Shown: positions 1 to 64,000 of the stretch, one piece after another | How positions within the stretch are numbered: position 1 is the stretch's first letter | Layout of the letters: every line of letters starts with the position of its first letter | Source: Ruminococcus sp. | Lineage (GTDB): Bacteria; Bacillota; Clostridia; Oscillospirales; Ruminococcaceae | Length of the DNA: 64,000 nucleotides | Assembly: GCA_017626015.1 (NCBI GenBank) | Contig: JAGAJO010000001.1 | Span: forward strand, 124,001 to 188,000 | Reading direction: 5' to 3' | Translations under genes and position numbers: made by a program | The notes under the pieces: generated by a model | The model's input: the letters and a program-made list of their open reading frames with translations, nothing else | Database searches by the model: none | What the model was told of the DNA's origin: nothing

Positions 1-11
1 GCCGCAATGGT

Positions 12-38
12 TTAGCACTCTATTAGTGAGAGTGCTAA
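12..38. promoter_or_regulatory. CIRCE operator (HrcA-binding site)
   Basis: Perfect CIRCE inverted repeat: TTAGCACTC, a 9-base spacer, GAGTGCTAA. HrcA binds this operator and represses heat-shock genes in Firmicutes. It lies about 140 bp upstream of the hsp20 start, the only gene it can serve inside the window. It could also control a gene lying to the left of the window. Confidence 0.93.
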
Positions 39-178
39 ATTTTATTATTGCGACACAAAGTTTTCACAATATTTTCACAATAGAGGGGTATTCTATAAAC
101 AATGAAAGGAATGATACCAATGGAACCAAAAAAGGATACGCATAAATAACACAGATTTAATTTTTGGGAGGTATTTAT

Positions 179-601
179 ATGTTTGGACTTACACCGTTTG
201 AAAAGAGCAGCTATGATCTGTTTGACGCATTCCACAGCTTTGAAAATGACTTTTTCGGAGGAAACACATTAAGGAGCTTCAAAACGGATATAAAGGATAT
301 GGGAGACAGCTATATTATGGAGGCTGAGCTTCCCGGCTTTGACAAGGAGGACATCAGCCTTGACATCTCAGGCAGCACACTTACGCTGTCCGCCGAGCAT
401 AAGGCTGAAAACAGCGAAAAGGACGGCAGCGGAAATTACGTCCGCAGGGAAAGGACCTACGGCTCATATCAGAGAAGCTTTGACATAAGCGGAATAGACG
501 CCGACAAAATGGAGGCGGAGTATAAAAACGGTATTCTTTGCCTGACAATGCCGAAGCTCAAAAAGACCGAGCCTTCTGTAAGACGTCTTGAGATCAGATA
601 A
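179..601 (+). CDS. hsp20: Hsp20/alpha-crystallin small heat-shock protein
   Basis: ATP-independent holdase chaperone of 140 residues that binds unfolding proteins in the cytosol. An alpha-crystallin domain fills roughly residues 40-135, with the typical ELPGFDKEDI stretch and the late G-I-L motif (NGILCLTMPK); both termini are short. The ATG at 179 is preferred over an upstream TTG at 164 because GGGAGG (166-171) sits 7 bases before it and would overlap the TTG. The upstream CIRCE element suggests HrcA heat-shock control. It is transcribed alone and ends at a strong hairpin facing the convergent rqcH. Confidence 0.93.
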   Translation: MFGLTPFEKSSYDLFDAFHSFENDFFGGNTLRSFKTDIKDMGDSYIMEAELPGFDKEDISLDISGSTLTLSAEHKAENSEKDGSGNYVRRERTYGSYQRSFDISGIDADKMEAEYKNGILCLTMPKLKKTEPSVRRLEIR

Positions 602-626
602 GCTGACGCAGTATCGATAACGGTAA

Positions 627-665
627 ACGGGGAACAATGATCAAAAACATTGTTCCCCGTTTTTT
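627..665. terminator. Bidirectional terminator between hsp20 and rqcH
   Basis: Perfect 13-bp inverted repeat (627-639 with 648-660) followed on the plus strand by a T run. It lies between convergent genes; the rqcH stop codon overlaps the T tract. Confidence 0.85.
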
Positions 666-2433
666 ATGCCTTGAGTGACTTCACAAGCTCCTCGTCCGGT
701 CTCACTGTTATGGTATAATTGCTTGTGAAAATGACCATTCCCGGCTTTGACCCGTTAGGCTTTTTTACATTTCTGATGAAAGTATAGTCAACGTCTACTC
801 TGGAGGAGCTTCTTCCCTTGGAAAAATACGCTGCGATCACCGCCGCCTCTTCGACTGTCCTGTCGGGAGGCATTTCGTCGTGACCGCTTTCCGTCTTGGG
901 GCAGGAAATAACAACGTGACTTCCCGTTATATCCTTTACATGGAGCCACACGTCCGATTTTTCACTGTCCCGGCAGGTAAGCTTATCGTTCTGACTGTTA
1001 TTTCTTCCTACCCTGATAAGATAACCGTCGGAGGACATAAATTTCATGGGCGGAGCGGCTTTGGGCGGCTTTCCCTTGAATTTTCCTCTCTTTACATATC
1101 CCTGCTCCGCAAGCTCCGACCGCAGCTCGGCAATATCCCCCTCCGTCTGCGCTCTCGTAAGGGCGTCAAAAACAGAGTCAAGATATTTCGACTCCTCCTC
1201 GCCCTTTGAAATAAGCTCCCTCAGCTTTTTCTCCGCAGTGTCAAGCTTCCTGTATTCCTTATAATATTTCTGTGCGTTCTGCGTAGGTGTAAGCCTTTTA
1301 TCCAGCGGGATGATCACCGAAGGACTTCCCTCCTCGTAGAAATTGCTTACATTTATCTCATGCATACCCTTTTCCAGACCGTAAAGATTTGACATTATCA
1401 GATCCCCGTACTGACGGTATTTTTCTCTTTCTCCGCATTGTGCAAGCTCCAGCCGCTGATTCTGCACCCTTCTTTCGGTACGCTCTATGGTATTGAGAAG
1501 CAGCCTGAACAGATCCTGAGCCTTTTGCTTGGTTCTGGAGAGAGCGTCTCTTTCAGAATAAAAATAGTCAAGAAGCTCCGACGGAGACTCAAACGGCTTT
1601 GTTACCATAAGTCCTCCGTACTGATCTATCCTACAGAAACAGAAATCCTTAAGGGAGCCGTCCTTTGCTTTAATTACGGTAAATTTATTTTCCCCCGAAG
1701 CATATTCGCTGCGGATCCTGCCTATATAAAACCAAAGCCTGTCAAACTGATCCTCAGTCATATTTTCTGTAATTATCTCGTTTCCGTGACCGGTAAAAAA
1801 AGCGCATTCTCTGGCAAACACAGGGGATATTCCCTCCAGCGTTTTCATCAGCGCTTTTGAAAGCTCCTGCCTTCCGTTATCCTTAAGACGTTCCTCAAAA
1901 ACCTCTCTGGAGCATTCTGTAAGGCTCAGTCTGTCCTCTCTGGGGGGAAGCTCATAGGCCATTCCGGGCAGCACGGGACGTGATGAAACGTCCTGACCCA
2001 CCCTTTTTATGCTGTCGATTATCTTTCCGTCCGGATCTAAAAGCAGCAGATTTGAACGTCTGCCCATTATTTCCGCCGCAAGGGTAAGTCTTACTATATC
2101 CCCCATTTCGTTTGAGGAATCAAAATCGAAATAAAGTATCCTTTCAAACCCGTCCTGTCTTATATCCATAAGCTTTCCCGAGGATAAATGCTTTCTCATA
2201 AGCATACAGAACATTGGGGGAGTTTTAGGATTTTCTATCTCCGCATTTGTAAAATGCACTCTTGCCGAGCCTGCTCCTGTACTGATAAGCAGTCTTTTCA
2301 GTCCGTTTTCCCTTGTACGGACGGCAATTATCATTTCCTCCCTGGAGGGCTGATAAATTTTATCCACACGTCCGCCGATAAGACAGCTGAACTCTTTTTT
2401 GAGCAGACTCAAATATACTCCGTCTAAAGCCAT
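664..2433 (-). CDS. rqcH: Rqc2/NEMF homologue RqcH (NFACT family)
   Basis: Ribosome quality-control factor. In the family, RqcH binds the obstructed 50S subunit carrying peptidyl-tRNA and recruits tRNA-Ala to add C-terminal alanine tails that mark stalled chains for degradation. The 589 residues show the NFACT-N domain from the start (MALDGVYLSLL, then GGRVDKIYQP), a central coiled-coil/helical region around 290-420, and the NFACT-R domain near 455-560 with the conserved SDVWLHVKDITGSHV signature. Older annotations call such proteins fibronectin-binding protein A. The ATG is preceded by CGGAG. It is downstream of, and in the same direction as, the Nif3-like gene. Confidence 0.93.
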   Translation of the reverse strand: MALDGVYLSLLKKEFSCLIGGRVDKIYQPSREEMIIAVRTRENGLKRLLISTGAGSARVHFTNAEIENPKTPPMFCMLMRKHLSSGKLMDIRQDGFERILYFDFDSSNEMGDIVRLTLAAEIMGRRSNLLLLDPDGKIIDSIKRVGQDVSSRPVLPGMAYELPPREDRLSLTECSREVFEERLKDNGRQELSKALMKTLEGISPVFARECAFFTGHGNEIITENMTEDQFDRLWFYIGRIRSEYASGENKFTVIKAKDGSLKDFCFCRIDQYGGLMVTKPFESPSELLDYFYSERDALSRTKQKAQDLFRLLLNTIERTERRVQNQRLELAQCGEREKYRQYGDLIMSNLYGLEKGMHEINVSNFYEEGSPSVIIPLDKRLTPTQNAQKYYKEYRKLDTAEKKLRELISKGEEESKYLDSVFDALTRAQTEGDIAELRSELAEQGYVKRGKFKGKPPKAAPPMKFMSSDGYLIRVGRNNSQNDKLTCRDSEKSDVWLHVKDITGSHVVISCPKTESGHDEMPPDRTVEEAAVIAAYFSKGRSSSRVDVDYTFIRNVKKPNGSKPGMVIFTSNYTITVRPDEELVKSLKA

Positions 2434-2456
2434 ATATATTTCTCCGTTTTTATTTT

Positions 2457-3221
2457 TTAAATTTCATATGAAAGAATATCATAACCGCTTTGCGCCGTTT
2501 TAAATTCAACGTCTGGGAATCTCTCCGAAAGGATATTTTGCATATATCCGCAGAAAATATTTTCCGTATGGAAATGTCCGGCATCAAAAACGCATATCCC
2601 CGCATTATGGGCGTCTATAAAAACATCGTGCTTTACATCACCGGTAATAAACGCCGAGCAGCCTTTTGAAATAGCGTCACCAAGCATACTTCCTCCGCTT
2701 CCGGAGCAGACTGCGATTTTTGAGAAAGAGCTTTCTCCGGTATCATTGTACCTTACCACGGTATTTCCAAGTCTTTCCTTTATGAGCTTTGCCAGCTCAG
2801 CCGGAGAATATTCTCCTTCCGTTTCACAGACGATTCCCATAGGCACGCCGTTTTCTACCGCAAGCGGCTCCTTCTGAGCAAGACCCAGCCTTTCGCAGAG
2901 TATGCCGTTGAGCTTTGCGGAATCAAAATTAGTATGGGCGGAAATTGCAGATATACCGTATCTGCAAAGCCTTACCGCAATATTTTCCGCATTTATATTT
3001 TTCAAAGGTCTGAATATCACGGGGTGGTGAGTGATTATCAACTGCGCACCCTCCCGTTTTGCCTCCTCTGCCACTTCTGAGGTAATATCAAGAGCTATAA
3101 CTGCTTTCTTTATTTCTCCTTCGCCAAGAAATATGTTTATTCCGCTGTTATCGTAGCTTTCCTGAAGCGAATACGGAGCAAGCTCGTCTATATAGCCGTA
3201 AATATCCTTTATTTTCGTCAT
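2457..3221 (-). CDS. Nif3-like dinuclear metal centre protein
   Basis: Protein of 254 residues of the Nif3/YqfO (DUF34) family. Members bind two metals; a GTP cyclohydrolase I type 2 name is often attached, but the cellular role is unsettled. The metal-binding IITHHPVIF motif is near residues 62-70, an SAHTNFD segment follows, and a GDVKHD...DAGHFHTE pair of ligands is near the C-terminus. It is the short form, without the extra middle domain seen in B. subtilis YqfO. The start is supported by GGGGGA seven bases upstream. The gene lies 24 bases upstream of rqcH, so the two may be co-transcribed. Confidence 0.88.
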   Translation of the reverse strand: MTKIKDIYGYIDELAPYSLQESYDNSGINIFLGEGEIKKAVIALDITSEVAEEAKREGAQLIITHHPVIFRPLKNINAENIAVRLCRYGISAISAHTNFDSAKLNGILCERLGLAQKEPLAVENGVPMGIVCETEGEYSPAELAKLIKERLGNTVVRYNDTGESSFSKIAVCSGSGGSMLGDAISKGCSAFITGDVKHDVFIDAHNAGICVFDAGHFHTENIFCGYMQNILSERFPDVEFKTAQSGYDILSYEI

Positions 3222-3237
3222 TTTATTTTTCCCCCTT

Positions 3238-3299
3238 AGAACCTGTCTTCACAAGATATTGCGCACGTCTTTTCGGAAAATCTTATGGAGACAGGTTCT
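3238..3299. repeat. Long-loop inverted repeat between mnmG and the Nif3-like gene
   Basis: AGAACCTGTCT (3238-3248) is exactly complementary to AGACAGGTTCT (3289-3299), with a 40-base loop containing further short complementarities. There is no T run on the minus side; instead the arm leads into the ribosome binding site of the Nif3-like gene. It could be a processing or attenuation structure, or a small interspersed palindrome. Confidence 0.6.
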
Positions 3300-3304
3300 T
3301 ATTT

Positions 3305-5197
3305 TCATGTATTTGCGCTCAGCCACACCAGCAGAACATTTATATCAGCCGGATTTACTCCGCTAATCCTGCTTGCCTGTCCCACCGAAACAGGACGGAT
3401 CTTTTCAAGCTTTTCCGCAGCCTCCAGCCTGAGACTTTTTATTTTGCTGTAATCTATATCCTCGGGGATCTTTTTCATTTCAAGCTTTCTCATTGCCTCT
3501 ACCTGCTCAAGCTGGATCTTTATATACCCCTCATATTTTATCTGAAGCTCTACCTGTTCGCAGACCTCAGCCGAAAACTCTGGTCTTTCGCTGTCCATAA
3601 ACGCCGTTTCTTCATAGCTTATCTGGGGTCTCCTGATAAGCTGTGCAAGCTTATAGCCGTTTGATATACTGTCTGTCCCGACCCTTTCAAGATATTCGTT
3701 TATTCTGTCGGAGGGAGCTATATTCACGCTCCACAGTCTTTTTACCTCTTTGTCTATCTGCGAGATCTTCTCCCGGAGCCGGTCATATTTTTCCTTGCTG
3801 ACAAGACCTGTTTCGTATCCTATGGGAGTAAGTCTTATGTCAGCATTGTCCTGTCTTAAAAGCAGTCTGTATTCGCTTCTCGAGGTCAGCATCCTGTACG
3901 GATCAGAACAGCCTTTGGTACACAGGTCGTCTATAAGCGTACCTATATACGACGACGCTCTGTCCAGTATCAGCGGCTTTTTCCCCTGGATTTTCAGCGC
4001 TGCATTTATTCCGGCGACCAGCCCCTGAGCGGCGGCTTCCTCATAGCCGGAGGTACCGTTAAACTGCCCTGCTCCGTAAAGTCCGGGAAAAGCCTTGAAT
4101 TCCAGCGTCGGCTTAAGCTCTGTCGGATCGCAGCAGTCATATTCGATAGCATAGGCGTTCCTCATGATCTCGACCCTTTCCAGACCTTCTATGGTGTGGA
4201 GAAATTCAAGCTGAACGCTCTCCGGAAGGGAAGAGGACATTCCCTGAAGGTAGTATTCCTCCGTATCAAGTCCCATAGGCTCTATAAAAAGCTGATGACG
4301 TGGCTTATCGGAAAATCTCATTATCTTATCCTCTATGGAAGGACAATAACGTGGACCTATGGCGTGTATCCTGCCTGAATATATAGGAGAAAGGTGTATG
4401 TTATCCATTATCACCTTATGAGTTCGGGCGTTGGTGTAGGCAACGTAACACTTGACCTTGTTTTCAAGCTTTTGTGTTTCGGAAAATGAAAATGGGGTTA
4501 TTTCCTCATCTCCGTACTGTACCTCCAGCTTGTCAAAATCAATAGAGCGTTTATGTACTCTTGCAGGCGTTCCGGTCTTAAAACGTCGGATAGTCATTCC
4601 CGTTTTTTTAAGACAATCCGAAAGATAAACCGCCGGCAGCACCGAATCAGGGCCGCTGGGATATGAGACCGCTCCCACATGAATAGTGCCGTTAAGATAA
4701 GTACCGCTGGATATAATAACGGCTTTACAGTCATATTCTGTTCCCAGCCTTGTCTTTATTCCGCAGACGGTTTTTCCGTCACTTTCAAAAATTACCTCCG
4801 TGACCTCTGCCTGCTTAAGATAAAGATCTTCCGTTTCCTCAATGGTTTTTTTCATAAGATTGTGATAAGCGACCCTGTCTATCTGAGCACGCAGACTGTG
4901 AACTGCCGGACCTTTTCCTCTGTTGAGCATTCTGCTCTGGATCAGGGTCTTGTCAGCCGCCTTGCCCATTTCTCCTCCCAGAGCGTCGATCTCACGAACA
5001 AGATGACCCTTTGCAGTACCTCCGATAGAGGGGTTGCAGGGCATATTTGCAACGCCGTCCAGAGTAATGGTAAACAGGGCTGTTTTAAGTCCCAGCCTTG
5101 CTGCCGCAAGAGCCGCCTCGCAGCCTGCGTGACCTGCTCCGATAACAACAACGTCAAAATATTCACGTTTTAAATTCTGTAAGTTTTCCAATTTCAT
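3305..5197 (-). CDS. mnmG: tRNA 5-carboxymethylaminomethyluridine modification enzyme MnmG (GidA)
   Basis: FAD-binding partner of MnmE. The MnmEG complex installs the (carboxymethyl)aminomethyl group at position 5 of wobble U34 in tRNAs reading two-codon boxes. The 630-residue length is normal. The N-terminal Rossmann FAD motif ([19 protein letters not shown]) is at about residues 16-34, followed by the family signatures [17 protein letters not shown] and RYCPSIEDK; the helical C-terminal domain that binds MnmE and tRNA ends the protein. GAAGGAAG precedes the ATG. It sits 34 bases downstream of mnmE, in the usual origin-proximal pair. Confidence 0.97.
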
Positions 5198-5231
5198 TTC
5201 TTCCTTCGGTTTTATTTTTTAGGTATCAGAG

Positions 5232-6599
5232 CTATTTTCCCACGCAGAATTTAGAGAATACCTCGTCCACCACTGCCTCGGTAGCTTTTTCTCCCGTAAG
5301 CTCTAGCAGAGCGTTTGCGGCGTAGTCTATCATTACCGTAACAGCGTCAAGAGTTTCCCCCATATCAAGGCTTTCAAGAGCCATTTTCAGGTACTTGTCC
5401 GCCTTTTCCGCACAGGATCTCTGTCGCTCATTTGCAAATATCGTACTGTCTGCGTCGTAATTTCCAAAGCCGAAAAGATTTTCCACCGCCGACTGTATAT
5501 CCTCCCTGCCCTCGTCGTTTTTTGCGGAAATTTCAACAATATTATCGCTGTAACCGGTGAAAAATTCTCTGCTGATCTTATTTTCCAGATCGGACTTGTT
5601 AAGAATTATAACAGTCCGTTTACCGAGATCTTTTACATATTCCAGAAGCTCGGTATCCTCATTGTCCAGAGGACGGGAGGTATCGAAAACCTCCATAACA
5701 AGCATAGCGTTTTCAAGCTTTTTTTTCGCTATCTCAACTCCTATTTTTTCTACCGTATCCTGAGTATCGTGTATGCCCGCCGTGTCGGAAAGCTTTAAGA
5801 TAAACTCTCCTATCCTTGCTTTTTCCTCTATAACGTCCCTTGTAGTACCTGCCACATCGGTGACTATAGAACGCTCATATCCCAGAAGCATATTCATAAG
5901 GGTGGATTTTCCTACGTTGGGTTTTCCCGCAATGCAGGTCTCTATACCGTTTTTAAGTATCATTCCGCCATCGTAATCCGCCAGTATTTTTTCCGTTACG
6001 GAAGCTGCGTTTTCAAGGCTCTTTCTCAGATTTTCCTCCTCTATCCCGGGAAGATCCTCCTCCGGATAATCTACCCACGCCGCAAGCTCTCCGAGAATTT
6101 TTACAAGCTCTCTGTTCACCTCTGAGATTTTTTTGAACAGTCTTCCCTCTCTGGTGAGATTTGCGGAATTCAAAGCGTATTCTCCCTGAGCCGATATGGT
6201 GTCCATAACAGCCTCCGCCTGGGTAAGGGACATTTTTCCGTTTAACATCGCACGCTTTGTGAACTCTCCCTTTTCCGCAAGCTCAGCTCCGTTTTTTATA
6301 CACAGCCGCAAAACCTTTTTTGTGACAAATATTCCTCCGTGACAGGATATTTCGCAGACATTTTCACCTGTATAGGATCTCGGCGCTTTGAAAACTGTCA
6401 GAACTCCGTCGTCTATGATCCTTTCTCCGTCCGTTATATTTCCATATGCGCAGGTATACCCGGGCATTTCTTCAATCTTTTTACCGGACGTCGTCTTAAA
6501 AATTTTCGCCGCTATTTCTATGGAATTTTCCCCGCTTATTCTTATAACGGAGATCCCCCCCTCAGCCAGAGGAGTTGAGACCGCACATATATCCTTCAT
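5232..6599 (-). CDS. mnmE: tRNA modification GTPase MnmE (TrmE)
   Basis: GTPase of the MnmEG wobble-uridine modification complex, 455 residues. The N-terminal tetrahydrofolate-binding domain is about 1-115, a helical domain follows, and a Ras-like G domain is inserted near 218-375: G1 GKPNVGKS at 225-232, the switch DVAGTTRD, G3 DTAGIHDT and G4 NKSD. The C-terminus is the invariant CVGK, whose Cys is essential for modification in characterised homologues. The start is supported by CGAGGT. A consensus promoter lies just upstream, making mnmE the probable first gene of mnmE-mnmG. Confidence 0.97.
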   Translation of the reverse strand: MKDICAVSTPLAEGGISVIRISGENSIEIAAKIFKTTSGKKIEEMPGYTCAYGNITDGERIIDDGVLTVFKAPRSYTGENVCEISCHGGIFVTKKVLRLCIKNGAELAEKGEFTKRAMLNGKMSLTQAEAVMDTISAQGEYALNSANLTREGRLFKKISEVNRELVKILGELAAWVDYPEEDLPGIEEENLRKSLENAASVTEKILADYDGGMILKNGIETCIAGKPNVGKSTLMNMLLGYERSIVTDVAGTTRDVIEEKARIGEFILKLSDTAGIHDTQDTVEKIGVEIAKKKLENAMLVMEVFDTSRPLDNEDTELLEYVKDLGKRTVIILNKSDLENKISREFFTGYSDNIVEISAKNDEGREDIQSAVENLFGFGNYDADSTIFANERQRSCAEKADKYLKMALESLDMGETLDAVTVMIDYAANALLELTGEKATEAVVDEVFSKFCVGK

Positions 6600-6636
6600 A
6601 TCAATACCTCGTAAATTTGCATACTACATCATTGTA

Positions 6637-6665
6637 ATTATATCACTTTCATGTGCTTATGTCAA
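6637..6665 (-). promoter_or_regulatory. Promoter of mnmE-mnmG
   Basis: Minus-strand TTGACA (6660-6665), 17-bp spacer, TATAAT (6637-6642): full consensus for the housekeeping sigma factor, about 40 bp before the mnmE start. Confidence 0.88.
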
Positions 6666-6747
6666 ACCCGATAAATAAAAAAAGTCCGTATAAAACGAAC
6701 ATTTTCAAGGTCAGTTCATAGAACGTCAAAAGTCTTTGTTATCGTCA

Positions 6748-6776
6748 TTGACATCTGAATAAAAGTATGCTATAAT
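6748..6776 (+). promoter_or_regulatory. Promoter of the antisense (antitoxin) RNA
   Basis: TTGACA (6748-6753), 17-bp spacer, TATAAT (6771-6776) on the plus strand: a perfect consensus promoter with no plus-strand protein gene downstream. It fires toward the 3' end of the small toxin-like gene on the minus strand. Confidence 0.85.
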
Positions 6777-6782
6777 TAGTTT

Positions 6783-6895
6783 AACAAAAAGGGTGCCGTG
6801 CAATGCCTTACGGCAGGGCGGCTATCTCCCTTGGTTTTAAGTGTTTAAGAAACACCGTTAACTTTGGAAGAGTGGGGCGGTGTTTCTTATTGTTT
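6783..6895 (+). ncRNA. Candidate antisense antitoxin RNA (RatA-like)
   Basis: Predicted short RNA starting about 7 bases after the TATAAT at 6771-6776 and ending after the hairpin AAGAAACACCG (6847-6857) with CGGTGTTTCTT (6878-6888), which is followed by a weak T-rich tail. A second hairpin, TGCCGT...ACGGCA, lies near its 5' end. It runs convergent to the toxin-like mRNA and would be complementary to that mRNA's 3' untranslated part without reaching the stop codon at 6908. This layout matches the TxpA/RatA type I family. The exact ends are inferred. Confidence 0.65.
6791..6812 (-). terminator. Probable terminator of the toxin-like mRNA
   Basis: On the minus strand TGCCGT, a 10-base loop, ACGGCA, then CCC and a run of five Ts. 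It is placed so that the toxin mRNA would overlap almost the whole antisense RNA. Confidence 0.5.
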
Positions 6896-6907
6896 ATGTA
6901 AGAAACT

Positions 6908-6997
6908 CTATTTTTTCTTATGAAATATAAGATAGCATAGAGAGATAATGCCGGTAAGCATAGAAACGAATAAAAACATATCCGGATATGTAACCAT
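6908..6997 (-). CDS. Small hydrophobic peptide, candidate type I toxin (holin-like/TxpA-type)
   Basis: A 29-residue peptide beginning MVTYPDMFLFVSML and ending LIFHKKK: a short polar start, one predicted membrane helix (about residues 7-25) and a lysine tail. This is the build of Fst/TxpA/holin-like type I toxins, which insert in the inner membrane. The Shine-Dalgarno GGAGGTGAT is very strong but lies in the hairpin CTCCC-GAAA-GGGAG, so translation should be masked until the mRNA is processed or remodelled. A near-consensus minus-strand promoter lies at 7066-7094, and an antisense RNA promoter fires from the other side. Toxicity is inferred from architecture and was not tested. Confidence 0.75.
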   Translation of the reverse strand: MVTYPDMFLFVSMLTGIISLCYLIFHKKK

Positions 6998-7002
6998 TAT
7001 TA

Positions 7003-7021
7003 TCACCTCCCTTTCGGGAGA
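7003..7021 (-). promoter_or_regulatory. SD-sequestering hairpin in the toxin mRNA leader
   Basis: Minus-strand CTCCC-GAAA-GGGAG, a GNRA-type loop, directly overlaps the GGAGG Shine-Dalgarno of the 29-residue peptide gene. Many type I toxin mRNAs carry such 5' translation locks. Confidence 0.7.
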
Positions 7022-7065
7022 AGCCGCCTTTTTACCGTCGTTTTTTCACAGTACCCATGTTTTGT

Positions 7066-7094
7066 ATTATACCATTTTCTTTAAATAATATCAA
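7066..7094 (-). promoter_or_regulatory. Promoter of the toxin-like gene
   Basis: Minus-strand TTGATA (7089-7094), 17-bp spacer, TATAAT (7066-7071). The predicted start gives a leader of about 60 bases containing the SD-masking hairpin. Confidence 0.82.
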
Positions 7095-7095
7095 C

Positions 7096-7126
7096 AAAAA
7101 ATCCGCACTCCCGTAAAAGTGCGGAT
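7096..7126 (-). terminator. Terminator after jag
   Basis: ATCCGCACT (7101-7109) pairs with AGTGCGGAT (7118-7126); the minus strand continues into a T-rich tail. It closes the rpmH-jag gene string just before the toxin promoter, so the toxin is insulated from that operon. Confidence 0.82.
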
Positions 7127-7133
7127 TTTTTTA

Positions 7134-7937
7134 TTAAAATTCTATCTTGGAATAAAGTCCCGCATCGGTCATAGTATCCTCGGGCTTGGGCTTTTTATAT
7201 TCCTTTTCAAAGCTTGTGGTGAAATCAAAGCCCTTTGAAGAAGAACGTGAATTTCTTCTTCCGCCGTTTCTTCTTCCCTTTCCGCCTTTTCTGTATCCGC
7301 CTCTGTCATCATACTTTCTGGGAGAAGTAGAGCTTATTATTACCTTTCTGTAAGGCTCTTCTCCCTTAGACTGCGAGGTAACTCCCTCTATTTCGGAAAC
7401 CACGGCGTGTATGATCCTTCTTTCGTAAGGATTCATAGGCTCCAATGCTGAGGATCTTCCGTTTTTCTTTACGTTCTCGGCTATTTTTCTTGCAAGCTCC
7501 TCGAGCTGAGCCTTTCTCTTTGCTCTGAAACCATTGCAGTCCGTGGAGATCCTGAAATACTCTCTGTCTATCCTGTTGCTTACCAGTGAAGCAAGATACT
7601 GAAGAGAATCCAGAAGCTCTCCCTTCTTGCCTATAAGCTCCTCAAATCCGTCGCCGTTTATTTCGATAGATACGCCGTTTTCTATCTCCTCGGGTGTAAC
7701 GGATATATTTTCTATACCCATTACCGTCAATACCTTTTTGATGTATTTTACTGCGATATCGGTCTTTGTCTCGATATATTCCGCCTCGACCTTCGCCTCT
7801 CCCTTAAGCTTTCCGAAAAGGGTCTTTTTAGGCTCTTCAACAACTGTGAACCTGATTTTTTCTTCGCTGACTTCAAATTCATTCACTGCCTGCTGCTTTG
7901 CTTCTTCCACTGTGGCAGCCGTAAATGTCTGTTTCAT
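7134..7937 (-). CDS. jag: RNA-binding protein KhpB/Jag (SpoIIIJ-associated)
   Basis: Cytosolic RNA-binding protein of 267 residues, encoded next to yidC as usual. The Jag_N domain is at residues 1-50 (MKQTFTAATVEEAKQQA), a KH domain with the GKKGELLDSLQYL loop is near 85-150, and an R3H domain (NPYERRIIHAVVSEIEGV, SKGEEPYRKVIISS) covers about 165-215. A C-terminal tail rich in Arg, Gly and Ser follows and is probably disordered. In other Firmicutes KhpB works with KhpA and affects cell division and sporulation-linked processes. GAGGAG supports the ATG. It lies 44 bases after yidC. Confidence 0.93.
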   Translation of the reverse strand: MKQTFTAATVEEAKQQAVNEFEVSEEKIRFTVVEEPKKTLFGKLKGEAKVEAEYIETKTDIAVKYIKKVLTVMGIENISVTPEEIENGVSIEINGDGFEELIGKKGELLDSLQYLASLVSNRIDREYFRISTDCNGFRAKRKAQLEELARKIAENVKKNGRSSALEPMNPYERRIIHAVVSEIEGVTSQSKGEEPYRKVIISSTSPRKYDDRGGYRKGGKGRRNGGRRNSRSSSKGFDFTTSFEKEYKKPKPEDTMTDAGLYSKIEF

Positions 7938-7981
7938 GATTTCTGCTCCTCTCGCATAAAAGATATTATTTTCGGGATAAT

Positions 7982-9325
7982 TTATTCATCCTGTGAATCA
8001 TCGTATTCGTCGCCGTATTTTTCAGCCATACGTTTTCTTGCTTCGTTGAGCTTTTTCCTCTGATCCTCTCTCAGCTCGTTCTTGGATCTCTTCTTAGGCT
8101 CGGTATATTCCTCGCCCATTTCCTCCTTTACAGCTTTTCTTACTTCATTGGGATCCTTTCCTGACTGTATCATCTGAGCCTCTGCCATTTTCTGCATGAA
8201 GTTGGTTTTTCCGCTTGCCTTTTCCTTTGCTATATCTCTTTCAACAAGCTCCGCAACATGAGCCGGCGTATAAATCTTATTGAGTACAACAGTCTGGAGC
8301 AAAGCGACAAGTGACGAGTAGCACCAGTAAAGACCCAGTCCCAGAGGATATGAGAAACCGATCCACAGTGAGAACAGCGGCATGATATAAAGGATTATCA
8401 TTGACGATCCCGCAGCCTTTGCCATATCAGGATTGTTTTTCTTCTGGAAATACTGAGATACGACAGTTACCATCAGCTGCAGAACAAAGCAGAGTATAGG
8501 GATTATACAGGTTATTTTTTTCCACGACGGAATGGTTCCCATATAAATTCCGAACAGATCGTAATTGAAATCCTTAGCGTAGTCCTGTATCTCTTCAGAT
8601 ACAACGCCCAGAACGTCGGCATATTCTCCGCCCATATCCTGAGCAAAAACAAACGTCATAAGCTCCGGTCTTGCTTCTATAAGGTTCTGTGAAAAATATT
8701 TTTCGTTCATTACCACTATATCAATATCGTTGTGGAGCTTTATTACCTCGATAAGATTGGTTCTTTCCGTTTTGGAATCAACAGCCTTAGCCGTCTTGGG
8801 ATACTTTTCTTCATCCTTGAAAAGCTTCTCCAGCTGCTTGTAAGGATCCTTTCCGTCCTCCTCGTAGCCCGCTATAAGATCCTCAAGAGTAGTATCGTTG
8901 CCCTTGACCTCGGCAGCCATAACATGAAGATTGGATATAAGCGCATTCGACTGATTTACCTTATCCTTATCAATCCCCGAAACGTAGGTAAGAGGTCCGT
9001 AAATGACAGGTATAAGGGCAAAAAGGATAACCATTGTAATTATCATCGGCAGACAGCTTGCCATTGGATTTACTCCCGCCTTGGCGTAGAGGTTCATCTG
9101 CTCCTCCTGGAGCTTCTGCTGATTTTTTGCATATTTTTTCTGAAGCTTCTTAAGCTCCGGCTGAAGCATGGACATTCTTGCGCTGCTTTTTTGCTGCTTT
9201 ATTTGCAGCGGAAAGGTTATAAGCCTTGTAAGCAGCGTAAAAAGCAGAAGGGCAAGTCCATAATTTCTGCATACATAATAACAGCCCTTCATTATCCAAC
9301 CGAGAGGTATAGCTATAATATTCAT
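7982..9325 (-). CDS. yidC: Membrane protein insertase YidC/Oxa1 family
   Basis: Insertase that moves membrane-protein helices into the bilayer alone or with SecYEG; about 447 residues. The first membrane helix holds the conserved Arg (TLLTRLITFPLQIKQQKSS); a cytosolic coiled hairpin (PELKKLQKKYAKN) and further helices near 88-110, 270-290, 310-335 and 340-355 follow, with a long charged tail after them. There is no lipobox, so it resembles clostridial YidC1 rather than lipoprotein forms. An unusually long extracytoplasmic insertion lies between the first and later helices (about 120-260). The ATG at 9325 is chosen over a TTG three bases earlier because CGGAGG fits its spacing. Confidence 0.93.
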   Translation of the reverse strand: MNIIAIPLGWIMKGCYYVCRNYGLALLLFTLLTRLITFPLQIKQQKSSARMSMLQPELKKLQKKYAKNQQKLQEEQMNLYAKAGVNPMASCLPMIITMVILFALIPVIYGPLTYVSGIDKDKVNQSNALISNLHVMAAEVKGNDTTLEDLIAGYEEDGKDPYKQLEKLFKDEEKYPKTAKAVDSKTERTNLIEVIKLHNDIDIVVMNEKYFSQNLIEARPELMTFVFAQDMGGEYADVLGVVSEEIQDYAKDFNYDLFGIYMGTIPSWKKITCIIPILCFVLQLMVTVVSQYFQKKNNPDMAKAAGSSMIILYIMPLFSLWIGFSYPLGLGLYWCYSSLVALLQTVVLNKIYTPAHVAELVERDIAKEKASGKTNFMQKMAEAQMIQSGKDPNEVRKAVKEEMGEEYTEPKKRSKNELREDQRKKLNEARKRMAEKYGDEYDDSQDE

Positions 9326-9391
9326 CAATTTCCTCCGATAATGTTATTCATTTTACTTTCTTACTCTATATAATATTGTCCCTGATTATTT

Positions 9392-9649
9392 TTAACGGGA
9401 TCTGTTTTTTCTGACTTTAAAATAATCTGCGGTAAATTTATCCGGAACATGATCCACTCCGCCGTCAGACCAGGGATTGCATCTGAGTATCCTCCACACC
9501 GCTAGAATCGTACCCTTTATAAAACCGTGCTTTTCATATGCACAAAGAGCATATTCCGAGCAGGTAGGGTAATATTTGCACCTCGGCGGAAAAAGCGGAC
9601 TTATGAGCTTTCTGTAAAGACTTATCAAAAATTTCGCAATATACTTCAT
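9392..9649 (-). CDS. yidD: Membrane protein insertion efficiency factor YidD
   Basis: Small membrane-associated protein of 85 residues that helps YidC-dependent insertion. It shows the full family signature: an amphipathic N-terminus ([22 protein letters not shown]), then [12 protein letters not shown] and [14 protein letters not shown]. The three conserved cysteines are present. The start lies two bases after the rnpA stop and has little Shine-Dalgarno of its own, so translational coupling to rnpA is likely. Confidence 0.95.
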
Positions 9650-9651
9650 TA

Positions 9652-10014
9652 TTATCGTTTTTTTCTTACGCCGTCTTTAAAGGATCTGTTCATTTCCTTT
9701 ATCAGCCGTATATCTATAAATCTTTCAACGTCCGAAGATTTTTTTCCGTCTGCTCCTTTTCTTCCCACAAAAACAATATCGTAGCCGATAGGGAGCTTGT
9801 CCTCGCTTAGCCTGTACGCAGCTCTGATTATCCTTTTAACGCGGTTTCTTTCCACCGCTCCTCCATTCTTTTTGCTCACTGTTATACCGAGCCTGTTGTA
9901 TGGACTTTTATTGGGATAAAAATAAACGCACAAAAAATCGTTGGCAGCAAATCTTCCCTTTGTATAGCATCTCTGAAAAGCCCTGTTATCCTTGAGTACC
10001 GTTGTGAAAAGCAT
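9652..10014 (-). CDS. rnpA: Ribonuclease P protein component
   Basis: Protein subunit of RNase P, which removes tRNA 5' leaders together with the RNA subunit. The RNR motif ([14 protein letters not shown]) is intact and follows the normal central strand. The start is placed at the internal ATG at 10014 ([17 protein letters not shown]), giving 120 residues, because GGGAGG lies at proper spacing. An upstream in-frame ATG at 10038 lacks a ribosome site. It forms the rpmH-rnpA-yidD-yidC-jag string. Confidence 0.95.
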
Positions 10015-10082
10015 AAGGCGACCTCCCGAAAAATGCAAAAAATCCGCTGATCCGAACTTTCATTCCTTTAAAAAAAGATAAA

Positions 10083-10130
10083 GACCTTATACCGTACAAA
10101 GAAGAGCGTTCTTTTTTGCCGGTATAGGTC
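10083..10130 (-). terminator. Attenuator/terminator between rpmH and rnpA
   Basis: GACCTTATACCG (10083-10094) pairs with CGGTATAGGTC (10120-10130) apart from one bulged base. The minus strand continues with a T-rich tail ending in a long T run. Partial termination here would keep rpmH expression above rnpA. Confidence 0.7.
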
Positions 10131-10140
10131 AGCTTATATC

Positions 10141-10275
10141 TTAGTGGCTGAGTCTTGCTCTGCCCTTCGCTCTTCTGCGAGCCAGTACCTTTCTGCCGTT
10201 AGAAGTGGACATTCTCTTCATAAAGCCGTGTACTTTCTTTCTCTGGAGCTTCTTAGGCTGGTAAGTTCTTTTCAT
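10141..10275 (-). CDS. rpmH: 50S ribosomal protein L34
   Basis: A 44-residue, highly basic protein starting [18 protein letters not shown] and ending [10 protein letters not shown], the unmistakable L34 sequence. L34 sits in the large ribosomal subunit and its gene marks the left side of many bacterial origins. GGAGGAT supports the ATG, and a strong promoter lies about 100 bp upstream. Confidence 0.98.
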
Positions 10276-10372
10276 TAAAATTCATCCTCCTTCCAAAAAT
10301 ATGCCTATGCTGTTTTTTATATAGTCAGCATATAAAATATGCATAGTCTGAGCATAACCCTTGTAATTTAAC

Positions 10373-10402
10373 ATTATAGACTATTTACATACTGTTTGTC
10401 AA
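10373..10402 (-). promoter_or_regulatory. Promoter of rpmH
   Basis: Minus-strand TTGACA (10397-10402), 18-bp spacer, TATAAT (10373-10378). Confidence 0.85.
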
Positions 10403-10616
10403 GTGATTTCACAATTTTTTTATAATATTTTTTTTACTTTTTCTGCGCTGCGGCGCCGTTTTACTCTTTAAATCTTAATATTTTATGAAAAAAATTGCAT
10501 ATTTTATTCTATTATTCAATATGTTGTATCTTATGATGATTTTACATTTATATTTAGTATAGCTTTCATCTTAAAATTATTTATTGCTTTTTCTACTATT
10601 TATATATATAGGGGAC

Positions 10617-10645
10617 TTGAATTTTTTTTTATTTTGTGATATAAT
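10617..10645 (+). promoter_or_regulatory. Promoter of dnaA
   Basis: TTGAAT (10617-10622), 17-bp T-rich spacer, TATAAT (10640-10645), about 108 bp before the dnaA start. Confidence 0.8.
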
Positions 10646-10753
10646 CAAATAGAATTGATTATTGTGCCTATTTTGTATTTATTAGTATTATTTTACAGTT
10701 CAAATCAGAGGAAAGAGATAAATCATAAGAAGAAAATCCGGAGGTTTTAAATA

Positions 10754-12127
10754 ATGGAGTCCTTTAACGAAGTATTTTCGGAGGTGCTGAAATACTGTTA
10801 CAGTCTTACAAACGAGCATAAGATAAGCGAGCAGGGCTATAACAGATGGATAAAGGTGCTTGAACCTTATAAGCTTGAAAACAACACTGCGTATCTTCTG
10901 GCGGAATCAGATTTTGTAAAAACTACCGCCCTCAACGCATACGGCGATGCCATAAAAGAAGCCTTTGCATATGTGCTGGGCTTTGACGTTGATCTTAAAA
11001 TTCTGGTAAAATCAAAAAACAATTCCGTGGAGCAGGACGAAGCTCAGATCGAGATAAAAACGGCTGATTTTTCCGAGGACGCAAAAAACAGCCTTACCTT
11101 TGATAATTTCATAAAGGGAAAATCCAACGAGCTTGCATACGCTTTCTGCATCGCTGTTGCAAACAAATACGACAAAAACGGCGACGGAAAGGATACGGAT
11201 CCCAACAAGGTTTTCAATCCTCTGATAATTTACGGAGATTCGGGGCTTGGAAAAACTCATCTTATGAAGGCTATCGAGCATGACGTAAGAAAAAAGAATC
11301 CGGAGCTTAAGATCATTTACACCACAGGAGAATCCTTTATAAACGAGCTTGTCAAGGCTCTTGAATTCAAAGATACCATAAGATTTCATGAAAAATACAG
11401 AAACGCAGATTTCCTGCTGGTAGACGACATTCAGACTATTGCCGGAAAGGACCGTATGCAGGAGGAATTTTTCCATACCTTCAACGATCTTTACAATGCC
11501 GGAAAGCAGATAGTGCTTACATCCGATATAGCTCCCTCAAAAATTTCAAAGCTTCAGAACAGGATTCTCAACAGATTTTCTCTCGGCGTGCAGGTTGACG
11601 TGACTGTGCCTGACTTTGAAACGAGAATGGCTATAGTCAAGAGAAAGGCGGAGCTTCTGGATCTTAAGCTTTCAGACAGCATAGCAAGGATCATTGCCGA
11701 AAAGATCAAAACCAACATACGTCAGCTTGAGGGGACAGTAAACAAAATAAAGGCTCTTACGATGTATACAAACGAAAGTCCGTCAATATCAATGGCTCAG
11801 CGGGTCATCAAGGAGATAATCATTGAAAATCACCCGGCGGAGATCACTGTTGACAGAATACTCAATGAGATAGCGACCGCTTTCGACATTACCGCAGACG
11901 ATATAAAATCCAATCACAGACACGCAAATATCTCCCTTGCAAGAAAAATTGCAATTTACGTTCTTAAGGACGTAAAGGGAATGACATATACCGAAATAGG
12001 CGAAGCTCTGAACAAGAACCACTCGACTATGACTATCCATTATAAGTATGTTGAAAATCTGCTTAAGGAAAACAGTCAGCTTAAGGAAACCGTTGACGAT
12101 ATTATAAAAAATCTTAAGGAAAGATAA
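10754..12127 (+). CDS. dnaA: Chromosomal replication initiator DnaA
   Basis: AAA+ ATPase of 457 residues that binds DnaA boxes and opens the origin. Domain I is at about 1-85. The AAA+ core starts near 130, with Walker A GDSGLGKTH at 161-169 and Walker B FLLVDD at 220-225, then a sensor region. DNA-binding domain IV is about 360-457. The major-groove motif, GRDHTTV in E. coli and B. subtilis, reads N420-K-N-H-S-T-M426 and appears one residue shorter upstream; this is a real departure in the box-reading helix. CCGGAGG precedes the ATG. It stands at the expected place between rpmH and dnaN. Confidence 0.98.
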   Translation: MESFNEVFSEVLKYCYSLTNEHKISEQGYNRWIKVLEPYKLENNTAYLLAESDFVKTTALNAYGDAIKEAFAYVLGFDVDLKILVKSKNNSVEQDEAQIEIKTADFSEDAKNSLTFDNFIKGKSNELAYAFCIAVANKYDKNGDGKDTDPNKVFNPLIIYGDSGLGKTHLMKAIEHDVRKKNPELKIIYTTGESFINELVKALEFKDTIRFHEKYRNADFLLVDDIQTIAGKDRMQEEFFHTFNDLYNAGKQIVLTSDIAPSKISKLQNRILNRFSLGVQVDVTVPDFETRMAIVKRKAELLDLKLSDSIARIIAEKIKTNIRQLEGTVNKIKALTMYTNESPSISMAQRVIKEIIIENHPAEITVDRILNEIATAFDITADDIKSNHRHANISLARKIAIYVLKDVKGMTYTEIGEALNKNHSTMTIHYKYVENLLKENSQLKETVDDIIKNLKER

Positions 12128-12584
12128 TAGGATTATCAACATTTTCAACAGGATTTTCAACAATTGCGGATATAATGAAAACTACATAAATAAGCCGCTG
12201 CGTCATGATAAATAAAAATAAATCAATAATTTAAACAGCTAGGAAAATGTTTTTCAAAGCCGGAATGCTGAAAAAATTCTAAGAGACTTGTAATCAACAA
12301 AAATGTTTAAAGTTTTCATAATTTACTCAACATTTTTTCAACCTTTCAACAGGCGTAAAATCCTTCAAGAATCCTTCAAACTCAAATGTTGAAAGATCCG
12401 AAAGATAAAAGGCGGTATTTCAAGGATCTGTATTGTTTTCAACCAAATCAACACACCCTACTGATACTGCTGAAATATATATTATGATTTCTTTTAATAT
12501 GCTCACGCAGACACTGAAAGTAAAAAATAAGATCAAAAAATAAATTTCGGAAAGGAGTATCCGGGATATCCGGAAAATATCGTT
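12128..12584. other. oriC: Probable oriC: DnaA-box cluster between dnaA and dnaN
   Basis: A 457-bp gene-free region with about eight CAACA-type nonamers: TTATCAACA (12133-12141), TTTTCAACA (12142-12150 and 12154-12162), TAATCAACA (12291-12299), TTTTCAACC (12335-12343), CTTTCAACA (12343-12351), its reverse (12387-12395) and TTTTCAACC (12436-12444). None is the classic TTATCCACA. An AT-rich stretch at about 12200-12240, and again near 12470-12550, could be the unwinding element. Location and box density support oriC. Confidence 0.8.
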
Positions 12585-13691
12585 ATGAAATTTTTGTGCG
12601 CAAAGCAGTCCATATACGACGCAGTTATCAACGTATCGAAAGCAGTGTCGGAAAAATCCACGCTTCCTTCTCTGGAGGGAATAAAATTCAGCCTTAAGGA
12701 TTCTTTGCTTGAACTTACCGGTTATAATCTGGAAATGGGTATAAGAACTTCTATCGCCGTAAACAGCGCCGATAAAGGATCTTTCATCATCAATGCCAGA
12801 CTGTTTTCCGAAATGGTAAAGAAAATGCCCGAGGGAGATATTTTTATAGAAGTATCCGAGGGATATCAGGTTACTATCTCAGGAGGAGCGACAACATATA
12901 ATCTTTTTGCGACAAGCGCTGAGGATTATCCCGAGCTTCCCCAGAAGGACGGGGACATTATGATACCCTTTTCACAGCCCGTACTTAAGGAAATGATAAA
13001 TCAGACCAAGTTTGCCGTTGCGGTAATAGATACAAAACCTATCCTGAAGGGAGAGCTTTTTGAGATCGAGGACGGTAAGCTTACTCTTGCGGCTATAGAC
13101 GGTTACAGACTTGCCGTAAGATACGAGCCGGTGAAATATTCCGATCCTATCAAGTTCGTGGTTCCTGCCAAAACCTTAACGGAGGTCATGGGACTTTTAA
13201 GCGACAACGATGAGGCAACTGTAAATCTTTATCCTTCGAGAAAACACATTATGTTTGAAATAGACGGATATACGGTATATTCCAGACTGCTAGAGGGAGA
13301 ATTTCACCCGTACAGATCCGCTATTCCGTCCAGCTTCTCTACCGAGGTAACAGTGGACAGAAAGGAGCTTATTTCCACGCTGGAAAGAGCGATGCTGCTT
13401 ATCAACGAAAGGACTCCCTCACCGGTAAGATGCTATTTTGAAAATGATCTTATCAGAATAAAATGCTCTACTGAAAGGGGTAAATTCTACGACGAGATAC
13501 CGGCGGATATTTCAGGTCCTGTCATTGAAATAGGATTCAAATGCAGATATCTTCTCGATCCTCTTAAAGTCATCACAGATGATAAGGTAAAGCTTCAGAT
13601 GGGAGGAAGCCTGCTTCCTATGAAAATAGTTCCGTGTCAGGGTGACTCTTATACATATCTTGTGCTGCCTGTAAGGCTTCCTAAGGAATAA
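12585..13691 (+). CDS. dnaN: DNA polymerase III beta subunit (sliding clamp)
   Basis: Ring-shaped processivity clamp of 368 residues, with three repeated clamp domains (about 1-120, 128-245, 247-368). It starts [14 protein letters not shown] and ends in the conserved VLPVRLPKE, where Firmicutes clamps place the peptide-binding pocket. The Shine-Dalgarno directly before the ATG is weak (CCGGA); a better GGAAAGGAG lies some 30 bases upstream, too far to be used. It is the first gene of the dnaN-S4-recF-remB run. Confidence 0.97.
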
Positions 13692-13729
13692 TTTATGACT
13701 TTCAAACCTTGATACGGAGAAATGAAACA

Positions 13730-13954
13730 ATGAAATATAACGAAATAGAAGTAAATATAAGATCCGAATTTATAAAGCTGGATTCTCTGCTGAAATATGC
13801 CGGCATAGTGGAAACAGGCGGTATCGGAAAGGAAATTATTTCAGAAGAGCGGATCAAAGTTAACGGCGAGATCTGTACGATGAGAGGGAAAAAGATCCGT
13901 CCCGGTGACAGAGTACAGATAGATGAAATACAAAGTGAGATCGTGGTCAAGTAG
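13730..13954 (+). CDS. yaaA: S4-domain RNA-binding protein (YaaA-type)
   Basis: A 74-residue protein made almost only of an S4 RNA-binding fold ([17 protein letters not shown], then [21 protein letters not shown]). Small S4 proteins of this type sit between dnaN and recF in many Firmicutes and are thought to bind ribosomal RNA; the precise role is unclear. The ATG at 13730 is chosen over an upstream TTG because GGAG lies about 10 bases before it. Its stop touches the recF start with no gap. Confidence 0.9.
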
Positions 13955-15094
13955 ATGTATATTACCAAGCTTTCCGTAGACGGCTTTAAAAATCTGAAAA
14001 AAATAGATTTTGTTCCTCATGAAAGACTTAATATTCTCTGCGGCAGCAACGCTCAGGGCAAAACAAACCTTATAGAGGCTATATGGCTTTGCAGCGGAGC
14101 AAAATCCTTCAGAAATACCAAGGACAGGAGAATGATCGGAGACGGTGAGGAGGCTATGAGCATAAGGCTGGGCTTCAGGGACAGCGTAAGAGATCAGGAT
14201 ATTGTTTTTTCCGCTTCAAGGCAAAATCTTAAGGAAAAAAACGTTACTCTCAACGGTGTAAAGCAGAAAGCTCCGTCAAAGCTTTTCGGTAATCTCAACT
14301 GCGTTATTTTTACTCCTGAGGATCTGGAACTTTCAAAGGGGTCTCCTGAAAAAAGAAGGCAGTTTCTGGATCTTTCAATATCTCAGATAAAAAATTCCTA
14401 CAGCGCCGTAGTGGATAAGTATGAAACGCTGGTGGATCAAAGAAATACGCTGCTTAAAAATATAAATTACGGAAGATCCTCTCCGGAGGAGCTTGAGGTG
14501 TGGGATATACAGCTTGCACAGATGGGAGCTTATATTTCTCTTCTGAGATATAATTATACAAAAAAGCTGAACGTCTATGCGCAAAGGCTGTATGATGAAA
14601 TATCTGAGGGACGTGAAAAGCTGGATATATCCTATTATTCCACTGTTTTTTCCAATCTGGAGGGAAGGACAGATTATGCCGGAGATCTGGCGGGAGAATA
14701 TCTGGAACGTCTTAAAGAAAATACAGAGGACGATCTGAAAGCTGGATTTACTCAAAAGGGAATACACAGAGACGATATAGTCTGCCGGATAAACGGCGCC
14801 CTTGCAAGGGAGGACGCTTCACAGGGTCAGCACAGATCGGTGGCTCTGATTTTAAAGCTTGCGCAGGCGTATATCCTTGAAGAAGAAATCCACGATTTTC
14901 CCTGTATCCTGCTGGACGACGTGCTTTCGGAGCTTGATCTGTCAAGACAGAAATTTGTTATATCGAAGATCCACAATATGCAGGTATTTATAACCTGCTG
15001 TGATATGAATATACCGTTTGATGAAAGATCTCACGGAAAAATGTTTACGATAAAGGACGGACGGCTGAAAAGCCTGAATTTAAAGTCAAAATAA
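13955..15094 (+). CDS. recF: DNA replication and repair protein RecF
   Basis: SMC-like ATPase of 379 residues that helps load RecA at gapped DNA with RecO and RecR. Walker A is GSNAQGKTNLIEA near residues 30-42, the ABC signature region HRDDIVCRINGALAREDASQGQHRSV is near 270-295, and Walker B is CILLDDVLSELD near 315-326. The start codon immediately follows the stop of the S4 gene, so translation is coupled. Confidence 0.96.
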   Translation: MYITKLSVDGFKNLKKIDFVPHERLNILCGSNAQGKTNLIEAIWLCSGAKSFRNTKDRRMIGDGEEAMSIRLGFRDSVRDQDIVFSASRQNLKEKNVTLNGVKQKAPSKLFGNLNCVIFTPEDLELSKGSPEKRRQFLDLSISQIKNSYSAVVDKYETLVDQRNTLLKNINYGRSSPEELEVWDIQLAQMGAYISLLRYNYTKKLNVYAQRLYDEISEGREKLDISYYSTVFSNLEGRTDYAGDLAGEYLERLKENTEDDLKAGFTQKGIHRDDIVCRINGALAREDASQGQHRSVALILKLAQAYILEEEIHDFPCILLDDVLSELDLSRQKFVISKIHNMQVFITCCDMNIPFDERSHGKMFTIKDGRLKSLNLKSK

Positions 15095-15105
15095 AGAGGT
15101 AAGAT

Positions 15106-15366
15106 ATGTTTCTGCATCTGGGCAATAATTTTCTTATAAATACAAGGGACGTTATAGGGATATTCGATATTGAAAATACGTCCGTATCCAAAGCAACAAA
15201 GAAATTTCTTGCGGCGGCGGAAAAAAACGGGAGAGTTGTCTACTGCACCTATGATATGCCTAAAAGCTTTGCGGTGTGTCTTGACAGGGATCTCACTGAA
15301 AAAGTATATATAAGTCAGATGTCCTGTGCAACGCTGCTGAAAAGATTCGGCAGGGGTTACGGATAA
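15106..15366 (+). CDS. remB: RemB-like protein (DUF370)
   Basis: An 86-residue DUF370 protein beginning MFLHLGNNFLINTRDVIGIFD. It occupies the slot of B. subtilis YaaB/RemB between recF and gyrB. RemA relatives form ring-shaped DNA-binding assemblies that control biofilm matrix genes; what RemB-like copies regulate in clostridia is not known to me. AGAGGT precedes the ATG. Confidence 0.88.
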   Translation: MFLHLGNNFLINTRDVIGIFDIENTSVSKATKKFLAAAEKNGRVVYCTYDMPKSFAVCLDRDLTEKVYISQMSCATLLKRFGRGYG

Positions 15367-15406
15367 AAAGGACATATAATAATAATCAAATTAAAAGTAA
15401 AAGGAT

Positions 15407-17458
<2,052 letters not shown>

Positions 17459-17503
17459 GTATGCATAGCTGCGTTCTTTGGTCTGAGAAAGGAAAAATCT
17501 GTT

Positions 17504-18217
17504 TTGGATATTAACGAAAAGAAAACCAATGAAGAGGAGAAGGATCCGACGGAGAATATTCCGGAAGAGGATAACGATATCCTTGAAGAAGCTTATCCGG
17601 AGGAGATCTCTGAGGAGGAAAAAGCTCCGGAGGAGCTTGAAGATGAGGACGCAGGAGAACCGGTCTTAAGCTTTCAGTATGATGTGAAAAACGAGGAGGA
17701 GGAAAAGGCTTTTCTTACCTTCCAGAAAAAATATGTATACAAGCATAATTGGAAGGTAACGGCGGCTTTTTCGGTCGTTGCTGTGCTTTTTCTTGTTTCG
17801 ATCATAAGAAACCCCTCTGGATATCTTAACTGGGTGCTTATGTTTATCTGTCTTTTCATGATCTTTGCAACCTGGTTCAATACCGTGAGAATAAGAAAAT
17901 ATCTTGTATCCGCACTGAAAAATCTTGAGGACGATAAATATATTTTTACGCTTTACGATGACAGGTTCAGGATAGAAACGGTGATAGACGAGGAGGAAAG
18001 CTCCGATGAGGATATGACGCCTATCAAGCCGAGGATAGTAAAGTTTGAGGATATTTCCCTGAACGTTATTGAAAACAGCGAAATGTTTATAATAATACTA
18101 AAAAAAGAAACGATCTACGTTCTTTCAAAGCGTGTTATCAGCGAAGAAAACCAGAAAATTCTCAGGGAAAGCTTTTCCCAGCTGCTTGGCGAGGATTACG
18201 AAAGACGGGAAGATTAA
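17504..18217 (+). CDS. YcxB-like membrane protein
   Basis: A 237-residue protein: a very acidic N-terminal 50 residues, two adjacent membrane helices at roughly 85-125 (WKVTAAFSVVAVLFLVSII, then WVLMFICLFMIFATW), and a C-terminal soluble domain of the YcxB type that tests as a small beta fold in the family. Function is unknown. It starts at a TTG with an AAAGGA site and sits between gyrB and gyrA, 19 bases before gyrA, so it should be co-transcribed with gyrase. Confidence 0.7.
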   Translation: MDINEKKTNEEEKDPTENIPEEDNDILEEAYPEEISEEEKAPEELEDEDAGEPVLSFQYDVKNEEEEKAFLTFQKKYVYKHNWKVTAAFSVVAVLFLVSIIRNPSGYLNWVLMFICLFMIFATWFNTVRIRKYLVSALKNLEDDKYIFTLYDDRFRIETVIDEEESSDEDMTPIKPRIVKFEDISLNVIENSEMFIIILKKETIYVLSKRVISEENQKILRESFSQLLGEDYERRED

Positions 18218-18236
18218 CAGGTAAGGAGTGGGATAA

Positions 18237-20768
18237 GTGGACGAATACAATCTTATAAATCAGGACGTCAACAATATCATGCAGGAATCCTTTTTACAGT
18301 ATTCAATGGCAGTTATTGTTTCCAGAGCTCTTCCTGATGTAAGAGACGGCTTGAAGCCTGTTCACAGAAGAATTTTATATACAATGTTTGAAAACGGTCT
18401 TATGCCGGATCAGCCGTACCGTAAGTGCGCAGATACGGTAGGATCTGTGCTGGGAAGATATCATCCTCACGGCGACGCTTCGGTTTATGACGCCCTGGTA
18501 AGACTTGCCCAGAGCTTTTCACTGAGATATCCTCTGGTGGACGGACACGGAAACTTCGGTTCTGTGGACGGAGACCCTCCGGCTGCTTACCGTTATACGG
18601 AAGCTAAAATGGCAAAGATGTCTCTAAATATGCTGACCGACATCAAGAAAAATACCGTGGATTTCCAGTCTAACTACGACGACAGACTTCAGGAGCCGCA
18701 GGTGCTTCCGTCGAGGTTTCCCAATATCCTTTGCAACGGTTCGGTAGGTATTGCGGTAGGTATGGCGACAAATATACCTCCTCATAACCTTCACGAGGTC
18801 ATAGAGGGAATGAAGATCGTTATGAAAAATCCCGATTGTACTCTTGACGATCTTATGACGGCTATAAAGGGACCCGATTTTCCTACAGGCGGAATTATCA
18901 TGGGAAGAGCGGGTATAAGAGCAGCCTACGGAACAGGAAGAGGAAAGATAATACTGCGTTCCAAGACCTCTATCGAGGAGATAAAGGGCAGAAACTGCAT
19001 TGTTGTTACCGAGATACCATATATGGTAAACAAGGCAAGGCTTTGCGTTTCCATAGCGGATCTGGTAAAGGAGAAAAAGGTAGAGGGTATTCACGACCTG
19101 CGTGACGAATCCGGCAGAGAGGGTCTTAGGATCGTTATCGAGCTTAAAAAGGATGCAAATCCGCAGGTGGTACTGAATAAGCTGTTCAGCTATACCCAGC
19201 TTCAGGATTCTGTGGGAGTTATCCTGCTTGCCCTTGTAAACGGCATACCGAAGATCCTTACCCTTAAACAGATACTTGAGGAGTATATTAATTTCCAGGT
19301 CGAGGTAATAAGAAGAAGGACAGAGTTCGACCTTAAAAAGGCAAAGGAAAGAGAACATATTTTACAGGGTCTGGTCATAGCTCTGGATAATATCGACGAG
19401 ATAGTGGAGATAATGAAGACCTCCAAAAACGTACCTCACGCAAAGGAAAGACTGACTCAGCGCTTCGGTCTGACCGATATCCAGGCAGATCATATTGCAA
19501 ATATGACGCTGGGACGTCTTACCGGTATGGAAAGACAGAAGATCATTGACGAGCTGGCTGAGATAGAGATAAAGGTCGCTGATCTGGAGGATATTCTTGC
19601 AGATCACCAGAGAGTTCTGGATATTATTATTGAAGAAGTTGAAGCTATTCAGGATAAGTTCGGCGACGACAGAAGAACGCAGATAGAAAACGTCAGCGGA
19701 GAAGTGGATATCGAGGATCTTATCCCCGTTGAGGAAAGCGTTGTTACCTATACAAACGTAGGATACATCAAGAGAATGCCTATTTCCGTATATAAGGCAC
19801 AGAACAGAGGCGGAAAGGGCGTGACCGGTATGAAGCAGCGTGAGGACGACTGCGTAACGGAAATGTCGGTATGCTCTTCTCATGACAATATACTGTTTAT
19901 AACCACCAAGGGTCTGGCATATAAGATGAAATGCTATGAGCTGCCCGAGGGATCCAAGGCGTCCAGAGGCGTAAATATCAAAAATCTCCTTGCTCTCAAT
20001 GAGGGAGAGCTTATTGCCGCAATGATAAAGGTCGAGGATTTTGACGAGGACAAGTACATTGTAATGGTGACCAAAAACGGCAAGATAAAGAGAACGCCTT
20101 TGTCCTCATATAAGAACGTAAGAAAGAACGGTCTTATTGCCATAGGACTTGACGAGGGAGACGAGATCGCCGGCGTAAGAATGACAAGCGGCGGAGATCA
20201 GCTGATAATTGCAACATACGGCGGAATGGCTATACGGATCCGTGAAGAAAATATAAGGGAAATGTCCAGAACAGCTCACGGAGTCAAAGCTATCAGACTT
20301 AAAGAGAATGATCATGTTGTTTCCATGGCAAGAGTCAGAGAGGGTGCTAGCGTTCTTACAGTTTCCGAAAACGGTCTTGGCAGACGTGTTCCTCTGGAAT
20401 CCTACAGGATCCAGAACAGAGGCGGCTACGGAATGCTTAACTATAAAAACGGCAGCGTATGCGGCATAAAGGTCGTTGACGATGAGGACGATATTATCAT
20501 GATCTCCTCAAACGGAATAGTGATAAGGATAAGAGCCTGCGACATAAGCATGATGAGCCGGTATTCCAAGGGCGTAAGACTTATGAGAGTCGGCGGAGAA
20601 GGAAAGGTCGTTACGTTTACAAGGACCGAGCATGAAGAAGATGCGGAGATCTCAGAGGTCGAAAAGGCGTCAGAGGAAGAAATAGCCCGGGCGCAAGAGG
20701 AGGAAAGATCCTCAGCCGAAGAAGATATCGGATCTGAAAACAGTCAGTCGGAGAACGACGGGGAATAA
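18237..20768 (+). CDS. gyrA: DNA gyrase subunit A
   Basis: DNA-cleaving subunit of gyrase, 843 residues. The catalytic tyrosine is Tyr120 (RYTEAKM). The winged-helix QRDR segment reads HGDASVYD (H78-D85), putting Ala81 at the place of E. coli Ser83 and Asp85 at that of Asp87. The C-terminal beta-pinwheel contains the GyrA box (QNRGGKG) and ends in an acidic Glu/Ser tail. The GTG start is backed by AAGGAG. A hairpin with T run follows the gene. Confidence 0.97.
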
Positions 20769-20776
20769 AACAGTAA

Positions 20777-20818
20777 AACAGGCGGTTTTCTAAAAATGAA
20801 GAAATCCGCCTGTTTTTT
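20777..20818 (+). terminator. Terminator after gyrA
   Basis: ACAGGCGG pairs with CCGCCTGT (about 20778-20785 with 20807-20814), followed by TTTTTT. Confidence 0.85.
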
Positions 20819-20821
20819 AAT

Positions 20822-21120
20822 TACTGTTACACTAAAATTACAAATTAAATAAGCTCCTTGTCGGAACAAGTAAAGTCAAGTACGTTTTTTTGGATTTTTA
20901 GCTGTAACTAATTAGTTACTTCACGGTTACAAACAAGGGAGAAAAAACGGACAATTGTTGAAAATAAAAAAAGTTTTCAACAATCATTGTGCTGTATATA
21001 GCTGAATCAGTGACTTTTAAACAGTTTCAACAGAGTTTTCAACAATTTTGAATTTTATCAACGTTACATTTAAACTGTCCAAAAATGTTCTTGTCACCGT
21101 TTTTTAACCATTTGTAACTA
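20822..21120. other. Second DnaA-box-like cluster downstream of gyrA
   Basis: Gene-free AT-rich region with five CAACA-type nonamers: reverse TTTTCAACA (20956-20964), TTTTCAACA (20974-20982), GTTTCAACA (21024-21032), TTTTCAACA (21036-21044) and TTATCAACG (21055-21063). It also has several GTTAC/GTAAC words, including the palindrome GTAACTAATTAGTTAC near 20905-20920. The boxes have the same form as at oriC. The rest of the gap up to 21283 holds only the cellulase promoter. Confidence 0.6.
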
Positions 21121-21191
21121 AATCAGAGATCATTAATAAGAAAAATATGCATTAAAATTATGCGTTTTAAATAATTTTCTTGGATAATGTG

Positions 21192-21220
21192 TTTACAATC
21201 TGACGGTAATGTGATATAAT
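21192..21220 (+). promoter_or_regulatory. Promoter of the GH5 cellulase gene
   Basis: TTTACA (21192-21197), 17-bp spacer, TATAAT (21215-21220), 63 bp before the chosen start codon. Confidence 0.8.
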
Positions 21221-21283
21221 TAATCTATAAAAATATGCATTATGCTTTTTGATACGGAGTTATATGCAGAAGGAGTGAAAAAA

Positions 21284-22948
21284 ATGAATGTAGGAAGGTC
21301 AGTTATCCTTAAAAAGATCACAGCGCTGTTTGCTTCGGTGATCGCTATCGGAGCTGTGAATTCAGCTGTCTGCGATATTGCGGATACTCCGCTGATACCG
21401 GTTTCTACCATCACGGCAGAGGCTGCCGAAACGATAGCGGCGCCCACAGTCAGAAGCTATTATAAGACTGCGGAAAGATCTGTAACTATCAACTGGAATG
21501 CAGTAAGCAAAGTTGACGGCTATTATATTTACAGATACAGTGAAAACTGCCCGAGATGGATCAAGGTCGGCGAGGCAAAGGGTAATGAAAAAAGCTTTGA
21601 AAGCATAAATCTTCTTCCCGGACTTAAGTATAATTATAAGCTGAAATCTTATAAGATAAAAGACGGTAAGAAGGTCTTCAGCAATTACAGTCAGGAGATC
21701 AAGGCGGCAACGATCCCGGCAAAATCGGTCATTGTTTCTGCGACAAAGACAAGCAGTAAAATAACTCTTGTATGGAATAAGAACAGCGGCTCCGGCTATG
21801 AGCTGTTCTGGCTGAAAAACGGCGCATGGAGCAAGGCAAAAACCGTTACCGATAAAAATATTATAACTTATACCATTAGCGGACTTAAGCCTAATACCAA
21901 ATATTCCTTCAAAATAAGGACTACCGGCGCAGACGAAAACGGAAAGAAGCTTTACGGAGCATACAGCGACGTGAGAAATGTTACCACAAGCGCTGCAACA
22001 GCAGTGACCGATAATACTCCGGTCGGACAGCACGGACAGCTTTCAGTCAGCGGGGCAAATATAGTGGATAAAAACGGAGAGAAGTTCAAGATCAAGGGAA
22101 TGAGTACCCACGGTATCATGTGGGAGGATTTCAGCGATATACTCACTAAGGATTCCCTTAAGGTACTCAGAGACGACTGGAAATGCAATACCGTAAGGAT
22201 AGCAATGTATACCGAGGAATGGGGAGGCTATACCACAGGCTCGAGCTATGCCACACAGGCAAAGCAGAAGGTCTATACAGGCGTTAAAAATGCAACTGAG
22301 CTGGGAATGTACGTTATTATAGACTGGCATATCCTTAGTGACGGAAATCCTCAGACCCACCAGGCGGAGGCTGTTCAGTTCTTCACTGAGATGTCAAAGA
22401 AGTACAAGGATCAAAATAACGTTATCTACGAGATTTGCAACGAACCCAACAGCAACAGAGGAAATGTAACATGGTCTGCAAATATCAAGCCTTATGCAAT
22501 AAAGATAATAAGCACCATAAGAAAATATGACAGCAATGCGCTTATCATATGCGGCACAGGAACATGGAGTCAGGATATCCACGATGTTCTGAACAACAAG
22601 CTTTCCGATAAGAATACCGTATATGCGCTTCATTTCTATGCAAACACCCATACCGATTGGCTGAGAAACAGACTCAGGGACTGCTACAACAAGGGACTGC
22701 CCATTCTTGTATCTGAATTCGGTACCTGCGATGCAAGCGGAAACGGCGGATTTAACGAATATCAGTCAAAGGAATGGTTCAAGCTTCTGGATTCCCTTAA
22801 GATCGGTTACATAAACTGGTCGGCGTGCGGAAAAAATGAGACAGCTTCGGCATTTAAAAGCGGAACAAACCTTAAGGTTATAAAATCGGGAGAATCTCAG
22901 CTTACTCAGAGCGGAAAACTGGTAAGGTCCTGGTTCAGAGCGCATTAA
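21284..22948 (+). CDS. Secreted GH5 endoglucanase with two fibronectin III domains
   Basis: Glycoside hydrolase of family 5, predicted to cut internal beta-1,4-glucan bonds outside the cell; 554 residues. A signal peptide (MNVGRSVILKKITALFASVIA, cleavage about residue 45) is followed by two fibronectin type III modules (about 50-145 and 148-235) and the GH5 TIM barrel (about 255-550). The acid/base is Glu387 in YEICNEPNS and the nucleophile Glu478 in SEFGTC; HFYANTH fits the conserved substrate histidine. The ATG at 21284 is preferred because GAAGGAG lies before it; an upstream ATG at 21242 has no ribosome site. No dockerin is visible, so it is probably free or wall-bound by another route. 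Confidence 0.92.
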   Translation: MNVGRSVILKKITALFASVIAIGAVNSAVCDIADTPLIPVSTITAEAAETIAAPTVRSYYKTAERSVTINWNAVSKVDGYYIYRYSENCPRWIKVGEAKGNEKSFESINLLPGLKYNYKLKSYKIKDGKKVFSNYSQEIKAATIPAKSVIVSATKTSSKITLVWNKNSGSGYELFWLKNGAWSKAKTVTDKNIITYTISGLKPNTKYSFKIRTTGADENGKKLYGAYSDVRNVTTSAATAVTDNTPVGQHGQLSVSGANIVDKNGEKFKIKGMSTHGIMWEDFSDILTKDSLKVLRDDWKCNTVRIAMYTEEWGGYTTGSSYATQAKQKVYTGVKNATELGMYVIIDWHILSDGNPQTHQAEAVQFFTEMSKKYKDQNNVIYEICNEPNSNRGNVTWSANIKPYAIKIISTIRKYDSNALIICGTGTWSQDIHDVLNNKLSDKNTVYALHFYANTHTDWLRNRLRDCYNKGLPILVSEFGTCDASGNGGFNEYQSKEWFKLLDSLKIGYINWSACGKNETASAFKSGTNLKVIKSGESQLTQSGKLVRSWFRAH

Positions 22949-23017
22949 GGACGCAAGGATCCTGATCAATAGGTCCGGGAGCGCACAATGAAAGTGTGAG
23001 GACTATATAAAATATGT

Positions 23018-23043
23018 GCCGCCTTTTCAAGCAGAAAGGCGGC
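23018..23043 (+). terminator. Hairpin after the GH5 gene
   Basis: GCCGCCTTT (23018-23026) pairs with AAAGGCGGC (23035-23043). No clear T run follows, so termination is uncertain. Confidence 0.45.
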
Positions 23044-23097
23044 GCTTGCGTTAATCGAAATTTGTTTAAGGCAAACTATTTTCGTAGGAGTGAAAAA

Positions 23098-23964
23098 ATG
23101 AACATCATAAGGAATAAAAAGTTTGATGAGGAAAGAGCGTTATATTCAAGCAGAGATATTATGCTTACAGACTGCTCCTTCGACGGAGAGGCAGACGGAG
23201 AAAGCGCACTTAAGGAAAGCTCGGATGTCACGGTAGACAGATGCTTCTGCAATCTGAGGTATCCTTTCTGGCATGATAAAAATTTAAGGATAATCAATAC
23301 TGAAATGACCTCTGCCTGCAGGGCTGCGCTGTGGTATTCTGAAAATGTAGTCATCACAGACAGTAAGCTTCACGGAATAAAGGCGCTGAGAGAATGCTGT
23401 AAAGTAAATATTGAAAAATGCGATATAATTTCTCCCGAATTCGGCTGGTCGGTGCATGATATAACTATTAAGGATACTTCGGCGGAAAGCGAATATTTTA
23501 TGATGAGAAGCAGCGGACTTCATTTTGAGAACGTAAGTCTTAAGGGAAAATACTCTTTTCAATACATAGAAAATGCAGTTTTTGAAAACTGCAAGTTTGA
23601 TACCAAGGACGCTTTCTGGCACGGAAAGAATGTAACGGTAAAAAATTCGGTGATAAAGGGAGAATATCTTGCGTGGTATTCAGACGGACTTACTTTGGAG
23701 AATTGCAGGATAATCGGTACTCAGCCGTTCTGTTACTGCAAAAATCTCAGGCTTGTGAACTGCGAAATGATCGATACCGATCTTTGCTTTGAAAAATCTG
23801 ACGTTGAGGCCACGGTGACAACGGAGATCGACAGTATAAAAAATCCCCGCAGCGGAAGGATCTTCGTCAAGGCTGTCGGAAATATAATTATGGACGATGA
23901 AAATGCGGCGGGAGAAATCATTGTGGGAGAAAAAAAACTTTGTCCGGCGGGAAAAGACAAGTGA
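23098..23964 (+). CDS. DUF3737 family protein
   Basis: Predicted cytosolic protein of 288 residues with no signal peptide. It shows a repeating pattern of short beta strands (for example VTVDRCFCN, VVITDSKLHG, LHFENVSLKG, VTVKNSVIKG, LTLENCRIIG), as expected of a right-handed parallel beta helix; DUF3737 proteins have this build. The function is unknown to me. AGGAG before the ATG at 23098 sets the start; an ATG further upstream lacks such a site. It lies 10 bases before the MATE gene and may be co-transcribed with it. Confidence 0.8.
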   Translation: MNIIRNKKFDEERALYSSRDIMLTDCSFDGEADGESALKESSDVTVDRCFCNLRYPFWHDKNLRIINTEMTSACRAALWYSENVVITDSKLHGIKALRECCKVNIEKCDIISPEFGWSVHDITIKDTSAESEYFMMRSSGLHFENVSLKGKYSFQYIENAVFENCKFDTKDAFWHGKNVTVKNSVIKGEYLAWYSDGLTLENCRIIGTQPFCYCKNLRLVNCEMIDTDLCFEKSDVEATVTTEIDSIKNPRSGRIFVKAVGNIIMDDENAAGEIIVGEKKLCPAGKDK

Positions 23965-23974
23965 TCCGGGATAA

Positions 23975-25381
23975 ATGCAGATGAGTAATATTTCAAACCG
24001 TATAAAGGAAGATCCACGTCTGAAAATGCTGCCGGTAATTCTTGCATTGGCATGGCCGACTATGCTGGAGCAGCTTTTGCAGACTGCCGTTCAGTATATT
24101 GATACGGCCATGGTAGGTTCCTTGGGAACTAAGGCGACTGCGGCGGTGGGATCGACGACTACCGTAAACTGGCTGATAGGAAGTACGGTATCAGCAATTG
24201 CAGTGGGTTTTCTGTCGTATATCTCTCAGGCGTTCGGAGCGGGATCAAAGGACAAAGCACGCCGTGCCGCAGCTCAGGCTGTAACTGCTGCATTGACAGT
24301 GGGAACGCTTTTTACCGTACTGGCTGTAACCCTCAGCGAAAGGATCCCTGTGTGGATGAGGGTCGAGAAGAGCATACGAAAGGAAGCCGCAGGATATTTT
24401 CTGATCCTGTACACTCCCATGATCTTCAGAGCCGCAAGTATTATTTTCGGAACGGTGCTGAGATCGGTAGGCGATACAAAAACTCCCATGCAGGTCGGTA
24501 TTGCCGTAAATTTAATAAATATTGTAATGAATTTTTTTCTGATCTACCCTACCAGAGAAGTTATTATATTTGGAAATAAAATTACGATAATCGGGGCAGA
24601 TTTTGGTATTTACGGTGCGGCAGCAGCAAGCGCCTGTGCATATGCCTGCGGAGGGATAGCTATGACGGTAATGCTGTGGCGGCACAAGGAGATCTCTCCA
24701 CGGGGGCAGCGATTGAAACCTGATCTTACGGTGCTTAAGCCGTGTCTGAGAGTTGCTTTTCCGAATATGCTCCAGAGGTTTGCAACGTCCTTCGGATATG
24801 TGGCTTTTGCGTCAATGATAAATTCTTTGGGAGAGACCGCAGCAGCTGCGCACACTATTGCAAATACGGTAGAATCGCTGTTTTACATTCCCGGATACGG
24901 AATGCAGACCGCAGCGGCAACGCTTTCGGGAAACGCTTACGGAGCGGGTGACAGGAAAAAGCTTGACAGACTTCCCAGGGCTATTCTTCCGCTGGAGGTC
25001 ATACTGATGATCTTTTCCGGGGGAATGCTGTTTATATTTGCTCCGCAGCTTATGAATATTTTTTCAGATGACCCGGAGGTAATAAGTCTGGGAACGGCTG
25101 TTCTGAGAATGGTTTCGGTGTCGGAGCCTTTTTATGGAGTACCTATTGTTATAGAGGGCATAATGCAGGGACTGGGAAAAACCGTAGCGCCCTTTATATA
25201 CAACATTACGGGAATGTGGCTTATAAGGATAGTCGGTACGTTTATCTGCACCCAGATAGCAGGCTTGGGTCTTATATCCGCATGGGGCTGTATGATAGCG
25301 CATAATCTTGTGCTGTTTGTACTTTTCATTGCCCACTACCTGAGCGGTAAATGGAGACCGGATAAAATTCAGGCAAGTTAA
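23975..25381 (+). CDS. MATE family efflux transporter
   Basis: Multidrug and toxin extrusion antiporter of 468 residues with about 12 membrane helices in two homologous halves. It starts in family style (ILALAWPTMLEQLLQTAVQYIDTAMVGSLG) and has the second-half counterpart (AFPNMLQRFATSFGYVAFASMINSLG). The exchange ion (sodium or proton) and substrates cannot be told from the sequence. A second in-frame ATG at 23981 is an equally possible start; neither has a strong ribosome site. Confidence 0.9.
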   Translation: MQMSNISNRIKEDPRLKMLPVILALAWPTMLEQLLQTAVQYIDTAMVGSLGTKATAAVGSTTTVNWLIGSTVSAIAVGFLSYISQAFGAGSKDKARRAAAQAVTAALTVGTLFTVLAVTLSERIPVWMRVEKSIRKEAAGYFLILYTPMIFRAASIIFGTVLRSVGDTKTPMQVGIAVNLINIVMNFFLIYPTREVIIFGNKITIIGADFGIYGAAAASACAYACGGIAMTVMLWRHKEISPRGQRLKPDLTVLKPCLRVAFPNMLQRFATSFGYVAFASMINSLGETAAAAHTIANTVESLFYIPGYGMQTAAATLSGNAYGAGDRKKLDRLPRAILPLEVILMIFSGGMLFIFAPQLMNIFSDDPEVISLGTAVLRMVSVSEPFYGVPIVIEGIMQGLGKTVAPFIYNITGMWLIRIVGTFICTQIAGLGLISAWGCMIAHNLVLFVLFIAHYLSGKWRPDKIQAS

Positions 25382-25392
25382 GAAAATAAAAG

Positions 25393-25470
25393 ACCCGCCG
25401 GGAAAGGCGGGTGCGCATAAAGAAGTTTTCGCCATAGCACTTTTGATTTTCGGTCAAAAGTGCTATGGCG
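25393..25470 (+). terminator. Tandem hairpins after the MATE gene
   Basis: ACCCGCC...GGCGGGT (25393-25399 with 25406-25412), then a perfect 17-bp stem (25430-25446 with 25454-25470) followed by TTTA. These isolate the MATE gene from the next promoter. Confidence 0.75.
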
Positions 25471-25476
25471 TTTATA

Positions 25477-25505
25477 TTGACAAAATGAATTTTATGATGT
25501 ATAAT
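25477..25505 (+). promoter_or_regulatory. Promoter of the small membrane-protein gene
   Basis: TTGACA (25477-25482), 17-bp spacer, TATAAT (25500-25505): perfect consensus. Confidence 0.87.
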
Positions 25506-25543
25506 TTTTCTAAAATAAATCTGAATTTGAGGAAGTATATACT

Positions 25544-25837
25544 ATGAAAAAACTATATGTTAAACTGATTCTATCATTTGTGTCTTTTTTAGCAGCTAAT
25601 TTGTGGATTATCAATAAAGGCGTTGCGAAAGGTGCTGCCAAGTTTTTTATATCGCCAACGGTAGAAGAAACTATCATATTTATCCTTTTACAGCTATTAG
25701 TCATAGTAATCTATTGTATTTATCCTCTCACGATAAAAAAATCTAAAATCATATATTGGTCTGTTTCTGAAGCATTTGTGGCTATTACTGTTTTCTTTTG
25801 GGGAATATTTATCGTTGGTCCTATTTGGTTCAATTAG
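25544..25837 (+). CDS. Small membrane protein of unknown function
   Basis: A 97-residue protein I do not recognise. It has three likely membrane helices, at about 5-25 (VKLILSFVSFLAANLWII), 44-64 (TIIFILLQLLVIVIYCIYPL) and 72-93 (WSVSEAFVAITVFFWGIFIV), and a lysine-rich N-terminus. GAGGAAG and a perfect promoter lie upstream; terminators flank it on both sides, so it is a one-gene unit. Its codons are more AT-rich than those of its neighbours, and it sits beside a tRNA gene, which suggests recent acquisition. Confidence 0.7.
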   Translation: MKKLYVKLILSFVSFLAANLWIINKGVAKGAAKFFISPTVEETIIFILLQLLVIVIYCIYPLTIKKSKIIYWSVSEAFVAITVFFWGIFIVGPIWFN

Positions 25838-25879
25838 AGAAAATTTTGATTTATGCGAGTAATCAAATATTAACAACAA

Positions 25880-25912
25880 GCCCCGAAGCAGTTTCAATAA
25901 TTGCTTCGGGGC
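25880..25912 (+). terminator. Terminator after the small membrane-protein gene
   Basis: GCCCCGAAGCA (25880-25890) pairs perfectly with TGCTTCGGGGC (25902-25912). The tail is only mildly T-rich. Confidence 0.65.
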
Positions 25913-26004
25913 ATAAACTTCTTTATAAGTACCGAACTAAAGACGACGGGTCTTTTTTCTTGCTGATATCAAATAAATGTTGCATCAGCGGATACAAGTA
26001 CGAT

Positions 26005-26037
26005 AAAAAAGCCGTGGCGGGAAATACCCGTCACGGC
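26005..26037 (-). terminator. Terminator of the tRNA-Arg gene
   Basis: GCCGTGGCGGG (26011-26021) pairs with CCCGTCACGGC (26027-26037) with one mismatch; the minus strand continues with six Ts (26005-26010). Confidence 0.88.
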
Positions 26038-26045
26038 GAGTGATA

Positions 26046-26122
26046 TGGTGCGCCTGACAGGAGTCGAACCTGCGGCCTCAAGAGTCGGAGTCTTGCGCTC
26101 TATCCAACTGAGCTACAGACGC
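26046..26122 (-). tRNA. tRNA-Arg (anticodon CCG)
   Basis: Complete cloverleaf on the minus strand: acceptor GCGTCTG/CAGGCGC, D arm GCTC...GAGC, anticodon stem CAAGA/TCTTG with loop CTCCGAC (anticodon CCG, reads CGG), T arm GCAGG-TTCGACT-CCTGT, discriminator A. The CCA end is encoded (26046-26048). Confidence 0.96.
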
Positions 26123-26129
26123 ATATGAT

Positions 26130-26178
26130 CGTCAATTGACAATTAACAATTGATAGTTGAAAATTGACAATTGACAAT
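26130..26178. repeat. Seven-unit heptamer tandem repeat
   Basis: Seven 7-base units in register (consensus TGACAAT): CGTCAAT, TGACAAT, TAACAAT, TGATAGT, TGAAAAT, TGACAAT, TGACAAT. It begins 7 bases upstream of the tRNA-Arg 5' end and lies between the tRNA and the end of metG. Confidence 0.8.
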
Positions 26179-26236
26179 ATGATTTTATTAGCTGACAGCG
26201 CTATGACAATTAGCAGAAAAGTTATACTTGCCGTTG

Positions 26237-28198
26237 TTATCTCAGCTTAGCGCCGCAGGGGAGGGTCTGGTCGGGGAATACTACGCTTGCCGCACCGTCG
26301 GGGGTATCCGCAGCGCAGATCATTCCGTTTGATTCTACTCCGCAAAGCTTAACGGGTTTCAGATTAGCCACAAGAACGATCTTCTTTCCTATAAGATCCT
26401 CAGGCTTATACCACTGGGCAATGCCCGATACTACCTGTCTGCCGCCCATACCGTCGTCAAGCTGGAGACAAAGAAGCTTTTTGGACTTTTTTACCTTTTC
26501 ACATTCCTTTACAAGCGCAACTCTCAGGTCTATCTTGGCAAAATCGTCAATGGTGATCTCATCAGCCAGAGGAGCGGGCTTAAAGCCGTCATCTTCAGTT
26601 TCTTCCGCAGGGGAGTTATCTCCTATGATCTTATTAAGCTCGTCTATCTCCTTATCGACGTCTATTCTAGGGAAAATGATATCCCCTCTTTTAACAGTAA
26701 CATTAGCGGGCAGGACGCCGAATTTTCCTGCGTTTTCATATGTCACGTCGGGATCTCCTGCACCGATCTGCTCCCACACCTTCGGCATTGTTGAAGGCAT
26801 AAAGCAGTTGAGCAGGGTCGAAACGATCCTGATAGTATCCAGAAGATTATACAGTACGGATGCCAGTCTTGCCTTTTTGCTTTCGTCCTTGCCAAGCACC
26901 CACGGAGCCGTTTCGTCAATGTATTTATTGGCTCTTGAAACTACCTTGAATATCTCCGCAAGCGCATTGTTAAGCTGTGTCTTGTCCATGAGACCGTCAA
27001 CCTTTTCACGGAGAGCGGAAGCTTCTGCAATAAGCTCGCTGTCAAATTCGCCCTCTTCCCTTTCCTCGGGGAGAGTACCGCCGAAATATTTGTCTGCCAT
27101 AGCTACGGTCCTTGAAACCAGATTTCCCAGACCGTTTGCAAGATCCGAATTTATTCTGTTTATCATTATTTCATTGGAGAATGAGCTGTCCGCACCAAGC
27201 GCCATTTCACGGAGAATGTGGTATCTTATTGAATCTGCGCCGTATCTTTCGCTTAAGATAACAGGGTCTACGACATTTCCGAGAGATTTTGACATCTTCT
27301 GACCGTTAAAGGTTATCCAGCCGTGTACGGCAAGGTGCTTAGGCAGAGGAAGCTCCAGAGCCATGAGCATTGCAGGCCAGATGATAGCATGGAATCTCAT
27401 GATATCCTTTGCGACCATGTGAACGTCCGCAGGCCAGAATTTATTGAAATCATCATACTGGTCGTTCTGATATCCCAGAGCGGTAATATAGTTGGAAAGA
27501 GCGTCTATCCAGACATAAACAACATGACCTTCGTCAAACGTAACGGGAATACCCCATTTAAAGGTCGTTCTCGATACGCAGAGATCTTCCAGACCGGGTC
27601 TGATAAAGTTATTTACAAGCTCGGTGGCTCTCGTTTTAGGCTGGAGATAATCCGTTTCTGTCAGCAGCTTTTCTATCCTGTCGGCAAAGGGGGACATTTT
27701 AAAGAAATACGCTTCTTCCTTTGCTTCGGTCACTTCTCTGTGACACTCCGGGCAGCAGCCGTTTTCGTCCAGCTGAGATTCTGTCCAGAAGCTTTCGCAG
27801 GGCGTGCAGTATTTTCCCGTATATTCGCCCTTATAGATATATCCCCTTTTGTAAAGCTCGTTAAATATCCACTGGACGCTTTTTATATGGTAATCGTCGG
27901 TGGTTCTTATATATCTGTCGTAGCTTATATTCATGGTTTTCCACAGACTTTTAAACACCTTGACGATCTCGTCAACATACTCCTTCGGGGTAACGCCCTT
28001 TTCGGCAGCCTTCTGCTCTATTTTCAGACCGTGCTCGTCCGTACCCGTAAGGAACATAACGTCATAGCCCTGCATACGTCTGTATCTTGCTATAGAGTCG
28101 CAGGCAACTGTGGTATAGCAGTGCCCGATATGCGGATTTCCGGACGGATAATAGATCGGCGTTGTAATATAATAAGGTTTTTTACATTCTTTGCACAT
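26237..28198 (-). CDS. metG: Methionine-tRNA ligase
   Basis: Class I aminoacyl-tRNA synthetase charging tRNA-Met, 653 residues. Visible parts are the HIGH motif (PSGNPHIGHCYTT, near 18-30), a zinc knuckle with two CxxC pairs (CTPC...CCPEC), the KMSKS loop (GQKMSKSLGN, near 300), the anticodon-binding helical domain, and a fused C-terminal tRNA-binding OB domain (from about 550, IDLRVALVKECEKV). AAAGGGG precedes the ATG. It has its own consensus promoter and no T-box leader, since the gap to the neighbouring gene is only 75 bp. Confidence 0.97.
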   Translation of the reverse strand: MCKECKKPYYITTPIYYPSGNPHIGHCYTTVACDSIARYRRMQGYDVMFLTGTDEHGLKIEQKAAEKGVTPKEYVDEIVKVFKSLWKTMNISYDRYIRTTDDYHIKSVQWIFNELYKRGYIYKGEYTGKYCTPCESFWTESQLDENGCCPECHREVTEAKEEAYFFKMSPFADRIEKLLTETDYLQPKTRATELVNNFIRPGLEDLCVSRTTFKWGIPVTFDEGHVVYVWIDALSNYITALGYQNDQYDDFNKFWPADVHMVAKDIMRFHAIIWPAMLMALELPLPKHLAVHGWITFNGQKMSKSLGNVVDPVILSERYGADSIRYHILREMALGADSSFSNEIMINRINSDLANGLGNLVSRTVAMADKYFGGTLPEEREEGEFDSELIAEASALREKVDGLMDKTQLNNALAEIFKVVSRANKYIDETAPWVLGKDESKKARLASVLYNLLDTIRIVSTLLNCFMPSTMPKVWEQIGAGDPDVTYENAGKFGVLPANVTVKRGDIIFPRIDVDKEIDELNKIIGDNSPAEETEDDGFKPAPLADEITIDDFAKIDLRVALVKECEKVKKSKKLLCLQLDDGMGGRQVVSGIAQWYKPEDLIGKKIVLVANLKPVKLCGVESNGMICAADTPDGAASVVFPDQTLPCGAKLR

Positions 28199-28239
28199 TA
28201 AAGAATACCCCTTTCTGCTTTGATTAAACGATTATAATT

Positions 28240-28268
28240 ATTATACTACTTTTTCCCGTTTTAGTCAA
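28240..28268 (-). promoter_or_regulatory. Promoter of metG
   Basis: Minus-strand TTGACT (28263-28268), 17-bp spacer, TATAAT (28240-28245). Confidence 0.85.
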
Positions 28269-28273
28269 GGGCT

Positions 28274-29380
28274 TTAATGTTCATTCTCACGGAAATCAAG
28301 TCCAAGCTCGGCACTTTCTTCGGGACTGTAATACATCACTACGGGCGTATCCATTTCAGCCTTTTCATAGATCAGCTTTGCACCCTCCAGAGGCATATTT
28401 ATACACCCTTGGGAGCCGTTGTATTTATAAACGTCTCCGCCGTATTCTGTCCTTGAAACGGTGTCGTGCAGACCTATTCCGCAGAGTGAAACGCTGATCC
28501 AGTAATTGCACCGGGAATCCCAGCTCTCGCCGTCGGCGTTTGTACCGATCATTCTGTAATTCAACGCTTTGTACCAGACCTTGTAAACTCCGGGCAGAGT
28601 CGTCCTTGCCATAGAGGTAGTTTGTCCCGAAACGATGTCGCAGTCGTACAGAAGCATTCCGCCGCTGTAGAACCATAGATGCTGGGCGGACAGATCTATC
28701 TCGATATAGGTCGTGCCTATATCGTCATCAGCCGTTCTTGCCTCCTCCATTCCCGTAAAGACATATCCGTAGCCGGCATCGTAATATACGGGACGGATAT
28801 TTTCTGCAGTCTCTCCTTTTTCGATCATTCCGACAAGCTCTTCGCAGGTCTTTTCACGGTCGATCTTCCAGCCGTACTTTGCGTCGTTGCTGGGAGGAAC
28901 GGTTATATCCCCCTGAAGGGTAGCATGAAAACGGCGGGGCTTGTCAACCGTGTCGTATTTTTCCGCAAGGCAGTCAACATACTCCATGCATTTTTCACGG
29001 TCTGCGCTTCCGTCTGGAGCTTTCAGTCCGTCGAGCCGGTCCTTATTCAGGATCTCTTTGGTAAAGCCGAGATCGTAGGATATAAATACTCCCCTGTCCT
29101 CCTCAGAATTTTCGGCAGACGTGGAACTTACAGGCGCTTGCTCATTCTGCCGGACGGCAGCGTCACTGACCGTATTTTCCGGCTTTTTATTTCCCGGTAA
29201 AAACATTATCACCGCTGCTGCCGAAATGCATACTGTTATTGCAGCGGCGCAAAGCTTTTGTCTTAATATTCTTTTTTTCATTCTGGCAATGCGTTCGGCT
29301 TTTTTTCTGTTTATTATTTCAAGCCTTTTGAAATATTCGCTGTCGTAGTAATCGTTATCCGTTCTGTCAGTATCTTTCAT
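28274..29380 (-). CDS. L,D-transpeptidase (YkuD family), membrane-anchored
   Basis: Predicted peptidoglycan cross-linking or wall-attachment enzyme of 368 residues. It has a charged cytosolic N-terminus of about 40 residues, one membrane helix (about 44-65, ITVCISAAAVIMFLP), a polar linker, and a YkuD catalytic domain near 220-350. The catalytic cysteine is Cys326 in NGSQGCINMP, with the partner His in GLHDTVSRTEYGG; the usual SHGC reads SQGC. An upstream GTG (29389) is possible, but the ATG at 29380 fits the GGTGA site better. It is the third gene after the sigma factor, which suggests envelope-stress control. Confidence 0.88.
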   Translation of the reverse strand: MKDTDRTDNDYYDSEYFKRLEIINRKKAERIARMKKRILRQKLCAAAITVCISAAAVIMFLPGNKKPENTVSDAAVRQNEQAPVSSTSAENSEEDRGVFISYDLGFTKEILNKDRLDGLKAPDGSADREKCMEYVDCLAEKYDTVDKPRRFHATLQGDITVPPSNDAKYGWKIDREKTCEELVGMIEKGETAENIRPVYYDAGYGYVFTGMEEARTADDDIGTTYIEIDLSAQHLWFYSGGMLLYDCDIVSGQTTSMARTTLPGVYKVWYKALNYRMIGTNADGESWDSRCNYWISVSLCGIGLHDTVSRTEYGGDVYKYNGSQGCINMPLEGAKLIYEKAEMDTPVVMYYSPEESAELGLDFRENEH

Positions 29381-29407
29381 TGTGTTCACCGTTTTTTTGT
29401 CAGGTCG

Positions 29408-30460
29408 TTATGAAGCGTCGTAAATTGCCGTATCACAGACTGCAACTCTCGATACGGGGTCGATATCGGAAATGTCAGTAGTGTAATCCCATATGCTGAA
29501 CTCGTATTCCTCCTTTCCGGGATTTCTTTCCATATCCTTATGCATTTCCTCCGTCAGTCTCTGATATATAATGTCCTTCTGTTCCTCTGTAAGCTCAAAT
29601 GCGATGTACCATTTCCGTCCGTTTACCGTTATGCCTGCACAGTATTGCAGATCGCAGTTTGTCAGCCCGAATTCCAGATCCTGTCCGGTAGCTGCCTTAA
29701 GCTCATTGTATGTCATTCCCACATAAATTCCGTCGGTGATATTTGCGCCCGGGTAGAGATTAAGAAAGGTTATAGGCATATCCTTTGTTCTGGGGTATGC
29801 TGCACAGAAGCAGTATTCCGGGAAAGCAAAGCATTTATACATATGGGCATCACCGTTCTGAACCCCGGTAGGATAGATCATTTCATAATCGTTCCCGCCT
29901 GCCGCCAGAGCTTCCTCCACCGTCATGGAAAAAAGCTTTTCGACCGTCATAGGCTCCTGCCGGGGAGGGATCTGTCCGGTCTGGGAGGATACGTCCGCAA
30001 TTGAGGTATCCACAGCAGATGTAGTATCATTTACATGGGAGCTGTCGGTTAAAGGCGGCGCCGTTGTTACAGTGACGTCTGATCCCTCCGATGAAAAGTC
30101 GTGATCCGGCAGGCTGTATGCACTGCTGTCTGTAACGCTTTCGTTTACACCAGACTCATGCCGCACGTCCGGTCGGCTTGCAGCAGCCTGCGGAGGATCT
30201 GACGACTGCGAGCTGTATGCGATGCTTTCCATACCGCTTTCCGTCTTCAAATTGTCCGATGGTCTGCTGAAAAACTGCATTCCGGCAAATACCGTTACTG
30301 CGGCTGCCGCCGCTGCTGCAATTCCTACATACCCTTTTTTCAGACGTATCTGACGGTTTGATGAAGCGCCGTTTATAATATCATCCGCCGATATGTCTGA
30401 AACGTCGGTGTTATAATATTTTTCAAATACTCTCTTTGCCGTTTTTTCCTGTTTCGTCAT
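29408..30460 (-). CDS. Membrane protein partnered with an ECF sigma factor, probable anti-sigma factor
   Basis: A 350-residue protein without a recognised full-length family. A cytosolic N-terminus of about 40 residues precedes one membrane helix (about 43-63, an Ala-rich stretch), then a long Ser/Thr/Pro/Asp-rich low-complexity linker (about 70-175) and a folded extracytoplasmic C-terminal domain with several cysteines. That layout and the 38-base overlap with the upstream sigma gene fit an anti-sigma factor. The ATG at 30460 has AAAGGAAG at good spacing; an in-frame start at 30484 does not. No zinc (HxxxCxxC) anti-sigma motif is visible in the N-terminus. Confidence 0.6.
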   Translation of the reverse strand: MTKQEKTAKRVFEKYYNTDVSDISADDIINGASSNRQIRLKKGYVGIAAAAAAAVTVFAGMQFFSRPSDNLKTESGMESIAYSSQSSDPPQAAASRPDVRHESGVNESVTDSSAYSLPDHDFSSEGSDVTVTTAPPLTDSSHVNDTTSAVDTSIADVSSQTGQIPPRQEPMTVEKLFSMTVEEALAAGGNDYEMIYPTGVQNGDAHMYKCFAFPEYCFCAAYPRTKDMPITFLNLYPGANITDGIYVGMTYNELKAATGQDLEFGLTNCDLQYCAGITVNGRKWYIAFELTEEQKDIIYQRLTEEMHKDMERNPGKEEYEFSIWDYTTDISDIDPVSRVAVCDTAIYDAS

Positions 30461-31019
30461 AATTACACTTCCTTTCGCTGTCATCTGTATTTCGGAGACG
30501 TCTGCGCAGCTCGGATATAGTTTTGTAATAAATTCGTTCCGTATTCTTTTTGCTTATGCCTGTTTGCGAGGATATTTCCCCGAAGCTCATTTCAAGCTTA
30601 AGTCTCAGGAACAGTATTTTTCTTACAGTGGGGGGTTTTGAGCTTATGATCCTGTACGCTCTTTTCACCGTGACCGATTCCTCCGCCGCAGCTGCGCAGT
30701 CAACCTTATCTCCGTATTTTTCTGATTCAAGATCGAGCTTGTATACCTCTATTGAGTTTTTCAGCCGCTTTGCAATGGAATAGTGCTTTGAAAGCTGTTT
30801 CTTTGCTACCGTTATTGCAAATGCTTCGGGATTTTCGATCTTTATGTCGGAGGACGCCACTTTTTTATATATCTGGAAAAAGGTTTCCTGATACAGATCC
30901 CTGATATCGTCTATATCGTAGCATTTTGACGCTATGTACCTGTAAACAGCCTTCCCGGTATTATTATAGATCTCCTCAAAATATTCACGTTTTTCTCTTT
31001 CTGTATGAATATTTCCCAT
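30423..31019 (-). CDS. ECF-type RNA polymerase sigma factor
   Basis: A 198-residue sigma-70 family protein. Region 2 is at about 15-85 (YFEEIYNNTGKAVYRYIASKC, DIRDLYQETFFQIYKKV), and region 4 at about 120-175, with the helix-turn-helix LKLEMSFGEISSQTGISKKNTERIYYKTI. It lacks region 3, as ECF factors do. It heads a probable three-gene operon with the membrane partner and the L,D-transpeptidase. AAGGGG sits before the ATG at 31019; a GTG nine bases earlier is too close to it. Confidence 0.88.
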   Translation of the reverse strand: MGNIHTEREKREYFEEIYNNTGKAVYRYIASKCYDIDDIRDLYQETFFQIYKKVASSDIKIENPEAFAITVAKKQLSKHYSIAKRLKNSIEVYKLDLESEKYGDKVDCAAAAEESVTVKRAYRIISSKPPTVRKILFLRLKLEMSFGEISSQTGISKKNTERIYYKTISELRRRLRNTDDSERKCNYDETGKNGKESI

Positions 31020-31113
31020 ATTGCGCACGTCCCCTTCAGAAGCTTCTGTATGTGTAGTGACAAAATTCGCTGTATAATATATTATTGTTTTATAAACAAA
31101 ATATTAAATTTTA

Positions 31114-31150
31114 TAAAAACTGCCCTTTTCTGATTTTCAGATAAGGGCAG
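31114..31150 (-). terminator. Terminator of the rnf operon
   Basis: A 14-bp stem (31120-31133 with 31137-31150, CTGCCCTT...AAGGGCAG) followed on the minus strand by a T-rich tail. It separates rnfB from the sigma-factor promoter region. Confidence 0.85.
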
Positions 31151-31164
31151 TCAGAAGCTATATT

Positions 31165-31965
31165 TTAATTCAAGCCGTCAAGTCTCCTTACGGCATGGAT
31201 CTTGCATACGTCCACGCACTTTCCGCAGTTTGTGCATTTCTCATAATCTATAACGGCGTGGTTGTCGACCACCTTGATAGCGCCGCTTTCGCAGTTTTTC
31301 TCGCAGAGCTTGCAGCCTATACAGCCGCTGTGACAAATGCTTCTTGTTATTCTTCCTATGTCGTTGGAGGAACAGCAAACGTCTACGGACTGAGAGACCT
31401 TTCTTACAGCTATCAGATTATTTGGGCACGCCTTTGCGCACAGTCCGCAGCCTATGCACTTGTTTATATCCACCTTTGCTATCCTGTCCACAATGGAGAT
31501 AGCTCCTTCGGGACAGACGGAAACGCAATCCCCGTAGCCTAAGCAGCCGCTTGTACACAGCTTGCTGCCGTTGTAGAATCTATTGCACGCCGAGCAGCTC
31601 TGTATTCCGTCGTAGTCGTATTTGTGAGGAGTTGTGTTGCAGTCTCCCGAACAGCGTACAAAAGCGACCTCCCGCTCTCCCACCGTTACTTCAACTCCCA
31701 TGATCTGTGAGATAACGGCAGCGCTGTCCGCTCCTCCCGGCTTGCATAGATTGCATTCGGCGCCCTTGTTTACAATTGCGTCGGCATAGTCGTTACAGCC
31801 TGAAAATCCGCAGGCTCCGCAGTTTGCCTGCGGGAGAGCCTCGGCGATCTTTTCAACTCTTTCGTCGGTCTCCACAGCGAACACCTTAGATGCGACAGTA
31901 AGAAGCACTCCCGCCAGAATGCCCAGTGCGGCGAATATCCCTATGGGGATCAGATATGTAGTCAT
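31165..31965 (-). CDS. rnfB: Rnf complex subunit RnfB
   Basis: Iron-sulfur subunit thought to accept electrons from ferredoxin, 266 residues. An N-terminal membrane anchor (about 4-27) precedes a CGACGFSGC four-iron cluster motif, further cysteine groups, and several ferredoxin-type CxxCxxCxxxC clusters (CIGCGLCAKACP, CIGCKLCEKNC, CTNCGKCVDVC). Last gene of the rnfCDGEAB run, 16 bases after rnfA, followed by a terminator. Confidence 0.95.
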   Translation of the reverse strand: MTTYLIPIGIFAALGILAGVLLTVASKVFAVETDERVEKIAEALPQANCGACGFSGCNDYADAIVNKGAECNLCKPGGADSAAVISQIMGVEVTVGEREVAFVRCSGDCNTTPHKYDYDGIQSCSACNRFYNGSKLCTSGCLGYGDCVSVCPEGAISIVDRIAKVDINKCIGCGLCAKACPNNLIAVRKVSQSVDVCCSSNDIGRITRSICHSGCIGCKLCEKNCESGAIKVVDNHAVIDYEKCTNCGKCVDVCKIHAVRRLDGLN

Positions 31966-31981
31966 TGCATTTTCCCCCTTT

Positions 31982-32551
31982 TCAGATTATTCCCGTAAAG
32001 CCCATAAAGCTCAGCGATACGATCGAAGCGGCGATAAGAGTTGCAGGAACGCCCTTGAAGGTCTCCGGAAAATCGGAATCCTCGATAGACGAGCGCACTC
32101 CGCTGAAAAGCAGTAAAGCCAGCGTAAAGGCAAGACCTGTTCCCAGAGCGTTTGTAACGGACTGAAGGAAATTATAGCCGTTGTCGATGTTTCCTATGGT
32201 AACGCCCAGAACTGCGCAGTTTGTGGTGATAAGGGGAAGATAAACGCCCAGAGCCTTGTACAGCGGAGGCATCATCTTTTTCATAACTATCTCCACCAGC
32301 TGAACGAACATAGCGATAACGAGTATAAATGCAACAGTTTTAAGATAGGTTATCTCAAATTTCTCCAGAAGCCTGTAAACGGGGTAGGTTATGGCAGTTG
32401 CGCATATCATAACGAAAATAACAGCCGCTCCCATTCCCACGGAGGATTTCATCTGCTTGGAAACTCCAAGAAAAGGACATATGCCCATAAACTGTGACAA
32501 AACCACGTTGTTGACGAAAACGCAGCCTATAAGTATCATAAGATAGCTCAT
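31982..32551 (-). CDS. rnfA: Rnf complex subunit RnfA
   Basis: Integral membrane subunit of 189 residues with six predicted helices. It carries the family motifs NNVVLSQFMGICPFLGVSKQMKSS and LPLITTNCAVLG, each with a Cys; related Nqr/Rnf membrane pairs coordinate a 2Fe-2S centre across the membrane through such cysteines. Its ATG overlaps the rnfE stop by one base. Confidence 0.96.
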   Translation of the reverse strand: MSYLMILIGCVFVNNVVLSQFMGICPFLGVSKQMKSSVGMGAAVIFVMICATAITYPVYRLLEKFEITYLKTVAFILVIAMFVQLVEIVMKKMMPPLYKALGVYLPLITTNCAVLGVTIGNIDNGYNFLQSVTNALGTGLAFTLALLLFSGVRSSIEDSDFPETFKGVPATLIAASIVSLSFMGFTGII

Positions 32552-33252
32552 TACGCATTCTCCTTTCCGGCAGTATCGGCAGAGGCATTTTCACAGCTTC
32601 CTCCGCATACCGCAGCATTGGGACATCCCTCGCAGGATATCTCCTTGGGCGGCTTTCTGTTGGCGAGCTTGTTTACCAGTGCGATCAGGCAGCCAAGCAC
32701 GAAAAAGCCTCCGGCAGGCATAATGAAGATCGTCATGGGGTGAGCGCTGAGGACGGGTATTTTAAGTCCCATCCACGATCCGGTACCGAGGATCTCTCTT
32801 ACGCTTCCCATAGTGAAAAGGGAAAGAGTGAAGCCCAGACCCATTCCCAGACCGTCAAGGATCGAGGGGAATATCTTGTTTTTGCTTGCAAACGCTTCGG
32901 CTCTGCCGAGAATAATACAGTTTACCGTTATAAGCGACAGGAATACGCCCAGAGCATTGTAAAGATCCGGTATGTAGCCCTTCATAAGAAACTCGATAAG
33001 AGTAACGAAGCCTGCGATAACGACTATAAAGCAGGGAAGTCTTACCGCTTTGGGTATAACGTTTTTAAGTATCGAAATAACAAAGTTTGAGCATACCAGA
33101 ACAAAGGTAGTGGCAAGTCCCATACCTATGCCGTTTTTTGCCATTGTAGTTACCGCCAGCGTCGGACACATACCAAGCAGCGTCACAAGGGTAGGATTCT
33201 GCTTTATAATGCCTTTGGTAAATTCATAAAGGTTTGAATTTTTCTCAGCCAT
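32551..33252 (-). CDS. rnfE: Rnf complex subunit RnfE
   Basis: Membrane subunit of 233 residues, homologous to RnfA, with six helices and the matching cysteine motifs (NPTLVTLLGMCPTLAVTT and LSLITVNCIILGRAEAFA). A C-terminal extension is rich in Cys (CEGCPNAAVCGGSCENA), not needed by the usual fold and perhaps another metal site. It overlaps rnfG by eight bases. Confidence 0.95.
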   Translation of the reverse strand: MAEKNSNLYEFTKGIIKQNPTLVTLLGMCPTLAVTTMAKNGIGMGLATTFVLVCSNFVISILKNVIPKAVRLPCFIVVIAGFVTLIEFLMKGYIPDLYNALGVFLSLITVNCIILGRAEAFASKNKIFPSILDGLGMGLGFTLSLFTMGSVREILGTGSWMGLKIPVLSAHPMTIFIMPAGGFFVLGCLIALVNKLANRKPPKEISCEGCPNAAVCGGSCENASADTAGKENA

Positions 33253-33805
33253 TTAAGATCTCCTCCTTATGCTCGCCGTAAAGTGTAACGGCTTTTTTTA
33301 CTGCCGATTTCATTCCCTTTGAAGAAAAGGTGGCGGCGGTCACATTGTCTATAGTGTTCTCATCGGTATCGGCGGTAAAGCCTTTGAATTTTGAAAGAAA
33401 ATCGTCGTTCTGCACCTTGGTGCCCAGACCGGGAGTTTCTCCTATGGATAAAAAGTAAATTCCCTCTACGGCGCCGTCCGTGTTTATTCCCACCAGAATG
33501 TGAAGTCCGCCCTTCGAGTAGCCGTCCTCGGTGATCTCAACGATCACACGCTGATTTTCCTTGTCTGCGATAATTGAGTTTACTCCTTCCGTGCCGAAGG
33601 TAACGGGAGTTTTGGTATCAGCGCTTTCGTCAAGCATTATTTCGTAATTTCCCTCGCCGAAGATCTCCTTACAGCCGGTTTTCATATCCTCCGTAAGAAC
33701 TCCCGTATTGTCTACATATGTGGCGTTGTAGGCAAGCACCAGCAGTCCGCAGACAACCACGCAGATGACAGTAAGCACAACGGGAGGCATTATTTTTTCT
33801 TTCAT
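33245..33805 (-). CDS. rnfG: Rnf complex subunit RnfG
   Basis: Subunit of 186 residues with one N-terminal membrane helix (about 5-27) and an FMN-binding domain. The covalent flavin site is the Thr at 159 in DNVTAATFSS; the family form is Dxx(S/T)GAT, so Gly is replaced by Ala. apbE, encoding the transferase that makes this bond, is in the same operon. It overlaps rnfD by four bases. Confidence 0.94.
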   Translation of the reverse strand: MKEKIMPPVVLTVICVVVCGLLVLAYNATYVDNTGVLTEDMKTGCKEIFGEGNYEIMLDESADTKTPVTFGTEGVNSIIADKENQRVIVEITEDGYSKGGLHILVGINTDGAVEGIYFLSIGETPGLGTKVQNDDFLSKFKGFTADTDENTIDNVTAATFSSKGMKSAVKKAVTLYGEHKEEILNG

Positions 33806-34740
33806 TGTTCCGACGCCTCCTTTTTCTTATCGGGGTAAACTGCGCCCACCGGTTTTTTCTCGGTTATCATATTGATATACGGCGTGAGGATATTCATTAT
33901 CAGTATGGAGAATGAAACGCCCTCGGCATAATTTGCATAAAAGCGTATCACGCAGGTGATGATACCACAGCCTATACCGAAAATGATCTTTCCCTTTCCG
34001 GTGACCGGTGTCGTAACGTAATCTGTCGCCATGAATATTGCGCCCAGCATAACTCCGCCGGCAAGGATCTGATATATTCCGTCCTCGCCCGCAAGATATG
34101 AAAATACAAAAACTGTGCCAATAAATGCGACCGGCGTATGCAGTGAGATCACACGCATAGCTACCAGATAAAATCCTCCCAGCAGCAGAGCCAGTGCGGA
34201 GACCTCACCGATACAGCCTCCTACCCTGCCCATAAAAAGATCGTAATATTCGGCAGTCTTTGTTACCAGGGGCGTTGCTGCGGTCTCGATATCGGCGCTG
34301 TCGTAAAAGGGAACGACCCAGTTTGTCATTTCTCCCGTAAATGAGAGCATAAGTACGATCCTTCCGACGATAGCGGGATTTGCAAAGTTCTGTCCCAGTC
34401 CGCCGAAAAGCTGCTTGACGATAACGATCGCCACAAACGTACCTATAGCAGCCATCCAGAAGGGCAGTGTTGCCGGCAGATTGAAAGCAAGCAGCATACC
34501 CGTTACGGCAGCGGAAAGATCGTTCGTCGTATTGGGGCGCTTCATTACCAGATTGCACAGCCTTTCCCACAGTATAGCCGTAAGGGTGCAGAATCCGATG
34601 AGCATAAGCGCTCTTCCCCCGAAAATAAGACCTGCCATAAACAGAGCGGGGAGCATAGCCACAAGGACGTGACCCATGATCTTGGAAGTAGAAATATTGT
34701 CCCTTATATGCGGAGAGGGACTTACCGTAAGCTTTTCCAC
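33802..34740 (-). CDS. rnfD: Rnf complex subunit RnfD
   Basis: Integral membrane subunit of 312 residues with about nine helices, central to ion translocation in Rnf. The predicted covalent FMN site is Thr156 in DIETAATPL, again TAAT. The PHIRDNIST start and the LPATLPFWMAAIGT and NFANPAIVGR segments are typical. It lies 12 bases after rnfC. Confidence 0.95.
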   Translation of the reverse strand: MEKLTVSPSPHIRDNISTSKIMGHVLVAMLPALFMAGLIFGGRALMLIGFCTLTAILWERLCNLVMKRPNTTNDLSAAVTGMLLAFNLPATLPFWMAAIGTFVAIVIVKQLFGGLGQNFANPAIVGRIVLMLSFTGEMTNWVVPFYDSADIETAATPLVTKTAEYYDLFMGRVGGCIGEVSALALLLGGFYLVAMRVISLHTPVAFIGTVFVFSYLAGEDGIYQILAGGVMLGAIFMATDYVTTPVTGKGKIIFGIGCGIITCVIRFYANYAEGVSFSILIMNILTPYINMITEKKPVGAVYPDKKKEASEQ

Positions 34741-34752
34741 AGTTTGACCTCC

Positions 34753-36060
34753 TTATTTAGCCATTGCAAAGGCTTTTGCAAGCTGATTTTTTTCCGCAAG
34801 ATCCCTTTTTGCGGGACAGGCATAGGAGCAGGAGCCGCAGTTCATGCAGAGATTTATTTTCAGTCTCAGCAGCGTAGCCTTATCCCGTCTGTCATAAGCC
34901 TTTTCAAATCTTGCCGGCATAAGTCCCAGAGGACAGGCTGCAATACATCTTCCGCAGTTTATGCAGTTGGTCTGCCGGCAGGAATCTACCATGCCTTTTT
35001 TATCCTCAAGCGGTTTTTTAAACGCCAGGACAGCATTGTTTGTCTTTGTCAGGGGAGTTTCGGCATCGTAAACGCACATACCCATCATTGGTCCGCCGCT
35101 GATGATCTTGTGAGCAAATTCCATATTTGCCTCTGCAAATGCAAGCAGCTCGGAATAGGACGTGCCGATAGGCGCAGATACGTTACAGGGAGTTTTCACA
35201 ATGTCTCCGTCAATAGTAAGCCGTCTGGAGACAAGGGGCATTCCCGTTTTTATGTAACTGCTTATAAATGCCGCCGTGGACACGTTCATAACGATGATAC
35301 CCTGATCGGAGGGCAGCTGACCCTCCTTTATTATCCTGCCTGTTGTGTTGAAGGCTATGACCTTTTCCGCTCCCTGCGGATAGGAGGATCTGAGCTTTAC
35401 CACGCTGATGTCTGCGTCGTCCGCTGTTTTTTCCCGCATAAGCCTTATAGCCTCCGGCTTGTTGTCCTCTATGCCTATATAAGCCTTCTCTATTCCTAAG
35501 TATTTTTTCACAAGCCTTATGCCGTCCGCAACGCTGTCCGCTTCCTCGATCATGGTGCGGTAGTCGCTGGTTATGTAAGGCTCGCATTCGGCGGCGTTTA
35601 TCACAAGACTGTCAACGTGACATTTCGCTTCGTTATAATTAAGCTTGATATGGGTTGGGAAGCCCGCACCTCCCAGACCTACGCAGCCGGATTCCCTTAT
35701 CGCCTTGCAAAGGCTTTCCTTGTCAGTGACGTCAGGCGGCTTTACCTCGGGAGAGACCTCCTGTTTGCCGTCCGTCTCGATCTCGACAGCCTTGCAGGTC
35801 CTGCCGTTTGCAAGGAGAATATCCGAGACTGCCATGACCGTTCCCGAGACCGAGGAATGTACAGGCGCAGACATAAACTTATCGCTGTCTCCGATCTTTT
35901 GTCCCACAAGCACCCTGTCCCCCTTTTTGACCAAAGGTTCGCATGGCGCACCCATGCTCTGAGACATGGAGATCCTTACCTTTGCAGGCAGCGGGATCTT
36001 TATGGTCTCGCAATTTTCCGTTCCCTTTTCATGAGGAAGGAACACTCCGTTTAACTTCAT
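34753..36060 (-). CDS. rnfC: Rnf complex subunit RnfC (NADH-binding)
   Basis: Peripheral subunit of 435 residues that reacts with NAD+/NADH. An N-terminal barrel (IPLPAKVRISMSQSMGAPCEPLVKKGD) is followed by the NuoF-like SLBB fold with GLGGAGFPTHIK for NADH/FMN, and two C-terminal 4Fe-4S motifs (CINCGRCIAACP and CMNCGSCSYACP). First structural rnf gene, 33 bases after apbE. Confidence 0.96.
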   Translation of the reverse strand: MKLNGVFLPHEKGTENCETIKIPLPAKVRISMSQSMGAPCEPLVKKGDRVLVGQKIGDSDKFMSAPVHSSVSGTVMAVSDILLANGRTCKAVEIETDGKQEVSPEVKPPDVTDKESLCKAIRESGCVGLGGAGFPTHIKLNYNEAKCHVDSLVINAAECEPYITSDYRTMIEEADSVADGIRLVKKYLGIEKAYIGIEDNKPEAIRLMREKTADDADISVVKLRSSYPQGAEKVIAFNTTGRIIKEGQLPSDQGIIVMNVSTAAFISSYIKTGMPLVSRRLTIDGDIVKTPCNVSAPIGTSYSELLAFAEANMEFAHKIISGGPMMGMCVYDAETPLTKTNNAVLAFKKPLEDKKGMVDSCRQTNCINCGRCIAACPLGLMPARFEKAYDRRDKATLLRLKINLCMNCGSCSYACPAKRDLAEKNQLAKAFAMAK

Positions 36061-36093
36061 AAAAAACCTCCCAAAAAATTTAAATCTATGCTG

Positions 36094-37119
36094 CTACGGA
36101 CGGTCTTTGAATTTAAAGCCTCCGCTTTTAAGCTCTGTGCTGTCCCGGATACTGTCCGAGCAGTAAACATTTCCTTCGGTATCGGCGGCAATAAGCTGTA
36201 TGCTTTCGTCCGACAGCCACCTGTCAAGCTCCTCCGTTCCGCCTATAAATATCCTGGTGGAAAGAAAATCCGACAGCATTCCCTCCGAGCAAATCACCGT
36301 TACGGATGTAAGATCCGTTTCAACGGGATAACCGGAGCTTTCGTCGAAAATGTGTATGTACCGTTTCCCGTCAGCTTCAAAAAATCTCTCGTAGCCTCCC
36401 GATGTGGAAACGAAGCCCTCTTCACAGTCGAATACCGCCATTGTCTCCGAATCGTTTTCGGGGTCGGCGATACTTACCTTGAATACTTCTCCGTCGGGCT
36501 TCTCTCCGTAAAGCAGCGACGAGGATCCGAAGGAGATTATTGCGCATTGGGTTCCCTCACTGTCCAAAACCTTGCTTATCTCGTCAAGGGCAAAGCCTTT
36601 TCCCACTGCGCCGAAATTCACCCTTGCTCCGTTCAGTAGGGTACAGTCGTTCCCGTCAAGTGATATATTGCGGATATCGGCTGTTTTAAGCGCATCAAGT
36701 ATCTTTTCATCTGACGGTACCGACGGGTCGTCTCCGTTGACGTTCCACAGCTCGATAAGCTCCCCCAGAGCGGGATTTACCTTTCCGTACTGTCTGTAAA
36801 GACCGGCAGCGCCGTCGAGCAGTCGGGCGCATTCGTAGGAAAGTACGGCGTGTTTTTCCGTGTTGAGCCTGAAAAGCTCTCCGTTTTCGTCATATGCGCT
36901 GAGCATACCGTCAAGCTCGGAGATCCTTTTCTTTAAGGCGGAAAAATCGCTGTCTCCGTATTTTATCATTACGCAGGGAGCGTCCATAGCGAAAACCTCC
37001 GCCGCATATTTTTCTGAGGATCGAAACGGCGGAATGACGCCCTTCCATTTCAGTAGCCCGACACCCGCTGCGACCGCAGCAGTTGCTGCCAGAAACGCCG
37101 CAGCTGTTTTTCTGTTCAA
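36094..37119 (-). CDS. apbE: FAD:protein FMN transferase ApbE
   Basis: Enzyme that attaches FMN covalently to threonine in RnfG and RnfD, using FAD. The protein is about 341 residues with an N-terminal membrane or signal segment (about 5-25, Ala-rich, no lipobox), then the ApbE fold: VNFGAVGKGFALDEI for FAD and magnesium, STSGGYERFF and HIFDESSGYPVE. The start is set at the TTG at 37119, which has GAGG at good spacing; a GTG nine bases upstream overlaps that site. Heading the rnf genes, it matches their need for flavinylation. Confidence 0.92.
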   Translation of the reverse strand: MNRKTAAAFLAATAAVAAGVGLLKWKGVIPPFRSSEKYAAEVFAMDAPCVMIKYGDSDFSALKKRISELDGMLSAYDENGELFRLNTEKHAVLSYECARLLDGAAGLYRQYGKVNPALGELIELWNVNGDDPSVPSDEKILDALKTADIRNISLDGNDCTLLNGARVNFGAVGKGFALDEISKVLDSEGTQCAIISFGSSSLLYGEKPDGEVFKVSIADPENDSETMAVFDCEEGFVSTSGGYERFFEADGKRYIHIFDESSGYPVETDLTSVTVICSEGMLSDFLSTRIFIGGTEELDRWLSDESIQLIAADTEGNVYCSDSIRDSTELKSGGFKFKDRP

Positions 37120-37147
37120 TCTGCGCACCTCTGTTCGTAATTTTTCA

Positions 37148-37176
37148 TTGACCTTTAAAATTTTATGTGTTATAAT
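37148..37176 (+). promoter_or_regulatory. Plus-strand promoter between apbE and the XRE regulator
   Basis: TTGACC (37148-37153), 17-bp spacer, TATAAT (37171-37176) on the plus strand. It fires into the 3' end of the minus-strand XRE gene; no plus-strand gene with a ribosome site follows until 37949. The inverted repeat GTCGGA...TCCGAC lies just downstream (about 37183-37208). Possible antisense RNA. Confidence 0.6.
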
Positions 37177-37212
37177 AAATATGTCGGATATACGGAAAAA
37201 TTCTCCGACGGA

Positions 37213-37839
37213 TCATAAAACATCGGTTATAAGCATTTTTTCGCATTCTTCAATGAACGCTCTCAGCTCTCCGCTATACTCTACGGGGATCTCAAGGCAT
37301 TTAAGGTTTACAGATCTGCTGTTTTTGAGAAAATCCCGCAGGAATGAGGGAGCAGAGCTGATTATTTCCGCCGATCTGCGTACCGCAAAATCGTAATCTG
37401 TTTTAAAGATTTTGTCTGTGTTGCGGGGATTGGCTTTGTACAGCGTTCTTATAAGCATATAAACGCATAGCTTAAGGCAGCCTTCGATACCTGTTTCCAG
37501 CTCATGAGATCCTGAGGACTCTGCGATGGCCTTGAGCAGCATATTATCCACTTCAAACCCAGGCGGATGATCCGCCGCTCCGCAAAGCGGGATCTGCTCC
37601 GGATTGCCGAAAACAGATTCGTAAGATACGCCGTAGTAGCGTATCAAAGCAACGATCTGAGTTGTGCTGACGGATTTTTTCCCTCTTTCAACAGCTGAAA
37701 GAAACGACTGTGTGATACCTGTATCCTCCGCAGCCTGCTTCTGGGTGATCCCCTTTTTTTGTCTTATACCTCTGAGCCGTGCGCCTACGTCCTGCATATA
37801 ATTCCGACAGGCGTCAACGCAGCCATGTTTTTCCGGCAT
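37213..37839 (-). CDS. XRE family transcriptional regulator
   Basis: DNA-binding regulator of 208 residues. An N-terminal Cro/C1-type helix-turn-helix at about 18-75 (VGARLRGIRQKKGITQKQAAEDTGITQSFLSAVERGKKSVS) is followed by a 130-residue helical C-terminal domain with no family I can name. GGGGTG precedes the ATG, and a consensus promoter lies upstream. It is just upstream of apbE-rnf and may regulate it. Confidence 0.85.
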   Translation of the reverse strand: MPEKHGCVDACRNYMQDVGARLRGIRQKKGITQKQAAEDTGITQSFLSAVERGKKSVSTTQIVALIRYYGVSYESVFGNPEQIPLCGAADHPPGFEVDNMLLKAIAESSGSHELETGIEGCLKLCVYMLIRTLYKANPRNTDKIFKTDYDFAVRRSAEIISSAPSFLRDFLKNSRSVNLKCLEIPVEYSGELRAFIEECEKMLITDVL

Positions 37840-37874
37840 AACTTGTCACCCCGCAAAAAATGTCGTTAACTTTT

Positions 37875-37903
37875 ATTATACTATAAATTTTTGAATTTGT
37901 AAA
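37875..37903 (-). promoter_or_regulatory. Promoter of the XRE regulator
   Basis: Minus-strand TTTACA (37898-37903), 17-bp spacer, TATAAT (37875-37880). Confidence 0.8.
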
Positions 37904-37948
37904 TAGATTTTGATGAAATCGTACGAAAATTATGAAAGGATACGTTTT

Positions 37949-38584
37949 ATGAAAGGTTACAGAATTGCTTTTATCCGCCACGGAATGACCGAGGCAAATG
38001 AGGACGGCAGATATATCGGCGTTACCGACCTGCCTCTCAGCAGCGGGGGGGCGCAGCAGCTTTTTGATAAGATCGAAAAATATGATTATCCCAGCGTTCA
38101 GAAGCTTTACCTCTCGCCGACCAAAAGATGCAGACAGACGGCGTCTATACTTCTTCCTGACAGCTACACTGCCGAACTGCCCGAGCTTCGTGAAATGGAT
38201 TTCGGCAGCTTTGAGAACAAAAAGGCGGAGGAGCTTATCGAGCTTCCCGAGTACAAGCAGTTTATAAAGGGAGGGCTTGACAATCCGCCTCCCGGAGGAG
38301 AATCCATACGAGAGGTAGTGACCCGCTGTTATGAGGCGGTAAAGATCATCATTTCGGACATGATGTACGAGGGGCTGACCAATACTGCGGTCATTACCCA
38401 CGGCGGTATCATTATGAATATGATGAGCTGCTTCGGGGTCCCCAAGGCTAAGCCTATGGAGTTTGCCTGTGATTTCGGCGAGGGCTTCGAGGTGCTGGTC
38501 ACGGCGTCCATGTGGCAGCGATCGGAAGCCTTTGAGATACTGGGAAGATACCCTTACAGCCGTCAGGAGAATACAGAGGAGTAG
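37949..38584 (+). CDS. Histidine phosphatase family protein
   Basis: Phosphoglycerate-mutase-like phosphatase of 211 residues. The catalytic RHG motif is in IAFIRHGMTEAN (His at about 10), with the second Arg in SPTKRCRQTA, a Glu in LPELREMDFGSFENK, and the second catalytic His in AVITHGGIIMNM. The substrate cannot be told; alpha-ribazole phosphatase and general phosphatases share the fold. The ATG at 37949 has GAAAGGA upstream; an earlier in-frame ATG at 37910 does not. Confidence 0.9.
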   Translation: MKGYRIAFIRHGMTEANEDGRYIGVTDLPLSSGGAQQLFDKIEKYDYPSVQKLYLSPTKRCRQTASILLPDSYTAELPELREMDFGSFENKKAEELIELPEYKQFIKGGLDNPPPGGESIREVVTRCYEAVKIIISDMMYEGLTNTAVITHGGIIMNMMSCFGVPKAKPMEFACDFGEGFEVLVTASMWQRSEAFEILGRYPYSRQENTEE

Positions 38585-38599
38585 AGGAGGAAAAGGGCA

Positions 38600-39430
38600 A
38601 TGACGGACAGGCAGATAAAGCGCCTGGCAAGGGAGCGTATCGGCTCAAACGGAGGCGACTGCATATCCTTTATAGTGTTTTTGTTTGCTGTCATAGCTTT
38701 CTTTGTTATGTGCGAGCTGACGGTCTTTACATTTCTCCAAAAGTATAAAATGGGCTGGATCTTTGATGTCCGCCTGATCTTCAGAAACCGTATGGTTATG
38801 CTCTTCTGGCTGACAAAAACATTGTCGGAAATAATCATGCTTACGCCCGAGCTAATTCTGGTGCGGCGGCTTTTTGTGGACGTTGCTGTTGGAGGGCGCA
38901 TTTCGGATACCAGGCAGTATATTTCCGCCCATTCCTTTTCATATTACGGAAAGGCTCTTTACTCGTCCTTTATACATAATCTTGTCAAGGTTTTTGCGGC
39001 TGTGCCGGGATTTGTTTCAGCCTATGGGGTCTATTATTGGGGTTATGTATGCAGCTTTGACCAGCTTACGTCGGCGGGGCTTTTCTGTCTTATGATCTGT
39101 CTGGGATTTACCGTCGTGTGGATAGGCGCTGCGGCGCACTATTATATTTCTCTGGCGCTTACGCCTTATATTATGGCGCTGAACCCCCGCACCAATGTTT
39201 TTGACGCCTGCGACCTGTCTGTAAAGCTCATGGACGGCAGACATATGAGGTACATAAAATTTATGGCGTCGTTTATAAAGTTTACTCCCACGATCCTGCT
39301 TGTTTATCCGTTCTTTGCGATATATCCGTACTTTCAGGTTTGCTATACCATGCTCATGCTGGAGTTTCTCGGGGATTACGGTCAGGATAAAATGCCGGGA
39401 ATGATAAAAAGGTGGAGGAAGTACAGTTGA
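38600..39430 (+). CDS. Multi-pass membrane protein of unknown function
   Basis: A 276-residue protein with a basic N-terminus (MTDRQIKRLARERIG) and about five or six membrane helices: near 20-45, 65-85, 130-150, 165-195 and 230-260. The layout resembles DUF975-type integral membrane proteins, but I cannot confirm this. GAGGAGG precedes the ATG. It lies 15 bases after the histidine phosphatase and its stop overlaps the next start, so the three genes form one unit. Confidence 0.65.
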   Translation: MTDRQIKRLARERIGSNGGDCISFIVFLFAVIAFFVMCELTVFTFLQKYKMGWIFDVRLIFRNRMVMLFWLTKTLSEIIMLTPELILVRRLFVDVAVGGRISDTRQYISAHSFSYYGKALYSSFIHNLVKVFAAVPGFVSAYGVYYWGYVCSFDQLTSAGLFCLMICLGFTVVWIGAAAHYYISLALTPYIMALNPRTNVFDACDLSVKLMDGRHMRYIKFMASFIKFTPTILLVYPFFAIYPYFQVCYTMLMLEFLGDYGQDKMPGMIKRWRKYS

Positions 39431-40302
39431 GCGTTTATTCCCGTAAGGCGGTAGTTGTGCAGCGCTGCCTCAATATAACGGCTGCCGAGGACGGCAAAAG
39501 GCTTGGGGATGTGCTGAGAGAAAGAGGCTTTTCCCGCAGACTTATAGCAAGACTCAAAAGAACGGAAAACGGTATCACCAGAAACGGTAGGATCGTCCGC
39601 ACGATCGATGCGGTATATGCAGGGGACGTCATTAAGATCTGCGAGGAGCAGGGTGAACCCCCCAGGGCTAATCCTATGCTAAATGTTCCGTCGCTTTATG
39701 AGGACGAGGACGTTATCGTATTTTCAAAGCCGGTGGGAATGCCCGTTCATCAGTCTGTCCGGCATTGCGGCGATACTCTTGCGAATTTCTTTGCGGTGAG
39801 GTGTCCGGGACTGGTTTTCCGCCCGGTGAACAGGCTGGACAGGGATACCAGCGGCTGTGTGGTGTGCGCAAAAAATCAAAGGGCTGCTCATTTTCTTCAA
39901 AGCAGAGTTGAAAAGGTATACTGCGGACTTATAAAGTCACCGCTGATCAGCGGCGGCAGGATATGCGTACCTATTGCAAGGGAGAAGGAGTCGATAATCC
40001 TGCGCTGCGTCCGGGAGGACGGACGTTATGCTGCGACCTGCTGGAGGGTCGTAAGGCGAATAAATGATTATGCGCTGTGTGAATTTTACCTCGAAACAGG
40101 GCGTACTCATCAGATAAGAGTACACATGGCGCATATCGGCTATCCGCTTATCGGAGACAGAATGTACGGCGGCGACACGTCGCTGATGTCAGGTCAGGCT
40201 CTTCACTGCTGCGAGGTCAGATTTACAAGACTCTCCGACGGGAAGTGCATAACGGTAAGATCCGAACCGGATTTTGAAAAAATCTTTAAAGAAAATAATT
40301 AA
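39427..40302 (+). CDS. RluA family pseudouridine synthase
   Basis: RNA pseudouridine synthase of 291 residues. A short S4-like N-terminal domain (GKRLGDVLRERGFSRRLIARLKR) is followed by the catalytic core with the Asp in NRLDRDTSGCV and the later motifs ETGRTHQIRVHMAHIGYPLIGD. Substrate (23S rRNA or tRNA) is not predictable from this alone. The TTG start at 39427 shares bases with the stop of the membrane-protein gene, and GGAGGA lies eight bases before it. Confidence 0.92.
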   Translation: MSVYSRKAVVVQRCLNITAAEDGKRLGDVLRERGFSRRLIARLKRTENGITRNGRIVRTIDAVYAGDVIKICEEQGEPPRANPMLNVPSLYEDEDVIVFSKPVGMPVHQSVRHCGDTLANFFAVRCPGLVFRPVNRLDRDTSGCVVCAKNQRAAHFLQSRVEKVYCGLIKSPLISGGRICVPIAREKESIILRCVREDGRYAATCWRVVRRINDYALCEFYLETGRTHQIRVHMAHIGYPLIGDRMYGGDTSLMSGQALHCCEVRFTRLSDGKCITVRSEPDFEKIFKENN

Positions 40303-40451
40303 GTTAATAAGCAATAACGGAGGACAACTCAGACTTCTGTATTCCGGACAAAAGTACGATGTTTTGTTATAATTAAAACGTTTGATCGTTAAATTTGATC
40401 TCTGTGCATAACGGATATTAGCTATCGACTTAAATTCAAAGGAGCATAATT

Positions 40452-40958
40452 ATGAAACCTATTTTTTTGTGCGGCTTTATGGGCTGCGGAAAATCAACCG
40501 TTGGAAGGATACTGGCGAAAAAGCTTGGCTGCGGCTGCGTTGATCTGGACAAATATATTGAAGACGGCGAGGGTATGAAGATACCTGAGATATTTGCGAA
40601 AAAGGGAGAGCCGTATTTCCGTGAGCTTGAAACGAAGGCTCTTGCGGAGTTTGGCAGTAAAGGCGGTATAGCAGCTACCGGAGGCGGTGCTCTGCTTACC
40701 GAAAAAAACGGCGAGACTGCGAAGAAGGCTGGAATGGTCGTTTTTATTGACACCGATTTCGACATCTGCTACAATCGTATCAAGGACGATCCCCACAGAC
40801 CGCTGGCGTATAATTCCACTAAGGAGCAGCTTCGTGAGCGTTTTGATCATCGCAGACCACTTTACACGGCAAATTCTCATTTCCGTGTGGAGGGAAAAGG
40901 CTCTCCTGCCGCTATTGCCGACAGTATCTGTGAGCTTTACAGGAGGTTTGAGAAATAA
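40452..40958 (+). CDS. aroK: Shikimate kinase
   Basis: Phosphorylates shikimate with ATP in the route to chorismate and the aromatic amino acids; 168 residues. Walker A is GFMGCGKSTVG (about 8-18); the shikimate-binding Asp is in VDLDKYIE, an Arg in YFRELETKAL, GGG in ATGGGALL, and the lid in DPHRPLAYN. AAAGGAG precedes the ATG. It is unlinked to other aro genes here. Confidence 0.95.
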   Translation: MKPIFLCGFMGCGKSTVGRILAKKLGCGCVDLDKYIEDGEGMKIPEIFAKKGEPYFRELETKALAEFGSKGGIAATGGGALLTEKNGETAKKAGMVVFIDTDFDICYNRIKDDPHRPLAYNSTKEQLRERFDHRRPLYTANSHFRVEGKGSPAAIADSICELYRRFEK

Positions 40959-41015
40959 AGGCAATACCGCACAACCACCGCCTGACGGCTTTGTGTACTT
41001 TTTGCGGTATTGCCT
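40959..41015. repeat. Palindromic repeat, family B, copy 1
   Basis: AGGCAATACCGCA (40959-40971) is exactly complementary to TGCGGTATTGCCT (41003-41015). It starts right after the aroK stop. The same arms recur at 52810-52850. It may also act as a terminator. Confidence 0.75.
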
Positions 41016-41035
41016 AAAAAATAATAACGTTTAAA

Positions 41036-41061
41036 AGAGCGGACCCGATCCGCTCTTTTTT
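41036..41061 (+). terminator. Terminator of aroK
   Basis: AGAGCGGA (41036-41043) pairs with TCCGCTCT (41049-41056), followed by TTTTT. Confidence 0.85.
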
Positions 41062-41072
41062 GATGTAAGCAC

Positions 41073-41112
41073 AAAAACAGCCGCACTCATGATAAGTGCG
41101 GCTGTTTGTTTT
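41073..41112. terminator. Bidirectional terminator between aroK and PFOR
   Basis: ACAGCCGCACT (41078-41088) pairs with AGTGCGGCTGT (41095-41105). T-rich tails exist on both strands; it closes the convergent PFOR gene. Confidence 0.85.
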
Positions 41113-41134
41113 ATTTAAGGAATGAGACCTCTGA

Positions 41135-44100
41135 TCACTTTTCCTCGTTGTTGTAAAGCTTAGCATATCTGAGCAGATAATCGTATCTGTCCTGAGCGTT
41201 CTTTACAGCCTTGTCAAAGAGCTTTTCTGCTCTCTCGGGGTTCTGTCTTGCAAGAGCGTTGTATCTTACCTCGCCCATGATGAACTCCTTATAATCAGCA
41301 GTAGGTGCCTTGGAATCCAGCATAAACGGATTCTTGCCCTGCTCCTTGAGACGGGGATCGAATCTGTACAGATGCCAGTAGCCTGCCTGAACAGCCTTCT
41401 TCTCCTCGGTCTGAGCGATCTTCATGCCGCCCTTGATACCGTGGTTGATACAAGGAGCGTAACCGATGATGATAGAAGGTCCGTTATAGGACTCAGCCTC
41501 GTGGATAGCCTTGAGGCACTGGTTCATATCTGCGCCCATTGCAACGTGAGCAACATATACATAACCGTAGGACATTGCAATACCTGCAAGATCCTTCTTC
41601 TTTACTTCCTTTCCGGCAGCGGCAAACTGTGCGATAGCTCCGGTAGGAGTTGCCTTTGAGGACTGTCCGCCTGTGTTGGAGTAAACCTCAGTATCGAATA
41701 CAAAGATATTTACGTCCTCGCCGGAAGCGATAACGTGGTCAACGCCGGAGAATCCGATGTCGTAAGCCCAGCCGTCTCCGCCGAATATCCACATGGACTT
41801 CTTTGCAAGATAATCTGCGTCCTTAAGGATCTCGTCAGCGGCAGCGCTCTTGGACTTCTTGAGAGCTGCGACGAGCTTAGCGGTTGCAGCCTTGTTCTTT
41901 GCGCCGTCGTTTACAGTTTCCAGGTATTCCTCGCAAGCTGTCTTGAGAGCGGCAGATCTTGCGTTCTTGGAAAGCTCAAGAACCTTGGCGATAGTTCTGT
42001 TTCTGATAGTGGACTGAGCAAGGAACATACCGTAGCCGTACTCAGCGTTATCCTCAAACAGTGAGTTAGCCCATGCCGGACCCTTGCCTTCCTTGTTTGT
42101 TGTGTAAGGAGTAGAAGGTGCGGAACCGCCCCAGATAGAGGAGCATCCTGTTGCGTTTGCAATGTACATTCTGTCTCCGAAGAGCTGAGTGATGAGCTTA
42201 GCGTAAGGAGTTTCTCCGCAGCCTGCGCATGCGCCTGAGAATTCAAGCAGCGGCTGCTTGAACTGTGAACCCTTGACGGTGGTCTCCTTGAACTTTTCGA
42301 GTACCTCGGGCTTTTCTGCAAGTGTAAGACCGTAGTTGAATACCTCCTGCTCTGCGATCTGAGTTTCCAGAGGCATCATGCTGAGAGCCTTCTCGCCCTT
42401 CTTGCCGGGACATACGTTTACGCATGAGCCGCAGCCTGTGCAGTCGAGAGCGGACATTGTCATAACGAAGTTGTAGCCGGGCATACCTGTCATAGCTACA
42501 GCCTTTTCCTGAGCAAGCTTGGGAGCCTTTTTAAGCTCAGCGTCGGTCATAACAACGGGTCTGATTACTGCGTGAGGACATACATACGAGCAGAAGTTAC
42601 ACTGGATGCAGTTTGTGCTGTTCCATGAAGGAACGTCAACTGCAATGCCTCTCTTCTCGAAAGCAGCAGAACCCTGGGGGAATACGCCGTCTGCCATGTG
42701 TGTGAATGTTGAAACAGGCAGCTTGTCGCCCTCCTGAGCGTTGCAGGGGATCTGAATGTTGTTTACGAAATCCTGAAGGGTCTTGTTATTGTTCTTAACG
42801 GCAGCCATACCCATAGCGGAATCCTTGGCGTTCTTCCACTTTTCGGGAACCTTGACCTCGTGTACCTGCTGGCAGCCTGCGTCGATAGCGTCATGGTTCA
42901 TCTTGACGATAGCGTCGCCCTTCTTGGAGTAGGAAGCTGTAGCAGCGTCCTTCATATACTTGATAGCATCGTCGATAGGAATGATATTTGCAAGCTTGAA
43001 GAATGCAGACTGGAGAACCGTGTTGATCCTGTTTCCGAGACCGATCTCCTTACCGATCTTGATACCGTTGATAGTATAGAGCTTGATTCCGTTCTCAGCG
43101 ATATATCTCTTTACCTGTCCGGGGAGGTGCTTGTCAAGCTCCTTATCGTCCCACTGGCAGTTGAGCAGGAAGGTTCCGCCCGGCTTGATATCCTGTACCA
43201 TGTTGTACTTGGTGATATAAGCCTCGTTGTGGCAGGCGACAAAATCAGCCTGATTGATAAGATATGTGGACTTGATAGGAGTCTTTCCGAATCTCAGGTG
43301 AGAAACCGTTACGCCGCCCGACTTCTTGGAGTCGTATGCGAAATAAGCCTGAGCGTACAGATCGGTGTGGTCGCCGATGATCTTGATGGAGTTCTTGTTT
43401 GCTCCGACTGTACCGTCAGCGCCCAGTCCCCAGAACTTGCAGGCGGTAGTGCCGGCAGGAGCGGAGTCAAGCTTACCTTCGGATTCAAGAGAAAGATTTG
43501 TAACGTCGTCGTTGATGCCGATAGTGAATCTGGGCTTGTAGGTATCCTTCCAGCTTGCGTTCCAGTAAACAGCCTTGATCTGGTCGGGAGTGGTATCCTT
43601 GGAGCCGAGTCCGTATCTGCCGGTCGCAACGGGAACGTCATGGAACTGAGTGCCCTTGAGAGCTGCAACAACGTCAAGATAAAGAGGCTCACCCTGAGAG
43701 CCGGGTTCCTTTGTTCTGTCAAGAACGGAGATCTGCTCGCAGGTCGCAGGGATTGCTTCAACAAGCTTCTCGGCAACGAAAGGTCTGTAAAGTCTTACCT
43801 TGACAAGACCGAGCTTTGTGCCTTCGTTTGCGTTGAGGTAATCGATAGTCTCCTCGATAGTGTCACATACCGAGCCCATAGCTACGATAACGTGAGTAGC
43901 GTCGGGAGCGCCGTAGTAGTTGAACAGCTTGTAGTCGGTGCCGATTTTCGCATTGACCTTGTTCATATATTCCTCAACTATTCCGGGAATAGCGTCATAG
44001 TAGGGGTTGCAGGCTTCTCTTGCCTGGAAGAAGATATCAGGGTTCTGAGCTGTACCCTTGAGTACGGGGTGCTCAGGATTGAGAGCGTTCTTTCTGAACT

Positions 44101-44704
44101 CCTCGATCTTTTCAAAGTTGACCATTTCTCTTACGTCTTCCATATCCCATGTCTCGATCTTCTGGATCTCATGAGATGTTCTGAAGCCGTCGAAGAAGTG
44201 GATAAAGGGAACTCTTCCCTCGATAGTAGCGAGATGAGCGACTGTACCGAGATCCATTACCTCCTGAACGTTGGAGGAGCATAGCATAGCAAAGCCTGTC
44301 TGACGGCACGCATAAACGTCCGAGTGGTCGCCGAAGATGTTAAGAGCGTGAGACGCTACGCATCTTGCGGAAACGTGGATAACGCAAGGAAGAAGCTCGC
44401 CTGCGATCTTATACAGGTTAGGGATCATCAGGAGAAGTCCCTGGGAAGCCGTATATGTTGTGGTAAGAGCGCCTGCCGAAAGCGAACCGTGAACAGTACC
44501 CGAAGCGCCTGCCTCAGACTGCATCTCGGCAAGCTTTACAGGAGTGCCGAACAGGTTTTCCTTACCCTTGGCAGCCCACTGGTCTGTTACCTCAGCCATT
44601 ACGGAAGAGGGGGTGATAGGATAGATAGCAGCGACTTCTGTAAATGGGTATGAAGCCCAAGCAGCAGCGTTGTTTCCGTCCATGGTTTTCATTTTTCTTG
44701 CCAT
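41135..44704 (-). CDS. nifJ: Pyruvate:ferredoxin (flavodoxin) oxidoreductase
   Basis: Single-chain PFOR of 1189 residues, splitting pyruvate and CoA into acetyl-CoA and CO2 while reducing ferredoxin. It is the main electron source for fermentation and for the Rnf complex. The domains run in the usual order: pyruvate/TPP-domain 1 (YPITPSSVMAE), domain II, gamma region, two 4Fe-4S motifs (CIQCNFCSYVCP and CTGCGSCVNVCP), a proximal cluster motif (GACAGCGETPY), and the TPP-binding GDGWAYDIG. The ATG at 44704 is preferred to one at 44716 that overlaps the AAAGGA site. Codon choice suggests high expression. Confidence 0.97.
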   Translation of the reverse strand: MARKMKTMDGNNAAAWASYPFTEVAAIYPITPSSVMAEVTDQWAAKGKENLFGTPVKLAEMQSEAGASGTVHGSLSAGALTTTYTASQGLLLMIPNLYKIAGELLPCVIHVSARCVASHALNIFGDHSDVYACRQTGFAMLCSSNVQEVMDLGTVAHLATIEGRVPFIHFFDGFRTSHEIQKIETWDMEDVREMVNFEKIEEFRKNALNPEHPVLKGTAQNPDIFFQAREACNPYYDAIPGIVEEYMNKVNAKIGTDYKLFNYYGAPDATHVIVAMGSVCDTIEETIDYLNANEGTKLGLVKVRLYRPFVAEKLVEAIPATCEQISVLDRTKEPGSQGEPLYLDVVAALKGTQFHDVPVATGRYGLGSKDTTPDQIKAVYWNASWKDTYKPRFTIGINDDVTNLSLESEGKLDSAPAGTTACKFWGLGADGTVGANKNSIKIIGDHTDLYAQAYFAYDSKKSGGVTVSHLRFGKTPIKSTYLINQADFVACHNEAYITKYNMVQDIKPGGTFLLNCQWDDKELDKHLPGQVKRYIAENGIKLYTINGIKIGKEIGLGNRINTVLQSAFFKLANIIPIDDAIKYMKDAATASYSKKGDAIVKMNHDAIDAGCQQVHEVKVPEKWKNAKDSAMGMAAVKNNNKTLQDFVNNIQIPCNAQEGDKLPVSTFTHMADGVFPQGSAAFEKRGIAVDVPSWNSTNCIQCNFCSYVCPHAVIRPVVMTDAELKKAPKLAQEKAVAMTGMPGYNFVMTMSALDCTGCGSCVNVCPGKKGEKALSMMPLETQIAEQEVFNYGLTLAEKPEVLEKFKETTVKGSQFKQPLLEFSGACAGCGETPYAKLITQLFGDRMYIANATGCSSIWGGSAPSTPYTTNKEGKGPAWANSLFEDNAEYGYGMFLAQSTIRNRTIAKVLELSKNARSAALKTACEEYLETVNDGAKNKAATAKLVAALKKSKSAAADEILKDADYLAKKSMWIFGGDGWAYDIGFSGVDHVIASGEDVNIFVFDTEVYSNTGGQSSKATPTGAIAQFAAAGKEVKKKDLAGIAMSYGYVYVAHVAMGADMNQCLKAIHEAESYNGPSIIIGYAPCINHGIKGGMKIAQTEEKKAVQAGYWHLYRFDPRLKEQGKNPFMLDSKAPTADYKEFIMGEVRYNALARQNPERAEKLFDKAVKNAQDRYDYLLRYAKLYNNEEK

Positions 44705-44794
44705 TTGTAGAATCATTCCTTTCTGGATATTCTAAGCCTTCCGGCTTAAAATTCGTAGCGGGAGTAAGTATAGCACACCCACTTTAACTATTAT

Positions 44795-44823
44795 AGTATA
44801 ACACTATTTTTATAATTTGTAAA
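44795..44823 (-). promoter_or_regulatory. Promoter of PFOR
   Basis: Minus-strand TTTACA (44818-44823), 17-bp spacer, TATACT (44795-44800), giving a leader of about 80 bases. Confidence 0.83.
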
Positions 44824-44870
44824 TACCTTTTCAGACTTTTTTTCGCTTTTTTGACGCATATTTATACTAT

Positions 44871-44982
44871 GGAAGCGCTGATCAGACCGATGTTAAAAAA
44901 ATTCACCGCCCCGAAGATAACGTATTCAGAAGTATCTCTCCCCGCCGAATGCGGGGAGAGATACAGTGATCAGCATTTTTCC
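44871..44982. repeat. Palindromic repeat, family A, copy 1 (long form)
   Basis: Starts GGAAGCGCTGATCA and ends TGATCAGCATTTTTCC, imperfect inverted ends shared with copies at 47319, 52678 and 57581. The core TTAAAAAAATTCACCGCC is also shared. This copy contains an extra perfect 14-bp hairpin (44932-44945 with 44951-44964). It lies between cheW and PFOR. Confidence 0.75.
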
Positions 44983-44987
44983 ATATA

Positions 44988-45458
44988 TCATACCTTTTCG
45001 GAGGAGCTGCCGCAGGCTATCCTTCCGTCGTCCTCCTCCTTTATGATAAGCTCCGGCTTAAGGATATAGCAGGGCGAGCCGTCCAGCAGAAATTCTCCGC
45101 TTATGAACCTTGCATTAGCCTCTGAATTGATGTCGGGAGCGGGCTGTATTTCCTCCGGAGGGACCTCCCTGAAGCCGGAGATCGAGTCACACAGCAGACC
45201 GATGCTTTTTTCGCCCGTGCAAACTATTATGCAGTCACGGTCGGCGATCTTTCTGTCAGTGTAGCCGAATCTCCTGCGGATGCTTATGACCGTTACTACC
45301 TTTCCGCCGTTAACTACCGTTCCCGGGGCGTAATCCGGAAAGTCCGGGATCTTCTGGGGCTCGCACGCCGGTATTATTATCTGCACGTCGGAAAAGCTTA
45401 TGGAAAAGCTTCTCCCGTCCGCAGAAAAGATAAGATATTTGTTATCCGATTCGTTCAC
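44988..45458 (-). CDS. cheW: CheW-like chemotaxis adaptor
   Basis: A 156-residue CheW-domain protein, which normally bridges chemoreceptors and the CheA kinase. Typical strands are YLIFSADGRSFSISFSDVQIII and VVTVISIRRRFGY, with VCTGEKSIGLLCDSISGFREV after them. The GTG start has GGAGGA eight bases before it. It follows cheB by 19 bases. No CheA or receptor gene lies in the window. Confidence 0.88.
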   Translation of the reverse strand: MNESDNKYLIFSADGRSFSISFSDVQIIIPACEPQKIPDFPDYAPGTVVNGGKVVTVISIRRRFGYTDRKIADRDCIIVCTGEKSIGLLCDSISGFREVPPEEIQPAPDINSEANARFISGEFLLDGSPCYILKPELIIKEEDDGRIACGSSSEKV

Positions 45459-45477
45459 TGCCGATTCCTCCTGTTAT

Positions 45478-46464
45478 TCAGCGTTTGTCTTTTTTCAGGC
45501 GGCGGTTTATCTGCTCGGCGATGCTGTCCAGAGGCAGCTGTATATCGGCGGCATTAAGATCATAGGCAGCCTTGGGCATACCGTAGACTATCGATGTTTC
45601 CTCGTCCTGAACAATGTTGTAACCGCCCATTTTTTTCATGTTGAGCATACCTGTAGCGCCGTCCCTGCCCATGCCTGTCAGCAGGACGCCTATGGCGTTG
45701 GATTTTGCAGCATATGCGACCGAGTCGAAAAGCACGTTCACCGAAGGGCAGTGACCGCACACCTTTACCCCCCGCTCGCTGGTTATAAAGTATCCCTTTT
45801 TGTCCCTGAACACTCTTAGGTGTCTTGCGCCCGCAGCGATTATGACCTGTCCCTGTCTGACATACATTCCGCTTTTAGCCTCGCATACCTCCAGCGGCAG
45901 CGTGGAATTGAGCTGTTCGGCGTAAATTTTCGTATAGCCCTCCGGCATATGCAGAACGCATACTATCGGCGGACAGTCGGATCTCATTTCGGTAAGTATC
46001 ACCGGCAGCGCATTGGTGCTTCCCGTGGAGCCTCCTATAGCAATGAGCTTTGCGCTTTTTGCATAGGCACGCAGCTTGTTTTCCGATATAGCACGGCTTA
46101 TGGATTCGATGCTTCCGGCGATCCGTTTTCTGAAATGTTCCTCGCCGTCCTCTCCCCCGTGGAGAGTGATAACGTCCATTGCCCCGGCGGTTACCATTGT
46201 GTATTTCATCCGGCTCTGCGCCGTGCAGACGATTATGGGGATCGAATACTTCGGCGCAAGACGCACGATATATTCCGCCATGTCAGGGTAGGAGTCGGTA
46301 TCTATGTCCAGCAGAATAAGCTCGGGGGCAACTCTGATAAGCTCCTGCCTGCCGTTTATTACCCGTGCGGCGGAAATACCGGAGCCTGTTTTGAAAAGCT
46401 CGGTAAGCAGACCGATCATCTGATCGGTAAATTTTCTGCTGTCGGAGATGATTAGCGTTCTCAT
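45478..46464 (-). CDS. cheB: CheB-type protein-glutamate methylesterase
   Basis: Chemoreceptor demethylase/deamidase of 328 residues: receiver domain (about 1-120) and methylesterase domain (about 138-320). The catalytic Ser is in AIGGSTGST, the His in VLHMPEGYT and the Asp in GMGRDGATG. The receiver's phospho-acceptor Asp is in LILLDID, but the usual acidic pair at the N-terminus reads ISDS, so only one of the two metal-binding acids is present. The ATG overlaps the cheR stop (ATGA), and its ribosome site GGAGGTGAT lies in the cheR end. Confidence 0.92.
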   Translation of the reverse strand: MRTLIISDSRKFTDQMIGLLTELFKTGSGISAARVINGRQELIRVAPELILLDIDTDSYPDMAEYIVRLAPKYSIPIIVCTAQSRMKYTMVTAGAMDVITLHGGEDGEEHFRKRIAGSIESISRAISENKLRAYAKSAKLIAIGGSTGSTNALPVILTEMRSDCPPIVCVLHMPEGYTKIYAEQLNSTLPLEVCEAKSGMYVRQGQVIIAAGARHLRVFRDKKGYFITSERGVKVCGHCPSVNVLFDSVAYAAKSNAIGVLLTGMGRDGATGMLNMKKMGGYNIVQDEETSIVYGMPKAAYDLNAADIQLPLDSIAEQINRRLKKDKR

Positions 46465-47282
46465 TCCGTCATCACCTCCGGCTTTTTATAAATTGCAGCG
46501 ATCTCCTTTATGTAAGGCATATCCTCGGGGGCTGTCTCGGCGTGACCGATATAGAGATATCCTCCGTCCTCGGTCGCTTCAAAGAACCTTTTGCAAAGTG
46601 CTGATTTTGTGGAGTCGTCAAAATAGATCATGACGTTGCGGCACAGGATAAGATCAAATTTTTTTTTGAAGCTGATAGGCTCCATAAGATTATGATATTT
46701 AAAGACCACGTTGCTGCGCAGATCGTCAGTCACCTGATAAAGCCCGTTGTTGAGCCGGCGGAAATATTTTTCCTTCCAGCCGTTGGGAACGTTTTTCAGA
46801 GCCTGCTCACCGAAAACGCCTTTTGCAGCGCTTCGCAGGGCATTGAAGGAGATATCCGTTGCAAGTATCTGAAGATCCCATTCCCGGCGTCTGAAGCCGA
46901 AATATTGGTCAAGGCACATAGCCAGGTTGTACGGTTCGTTTCCGAAGGAGCAGCCCGCAGACCATATACGCAGATCGTGATCTGCTATCCTCTTCTCAGC
47001 CAATGGTAGAAAAACGTCCATAAAATGAGCGAAATGCTCCGGTTCTCTCATAAAGTATGTATGGTTCGTGGTAAGTCTGTTGATAAGGTTTGCGACTTCT
47101 CTGCCGGAGGTATCGCAGAAAACCACGGTGAGGTAGTCGGTGAAATCTCTGAATCCGCAGTCCTGGATATAGTTTGAGAGTCTTGACTGAACTATAAATT
47201 TTTTTCCTTCCAGATTTATACCATATCTGGCTTTTATAAAAGCGACAAGCTGTTTAAAGTCCCTGTCGGAAATTTCCGGCAT
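46461..47282 (-). CDS. cheR: CheR-type protein-glutamate O-methyltransferase
   Basis: SAM-dependent methyltransferase of about 273 residues that methylates chemoreceptors. The N-terminal helical domain (ISDRDFKQLVAFIKARYGINL) is followed by the SAM-binding domain with IWSAGCSFGNEPYNLAMCL, ILATDISFNAL and FDLILCRNVMIYFD. The ATG at 47282 follows GGGGTG; a GTG nine bases upstream lies inside that site. It heads cheR-cheB-cheW. Confidence 0.93.
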   Translation of the reverse strand: MPEISDRDFKQLVAFIKARYGINLEGKKFIVQSRLSNYIQDCGFRDFTDYLTVVFCDTSGREVANLINRLTTNHTYFMREPEHFAHFMDVFLPLAEKRIADHDLRIWSAGCSFGNEPYNLAMCLDQYFGFRRREWDLQILATDISFNALRSAAKGVFGEQALKNVPNGWKEKYFRRLNNGLYQVTDDLRSNVVFKYHNLMEPISFKKKFDLILCRNVMIYFDDSTKSALCKRFFEATEDGGYLYIGHAETAPEDMPYIKEIAAIYKKPEVMTE

Positions 47283-47318
47283 TTTATTCACCCCGTTTGT
47301 TGTTTATGATATCCCTGA

Positions 47319-47374
47319 GGAAGCATTGATAAAATCGCTGCTTTAAAATTCACTGCCCGCTGATCAACATTTCC
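47319..47374. repeat. Palindromic repeat, family A, copy 2
   Basis: GGAAGCATTGATAAAATCGC start, core TTTAAAATTCACTGCC and end TGATCAACATTTCC. It lies between ktrA and cheR, 36 bases upstream of the cheR start. Confidence 0.75.
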
Positions 47375-47436
47375 CTACTTATATCATACCACAACTGAGC
47401 ATAATTGTCCAGCGGTTTTTTCAGCACAAATAAAAC

Positions 47437-47463
47437 GGACGAAAGCGCAGTATGCTTTCGTCC
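47437..47463 (-). terminator. Terminator of ktrA
   Basis: GGACGAAAGC (47437-47446) pairs with GCTTTCGTCC (47454-47463); the minus strand continues GTTTTATTT. Confidence 0.8.
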
Positions 47464-47480
47464 GGCGGTATTCGGGAGAT

Positions 47481-48128
47481 TCATATGTGGAATCTTTTCT
47501 GCATATCGGAGTATTTTGCAAGTATCATCATTACGTCTTCCTCCATAAGGCGAGTCTCGGGAGTGATCTCCATTTTCATTCTGCCCTTAGTTTTTATTGC
47601 CATGATGTTGACGTTGTATTTTTTTCGTATATCAAGCTGACCGACTGTTTTGTTCAGCCAGTTTTCGGGAACGGGTATCTCAAATATCCCGTAATTCTCG
47701 TCAAGCTCTATATAATCGAATATGTGATCGGCGGTGTATCTTATCGCCACCCATGAGGCAAGCTGCCTTTCGGGATAGATCACCTCGTCCGCTCCGTTTC
47801 TCAGCAGGAATTTGGCGTGTACATCCCTTGCCGCACGGGATATGACCTTTTTTGCTCCAAGCTCCTTCAGCAGAGAGGTGGTTTCAAGGGAGCTTTGGAA
47901 ATTGTCGCCGATAGCCACTATGCATATATCGAAGTTTCCCACGCCCAGGGAGCTTAAGAAATCCCCCCTGGTGCTGTCGCCGATCTGAGCGCTTGTTACA
48001 TACGGCAGTACCGTCTGTACACGTTCTTCCCTGATGTCCACCGCAAGGACCTGATGCTTAAGCTCGTTGAGCTTCTGAGCAATATGCCTGCCGAAACGTC
48101 CGAGACCTATCAATAAAACTGTTTTCAT
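47481..48128 (-). CDS. ktrA: Potassium uptake regulator KtrA (TrkA family)
   Basis: Cytosolic gating ring subunit of a Ktr potassium channel, 215 residues: RCK_N Rossmann domain with LLIGLGRFGRHIA and VDIREE for nucleotide binding (about 1-130), and RCK_C (about 140-215), which in homologues binds cyclic di-AMP. Single RCK pair, so it is KtrA-like rather than the doubled TrkA found at 59-60.5 kb. Paired with ktrB 55 bases upstream. Confidence 0.92.
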   Translation of the reverse strand: MKTVLLIGLGRFGRHIAQKLNELKHQVLAVDIREERVQTVLPYVTSAQIGDSTRGDFLSSLGVGNFDICIVAIGDNFQSSLETTSLLKELGAKKVISRAARDVHAKFLLRNGADEVIYPERQLASWVAIRYTADHIFDYIELDENYGIFEIPVPENWLNKTVGQLDIRKKYNVNIMAIKTKGRMKMEITPETRLMEEDVMMILAKYSDMQKRFHI

Positions 48129-48183
48129 GTGTTTCTCTCCTGTTCTTTTTTCAATGAGTCAAAAAAATGATATGTTCTGTGGA

Positions 48184-49539
48184 TCATCCCACCATGATCT
48201 TTTCCTGAGGAAGCTTTGAAGGATTTACGCCCGAGCTTGAAAGCGCCGCATAGATCAGCGTAAGTCCGCCGACTCTGCCGATAAACATCAGTATTGTCAG
48301 TATTATGTGAGACGCCGTGCAGAGGTCGGGAGTGACCCCAAGGGTAAGTCCCACGGTACCTACGGCGGAGGCGGTCTCAAACAAACAGGTGATAACGGGC
48401 AGTCCGTCCAGCCTGCTGATAATAAGTCCGCCGGAGATGAACAGCGCCAGATACAGTATCAGTATCGCCGCCGCATGGCTGACGGTATCCTCCGGGATCC
48501 TTCTTCCGTAGAAGTCTGTAGTGTTCTTTTTCCTGAATACCGAGACCGCAGACCACAGCAGCACTGCTGCTGTGGTGGTTTTCATTCCTCCTGCCGTGGA
48601 ACCGGGAGAGCCGCCTATAAGCATGAGGATCATCATGACCGAAAGTCCGCACTGGGTGATGCCGCCGAAATCCACGGTGTTGAAGCCGGCTGTTCTCAGT
48701 GTCACGGATTGGAACAGCGACGCCAAGAATTTTTCGCCTCCGCTCATTCCCCAGCTGTCGGAGGAAAATTCAAAGAAATAGAAATACAAAGCCGGCAGTA
48801 TCACCAGGACTGCCGATACCGTGAGTATCACCTTGCTCTGCATACGGTATTTTTTTATATGCAGCTTGTGGGTGCGGATATCGTCCAATGTGAGAAAGCC
48901 TATACCGCCCACCGTTATAAGCAGCATGATCACAATATTTATAAGAGGGTTAGCTGCGAAGGAGGTAAGGGATGAGAATTTTTCCTTTACGCCCATAAGG
49001 TCGAAGCCTGCGTTGCAGAAAGCCGAGACCGAATGAAAGACCGAGTACCATATTCCTTTTCCGATGCCGAATTCCTTGCAGAATGCGGGCATCATCAGCA
49101 GGCTACCCGCAAGCTCCACGGCAAGTGAAGCGGTTATCAGGAATTTTGTCAGCTTGACGATACCTCCCATCTGAGGAGCCGATATCGCTTCCTGTATAAC
49201 GTTTCGCTGCATAAGCCCTATTTTCCGCCCGGAGATCAGCGCAAACGCCGCCGTAATGGAGACTACCCCCAGACCGCCTATCTGAATGAGTATCAGTATA
49301 ACGGTCTGCCCGAAATGAGACCAGTAGGTGCCGGTATCGTTTGTGACAAGACCGGTAACGCAGGTCGCAGAGGTTGCGGTGAACAAGGCGTCTTCAAAAT
49401 GCGCACCCTGCCTGTCTGCGGTAGATATCGGCAGCATGAGCAGCGAGGCTCCTATAAGTATTACCGCCGCAAAGCCTATTATTATAGTCTGAAATGAAGT
49501 AAGCTTATGGGCGATAAAATGCTTTTTAAAAAAATCCAT
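48184..49539 (-). CDS. ktrB: Potassium uptake channel KtrB (TrkH family)
   Basis: Membrane channel subunit of about 451 residues with four M1-P-M2 repeats. Selectivity-filter-like loops include TSATCVTGLVTND, SAFCNAGFDLMG, LRTAGFNTVDFG and SAVGTVGLTLG; conserved glycines of each filter are present. A start at 49539 (MDFFKKHFIAHKL) is preferred, as AAAGGG lies upstream; an ATG at 49560 lacks a ribosome site. It follows dut by about 58 bases and forms ktrBA. Confidence 0.92.
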   Translation of the reverse strand: MDFFKKHFIAHKLTSFQTIIIGFAAVILIGASLLMLPISTADRQGAHFEDALFTATSATCVTGLVTNDTGTYWSHFGQTVILILIQIGGLGVVSITAAFALISGRKIGLMQRNVIQEAISAPQMGGIVKLTKFLITASLAVELAGSLLMMPAFCKEFGIGKGIWYSVFHSVSAFCNAGFDLMGVKEKFSSLTSFAANPLINIVIMLLITVGGIGFLTLDDIRTHKLHIKKYRMQSKVILTVSAVLVILPALYFYFFEFSSDSWGMSGGEKFLASLFQSVTLRTAGFNTVDFGGITQCGLSVMMILMLIGGSPGSTAGGMKTTTAAVLLWSAVSVFRKKNTTDFYGRRIPEDTVSHAAAILILYLALFISGGLIISRLDGLPVITCLFETASAVGTVGLTLGVTPDLCTASHIILTILMFIGRVGGLTLIYAALSSSGVNPSKLPQEKIMVG

Positions 49540-49596
49540 ATCCAAGTTTCCCTTTTTCATATAAAAACCGTATAAAACAAAGTGTCGGGTCTGTTC

Positions 49597-50037
49597 CTAT
49601 TTTCCCGTAGAACCGAATCCGCCCGTTCCCCTCTCCGTATCGGAAAGCTCCTCCGTTTCCTGGATCTCAGGGGTGAATATCGGCGTTATCACAAGCTGCG
49701 CTATCCTGTCGCCGTGATTTACGGTGTAGTCGCTGTCTGACGAATTGTGCAGGGCGACTATGATCTCACCCCTGTAATCCCAATCGACAACGCCCACGCA
49801 GTTAGGAGGGGCAATGCCGAATTTCACTGCCAGCGAGCTTCTTGCATATATAAGCAGGACGGCTTCCTTTGTGCCGCTCAGCTCAGCCGAAAATCCGGTC
49901 GGGATCTTTTCGGTCTCTCCCGCTTTTATCGTAACGGGCGAGTCAAGACAGGCGCAAAGGTCGTAGCCTGCGCTGTATTCTGTTTGTCTGCGGGGTATTA
50001 CCGCTTTATCGTCAAGCTTTTTAATAAGTAATTTCAT
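49597..50037 (-). CDS. dut: dUTP diphosphatase
   Basis: Trimeric dUTPase of 146 residues; it breaks dUTP to dUMP and pyrophosphate, keeping uracil out of DNA. The five motifs are visible: SAGYDLCA, ARSSLAVKFG, GVVDWDYRGEI, HGDRIAQLV and RGTGGFGSTG. Starts one base after the U32 gene's stop with AGAGGAG inside that gene, so translation is coupled. Confidence 0.96.
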   Translation of the reverse strand: MKLLIKKLDDKAVIPRRQTEYSAGYDLCACLDSPVTIKAGETEKIPTGFSAELSGTKEAVLLIYARSSLAVKFGIAPPNCVGVVDWDYRGEIIVALHNSSDSDYTVNHGDRIAQLVITPIFTPEIQETEELSDTERGTGGFGSTGK

Positions 50038-50038
50038 T

Positions 50039-52111
50039 TTACATTACTCCTCTGAAATACAGTCCGGCGGTGATATTTCCGTCCCTTGCCGATCTGTCCG
50101 GTTTATCCTTATTATACTGTCCTGCATAAGCGGATATGATCCTTTTTACCTCACCACAGGATTCGTCGCTGAAATACAGCATATAAAAATCGATCCCTCT
50201 GAATCTGTCCGTCTTATCCGCCAGATAAAGCTTTTCGGAGTTCATTATCTCGACATAGCCCTCTTTTCTGCTGCACTTCACGGGGAATTTTCGTCCGGTG
50301 CGGTCCGTTACGCAGCCTGTGCATTTCCGGCAGCCGGCTGCCTGTGCGATCGGGCAGTTTACCGTGAGCATAAGAGGAAGTCTGCCGTAAGCGAAGATAC
50401 CTATGGGAAGCGGTTTTTTCAGCGCAGCGATCTGCTGTGCCTTAAGCTCGAAGGATACCACGCTGTCAACTGCGCCCAGTTTTTTTACGGCGTTCAGTGC
50501 GCAGGAGTTTGTAAGGTTGAAGCCGAAATCGGTGTGCAGCTCAAAGCCAAGCTCCTCGGCTGCTCTGACGTGAGCGAGGTTGGTCGCCAGCATTGCGGAT
50601 ATCCCCGCTTTTTTTACGGCTTTAAGTCTTTCCTTCTGAAGCTTTTCGTCGAAGGTAAATCTGGGCATTGAAACGGCAAGCTTGTCTGCGGGGAAGCTCT
50701 CCGCCGCCTTTACGGCAATGTCAAGAGGAACGGCGCAGAGCTCCACAAGGCTGAAGTCGATACCGTCAAGCTGTTCCAGCCGTGACACGGCAATACGGAT
50801 TTTTGCCGCTTCGGCAGTTTTTATCTTAGGAAAATCAAGCAGTCCGCAGTCGGTAAATTTCACACGTCTTGTATAACTTTCGGTGCGGATCCCGTCAAGC
50901 TTTCTGCACACCTGCCGTCTCAGGTCGTTTATTTCAGAGGGTGAAATAAAAAGGCCGTCCTCTATGTCGTATTCGGCGGTATTGAAGCTATAGATAGTAT
51001 CTCCCAGCTTTGAAAGCTGTTTTTCTGCCGTTTCGGCGCAGCAGGCTTTGTTTTGTGCAGTCTCCGGGATACTTCCGCTTACCTCCGCACGGTTTCCCTG
51101 ATCGTCCTCGGCATAAAGTCTTACGGGCTTCCCGCTTTGCAGACAAAACCGGAAGCTTATCCCGCTGCGCTTTTCTTCACGGCGGTAAATGTCATGTATT
51201 GCAGGAAAAACCTTAGCCGCAGCCTTAACGTCCTCCTTCTGCCTTATGCCGAACATTTCCCTGCCGGTTTTTCCCCGTAGGTATCCGTCTGTAAAGCCGC
51301 TTCTTGAAAACACGTCGGCAAGGGTCTGTCTGTCGTAGGGTCTGCCCTCAAGTGCTAGAGAAAGGCTTCTGACCGCTGATGCCACATATTCGGGGCGTTT
51401 CATACGTCCCTCGATCTTAAAAGAGGATACGCCCGCATCTGCAAGGCTTTTTATGCTGTCAAGATAAGACATATCCTTAAGGGAAAGATCGAAGCGTTCC
51501 CCTGCGTCATTCACCGCTTTGCACGGGAGTCTGCACGCCTGGGCGCAAAGTCCTCTGTTTGCGCTGCGGGAGCCTATTACCGCACTCATATAGCACTGCC
51601 CTGAAACGGACATACAGAGCGCACCATGTACAAAAACCTCCGTTTCGATACAAAGCGAGGAAAGCTCCCTTATGATATCCAGCGGCAGCTCTCTTGAGAG
51701 AACCGCTCTTGAAAAACCCAGCCGTTCGGTCATTTCCATGCCGTCCGCAGTGTGTACGGTCATCTGGGTGGATGCGTGGATAGTCAGATCGGGACAGCAT
51801 TTTTTCACAATTTCCGTAAGGGCAAGATCCTGTGTGATAATGCCGTCCACACCTGTTTCTGCGCAGTGTCTGACTGCCGCCTTGCATTGCTCCAGCTGGC
51901 TGTCGAACAGCACAGTGTTTATCGTCCGGTAAACCTTTACTCCCCTGCGGTGACATTCTGCGACTGCTTTTTCGATCTCCCCGTCAGTGAAGTTGACGGC
52001 GTTCTGTCTGGCGGAAAAGCTTTCCCCGCCGAGATATACCGCAGTGCAGCCTGCTCTCAGTGCGGCGGTAAGCGCTTCCGGAGAGCCACAGGGCGCAAGG
52101 ATCTCAGTCAT
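50039..52111 (-). CDS. U32 family peptidase-like protein (RlhA/TrhP relative)
   Basis: A 690-residue U32 protein. The N-terminal half (ILAPCGSPEALTAALRAGCTAVYLGG) leads to the signature EVFVHGALCMSVSGQC and the cysteine cluster region RGLCAQACRLPC; a C-terminal DUF3656-type extension ends in a further Cys set (CPIAQAAGCRKCTGC). E. coli relatives YdcP/RlhA and TrhP/YegQ hydroxylate rRNA or tRNA rather than cut protein, and the length matches RlhA. It sits directly against zapA with no gap. Confidence 0.85.
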   Translation of the reverse strand: MTEILAPCGSPEALTAALRAGCTAVYLGGESFSARQNAVNFTDGEIEKAVAECHRRGVKVYRTINTVLFDSQLEQCKAAVRHCAETGVDGIITQDLALTEIVKKCCPDLTIHASTQMTVHTADGMEMTERLGFSRAVLSRELPLDIIRELSSLCIETEVFVHGALCMSVSGQCYMSAVIGSRSANRGLCAQACRLPCKAVNDAGERFDLSLKDMSYLDSIKSLADAGVSSFKIEGRMKRPEYVASAVRSLSLALEGRPYDRQTLADVFSRSGFTDGYLRGKTGREMFGIRQKEDVKAAAKVFPAIHDIYRREEKRSGISFRFCLQSGKPVRLYAEDDQGNRAEVSGSIPETAQNKACCAETAEKQLSKLGDTIYSFNTAEYDIEDGLFISPSEINDLRRQVCRKLDGIRTESYTRRVKFTDCGLLDFPKIKTAEAAKIRIAVSRLEQLDGIDFSLVELCAVPLDIAVKAAESFPADKLAVSMPRFTFDEKLQKERLKAVKKAGISAMLATNLAHVRAAEELGFELHTDFGFNLTNSCALNAVKKLGAVDSVVSFELKAQQIAALKKPLPIGIFAYGRLPLMLTVNCPIAQAAGCRKCTGCVTDRTGRKFPVKCSRKEGYVEIMNSEKLYLADKTDRFRGIDFYMLYFSDESCGEVKRIISAYAGQYNKDKPDRSARDGNITAGLYFRGVM

Positions 52112-52651
52112 TCAGCGCTTTCCCCCGTTAAGTGAGGGATTGTAGTTTACCGTTCCCACAAAGTTTGAGGAAGCCTCCATGTTAGGCTTTGGACGTTCAA
52201 CAGGCTTTGCGATAGCTTCCCTTATATCCTGAGACAGTATTTCCTCCGCACTGACAGGCTCCTCGTGGTCATCGGCGGGAGCGTAGTTTGTTCGCTCGCT
52301 CAGCTCCTTTTCAAGCGCTGCAACACGTTCCTTGAGCGCTCTGATCTCACGCTGGGAGGAGTTTGCCTGATTTCTCGCTCTTCCTGCGTCGTCAACGTAA
52401 TCCTTTATCTGAGAGCGTATGTTGTCTATATTCTGGTTGGCTTTCATAAGCTCGTCCATGCAGTCAAGGGCGGTAAGCACAGCACAGTCGGTGACAGAAA
52501 GACCGGGATATCTGGTTCTCATATCTGCGATCCTCTTGTCCAGATTTTTTGCAAGCCTCTCGGTATATTCAGCGCCCGAGTCGGTGGAGAGTGTGTAGGT
52601 CTTATGGTTAATGGTGACTTTTACCCTCGAAATTCCGTTATCCTTTTCCAT
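52112..52651 (-). CDS. zapA: Cell division protein ZapA
   Basis: FtsZ-associated protein of 179 residues that bundles FtsZ filaments at midcell. The ZapA domain (VKVTINHKTYTLSTDS...TALDCMDEL) fills residues 8-75, a coiled coil about 78-120, and a charged tail with no known fold follows, longer than in typical ZapA. AAGGAGGAT precedes the ATG. First gene of zapA-U32-dut; a family A repeat lies in its upstream region. Confidence 0.88.
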   Translation of the reverse strand: MEKDNGISRVKVTINHKTYTLSTDSGAEYTERLAKNLDKRIADMRTRYPGLSVTDCAVLTALDCMDELMKANQNIDNIRSQIKDYVDDAGRARNQANSSQREIRALKERVAALEKELSERTNYAPADDHEEPVSAEEILSQDIREAIAKPVERPKPNMEASSNFVGTVNYNPSLNGGKR

Positions 52652-52675
52652 GTCAGATCCTCCTTATAAATATTT

Positions 52676-52740
52676 AAGGAAGCACCGATCAGATCGCTGT
52701 TTAAAATTCACTATCTCGCAGAATTAATCAGCATTTCCTT
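52676..52740. repeat. Palindromic repeat, family A, copy 3
   Basis: AAGGAAGCACCGATCAGATC start, core TTTAAAATTCACTATC and end AATCAGCATTTCCTT. It lies just upstream of the zapA ribosome site, probably inside its transcript leader. Confidence 0.8.
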
Positions 52741-52809
52741 AAGTTTTATATAATTATACTACATTATCAATAAAAAATAAAGACCTTTGAAAAATTTTCT
52801 TAAAAAATT

Positions 52810-52850
52810 TAAGGCAATACCGTACACATTGGTTGTGCGGTATTGCCTTA
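52810..52850. repeat. Palindromic repeat, family B, copy 2; likely alaA terminator
   Basis: TAAGGCAATACCG (52810-52822) pairs with CGGTATTGCCTTA (52838-52850), and the minus strand continues with AAATTTTTT. Same arms as at 40959-41015. Confidence 0.78.
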
Positions 52851-52856
52851 GCATGG

Positions 52857-54074
52857 TTATTTTTGTCTGTAGCCGCTCAGAAAGTCCTTAAGCTCGCCCA
52901 TGGAGTATTCAAGCTCATGGACAGACGGGAGAAACACTATCCTGAAATGATCGGGCTGTTCCCAGTGAAAGCCTCCGCCGTGGACAAGCAGTATCTTCTT
53001 TTCCCTGAGGAAATCCAGCACAAACTGTTCATCGTCGGTTATGTTGAATTTTGCTGCGTCAAGTCTGGGGAAAATGTAAAAAGCAGCCTTCGGCTTTACG
53101 GCGGTTATCCCGTCGATATCGTTTAGCAGACGGTAAATGCATTCTCTCTGCTCGTAGATCCTTCCTCCCGGCTTAAGCTCGGCATCGGGCGCTCCCGTTC
53201 CCTTAAGCGCCTCGCTGATGACATACTGAGCCTGAACGTTTGAGCATAGTCTCATGGAGGAGAGCATATTAAGACCCTCTATGTATCCTTCCGCTCCCTT
53301 TTTATTTCCGCTCAGCACCATCCAGCCCGCCCTGAAGCCTGCGGACATATGGGATTTGGAGATGCCGTTGAAGGTAACGCAGAAAATATCCGGCGCAAGT
53401 GAGGCTATGGACGTATGCTCAACGCCGTCCATAAGGAGCCTGTCGTAGATCTCGTCGGAGAATATTATAAGCTCGTGCTTTCTTGCCAGCTCGGCGATCT
53501 CCTCCAGTACCTCCCGGGGATAGACCGATCCGGTAGGGTTGTTGGGATTTATAATGACGATCGCTTTTGTGCGGTCGGTGATCTTTCTTTCCATATCCTT
53601 GATATCGGGATACCAGTCTGAGCCTTCGTCGCATATGTAATGCACAGCTTTTCCGCCGGCAAGAGTCACCGAAGCCGTCCACAGCGGGTAATCGGGAGCA
53701 GGCAGAAGCACCTCGTCGCCGTTGTCAAGAAGCCCCTGCATTACCATAACGATAAGCTCGGAAACTCCGTTGCCGGTATAAATGTCGTTAATGCTTTCCA
53801 CCGGGACATTTTTTCTGCGGTGATATTTAAATATGGCCTCCCTTGCCTGCACAACGCCTTTGGACGCCGAATAGCCCTGAGCGTTACGCAGATTATCCGT
53901 CATCGCCTTTATCACCTCGTCCGGAGCGTTGAAATCAAACGGCGCAGGGTTTCCGATATTAAGCTTAAGTATCTTTGTACCCTCTGCGATCATTCTGTCC
54001 GCTTCGTCCATGACCGGACCTCTTATATCGTAGCAAACGTTGTCAAGCTTGCTGGATTTTGAAAATGTTCTCAT
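52857..54074 (-). CDS. alaA: Pyridoxal-phosphate aminotransferase, AlaA-like
   Basis: Fold type I aminotransferase of 405 residues, closely matching E. coli AlaA (glutamate-pyruvate transaminase making alanine) along its length: SSKLDNVCYDIRGPV, LKLNIGNPAPF, GNGVSELIV, PAPDYPLWTA and IINPNNPTGSVY. The PLP lysine is in TFNGISKSHMSAGFR, and the late substrate Arg in HFRIVFLP. The ATG at 54074 is chosen because GAGG lies eight bases before it and the result equals AlaA's length; an upstream ATG at 54095 has no site. Confidence 0.92.
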   Translation of the reverse strand: MRTFSKSSKLDNVCYDIRGPVMDEADRMIAEGTKILKLNIGNPAPFDFNAPDEVIKAMTDNLRNAQGYSASKGVVQAREAIFKYHRRKNVPVESINDIYTGNGVSELIVMVMQGLLDNGDEVLLPAPDYPLWTASVTLAGGKAVHYICDEGSDWYPDIKDMERKITDRTKAIVIINPNNPTGSVYPREVLEEIAELARKHELIIFSDEIYDRLLMDGVEHTSIASLAPDIFCVTFNGISKSHMSAGFRAGWMVLSGNKKGAEGYIEGLNMLSSMRLCSNVQAQYVISEALKGTGAPDAELKPGGRIYEQRECIYRLLNDIDGITAVKPKAAFYIFPRLDAAKFNITDDEQFVLDFLREKKILLVHGGGFHWEQPDHFRIVFLPSVHELEYSMGELKDFLSGYRQK

Positions 54075-54111
54075 TTTACTTACCTCGGTTTTCATAATTC
54101 TGTCGGTTTTT

Positions 54112-54140
54112 ATTGTATCACCATTTTAATGCGATGTCAA
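54112..54140 (-). promoter_or_regulatory. Promoter of alaA
   Basis: Minus-strand TTGACA (54135-54140), 17-bp spacer, TACAAT (54112-54117). Confidence 0.82.
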
Positions 54141-54386
54141 TACGGTACACCGGGTTTTATGTGATGACTTAAAATTCAATGCCTTGCAGGCCTTCAAAGT
54201 AGGAGCGTTTACAAAGTCAATATAGCAATAAAACGCCAATTTTATTATCAAAAATGCCGTATTTTCAAGTTTTTTCGCTATGTTTGCAAAAAATAAGACC
54301 CTGGAGCCCAATTGACTCACAAGGTCTATTCTTTATTTTAGGGCAAGAAATTTATGAAAAATCGATTTGCCCTTTGACAGGCGTAA
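54141..54386. other. Gap between guaA and alaA
   Basis: The whole gap from 54075 is 312 bp. Beyond the alaA promoter it holds a possible family A fragment (TTAAAATTCAATGCCTTGCAG near 54172-54192), a hairpin AGGGCAA...TTGCCCT (about 54340-54373), and a probable guaA terminator. No gene is visible. Confidence 0.5.
54288..54327 (-). terminator. Probable terminator of guaA
   Basis: On the minus strand AGACCTTG...CAGGGTCT followed by TTATTTTTT. The stem is short (about 5 solid pairs), so moderate confidence. Confidence 0.5.
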
Positions 54387-55931
54387 TTATTCCCACTCAA
54401 TAGTAGCCGGCGGCTTAGTAGTAATATCATACACTACCCTGTTGATATTTTTTACCTCGTTGACGATCCTGCTTGAGCATACCGCAAGGACCTCGTAGGG
54501 GATCCTTGAAAATTCAGCCGTCATAAAGTCGGTTGTTTCTACCGCACGGAGCGCAAGCGTGTAATCGTAGGTCCTGAAATCGCCCATAACGCCTACTGAG
54601 CGGTTGTTGGTGAGGACGGCAAAATACTGATTGATGTCCCTGTCCATGCCTGCCTTTGCGATCTCCTCCCTGAATATCCAGTCTGCGTCCTGAAGGATCT
54701 CGAGCTTTTCGTCGGTGATCTCGCCTATGATCCTGATAGCAAGTCCCGGACCCGGGAAAGGCTGTCTCCATACCAGTGTTTCTGAAAGTCCAAGCTCCTG
54801 TCCCAGCTTTCTCGTTTCGTCCTTGAAAAGCATTTTCAGCGGCTCGATTATTTCCTTGAAATCCACATAGTCGGGAAGTCCTCCTACGTTGTGGTGGGAT
54901 TTGATGACCGCAGCGTCTCCTGCACCCGACTCGATAACGTCGGGATAAATAGTACCCTGCGCAAGGAAATCCACCTTGCCTATCTTTTTTGCCTCAGCCT
55001 CGAAAACTCTGATAAATTCTTCTCCGATAGCTTTTCTCTTTGTTTCGGGATCCGATACCCCTCTGAGCTTGTCCATGAACCTGTCCTTGGCGTTGACCCT
55101 TATAAAATTGATATCCCAGTCCTTGAACGCCGCCTCTACCTCGTCGCCCTCGTTCTTTCTCATAAAGCCGTGGTCAACGAAAATGCAGGTAAGCTGATTT
55201 CCTACCGCCTTTGAAAGCAGCGCCGCCAGAACGGAGGAATCCACGCCGCCGGAAAGCGCTAGCAAAACCTTTCCGCTTCCTACCTTTTCACGGATATCCC
55301 TGATCGCTTTTTCTGCGTAGTTCTCCATTGTCCAGTCGCCGGTGCAGCAGCAGACGTTCTTAAGGAAGCTGTCAAGCATATCAAGTCCGTACTGAGTGTG
55401 GTTTACCTCGGGGTGGAACTGTACGGCATACAGCTTTTTTTCGTCATTTGCCATAGCGGCGCAGGGACAGTTTTCGGTGTGTGCCGTTACTCTGAAGCCC
55501 TCCGGGAGCTTTGAGATATAATCGGTATGACTCATCCACGAAACAGCCTTTTCGGGCATATTTTTTATAGTGCTGAAAAGTACGCAGTCCTTGTCGTAGC
55601 AGGTCTCGGTCTTGCCGTATTCAGAGGTAACGCAGGTCTCGACCTCTCCGCCCAGAAGATGTGCCATAAGCTGCGATCCGTAGCATATACCAAGTATCGG
55701 TATGCCAAGCTCAAAGATCTGCCTGTCAACTGCGGGAGCGTTCTCTCCGTAAACGCTCTGAGGACCTCCGGTGAAAATAATGCCCTTTGGCGACAGCCTT
55801 CTGATCTCGTCAATGCTTACCTTATTGTAAGGCTTTACCTCGCAGTATACGCTGCACTCACGCACTCGTCTTGCGATAAGCTGATTATACTGACCGCCGA
55901 AATCCAGAATAAGTACATATTCGTTTGTCAT
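54387..55931 (-). CDS. guaA: GMP synthase (glutamine-hydrolysing)
   Basis: Converts XMP to GMP with ATP and glutamine; 514 residues. The class I glutamine amidotransferase domain (about 1-190) has the nucleophile in [15 protein letters not shown] and the His-Glu pair in [11 protein letters not shown]. The ATP pyrophosphatase domain has the P-loop [16 protein letters not shown], and the dimerisation domain ends in KPPATIEWE. The ATG at 55931 is chosen for its GAGGT spacing over one six bases upstream. I saw no purine riboswitch in the leader. Confidence 0.97.
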
Positions 55932-55979
55932 TTGCATTACCTCGCTTTATTTTGCTTTGTTTTTGAAAATATATAAGTA

Positions 55980-56008
55980 AGTATAGCATATTTGCGGCAA
56001 TATTACAA
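55980..56008 (-). promoter_or_regulatory. Promoter of guaA
   Basis: Minus-strand TTGTAA (56003-56008), 17-bp spacer, TATACT (55980-55985). Confidence 0.75.
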
Positions 56009-56025
56009 GTCCTGCGGAAAAATTT

Positions 56026-56148
56026 CCGCGGAGATCGATTTTATCGGTTAAATATTTTAATCATAGCAAAATATCGTACTTTGCCCGGATTATAGAAGCG
56101 AATATATACAAAGTTTTTGTCAGGTATTTTGGAAATTGATCTCCGTGA
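56026..56148. repeat. Palindromic element, family C, copy 1
   Basis: Ends CGCGGAGATCGATT (56027-56040) and AATTGATCTCCGTG (56134-56147) are inverted copies at 12 of 14 bases. Interior words (GGTTAAATA, ATAGAAGC) match the copy at 60637-60738. It lies between the NSS symporter end and guaA. Confidence 0.72.
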
Positions 56149-56200
56149 ATAATTTCTGCGGCTCTGCGGTAAAAAGTTTTCCGCAAAGCCGCCGCAGGGA

Positions 56201-57538
56201 TCAGACATATCCGGTGACAGAGGATATGAGAATAATTATCATGCAAACAGGTACGACAAATTTTATAATAAAGCCGTACAGCTTTTTTGATTTGAATTTT
56301 CCGGAGGATTCCACCTCTTCGGAAACATAGTCCGGTTTGGTAATAAAGCCAATGAGGATCGCCGTGGCAAGGGCAACTATCGGCATCATGATGTTGTTGC
56401 TGATAAAATCAAAGAAGTCCAGAATGGAATAGCCGAAGATCGTAACCGATGAAAGTACGCCGAATCCCAGTGACGAGGGGACGGCAATGATAAAGGAAAA
56501 TATCATAACGCCGATACAGATCTTACGCCTTGAAATGCCGAATTTGTCAAAAATGATGGACACAATAGTCTCCATGAGAGAAATTGCCGAGGTAAGCGCC
56601 GCAAAAAGCACCAGCAGGAAGAACACGAATCCGAAAATGTGACCGCCCTTCATGGAGTCGAAAACGTTTGGCAGAGTCACGAACATCAGCGTCGGTCCCT
56701 TTTGCAGAGCCGCCTGATCTCCGCCGGAAAATGCAAATACCGCAGGGATTATCATCATTCCTGACAAAAATGCGATAGCCGTGTCGAAGATCTCGATGTT
56801 TCTCACCGATTTTTCAAGATCGTCGTCCTTGCGCATATAGGAACCGTATGTCACCATGATACCCATAGCAAGAGACATAGAGTAGAAAAGCTGTCCCATA
56901 GCGGCAACAACGGTTTTTATTGAAAACTCACTGAAATTCGGCTTGAGGTAGTAAATAAGACCATCCGTTGCGCCGTCTATCGTAAGGCTGTAGACCGCCG
57001 TTCCCAGCGACATGAGAACGAGTACGGGCATCATGATCTTGCTTACCTTTTCAATGCCCTTTTCAACTCCCATAAGAACTACGACAGAGGTGAGAAAAAG
57101 GAATATCGCCAGACATACCAGCGGTTCGGCTGTGCTGCCGATAAAGCCCGGGAAGTAGTCCTCGCCCGTTGCGGCGTGACCCTGTCCCGACAGGTATACC
57201 CCCAGAAATTTAACGACCCATCCGCCTATAACGCAATAGTACGGGAAAATAATTATAGGCACAAGGGAAGCCAGATAGCCCAGAAATGAAAATTTCTTAT
57301 TTATCGTCTTGTAGGATATTATAGTGCTTTTGCCGGTTTTTCTTCCTATAGCGATCTCTGTTATCATAAGGGAAAATCCGAAGGTCACCGCCAGGATAAG
57401 ATATACCAGCAGAAAAATTCCTCCGCCGTATTTAGCTGCCAGATAGGGGAAACGCCATATGTTTCCCAGACCGACTGCGGAGCCTGCCGCAGCCAGCACA
57501 AAGCCGAGCCTGCTGGAAAAACCGCTTTTTTTTTCCAT
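56201..57538 (-). CDS. Sodium-dependent transporter, NSS/SNF family
   Basis: Sodium-coupled symporter of 445 residues with about 11-12 helices. The family start SRLGFVLAAAGSAVGLGNIWRFPYLAAKYGGG contains the unwound TM1 sodium/substrate site, and MGQLFYSMSLAMGIMVTYGSYM fits TM6. Bacterial members carry amino acids such as tryptophan, tyrosine or branched-chain ones; the substrate here is unknown. AAAGGA precedes the ATG. It stands alone. Confidence 0.93.
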   Translation of the reverse strand: MEKKSGFSSRLGFVLAAAGSAVGLGNIWRFPYLAAKYGGGIFLLVYLILAVTFGFSLMITEIAIGRKTGKSTIISYKTINKKFSFLGYLASLVPIIIFPYYCVIGGWVVKFLGVYLSGQGHAATGEDYFPGFIGSTAEPLVCLAIFLFLTSVVVLMGVEKGIEKVSKIMMPVLVLMSLGTAVYSLTIDGATDGLIYYLKPNFSEFSIKTVVAAMGQLFYSMSLAMGIMVTYGSYMRKDDDLEKSVRNIEIFDTAIAFLSGMMIIPAVFAFSGGDQAALQKGPTLMFVTLPNVFDSMKGGHIFGFVFFLLVLFAALTSAISLMETIVSIIFDKFGISRRKICIGVMIFSFIIAVPSSLGFGVLSSVTIFGYSILDFFDFISNNIMMPIVALATAILIGFITKPDYVSEEVESSGKFKSKKLYGFIIKFVVPVCMIIILISSVTGYV

Positions 57539-57552
57539 AAGATCAATCCTTT

Positions 57553-57581
57553 ACTATATATTATGTAGTCCTCACGATCAA
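57553..57581 (-). promoter_or_regulatory. Promoter of the NSS symporter, abutting a family A repeat
   Basis: Minus-strand TTGATC (57576-57581), 17-bp spacer, TATAGT (57553-57558). The -35 hexamer sits at the edge of the repeat beginning at 57581. Confidence 0.65.
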
Positions 57582-57645
57582 GGAAGCACCGATCAAATCG
57601 CTGTAAAATTCACTGCCTTGCAGACAGATCGATCAGCATTTTCTT
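57581..57645. repeat. Palindromic repeat, family A, copy 4
   Basis: AGGAAGCACCGATCAAATCG start, core GTAAAATTCACTGCC and end GATCAGCATTTTCTT. It lies between the NSS symporter start and the trkH end. Confidence 0.78.
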
Positions 57646-57726
57646 AACAGGACTGCAGCCGGAGGTCCGGGAGGAAAACGCAGGAACAGGCGGCTGTTTC
57701 AAGGCTGTCTGACGGCGTATATCCGA

Positions 57727-59172
57727 TCAGAAATTTTTTCTCCATATGCTCGGAGAAAACAGTATGACTATCGGCAGACATTCCAGACGTCCCAGAAGCA
57801 TATCCACTGACAGCGTTATCTTGGAAAGATCCGAGAAAAAGCTGAAATTGTCTACCGGTCCTACCTTGCTTATTCCGGGTCCTATATTGTTGATGCAGGT
57901 GGTGACGGCTGAAAAGTTTGTGGCGAAATCAGCGCCATTCAGTGATATTATCAGCAAAGATCCAAAGATAAGCAGAATGTAGATTATAAGATATGTGTGA
58001 ACTCCGTGTACCGTTTCGGTATCCAGCGTTTTTTCGTCGGAGGTAACAATGCTTACCGATTTCGGGTGGAGAGTCTTTTTTATGCTCTTGACAGCGCTTT
58101 TGAAAAGCACTATCACTCGCGAGACCTTAAAGCCTCCTCCCGTGGAGCCTCCGCAGGCGCCTATGTACATAAGCGTTATGATCGCCGTCTGGGAAAACGC
58201 CGGCCAGTTGTTGTAGTCCGCCGTTGAATATCCGGTGGAGGTCATGATCGAGGATACCTGAAAAACGGCGTATCTGAAGCATTTCCCCACGGATTTATAG
58301 ATGGGGAATATATTGGCGGATATCAGCAGTGTTGCAACAGCGAGTATTCCCAGGTAAGCCTTAAGCTCGGTGTTTTTCCAGACCTCCTTGAAGCGTCTTG
58401 CCAGAATGAAATAATAAAGAGAGAAGTTCACTCCGAATGCCATCATTCCCACTGTAAGCACACCGTCGATGTAAGCCGAATCGTAGTACGCTATGCCCTG
58501 ATTTTTTATGCTGTAACCTCCCGTTCCCGCAGCGCCCATTGCATGGCATACGCTGTCGAACAGCGGCATTCCTCCCGCAAAAAGGAGAATTATAAGCACT
58601 GCCGTCAGCACGGTGTATATAAGGTACATATACACTGCGGAATTTTTCCCCTTGGGAACTATCTTTCCCACCTGAGGCCCTGGGCATTCAGCCCGCATAA
58701 GATAAAGCGCATCGTTGCTGGAGGGGAGAATGGCTATTGCAAGCACCAGAACTCCCATTCCGCCGACCCAGTGGGTAAAGCTCCTCCAGAAAAGCATACC
58801 TCTCGACAGGCTTTCTATATCCGTAAGTATTGTGGAGCCGGTGGTCGTAAAGCCGGAGATGCTTTCAAATACAGCGTCCACAAAATGAGGTATCTCTCCG
58901 CTGATCCAGAAAGGCAGCGCACCCAGGATCGGGTATATAACCCACATGAACGCAACTATCACAAGACCCTCTCTGGCGAACATCTGCTTGTTTTTAGGCT
59001 TGATGACCGCCGCAGGAGTGGAGACTATCGCCACGCACAGGGCTGTTATGACAAAAGTCAGCGCCGAATCGTATTCTCCGTAATAAAGACTTACCGCAGC
59101 GGGGATCAGAAACAATGCTGCACCCATCCAGAGAACTCTTGAAACATAATGGATCACAATTGATTTATTCAT
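57727..59172 (-). CDS. trkH: Potassium uptake protein TrkH
   Basis: Potassium-translocating membrane subunit of 481 residues with four M1-P-M2 repeats; filter loops are visible in SGFTTTGSTIL, GAAGTGGYSIK, MTSTGYSTADY and CINNIGPGIS. The region SFTHWVGGMGVLVLAIAILP and the ACGGSTGGGFKVSR helix end are typical TrkH features. The ATG at 59172 is preferred to a TTG nine bases upstream. It lies 16 bases after trkA. Confidence 0.93.
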   Translation of the reverse strand: MNKSIVIHYVSRVLWMGAALFLIPAAVSLYYGEYDSALTFVITALCVAIVSTPAAVIKPKNKQMFAREGLVIVAFMWVIYPILGALPFWISGEIPHFVDAVFESISGFTTTGSTILTDIESLSRGMLFWRSFTHWVGGMGVLVLAIAILPSSNDALYLMRAECPGPQVGKIVPKGKNSAVYMYLIYTVLTAVLIILLFAGGMPLFDSVCHAMGAAGTGGYSIKNQGIAYYDSAYIDGVLTVGMMAFGVNFSLYYFILARRFKEVWKNTELKAYLGILAVATLLISANIFPIYKSVGKCFRYAVFQVSSIMTSTGYSTADYNNWPAFSQTAIITLMYIGACGGSTGGGFKVSRVIVLFKSAVKSIKKTLHPKSVSIVTSDEKTLDTETVHGVHTYLIIYILLIFGSLLIISLNGADFATNFSAVTTCINNIGPGISKVGPVDNFSFFSDLSKITLSVDMLLGRLECLPIVILFSPSIWRKNF

Positions 59173-59188
59173 TTCACGCAAACCCCGT

Positions 59189-60547
59189 TTACATAAGTAT
59201 GTCTTCTATATCGGAAAAGCGGTGATCCTTGGATATTACCACCACAAAATCCCCCAGCTCGATAGAGTCCCCTCCGTTGGGAATGATAACGTTCCTGCGG
59301 CGGATTATTGCGCAGATAAGAATATTCTTTTTAAGCTTCATATCCCTGAGCGGCACGCCAACCAGTCCGGGAATGTTGGTTTTAATGCAGAATTCTATAG
59401 CCTCTACCTGATTGTTGACGATATGGTAAAGAGACTCGATATTGCTGCCGGAGGTGTTGTTGAGAGAGCGGACATAGCTAAGTATCGAGCTTGTCGTAAG
59501 GCTTTTCGGAGAAACTATGCAGTCAAGTCCCAGCTCGGAGGCAAGATCCCGGTAGTTGTCCCGGTTTATCTTTACGATGACCTTTGCCTTTGAATTGTTT
59601 TTAGCGAACATGGACATGATTATGTTTTCCTCGTCCAGTCCGGTGAGAGCAACAAAGGAGTCGGCGTCGCTCAGCCCTTCCTCCATAAGCAGCTCCTGAT
59701 CGGTGCCGTCTCCGTGAATAATGGAAGCCTTGGGCAGCTTTTCTGCAAGTATGTGGCAGCGGTCCAGATCCTTTTCGATTATCTTTACCCTCATGCCGAC
59801 GTTTAAAAGCAGCGAAGCAAGATAATAGCATACCCTGCCTCCCCCTATCATCATAACGTTTTTTACCTTGCCTGCGATTATTCCCGTCTCCCTGAAAAAT
59901 TTTTCAACGTTCTTGTGGGACGCCGCAAGGCTGATCTTATCGCCGGGACGCAGTACAAAGCTGCCGTCGGGTATGTAAATTTCCGAATCCCTCGCAACGG
60001 CGCAGATAAGGAATTTGATCTTGTGACTTCTGTAAATGTCCGCAAGGCTCATTCCGCATATCTTGGAATTTTCCGAAAGCTTATGCTCTATAAGCTCCAT
60101 TTTGCCTTTTTCAAAGACCTCTACCTTTGCCGCAGCCGGGAAAATAAGTATACGGGAAATTTCCTCGGCAGCCGTCAGATCGGGATTGATAACGAGAGAG
60201 AGCCTGAGCTCGTCCCGCAGCAGATCCATCTGGGTGAAATACTCCGGCGTTCTTACGCGGGAGATAGTTCTGTCCGCCCCCAGCCTTTTTGCGATAAGGC
60301 AGCATAAAATGTTAAGCTCGTCGTAGGGTGTGCAGGCAATAAGCAGTCCAGCCTTGTCTGCCCCCGCCTCCTTCTGAGTTGCGGCAGTTGCGCCGTTTCC
60401 CTCTATACACATTATATCCTGTGTAAATTGAGTTCTCCTTAACGCCTCCGGCTTGCAGTCAACGACAGTTACGTCGTGATTCTCTTTTGCAAGCAGTGAG
60501 GAAAGGCTGCTGCCTACCTTTCCGTTGCCTATAATTACCACTTTCAT
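59189..60547 (-). CDS. trkA: Potassium uptake regulator TrkA (double RCK)
   Basis: Cytosolic regulator of 452 residues with two complete RCK_N-RCK_C pairs. The first Rossmann motif is VVIIGNGKVGSSLSSLLA, the second VMMIGGGRVCYYLASLLL near 225; each ends in an acidic adenine-ribose contact (VDCKPEA, IEKDLD). RCK_C domains (about 135-215 and 370-452) follow each. First gene of trkA-trkH, with a perfect promoter. Confidence 0.94.
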   Translation of the reverse strand: MKVVIIGNGKVGSSLSSLLAKENHDVTVVDCKPEALRRTQFTQDIMCIEGNGATAATQKEAGADKAGLLIACTPYDELNILCCLIAKRLGADRTISRVRTPEYFTQMDLLRDELRLSLVINPDLTAAEEISRILIFPAAAKVEVFEKGKMELIEHKLSENSKICGMSLADIYRSHKIKFLICAVARDSEIYIPDGSFVLRPGDKISLAASHKNVEKFFRETGIIAGKVKNVMMIGGGRVCYYLASLLLNVGMRVKIIEKDLDRCHILAEKLPKASIIHGDGTDQELLMEEGLSDADSFVALTGLDEENIIMSMFAKNNSKAKVIVKINRDNYRDLASELGLDCIVSPKSLTTSSILSYVRSLNNTSGSNIESLYHIVNNQVEAIEFCIKTNIPGLVGVPLRDMKLKKNILICAIIRRRNVIIPNGGDSIELGDFVVVISKDHRFSDIEDILM

Positions 60548-60589
60548 ATTTTTTCCGTCCTGTTATAATATAAAAATAACTATTCTTTA

Positions 60590-60618
60590 ATTATATCACT
60601 GATTTATATATATGTCAA
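60590..60618 (-). promoter_or_regulatory. Promoter of trkA-trkH
   Basis: Minus-strand TTGACA (60613-60618), 17-bp spacer, TATAAT (60590-60595): perfect consensus. Confidence 0.88.
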
Positions 60619-60636
60619 CGTTTTTCCAAAAGCATC

Positions 60637-60738
60637 GCACGGAAATCAATTCAGACGATTAAATACCAAAATGTAATGGTATATGCGAGGAATACAGAAG
60701 CTTATCCCTTTCTATATTTTGAAAATTTATTTCCGTGA
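60637..60738. repeat. Palindromic element, family C, copy 2
   Basis: Ends CACGGAAATCAATT (60639-60652) and AATTTATTTCCGTG (60724-60737) are inverted copies at 13 of 14 bases. Interior CGATTAAATA and ACAGAAGC match the copy at 56026-56148. Confidence 0.72.
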
Positions 60739-60833
60739 AGACATGATTCAGACACTGTCGTGCTATATGTGGTTGAATTAAAGTTAAAGGGTTATATTGT
60801 CGATTTTAATCGGCATATTTTTAGATTAATAAA

Positions 60834-60847
60834 TGAAAACGTTAACA
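60834..60847. promoter_or_regulatory. cre-like operator (CcpA/LacI-type)
   Basis: TGAAAACGTTAACA fits every position of the cre consensus TGWAARCGYTWNCW. It lies about 230 bp upstream of the ABC promoter, so its target is uncertain; a site for a LacI-type sugar regulator is the other reading. Confidence 0.6.
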
Positions 60848-61064
60848 TGATATTAACGAGGACGTTTCACGGATCAAGAAACGGCTTTGGGAAAGCTCAT
60901 TTGTTATTATTCCGGATATACCGTACGATTTTGTACTTGATGAAAAGAGTCGTTCCGCAGATTAATTTTCTTTGTTTCTTTGTGCAATGTGCTAGATTAA
61001 TTTACTCTGAATTTGAGATATCATACAAATTTGAAAATTAATTTAGATATTTTGCTAAAAACTA

Positions 61065-61093
61065 TTGACTTAAATTAATAATTATTATATACT
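61065..61093 (+). promoter_or_regulatory. Promoter of the ABC importer operon
   Basis: TTGACT (61065-61070), 17-bp spacer, TATACT (61088-61093). Confidence 0.82.
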
Positions 61094-61142
61094 TAATTTA
61101 CATTAAAATTTAGTGTTAACGGAAAATGTGGAGGTTAATCAA

Positions 61143-62480
61143 ATGAAAGCAAGAAAAATTATATCAGGTATTACTGCGTTTACACTTATCTGCGGCACGG
61201 CAGCTGCAATGAGCGGCTGCGGAAACACAGACAAAGACGGTTCAAGCAAAAAAAGCGGAAGCAAGGGCAGCGGCGTAGTTCTCGAGGTTCTTACAAACCG
61301 TACCGACAGAGTTGATGACGGAAGCCTTGACGAGCTTACCGATGCGTTTGAAGAGGCAAATAACTGTGAGGTCAAGTATGTAGGCTATGCAGATTATGCA
61401 GGCGACGTAGCAACAAGAATGGGAACGGAAGATTACGGCGATGTTCTTATGATCCCCGATGATGTTAAGCTTGAGGATCTTTCCAATTTCTTTGAGCCGC
61501 TCGGTACATATGATGAGATGAAAGAGGTTTACCGCTGGGCAGATAAGAAGATGGATTCCTCCAAGAACGTATACGGCGTTGCATACGGCGGAACGGCTAC
61601 CGGAGTTCTTTACAACAAGGCTGTATGGAGTGCGGCGGGAATAACCGAGATGCCTGCGACAGCCGACGAGTTCATCGCAGATCTTAAGCTCATAGCTGAA
61701 AAGACAGACGCTATCCCTTATTATACAAATTACAAGGACGCAAGCTGGACGATCACCCAGTGGCAGAGCCTTGTAAATTCCGCTTCCGGCGACGCAGGCT
61801 ATGAGAATACTATTCTTACAAATAAGCTTGACCTTTTTGCAGAGGACGGCGGTTACTATCCCGTATACAAGCTCATGTTCGATATCTTCTCCGATCCCGA
61901 GCTGACGGAAGAGGATCACATGACAACAGAGTGGGAAAGCTCCAAGGTATGGTTCGGCGAGGGCAAGATCGCTACCATGGTAATGGGCTCATGGGCTATC
62001 GGACAGTTCCAGGAGAAGGCTGAGAATCCCGATGATATCGGATATATGCCTGTTCCGATCACTGCTCCCGACGGCAACCGTTATGCTGAGACATCATCCG
62101 ACTACTGTCTCGGTGTAAATAAGAATTCCGATAATGTAGACCTTGGCAAGAAGTATGTTGAGTGGTTCGTTAAGGAGTCGGGCTTTGCCGCAAAGGAGGG
62201 CATGATACCCACGACTGTAGATTCCGAGCTTCCCGGTAACCTTTCCGAATTTTCTGGCGTAACTCTCTTCGAGAAGGAGGCTACCCCCGACGAGCTTATA
62301 GGTAAATTCGACGAGATCGACACCGAGTCCGGCGTTTCGGTCTGGGGCGGAGATACCGACAACTTCAAGATCAAGATTGCTGAAGCTGCATTTGCGGGCA
62401 AGGGCGAGGACGAGTTCAAATCGATCATTTCCGATGTAAACAAGAAGTGGTCTGATGCGGCGGCTTCCGTTCTTGGATAA
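61143..62480 (+). CDS. ABC sugar-type transporter, substrate-binding lipoprotein
   Basis: Extracellular solute-binding lipoprotein of family 1, 445 residues. A basic, hydrophobic signal ends in the lipobox AAMSGC with Cys26 as the lipid site; a Gly/Ser/Lys linker (about 30-47) follows, then the two-lobed binding fold (VVLEVLTNRTDRVDDG, LYNKAVWSAAGI, MVMGSWAIGQFQEK). This family carries mono- and oligosaccharides, and the sugar cannot be told. The ATG at 61143 has GGAGG upstream; an earlier TTG frame start does not. First gene of the operon with two permeases. Confidence 0.93.
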   Translation: MKARKIISGITAFTLICGTAAAMSGCGNTDKDGSSKKSGSKGSGVVLEVLTNRTDRVDDGSLDELTDAFEEANNCEVKYVGYADYAGDVATRMGTEDYGDVLMIPDDVKLEDLSNFFEPLGTYDEMKEVYRWADKKMDSSKNVYGVAYGGTATGVLYNKAVWSAAGITEMPATADEFIADLKLIAEKTDAIPYYTNYKDASWTITQWQSLVNSASGDAGYENTILTNKLDLFAEDGGYYPVYKLMFDIFSDPELTEEDHMTTEWESSKVWFGEGKIATMVMGSWAIGQFQEKAENPDDIGYMPVPITAPDGNRYAETSSDYCLGVNKNSDNVDLGKKYVEWFVKESGFAAKEGMIPTTVDSELPGNLSEFSGVTLFEKEATPDELIGKFDEIDTESGVSVWGGDTDNFKIKIAEAAFAGKGEDEFKSIISDVNKKWSDAAASVLG

Positions 62481-62586
62481 TTCCGTACTGATCTTTCAAT
62501 TTCTTATAGACAGTGACGGATGGATATATTCGATCCGTCACTGCTTTTGCAGAATGATCTAAATCCGGTCTAAAAGGAGCGACCTT

Positions 62587-63558
62587 ATGACTAAAAAAAA
62601 CAGAAAGGGATTCCTGAACTGGCTTAAGACCTACGAGGGGCAAAAATTTGTGGTTTCTGTGCTGTTTCTGCTCGTTCCGCTGGCGCTGCTGATACTTTTC
62701 ACCTTTGTGCCTGCGGTGAATATGGTGGGCTACAGCTTCCAGAAGCGTGACCAGTTCGGAGTAAACCCTGAATTTGTGGGGTTTGACAATTACAAGACGA
62801 TCTTTCAGGATCCCGATTATTTTATTACCTTCAAAAACAGCCTTTACTATCTTGCAGGCTCGTTTGTACAGCAGGCTCTGGCGCTTTTGTTGGCGTCTAT
62901 ACTTTGCTCGAAGATCAGGGCTAAGGGACTTTTCAAGGGCATTCTCTTTTTCCCGTACCTTATGAACGGCGTTGCGGTGTCTATTATCTTCCAGAGATTT
63001 TTCCTTAAGGGACAGGCTGGACTTTCCCCGCAGGGTACTCTTAACAGCATTCTGGAGCTTTTCGGCGCTGAACCGAGACTGTGGCTTGACCCAGAAAAAC
63101 CTATGCTGGCTAATTTCTGTCTGGTTTTTGTTTCCCTGTGGAGATATATCGGCTTCGATATCATCATGTATATCGGCGCTATACAGTCTATCCCAACGGA
63201 TCTGTACGAGGCGTCGGATCTTGACGGCGCAAATCCATGGCAGAGGTTCCGCTATATCGTTTTCCCCAGCATAAAGCCGATCATTTCGCTTCAGCTAATA
63301 CTGGCAGTAAAGGGTGCGATCTCGGTATTCGAGATACCCTATATCATTACCGCAGGAAACTACGGAACGTCCACCTTCGTTATCAAGACTATCGAGACGG
63401 CGTTCAGCAAAAAGCAGGTGGGACTTGCGTCCGCAATGGCAGTGGTGCTGCTTATCATTACGATAATAGTTACGCTTGTACAGAAGTTCTTCTTCCGTGA
63501 CGGTCAGGAGGAGAGAATAAAGCGTGAGAAGAAATCAGGGAGAGGGGTGCGTTACTGA
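62587..63558 (+). CDS. ABC sugar-type transporter permease (MalF-like)
   Basis: Membrane permease of 323 residues with six helices (first at about 20-42, LFLLVPLALLILFTFVPAV). The EAA loop that contacts the ATPase reads EASDLDGANPWQRFRYIVFPSIKP near 210-235. AAAAGGAG precedes the ATG. Its stop overlaps the start of the next permease. Confidence 0.93.
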   Translation: MTKKNRKGFLNWLKTYEGQKFVVSVLFLLVPLALLILFTFVPAVNMVGYSFQKRDQFGVNPEFVGFDNYKTIFQDPDYFITFKNSLYYLAGSFVQQALALLLASILCSKIRAKGLFKGILFFPYLMNGVAVSIIFQRFFLKGQAGLSPQGTLNSILELFGAEPRLWLDPEKPMLANFCLVFVSLWRYIGFDIIMYIGAIQSIPTDLYEASDLDGANPWQRFRYIVFPSIKPIISLQLILAVKGAISVFEIPYIITAGNYGTSTFVIKTIETAFSKKQVGLASAMAVVLLIITIIVTLVQKFFFRDGQEERIKREKKSGRGVRY

Positions 63559-64000
63559 TGACAGACGCAGCAAAAACACAGGTCAAAAAGCCTCTTTACC
63601 TTGGCAGTAAGATCCTTGCGGCGCTTAAGTATCTTTTCCTGATAATATGCTGTCTTGTGGTGCTTATACCTATAGCTGTGGTTCTTATAGGCTCTCTCAA
63701 GGGTACCAAGGAGCTTGCCAACACAACGGTATTTACGCTCCCCGAGACTCCGGTTTTTGAAAATTACAAAACGGCGATGTTTGCAAAGGATATTATCCTG
63801 AGCTTCCGTAACACTGCCGTAATAATAGTTATATCCTGTTTAGGATCTATAATCACAGGAACTATGACCGCGTTTGTGGTGCAGAGGTTCAAGACCTATT
63901 TCACCGGCTTTGTAAAGGGCGCTTTCCTGCTGGCTACGCTGCTTCCCAACATATCCATGCAGGTAACGGTTTTTCAGATCGTGAACAAGCTGGGAATTTA
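63558..64000 (+). CDS. ABC sugar-type transporter permease (MalG-like), partial
   Basis: Second permease, cut by the window end after about 147 residues. It begins MTDAAKTQVKKPLYLG, has a first helix (YLFLIICCLVVLIPIAVVLIG) and the family stretch SLKGTKEL...FTLPETPVFENY, then further helices. The EAA loop would lie beyond the window. Its ATG shares one base with the previous stop (TGATG), showing co-translation. Confidence 0.9.
   Translation, partial: MTDAAKTQVKKPLYLGSKILAALKYLFLIICCLVVLIPIAVVLIGSLKGTKELANTTVFTLPETPVFENYKTAMFAKDIILSFRNTAVIIVISCLGSIITGTMTAFVVQRFKTYFTGFVKGAFLLATLLPNISMQVTVFQIVNKLGI

Follow-up and report, generated by a model that had tools for sequence, protein, structure and literature searches.

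A putative Hol_Tox-like type I toxin-antitoxin cassette in Ruminococcus with a toxin mRNA leader complementary to its own 3′ tail

Several described type I toxin-antitoxin systems resemble the cassette reported here, and the comparisons below follow the parts of the cited papers that were accessible. In TxpA/RatA, BsrE/SR5, and BsrG/SR4 of Bacillus subtilis, toxin mRNA and antisense RNA pair at their 3′ ends over 100–140 bp, the Shine-Dalgarno sequence (SD) lies within 4–5 GC pairs, and binding of SR4 at the 3′ end of the BsrG mRNA lengthens the stem that locks the SD (PMC6562991). The Gram-positive par/Fst system (RNA I/RNA II) likewise consists of convergent RNAs with a 3′ overlap and a small peptide, and it contains the direct repeats DRa and DRb (PMC4147584). 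In hok/Sok and AapA/IsoA, the 5′ and 3′ ends of the toxin mRNA pair, the full-length message is locked, and trimming activates it (PMC6733600). The CD2517.1/RCd8 group of Clostridioides difficile comprises convergent type I systems with a hydrophobic peptide, a lysine-rich tail, and prophage copies (PMC6563280); prophages often carry the type I systems of Bacillus and C. difficile (PMC3531473, PMC6563280).

The cassette lies in a 64-kb stretch of Ruminococcus sp. DNA (the window, 64,000 nt, to which all positions refer unless a locus is named). On the minus strand, a promoter (TTGATA-17-TATAAT, with the extended −10 TG; 7066–7094) precedes a predicted toxin mRNA of approximately 274 nt (6786–7059), whose ends were placed by the promoter and by a CCC-T5 run. 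The mRNA contains an SD hairpin (7002–7020) formed by CTCCC (7020–7016), GAAA, and GGGAG (7011–7007) and continuing into the SD GGGAGGTGAT. This is followed by a 29-codon open reading frame (6997–6908, stop codon TAG included) that encodes the hydrophobic peptide MVTYPDMFLFVSMLTGIISLCYLIFHKKK, probably a membrane peptide, with a KKK tail. On the plus strand, a promoter (TTGACA-17-TATAAT, also with the extended −10 TG; 6748–6776) precedes a predicted antisense RNA antitoxin of about 105–115 nt (6783–6890, ends likewise predicted), which is the complement of the 3′ part of the mRNA. Its terminator hairpin (6846–6889, TAAGAAACACCG...CGGTGTTTCTTA) has TTTGG in the loop and 12 of 12 pairs in the stem (6846–6857/6878–6889). 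A hairpin terminator in the gap to jag (7096–7131) was scored as terminator-like on both strands, and the terminator scan placed a terminator-like hairpin on the minus strand in the gap to mnmE (6684–6700). The identities of the MnmE, Jag, and DnaA neighbors were confirmed with Pfam, and dnaA starts at 10754, approximately 3.7 kb away. A first-pass annotation, made from the letters alone, had described a cassette near the origin, between mnmE and jag, with this peptide and its lysine tail, the strong SD in its hairpin, both promoters, an antisense RNA of about 110 bases ending in a hairpin, and flanking terminators; we located all of these parts, the antisense RNA as a prediction. Its comparison with TxpA/RatA was correct for the layout, in which the RNAs overlap at the 3′ end (PMC3531473, PMC6562991, available parts).

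The promoter pair was exceptional within the window. With a 17-base spacer, 11 sites reached 11/12 or more, and the cassette pair was the only convergent pair 200–500 bases apart. Thirty first-order simulations gave a mean of 0.33 such promoter sites and no convergent pair. The −10 regions of the two cassette promoters form an inverted repeat with each other. Across the family, 82 of the 91 parsed elements had an antisense promoter scoring 10/12 or higher (best site within the stretch searched); this promoter was better than the best upstream mRNA promoter in 63 of the 91 and worse in 6, as a type I antitoxin would require. Both predicted RNAs folded more stably than shuffled sequences (mRNA, MFE −85.4 kcal/mol, z = −6.1; antisense RNA, −41.8 kcal/mol, z = −3.6). 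In 49 of 77 elements, the predicted antisense RNA contained TTTG past position 50, a raw count over a stretch that includes some complement of the coding strand. This fits the YUNR loop motif, which has been linked with fast RNA contacts (PMC6562991, available part).

A small hydrophobic peptide gene with its own promoter and an mRNA-overlapping antisense gene with promoter and terminator are thus present at the sequence level, and by this predicted layout the cassette belongs to the type I toxin-antitoxin systems. The type I interpretation of the first-pass annotation is supported in these terms, and we consider it very probable that the cassette is a Hol_Tox-like system in which the mRNA of a hydrophobic peptide is silenced by an antisense RNA overlapping its 3′ end. 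The minus-strand promoter would produce an mRNA of about 275 nt encoding the 29-residue peptide, and the plus-strand promoter, which is nearer to consensus, an antisense RNA some 110 nt long. This RNA would silence the message by forming a duplex with the 3′ part of the mRNA, and the duplex would, by analogy with TxpA/RatA, be a substrate for RNase III. We infer toxicity, RNase III decay, and the trigger from known systems. The 3′-end overlap and the paired SD are shared with TxpA/RatA, BsrE/SR5, and BsrG/SR4, and the convergent 3′-overlapping layout with a small peptide is shared with par/Fst, insofar as the available parts of the sources describe them. The CD2517.1/RCd8 toxins, compared by the description in the available part of the source, have 34–53 amino acids versus 29 residues here (PMC6563280). 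None of the RNAs in the window reached the gathering score of an Rfam family (BsrG, 12.8 bits against a cut-off of 55), and no match at the gathering score was found among the RNAs of the 16 loci tested (of 86).

The main addition made here concerns architecture: leader and 3′ tail of the toxin mRNA are complementary to each other, and the antisense RNA starts as a near copy of that leader. In the window, folding and comparison delimited two leader arms, GGGTACTGTG (7047–7056, minus strand; predicted partner, the 3′ end of the mRNA) and GGCGGCTTCTCCC (7016–7028, minus strand), the second of which contains the anti-SD CTCCC. They can pair with two arms of the 3′ tail that the first-pass annotation had missed, CACGGCACCC (6791–6800, minus strand, followed by T5) and GGGAGATAGCCGCC (approximately 6817–6830, minus strand), the latter being an alternative partner for the anti-SD. 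When both promoters of each element were lined up, the start of the antisense RNA resembled the start of the toxin mRNA; examples of the shared start are GGGTACTG in the genus and GGCACTACC, GGCGCAGCC, and GGAACTGCCGC elsewhere. Leader and antisense leader were 84% identical over 38 nt (mean across the aligned stretches). As the antisense RNA is transcribed opposite the mRNA tail, this near identity means that leader and tail of one message can base-pair. The par/Fst system uses the direct repeats DRa and DRb, according to the available part of its description, whereas in the present cassette the antitoxin's copy of the toxin leader is inverted. A search of the window for repeats like DRa/DRb yielded two weak direct-repeat families, neither of which links the mRNA leader with the antisense RNA.

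Of 95 elements found, 91 had enough flanking sequence, 84 of these passed the filters for E, promoter, and distance, and 77 remained after the removal of near copies. In these 77 nonredundant elements, the duplex between a leader and its own tail averaged −56.3 kcal/mol, compared with −43.5 kcal/mol for noncognate tails. The own-tail sum (−4335) was far below the permutation mean (−3359, sd 47; lowest of 10,000 permutations, −3539). The own tail ranked first in 24 of the 77 elements and within the top three in 41. Transition departures from complementarity between the arms should be equally divided between G.U and A.C in a DNA-level inverted repeat, whereas pairing as RNA should produce an excess of G.U. 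We observed 168 G.U and 60 A.C departures (129 and 58 when each sequence context was counted once); 50 elements leaned toward G.U, 6 leaned toward A.C, and 21 were tied. This bias argues for RNA pairing rather than a repeat at the DNA level. In 38 sister pairs, own combinations beat swapped combinations 27 to 10, yet the margin shrank to 11 to 8 among the 20 closest pairs, so shared ancestry was only partly removed. Taken together, the results suggest that leader and tail of the toxin mRNA have co-evolved to pair. The window copy itself showed one G.U and three A.C departures, opposite to the family bias. Its arms, which contain mismatches and a gap, were not returned by a gapless repeat finder run on the window. 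The pairing of this copy is therefore based on folding and on the rank of its own tail, which was the best partner of its leader among all 77 tails.

Leader/tail pairing was also found in ordinary Hol_Tox (PF16935) loci belonging to other families within the phylum, which likewise encode a short hydrophobic peptide with a basic tail. Of 30 such loci, 28 were parsed and 26 entered the duplex test, in which own pairing again exceeded noncognate pairing (own-tail sum −1219 versus −981, sd 31; minimum among 5000 permutations, −1093). The pairing is therefore not peculiar to the new family. Conserved leader/tail complementarity might serve as a signature by which such cassettes could be detected from sequence even where toxin homology is lacking. 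A literature search, with subscription papers mostly outside its coverage, returned no paper on this cassette family in Ruminococcus. The T1TAdb database reportedly records the mRNA and antisense RNA structures of known loci, and leader/tail pairing may be noted there.

Folding of 54 of the 77 mRNAs, with the SD picked by a crude pattern, predicted a panhandle between leader and 3′ tail in 51. No panhandle is described for TxpA/RatA, BsrE/SR5, or BsrG/SR4 in the available part of their account (PMC6562991), whereas one is predicted for the window cassette. Mean SD accessibility in these 54 mRNAs, under the same crude pattern, was 0.24 at full length and 0.18 with the tail blocked; 19 were more open at full length by more than 0.05 and 1 was less open. 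The SD was thus mostly paired in either state and its accessibility nearly flat, and an SD switch operating throughout the family was not supported. In a compact form of the cassette, which is mostly from Ruminococcus, the anti-SD CTCCC has two candidate partners, the adjacent SD or GGGAG in the tail. With a strict SD pattern (12 mRNAs, 4 candidates skipped), anti-SD/tail pairing was predicted at P > 0.5 in 10 of the 12 full-length compact mRNAs. Their mean SD accessibility was 0.19 at full length, 0.05 with the tail blocked, and 0.05 with shuffled tails. Blocking of the tail lowered accessibility by more than 0.05 in 9 of the 12, and no reverse case was observed. The window copy showed the same direction (0.22 at full length versus 0.12 with the tail blocked). 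In its closest relative (L004), anti-SD/tail pairing was 0.21 and the switch was not predicted, and in one of the 12 (L104) the pairing was nil. An anti-SD switch would therefore be limited to the compact form at most, and its predicted effect is modest.

Under the preferred type I reading, a local hairpin would lock the SD and the mRNA leader would form a panhandle with the 3′ tail. In the compact copies, the modeled panhandle would draw the anti-SD off the SD; capture of the tail by the antisense RNA would then return the anti-SD to the SD, and translation would stop. Besides providing a substrate for RNase III, the antisense RNA could in this way act on the ribosome site from a distance and close it, which is what the accessible part of PMC6562991 describes for BsrG/SR4. 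We tentatively propose a toxin-antitoxin design in which the antitoxin starts as a copy of the toxin leader and competes for the mRNA tail, the tail opening the message and the antitoxin closing it. Pairing of this kind would be general in the Hol_Tox cassettes of the phylum and previously undescribed, with the switch as a refinement of the compact form. The cassette offers a simple, testable model of a 3′-end-binding antitoxin that acts on translation.

The best-surviving alternative is that the cassette works as hok or AapA1 does, with an inert full-length mRNA whose translation needs 3′ trimming. The long-distance 5′–3′ pairing is of the same kind as in those systems, as far as the accessible part of PMC6733600 describes it; the duplex, G.U, and folding tests all point to ends that co-evolved for pairing, and the mRNA fold is very stable. 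However, end pairing that hides the SD at full length is the opposite of what folding predicts for this family: the tail would loosen the SD lock, since blocking it left the SD more locked in the 12 compact mRNAs and since, among the 54 mRNAs, those more open at full length outnumbered the less open 19 to 1. We regard this alternative as doubtful.

The peptide frame is a gene, as seen from its copies, its profile matches, and its substitution pattern. In 113 non-independent peptide pairs, pN was 0.16 and pS was 0.51 (ratio 0.32, versus 0.92 in a shifted frame), which indicates purifying selection on the frame. K or R made up two or more of the four C-terminal residues in 71 of 77 peptides. The kinship with Hol_Tox suggested by the first-pass annotation held for the family but not for the window peptide alone. 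The window peptide had no Pfam family above cut-off, including the Hol_Tox gathering score, and no NCBIfam match; it weakly matched a functionally uncharacterized phage family (E = 0.005). A Hol_Tox search of its own genome returned nothing at E ≤ 0.001. Two of seven relatives tested passed the Hol_Tox cut-off of 23.3 (32.5 and 24.5 bits), and PF16935 was matched by 19 of 48 family members at E ≤ 0.01, an E threshold rather than the gathering cut-off. In a profile–profile comparison, the family and ordinary Hol_Tox peptides matched weakly (70.8%, 14 columns). For these alignments, 48 of 67 distinct family peptides and 22 of 28 Hol_Tox loci were used, near copies and odd rows having been dropped by hand. 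By these matches the peptide family is Hol_Tox-related.

The first-pass annotation had named peptide sequences absent from or broken in close relatives as evidence against the cassette. This was not seen in that form, as 4 of the 28 other genomes of the genus carried an intact relative, each with a facing promoter pair. In the other 24, no relative was found at E ≤ 0.1, as would be the case for an accessory cassette. The relatives search matched 11 of 100 genomes at E ≤ 0.1 (own genome included; the weakest doubtful). A peptide profile matched 66 of 394 sampled genomes from the order (E ≤ 0.01; own included; the weakest doubtful) and 18 of 299 genomes of a phylum sample at E ≤ 0.001 (own included). 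A close-alignment scan of named genomes gave 19 loci, mostly from assemblies labeled Ruminococcus or Ruminococcaceae, several of which have rumen in their titles, and one from Blautia. The short L018 peptide had no match in plasmid and phage records at E ≤ 1, and a scan of viral contigs gave one locus. According to the accessible part of a review, few Clostridial species yielded known type I toxins when searched by homology on a large scale, leaving aside the C. difficile toxins, which were discovered separately (PMC6563280). In contrast, the present family, with its matches in one-sixth of the sampled genomes of the order, is often multi-copy and sometimes tandem.

The window genome carries three copies of the cassette in all. 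The second is flanked by 2-hydroxyacid dehydrogenase and NUDIX genes. The third (L003; G000:C22, 1270–1353) is embedded in the head module of a prophage, where its neighbors are a minor head protein gene and a small phage gene of unknown function that is itself beside a head-tail adaptor gene; in this location it resembles the prophage-borne type I systems of Bacillus and C. difficile, as the accessible sources describe them. Copies at the same site in related Ruminococcus, for which the first-pass annotation had proposed a search, did not emerge: at one or more mnmE loci from each of 29 genomes of the genus (flanks of up to 1.5 kb), jag was detected beside mnmE only in the window genome and in G001 (L136), whose mnmE–jag gap reads as empty. 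The mnmE/jag site is not conserved, and the cassette is an accessory element whose proximity to the origin is incidental. Tandem arrays were observed at L085 (509–1593), where a 338-bp unit is repeated 3.2 times with 94% matches. Copies were spaced 342–358 bp apart in G374, G242, G383, and G157, and spacings were longer in other genomes.

We call the peptide a putative toxin on the basis of family resemblance and layout only, and for this reason it might instead be a regulatory or membrane micro-protein that is not a toxin, or might serve the regulation of mnmE or jag. This is improbable, given that the gene has its own promoter and flanking terminator-like hairpins, that the antisense layout and tandem multiplicity speak against it, and that the link with mnmE and jag is missing elsewhere in the genus. 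Least probable is that the cassette is a small mobile element bounded by terminal inverted repeats, in which leader and tail would match as a DNA-level repeat for transposition or as the trace of an inverted duplication rather than through RNA pairing: dispersed and tandem copies, the near identity of leader and antisense leader, and the inverted repeat of the −10 regions in the window would agree with it, but the excess of G.U over A.C, with shared ancestry partly removed, does not.

Several minor observations concern the cassettes and their surroundings. An 8-codon leader open reading frame in the window (ATG at 7058, before the SD) was rejected as a candidate, being absent by eye from the leaders of L002, L004, L005, and L014. 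In L004 and L007, the first cassette is directly followed, on the coding strand of its toxin, by a second one with a similar leader and a different, Hol_Tox-like peptide. In L004 this second peptide (MSVTEVLTLLLLITNIVALVVTICNNKKK) scored 19.5 bits with Hol_Tox, under the cut-off, and the toxin is preceded by the apparent end of another cassette (by eye). A truncated toxin start (MVTYSDLFYYSQFF...) near an intact copy in L015 (1288, minus-strand offset) resembles a decayed cassette. Upstream of mnmE in G003 (L110, 1974–2168) a 107-bp unit is repeated in tandem (1.8 copies, 79% matches), with no obvious relation to the cassette. The perfect mnmE promoter of the window (6637–6665) and its surroundings are recognizable by eye in G014 (L108), where the gene upstream of the promoter differs and has the opposite strand.
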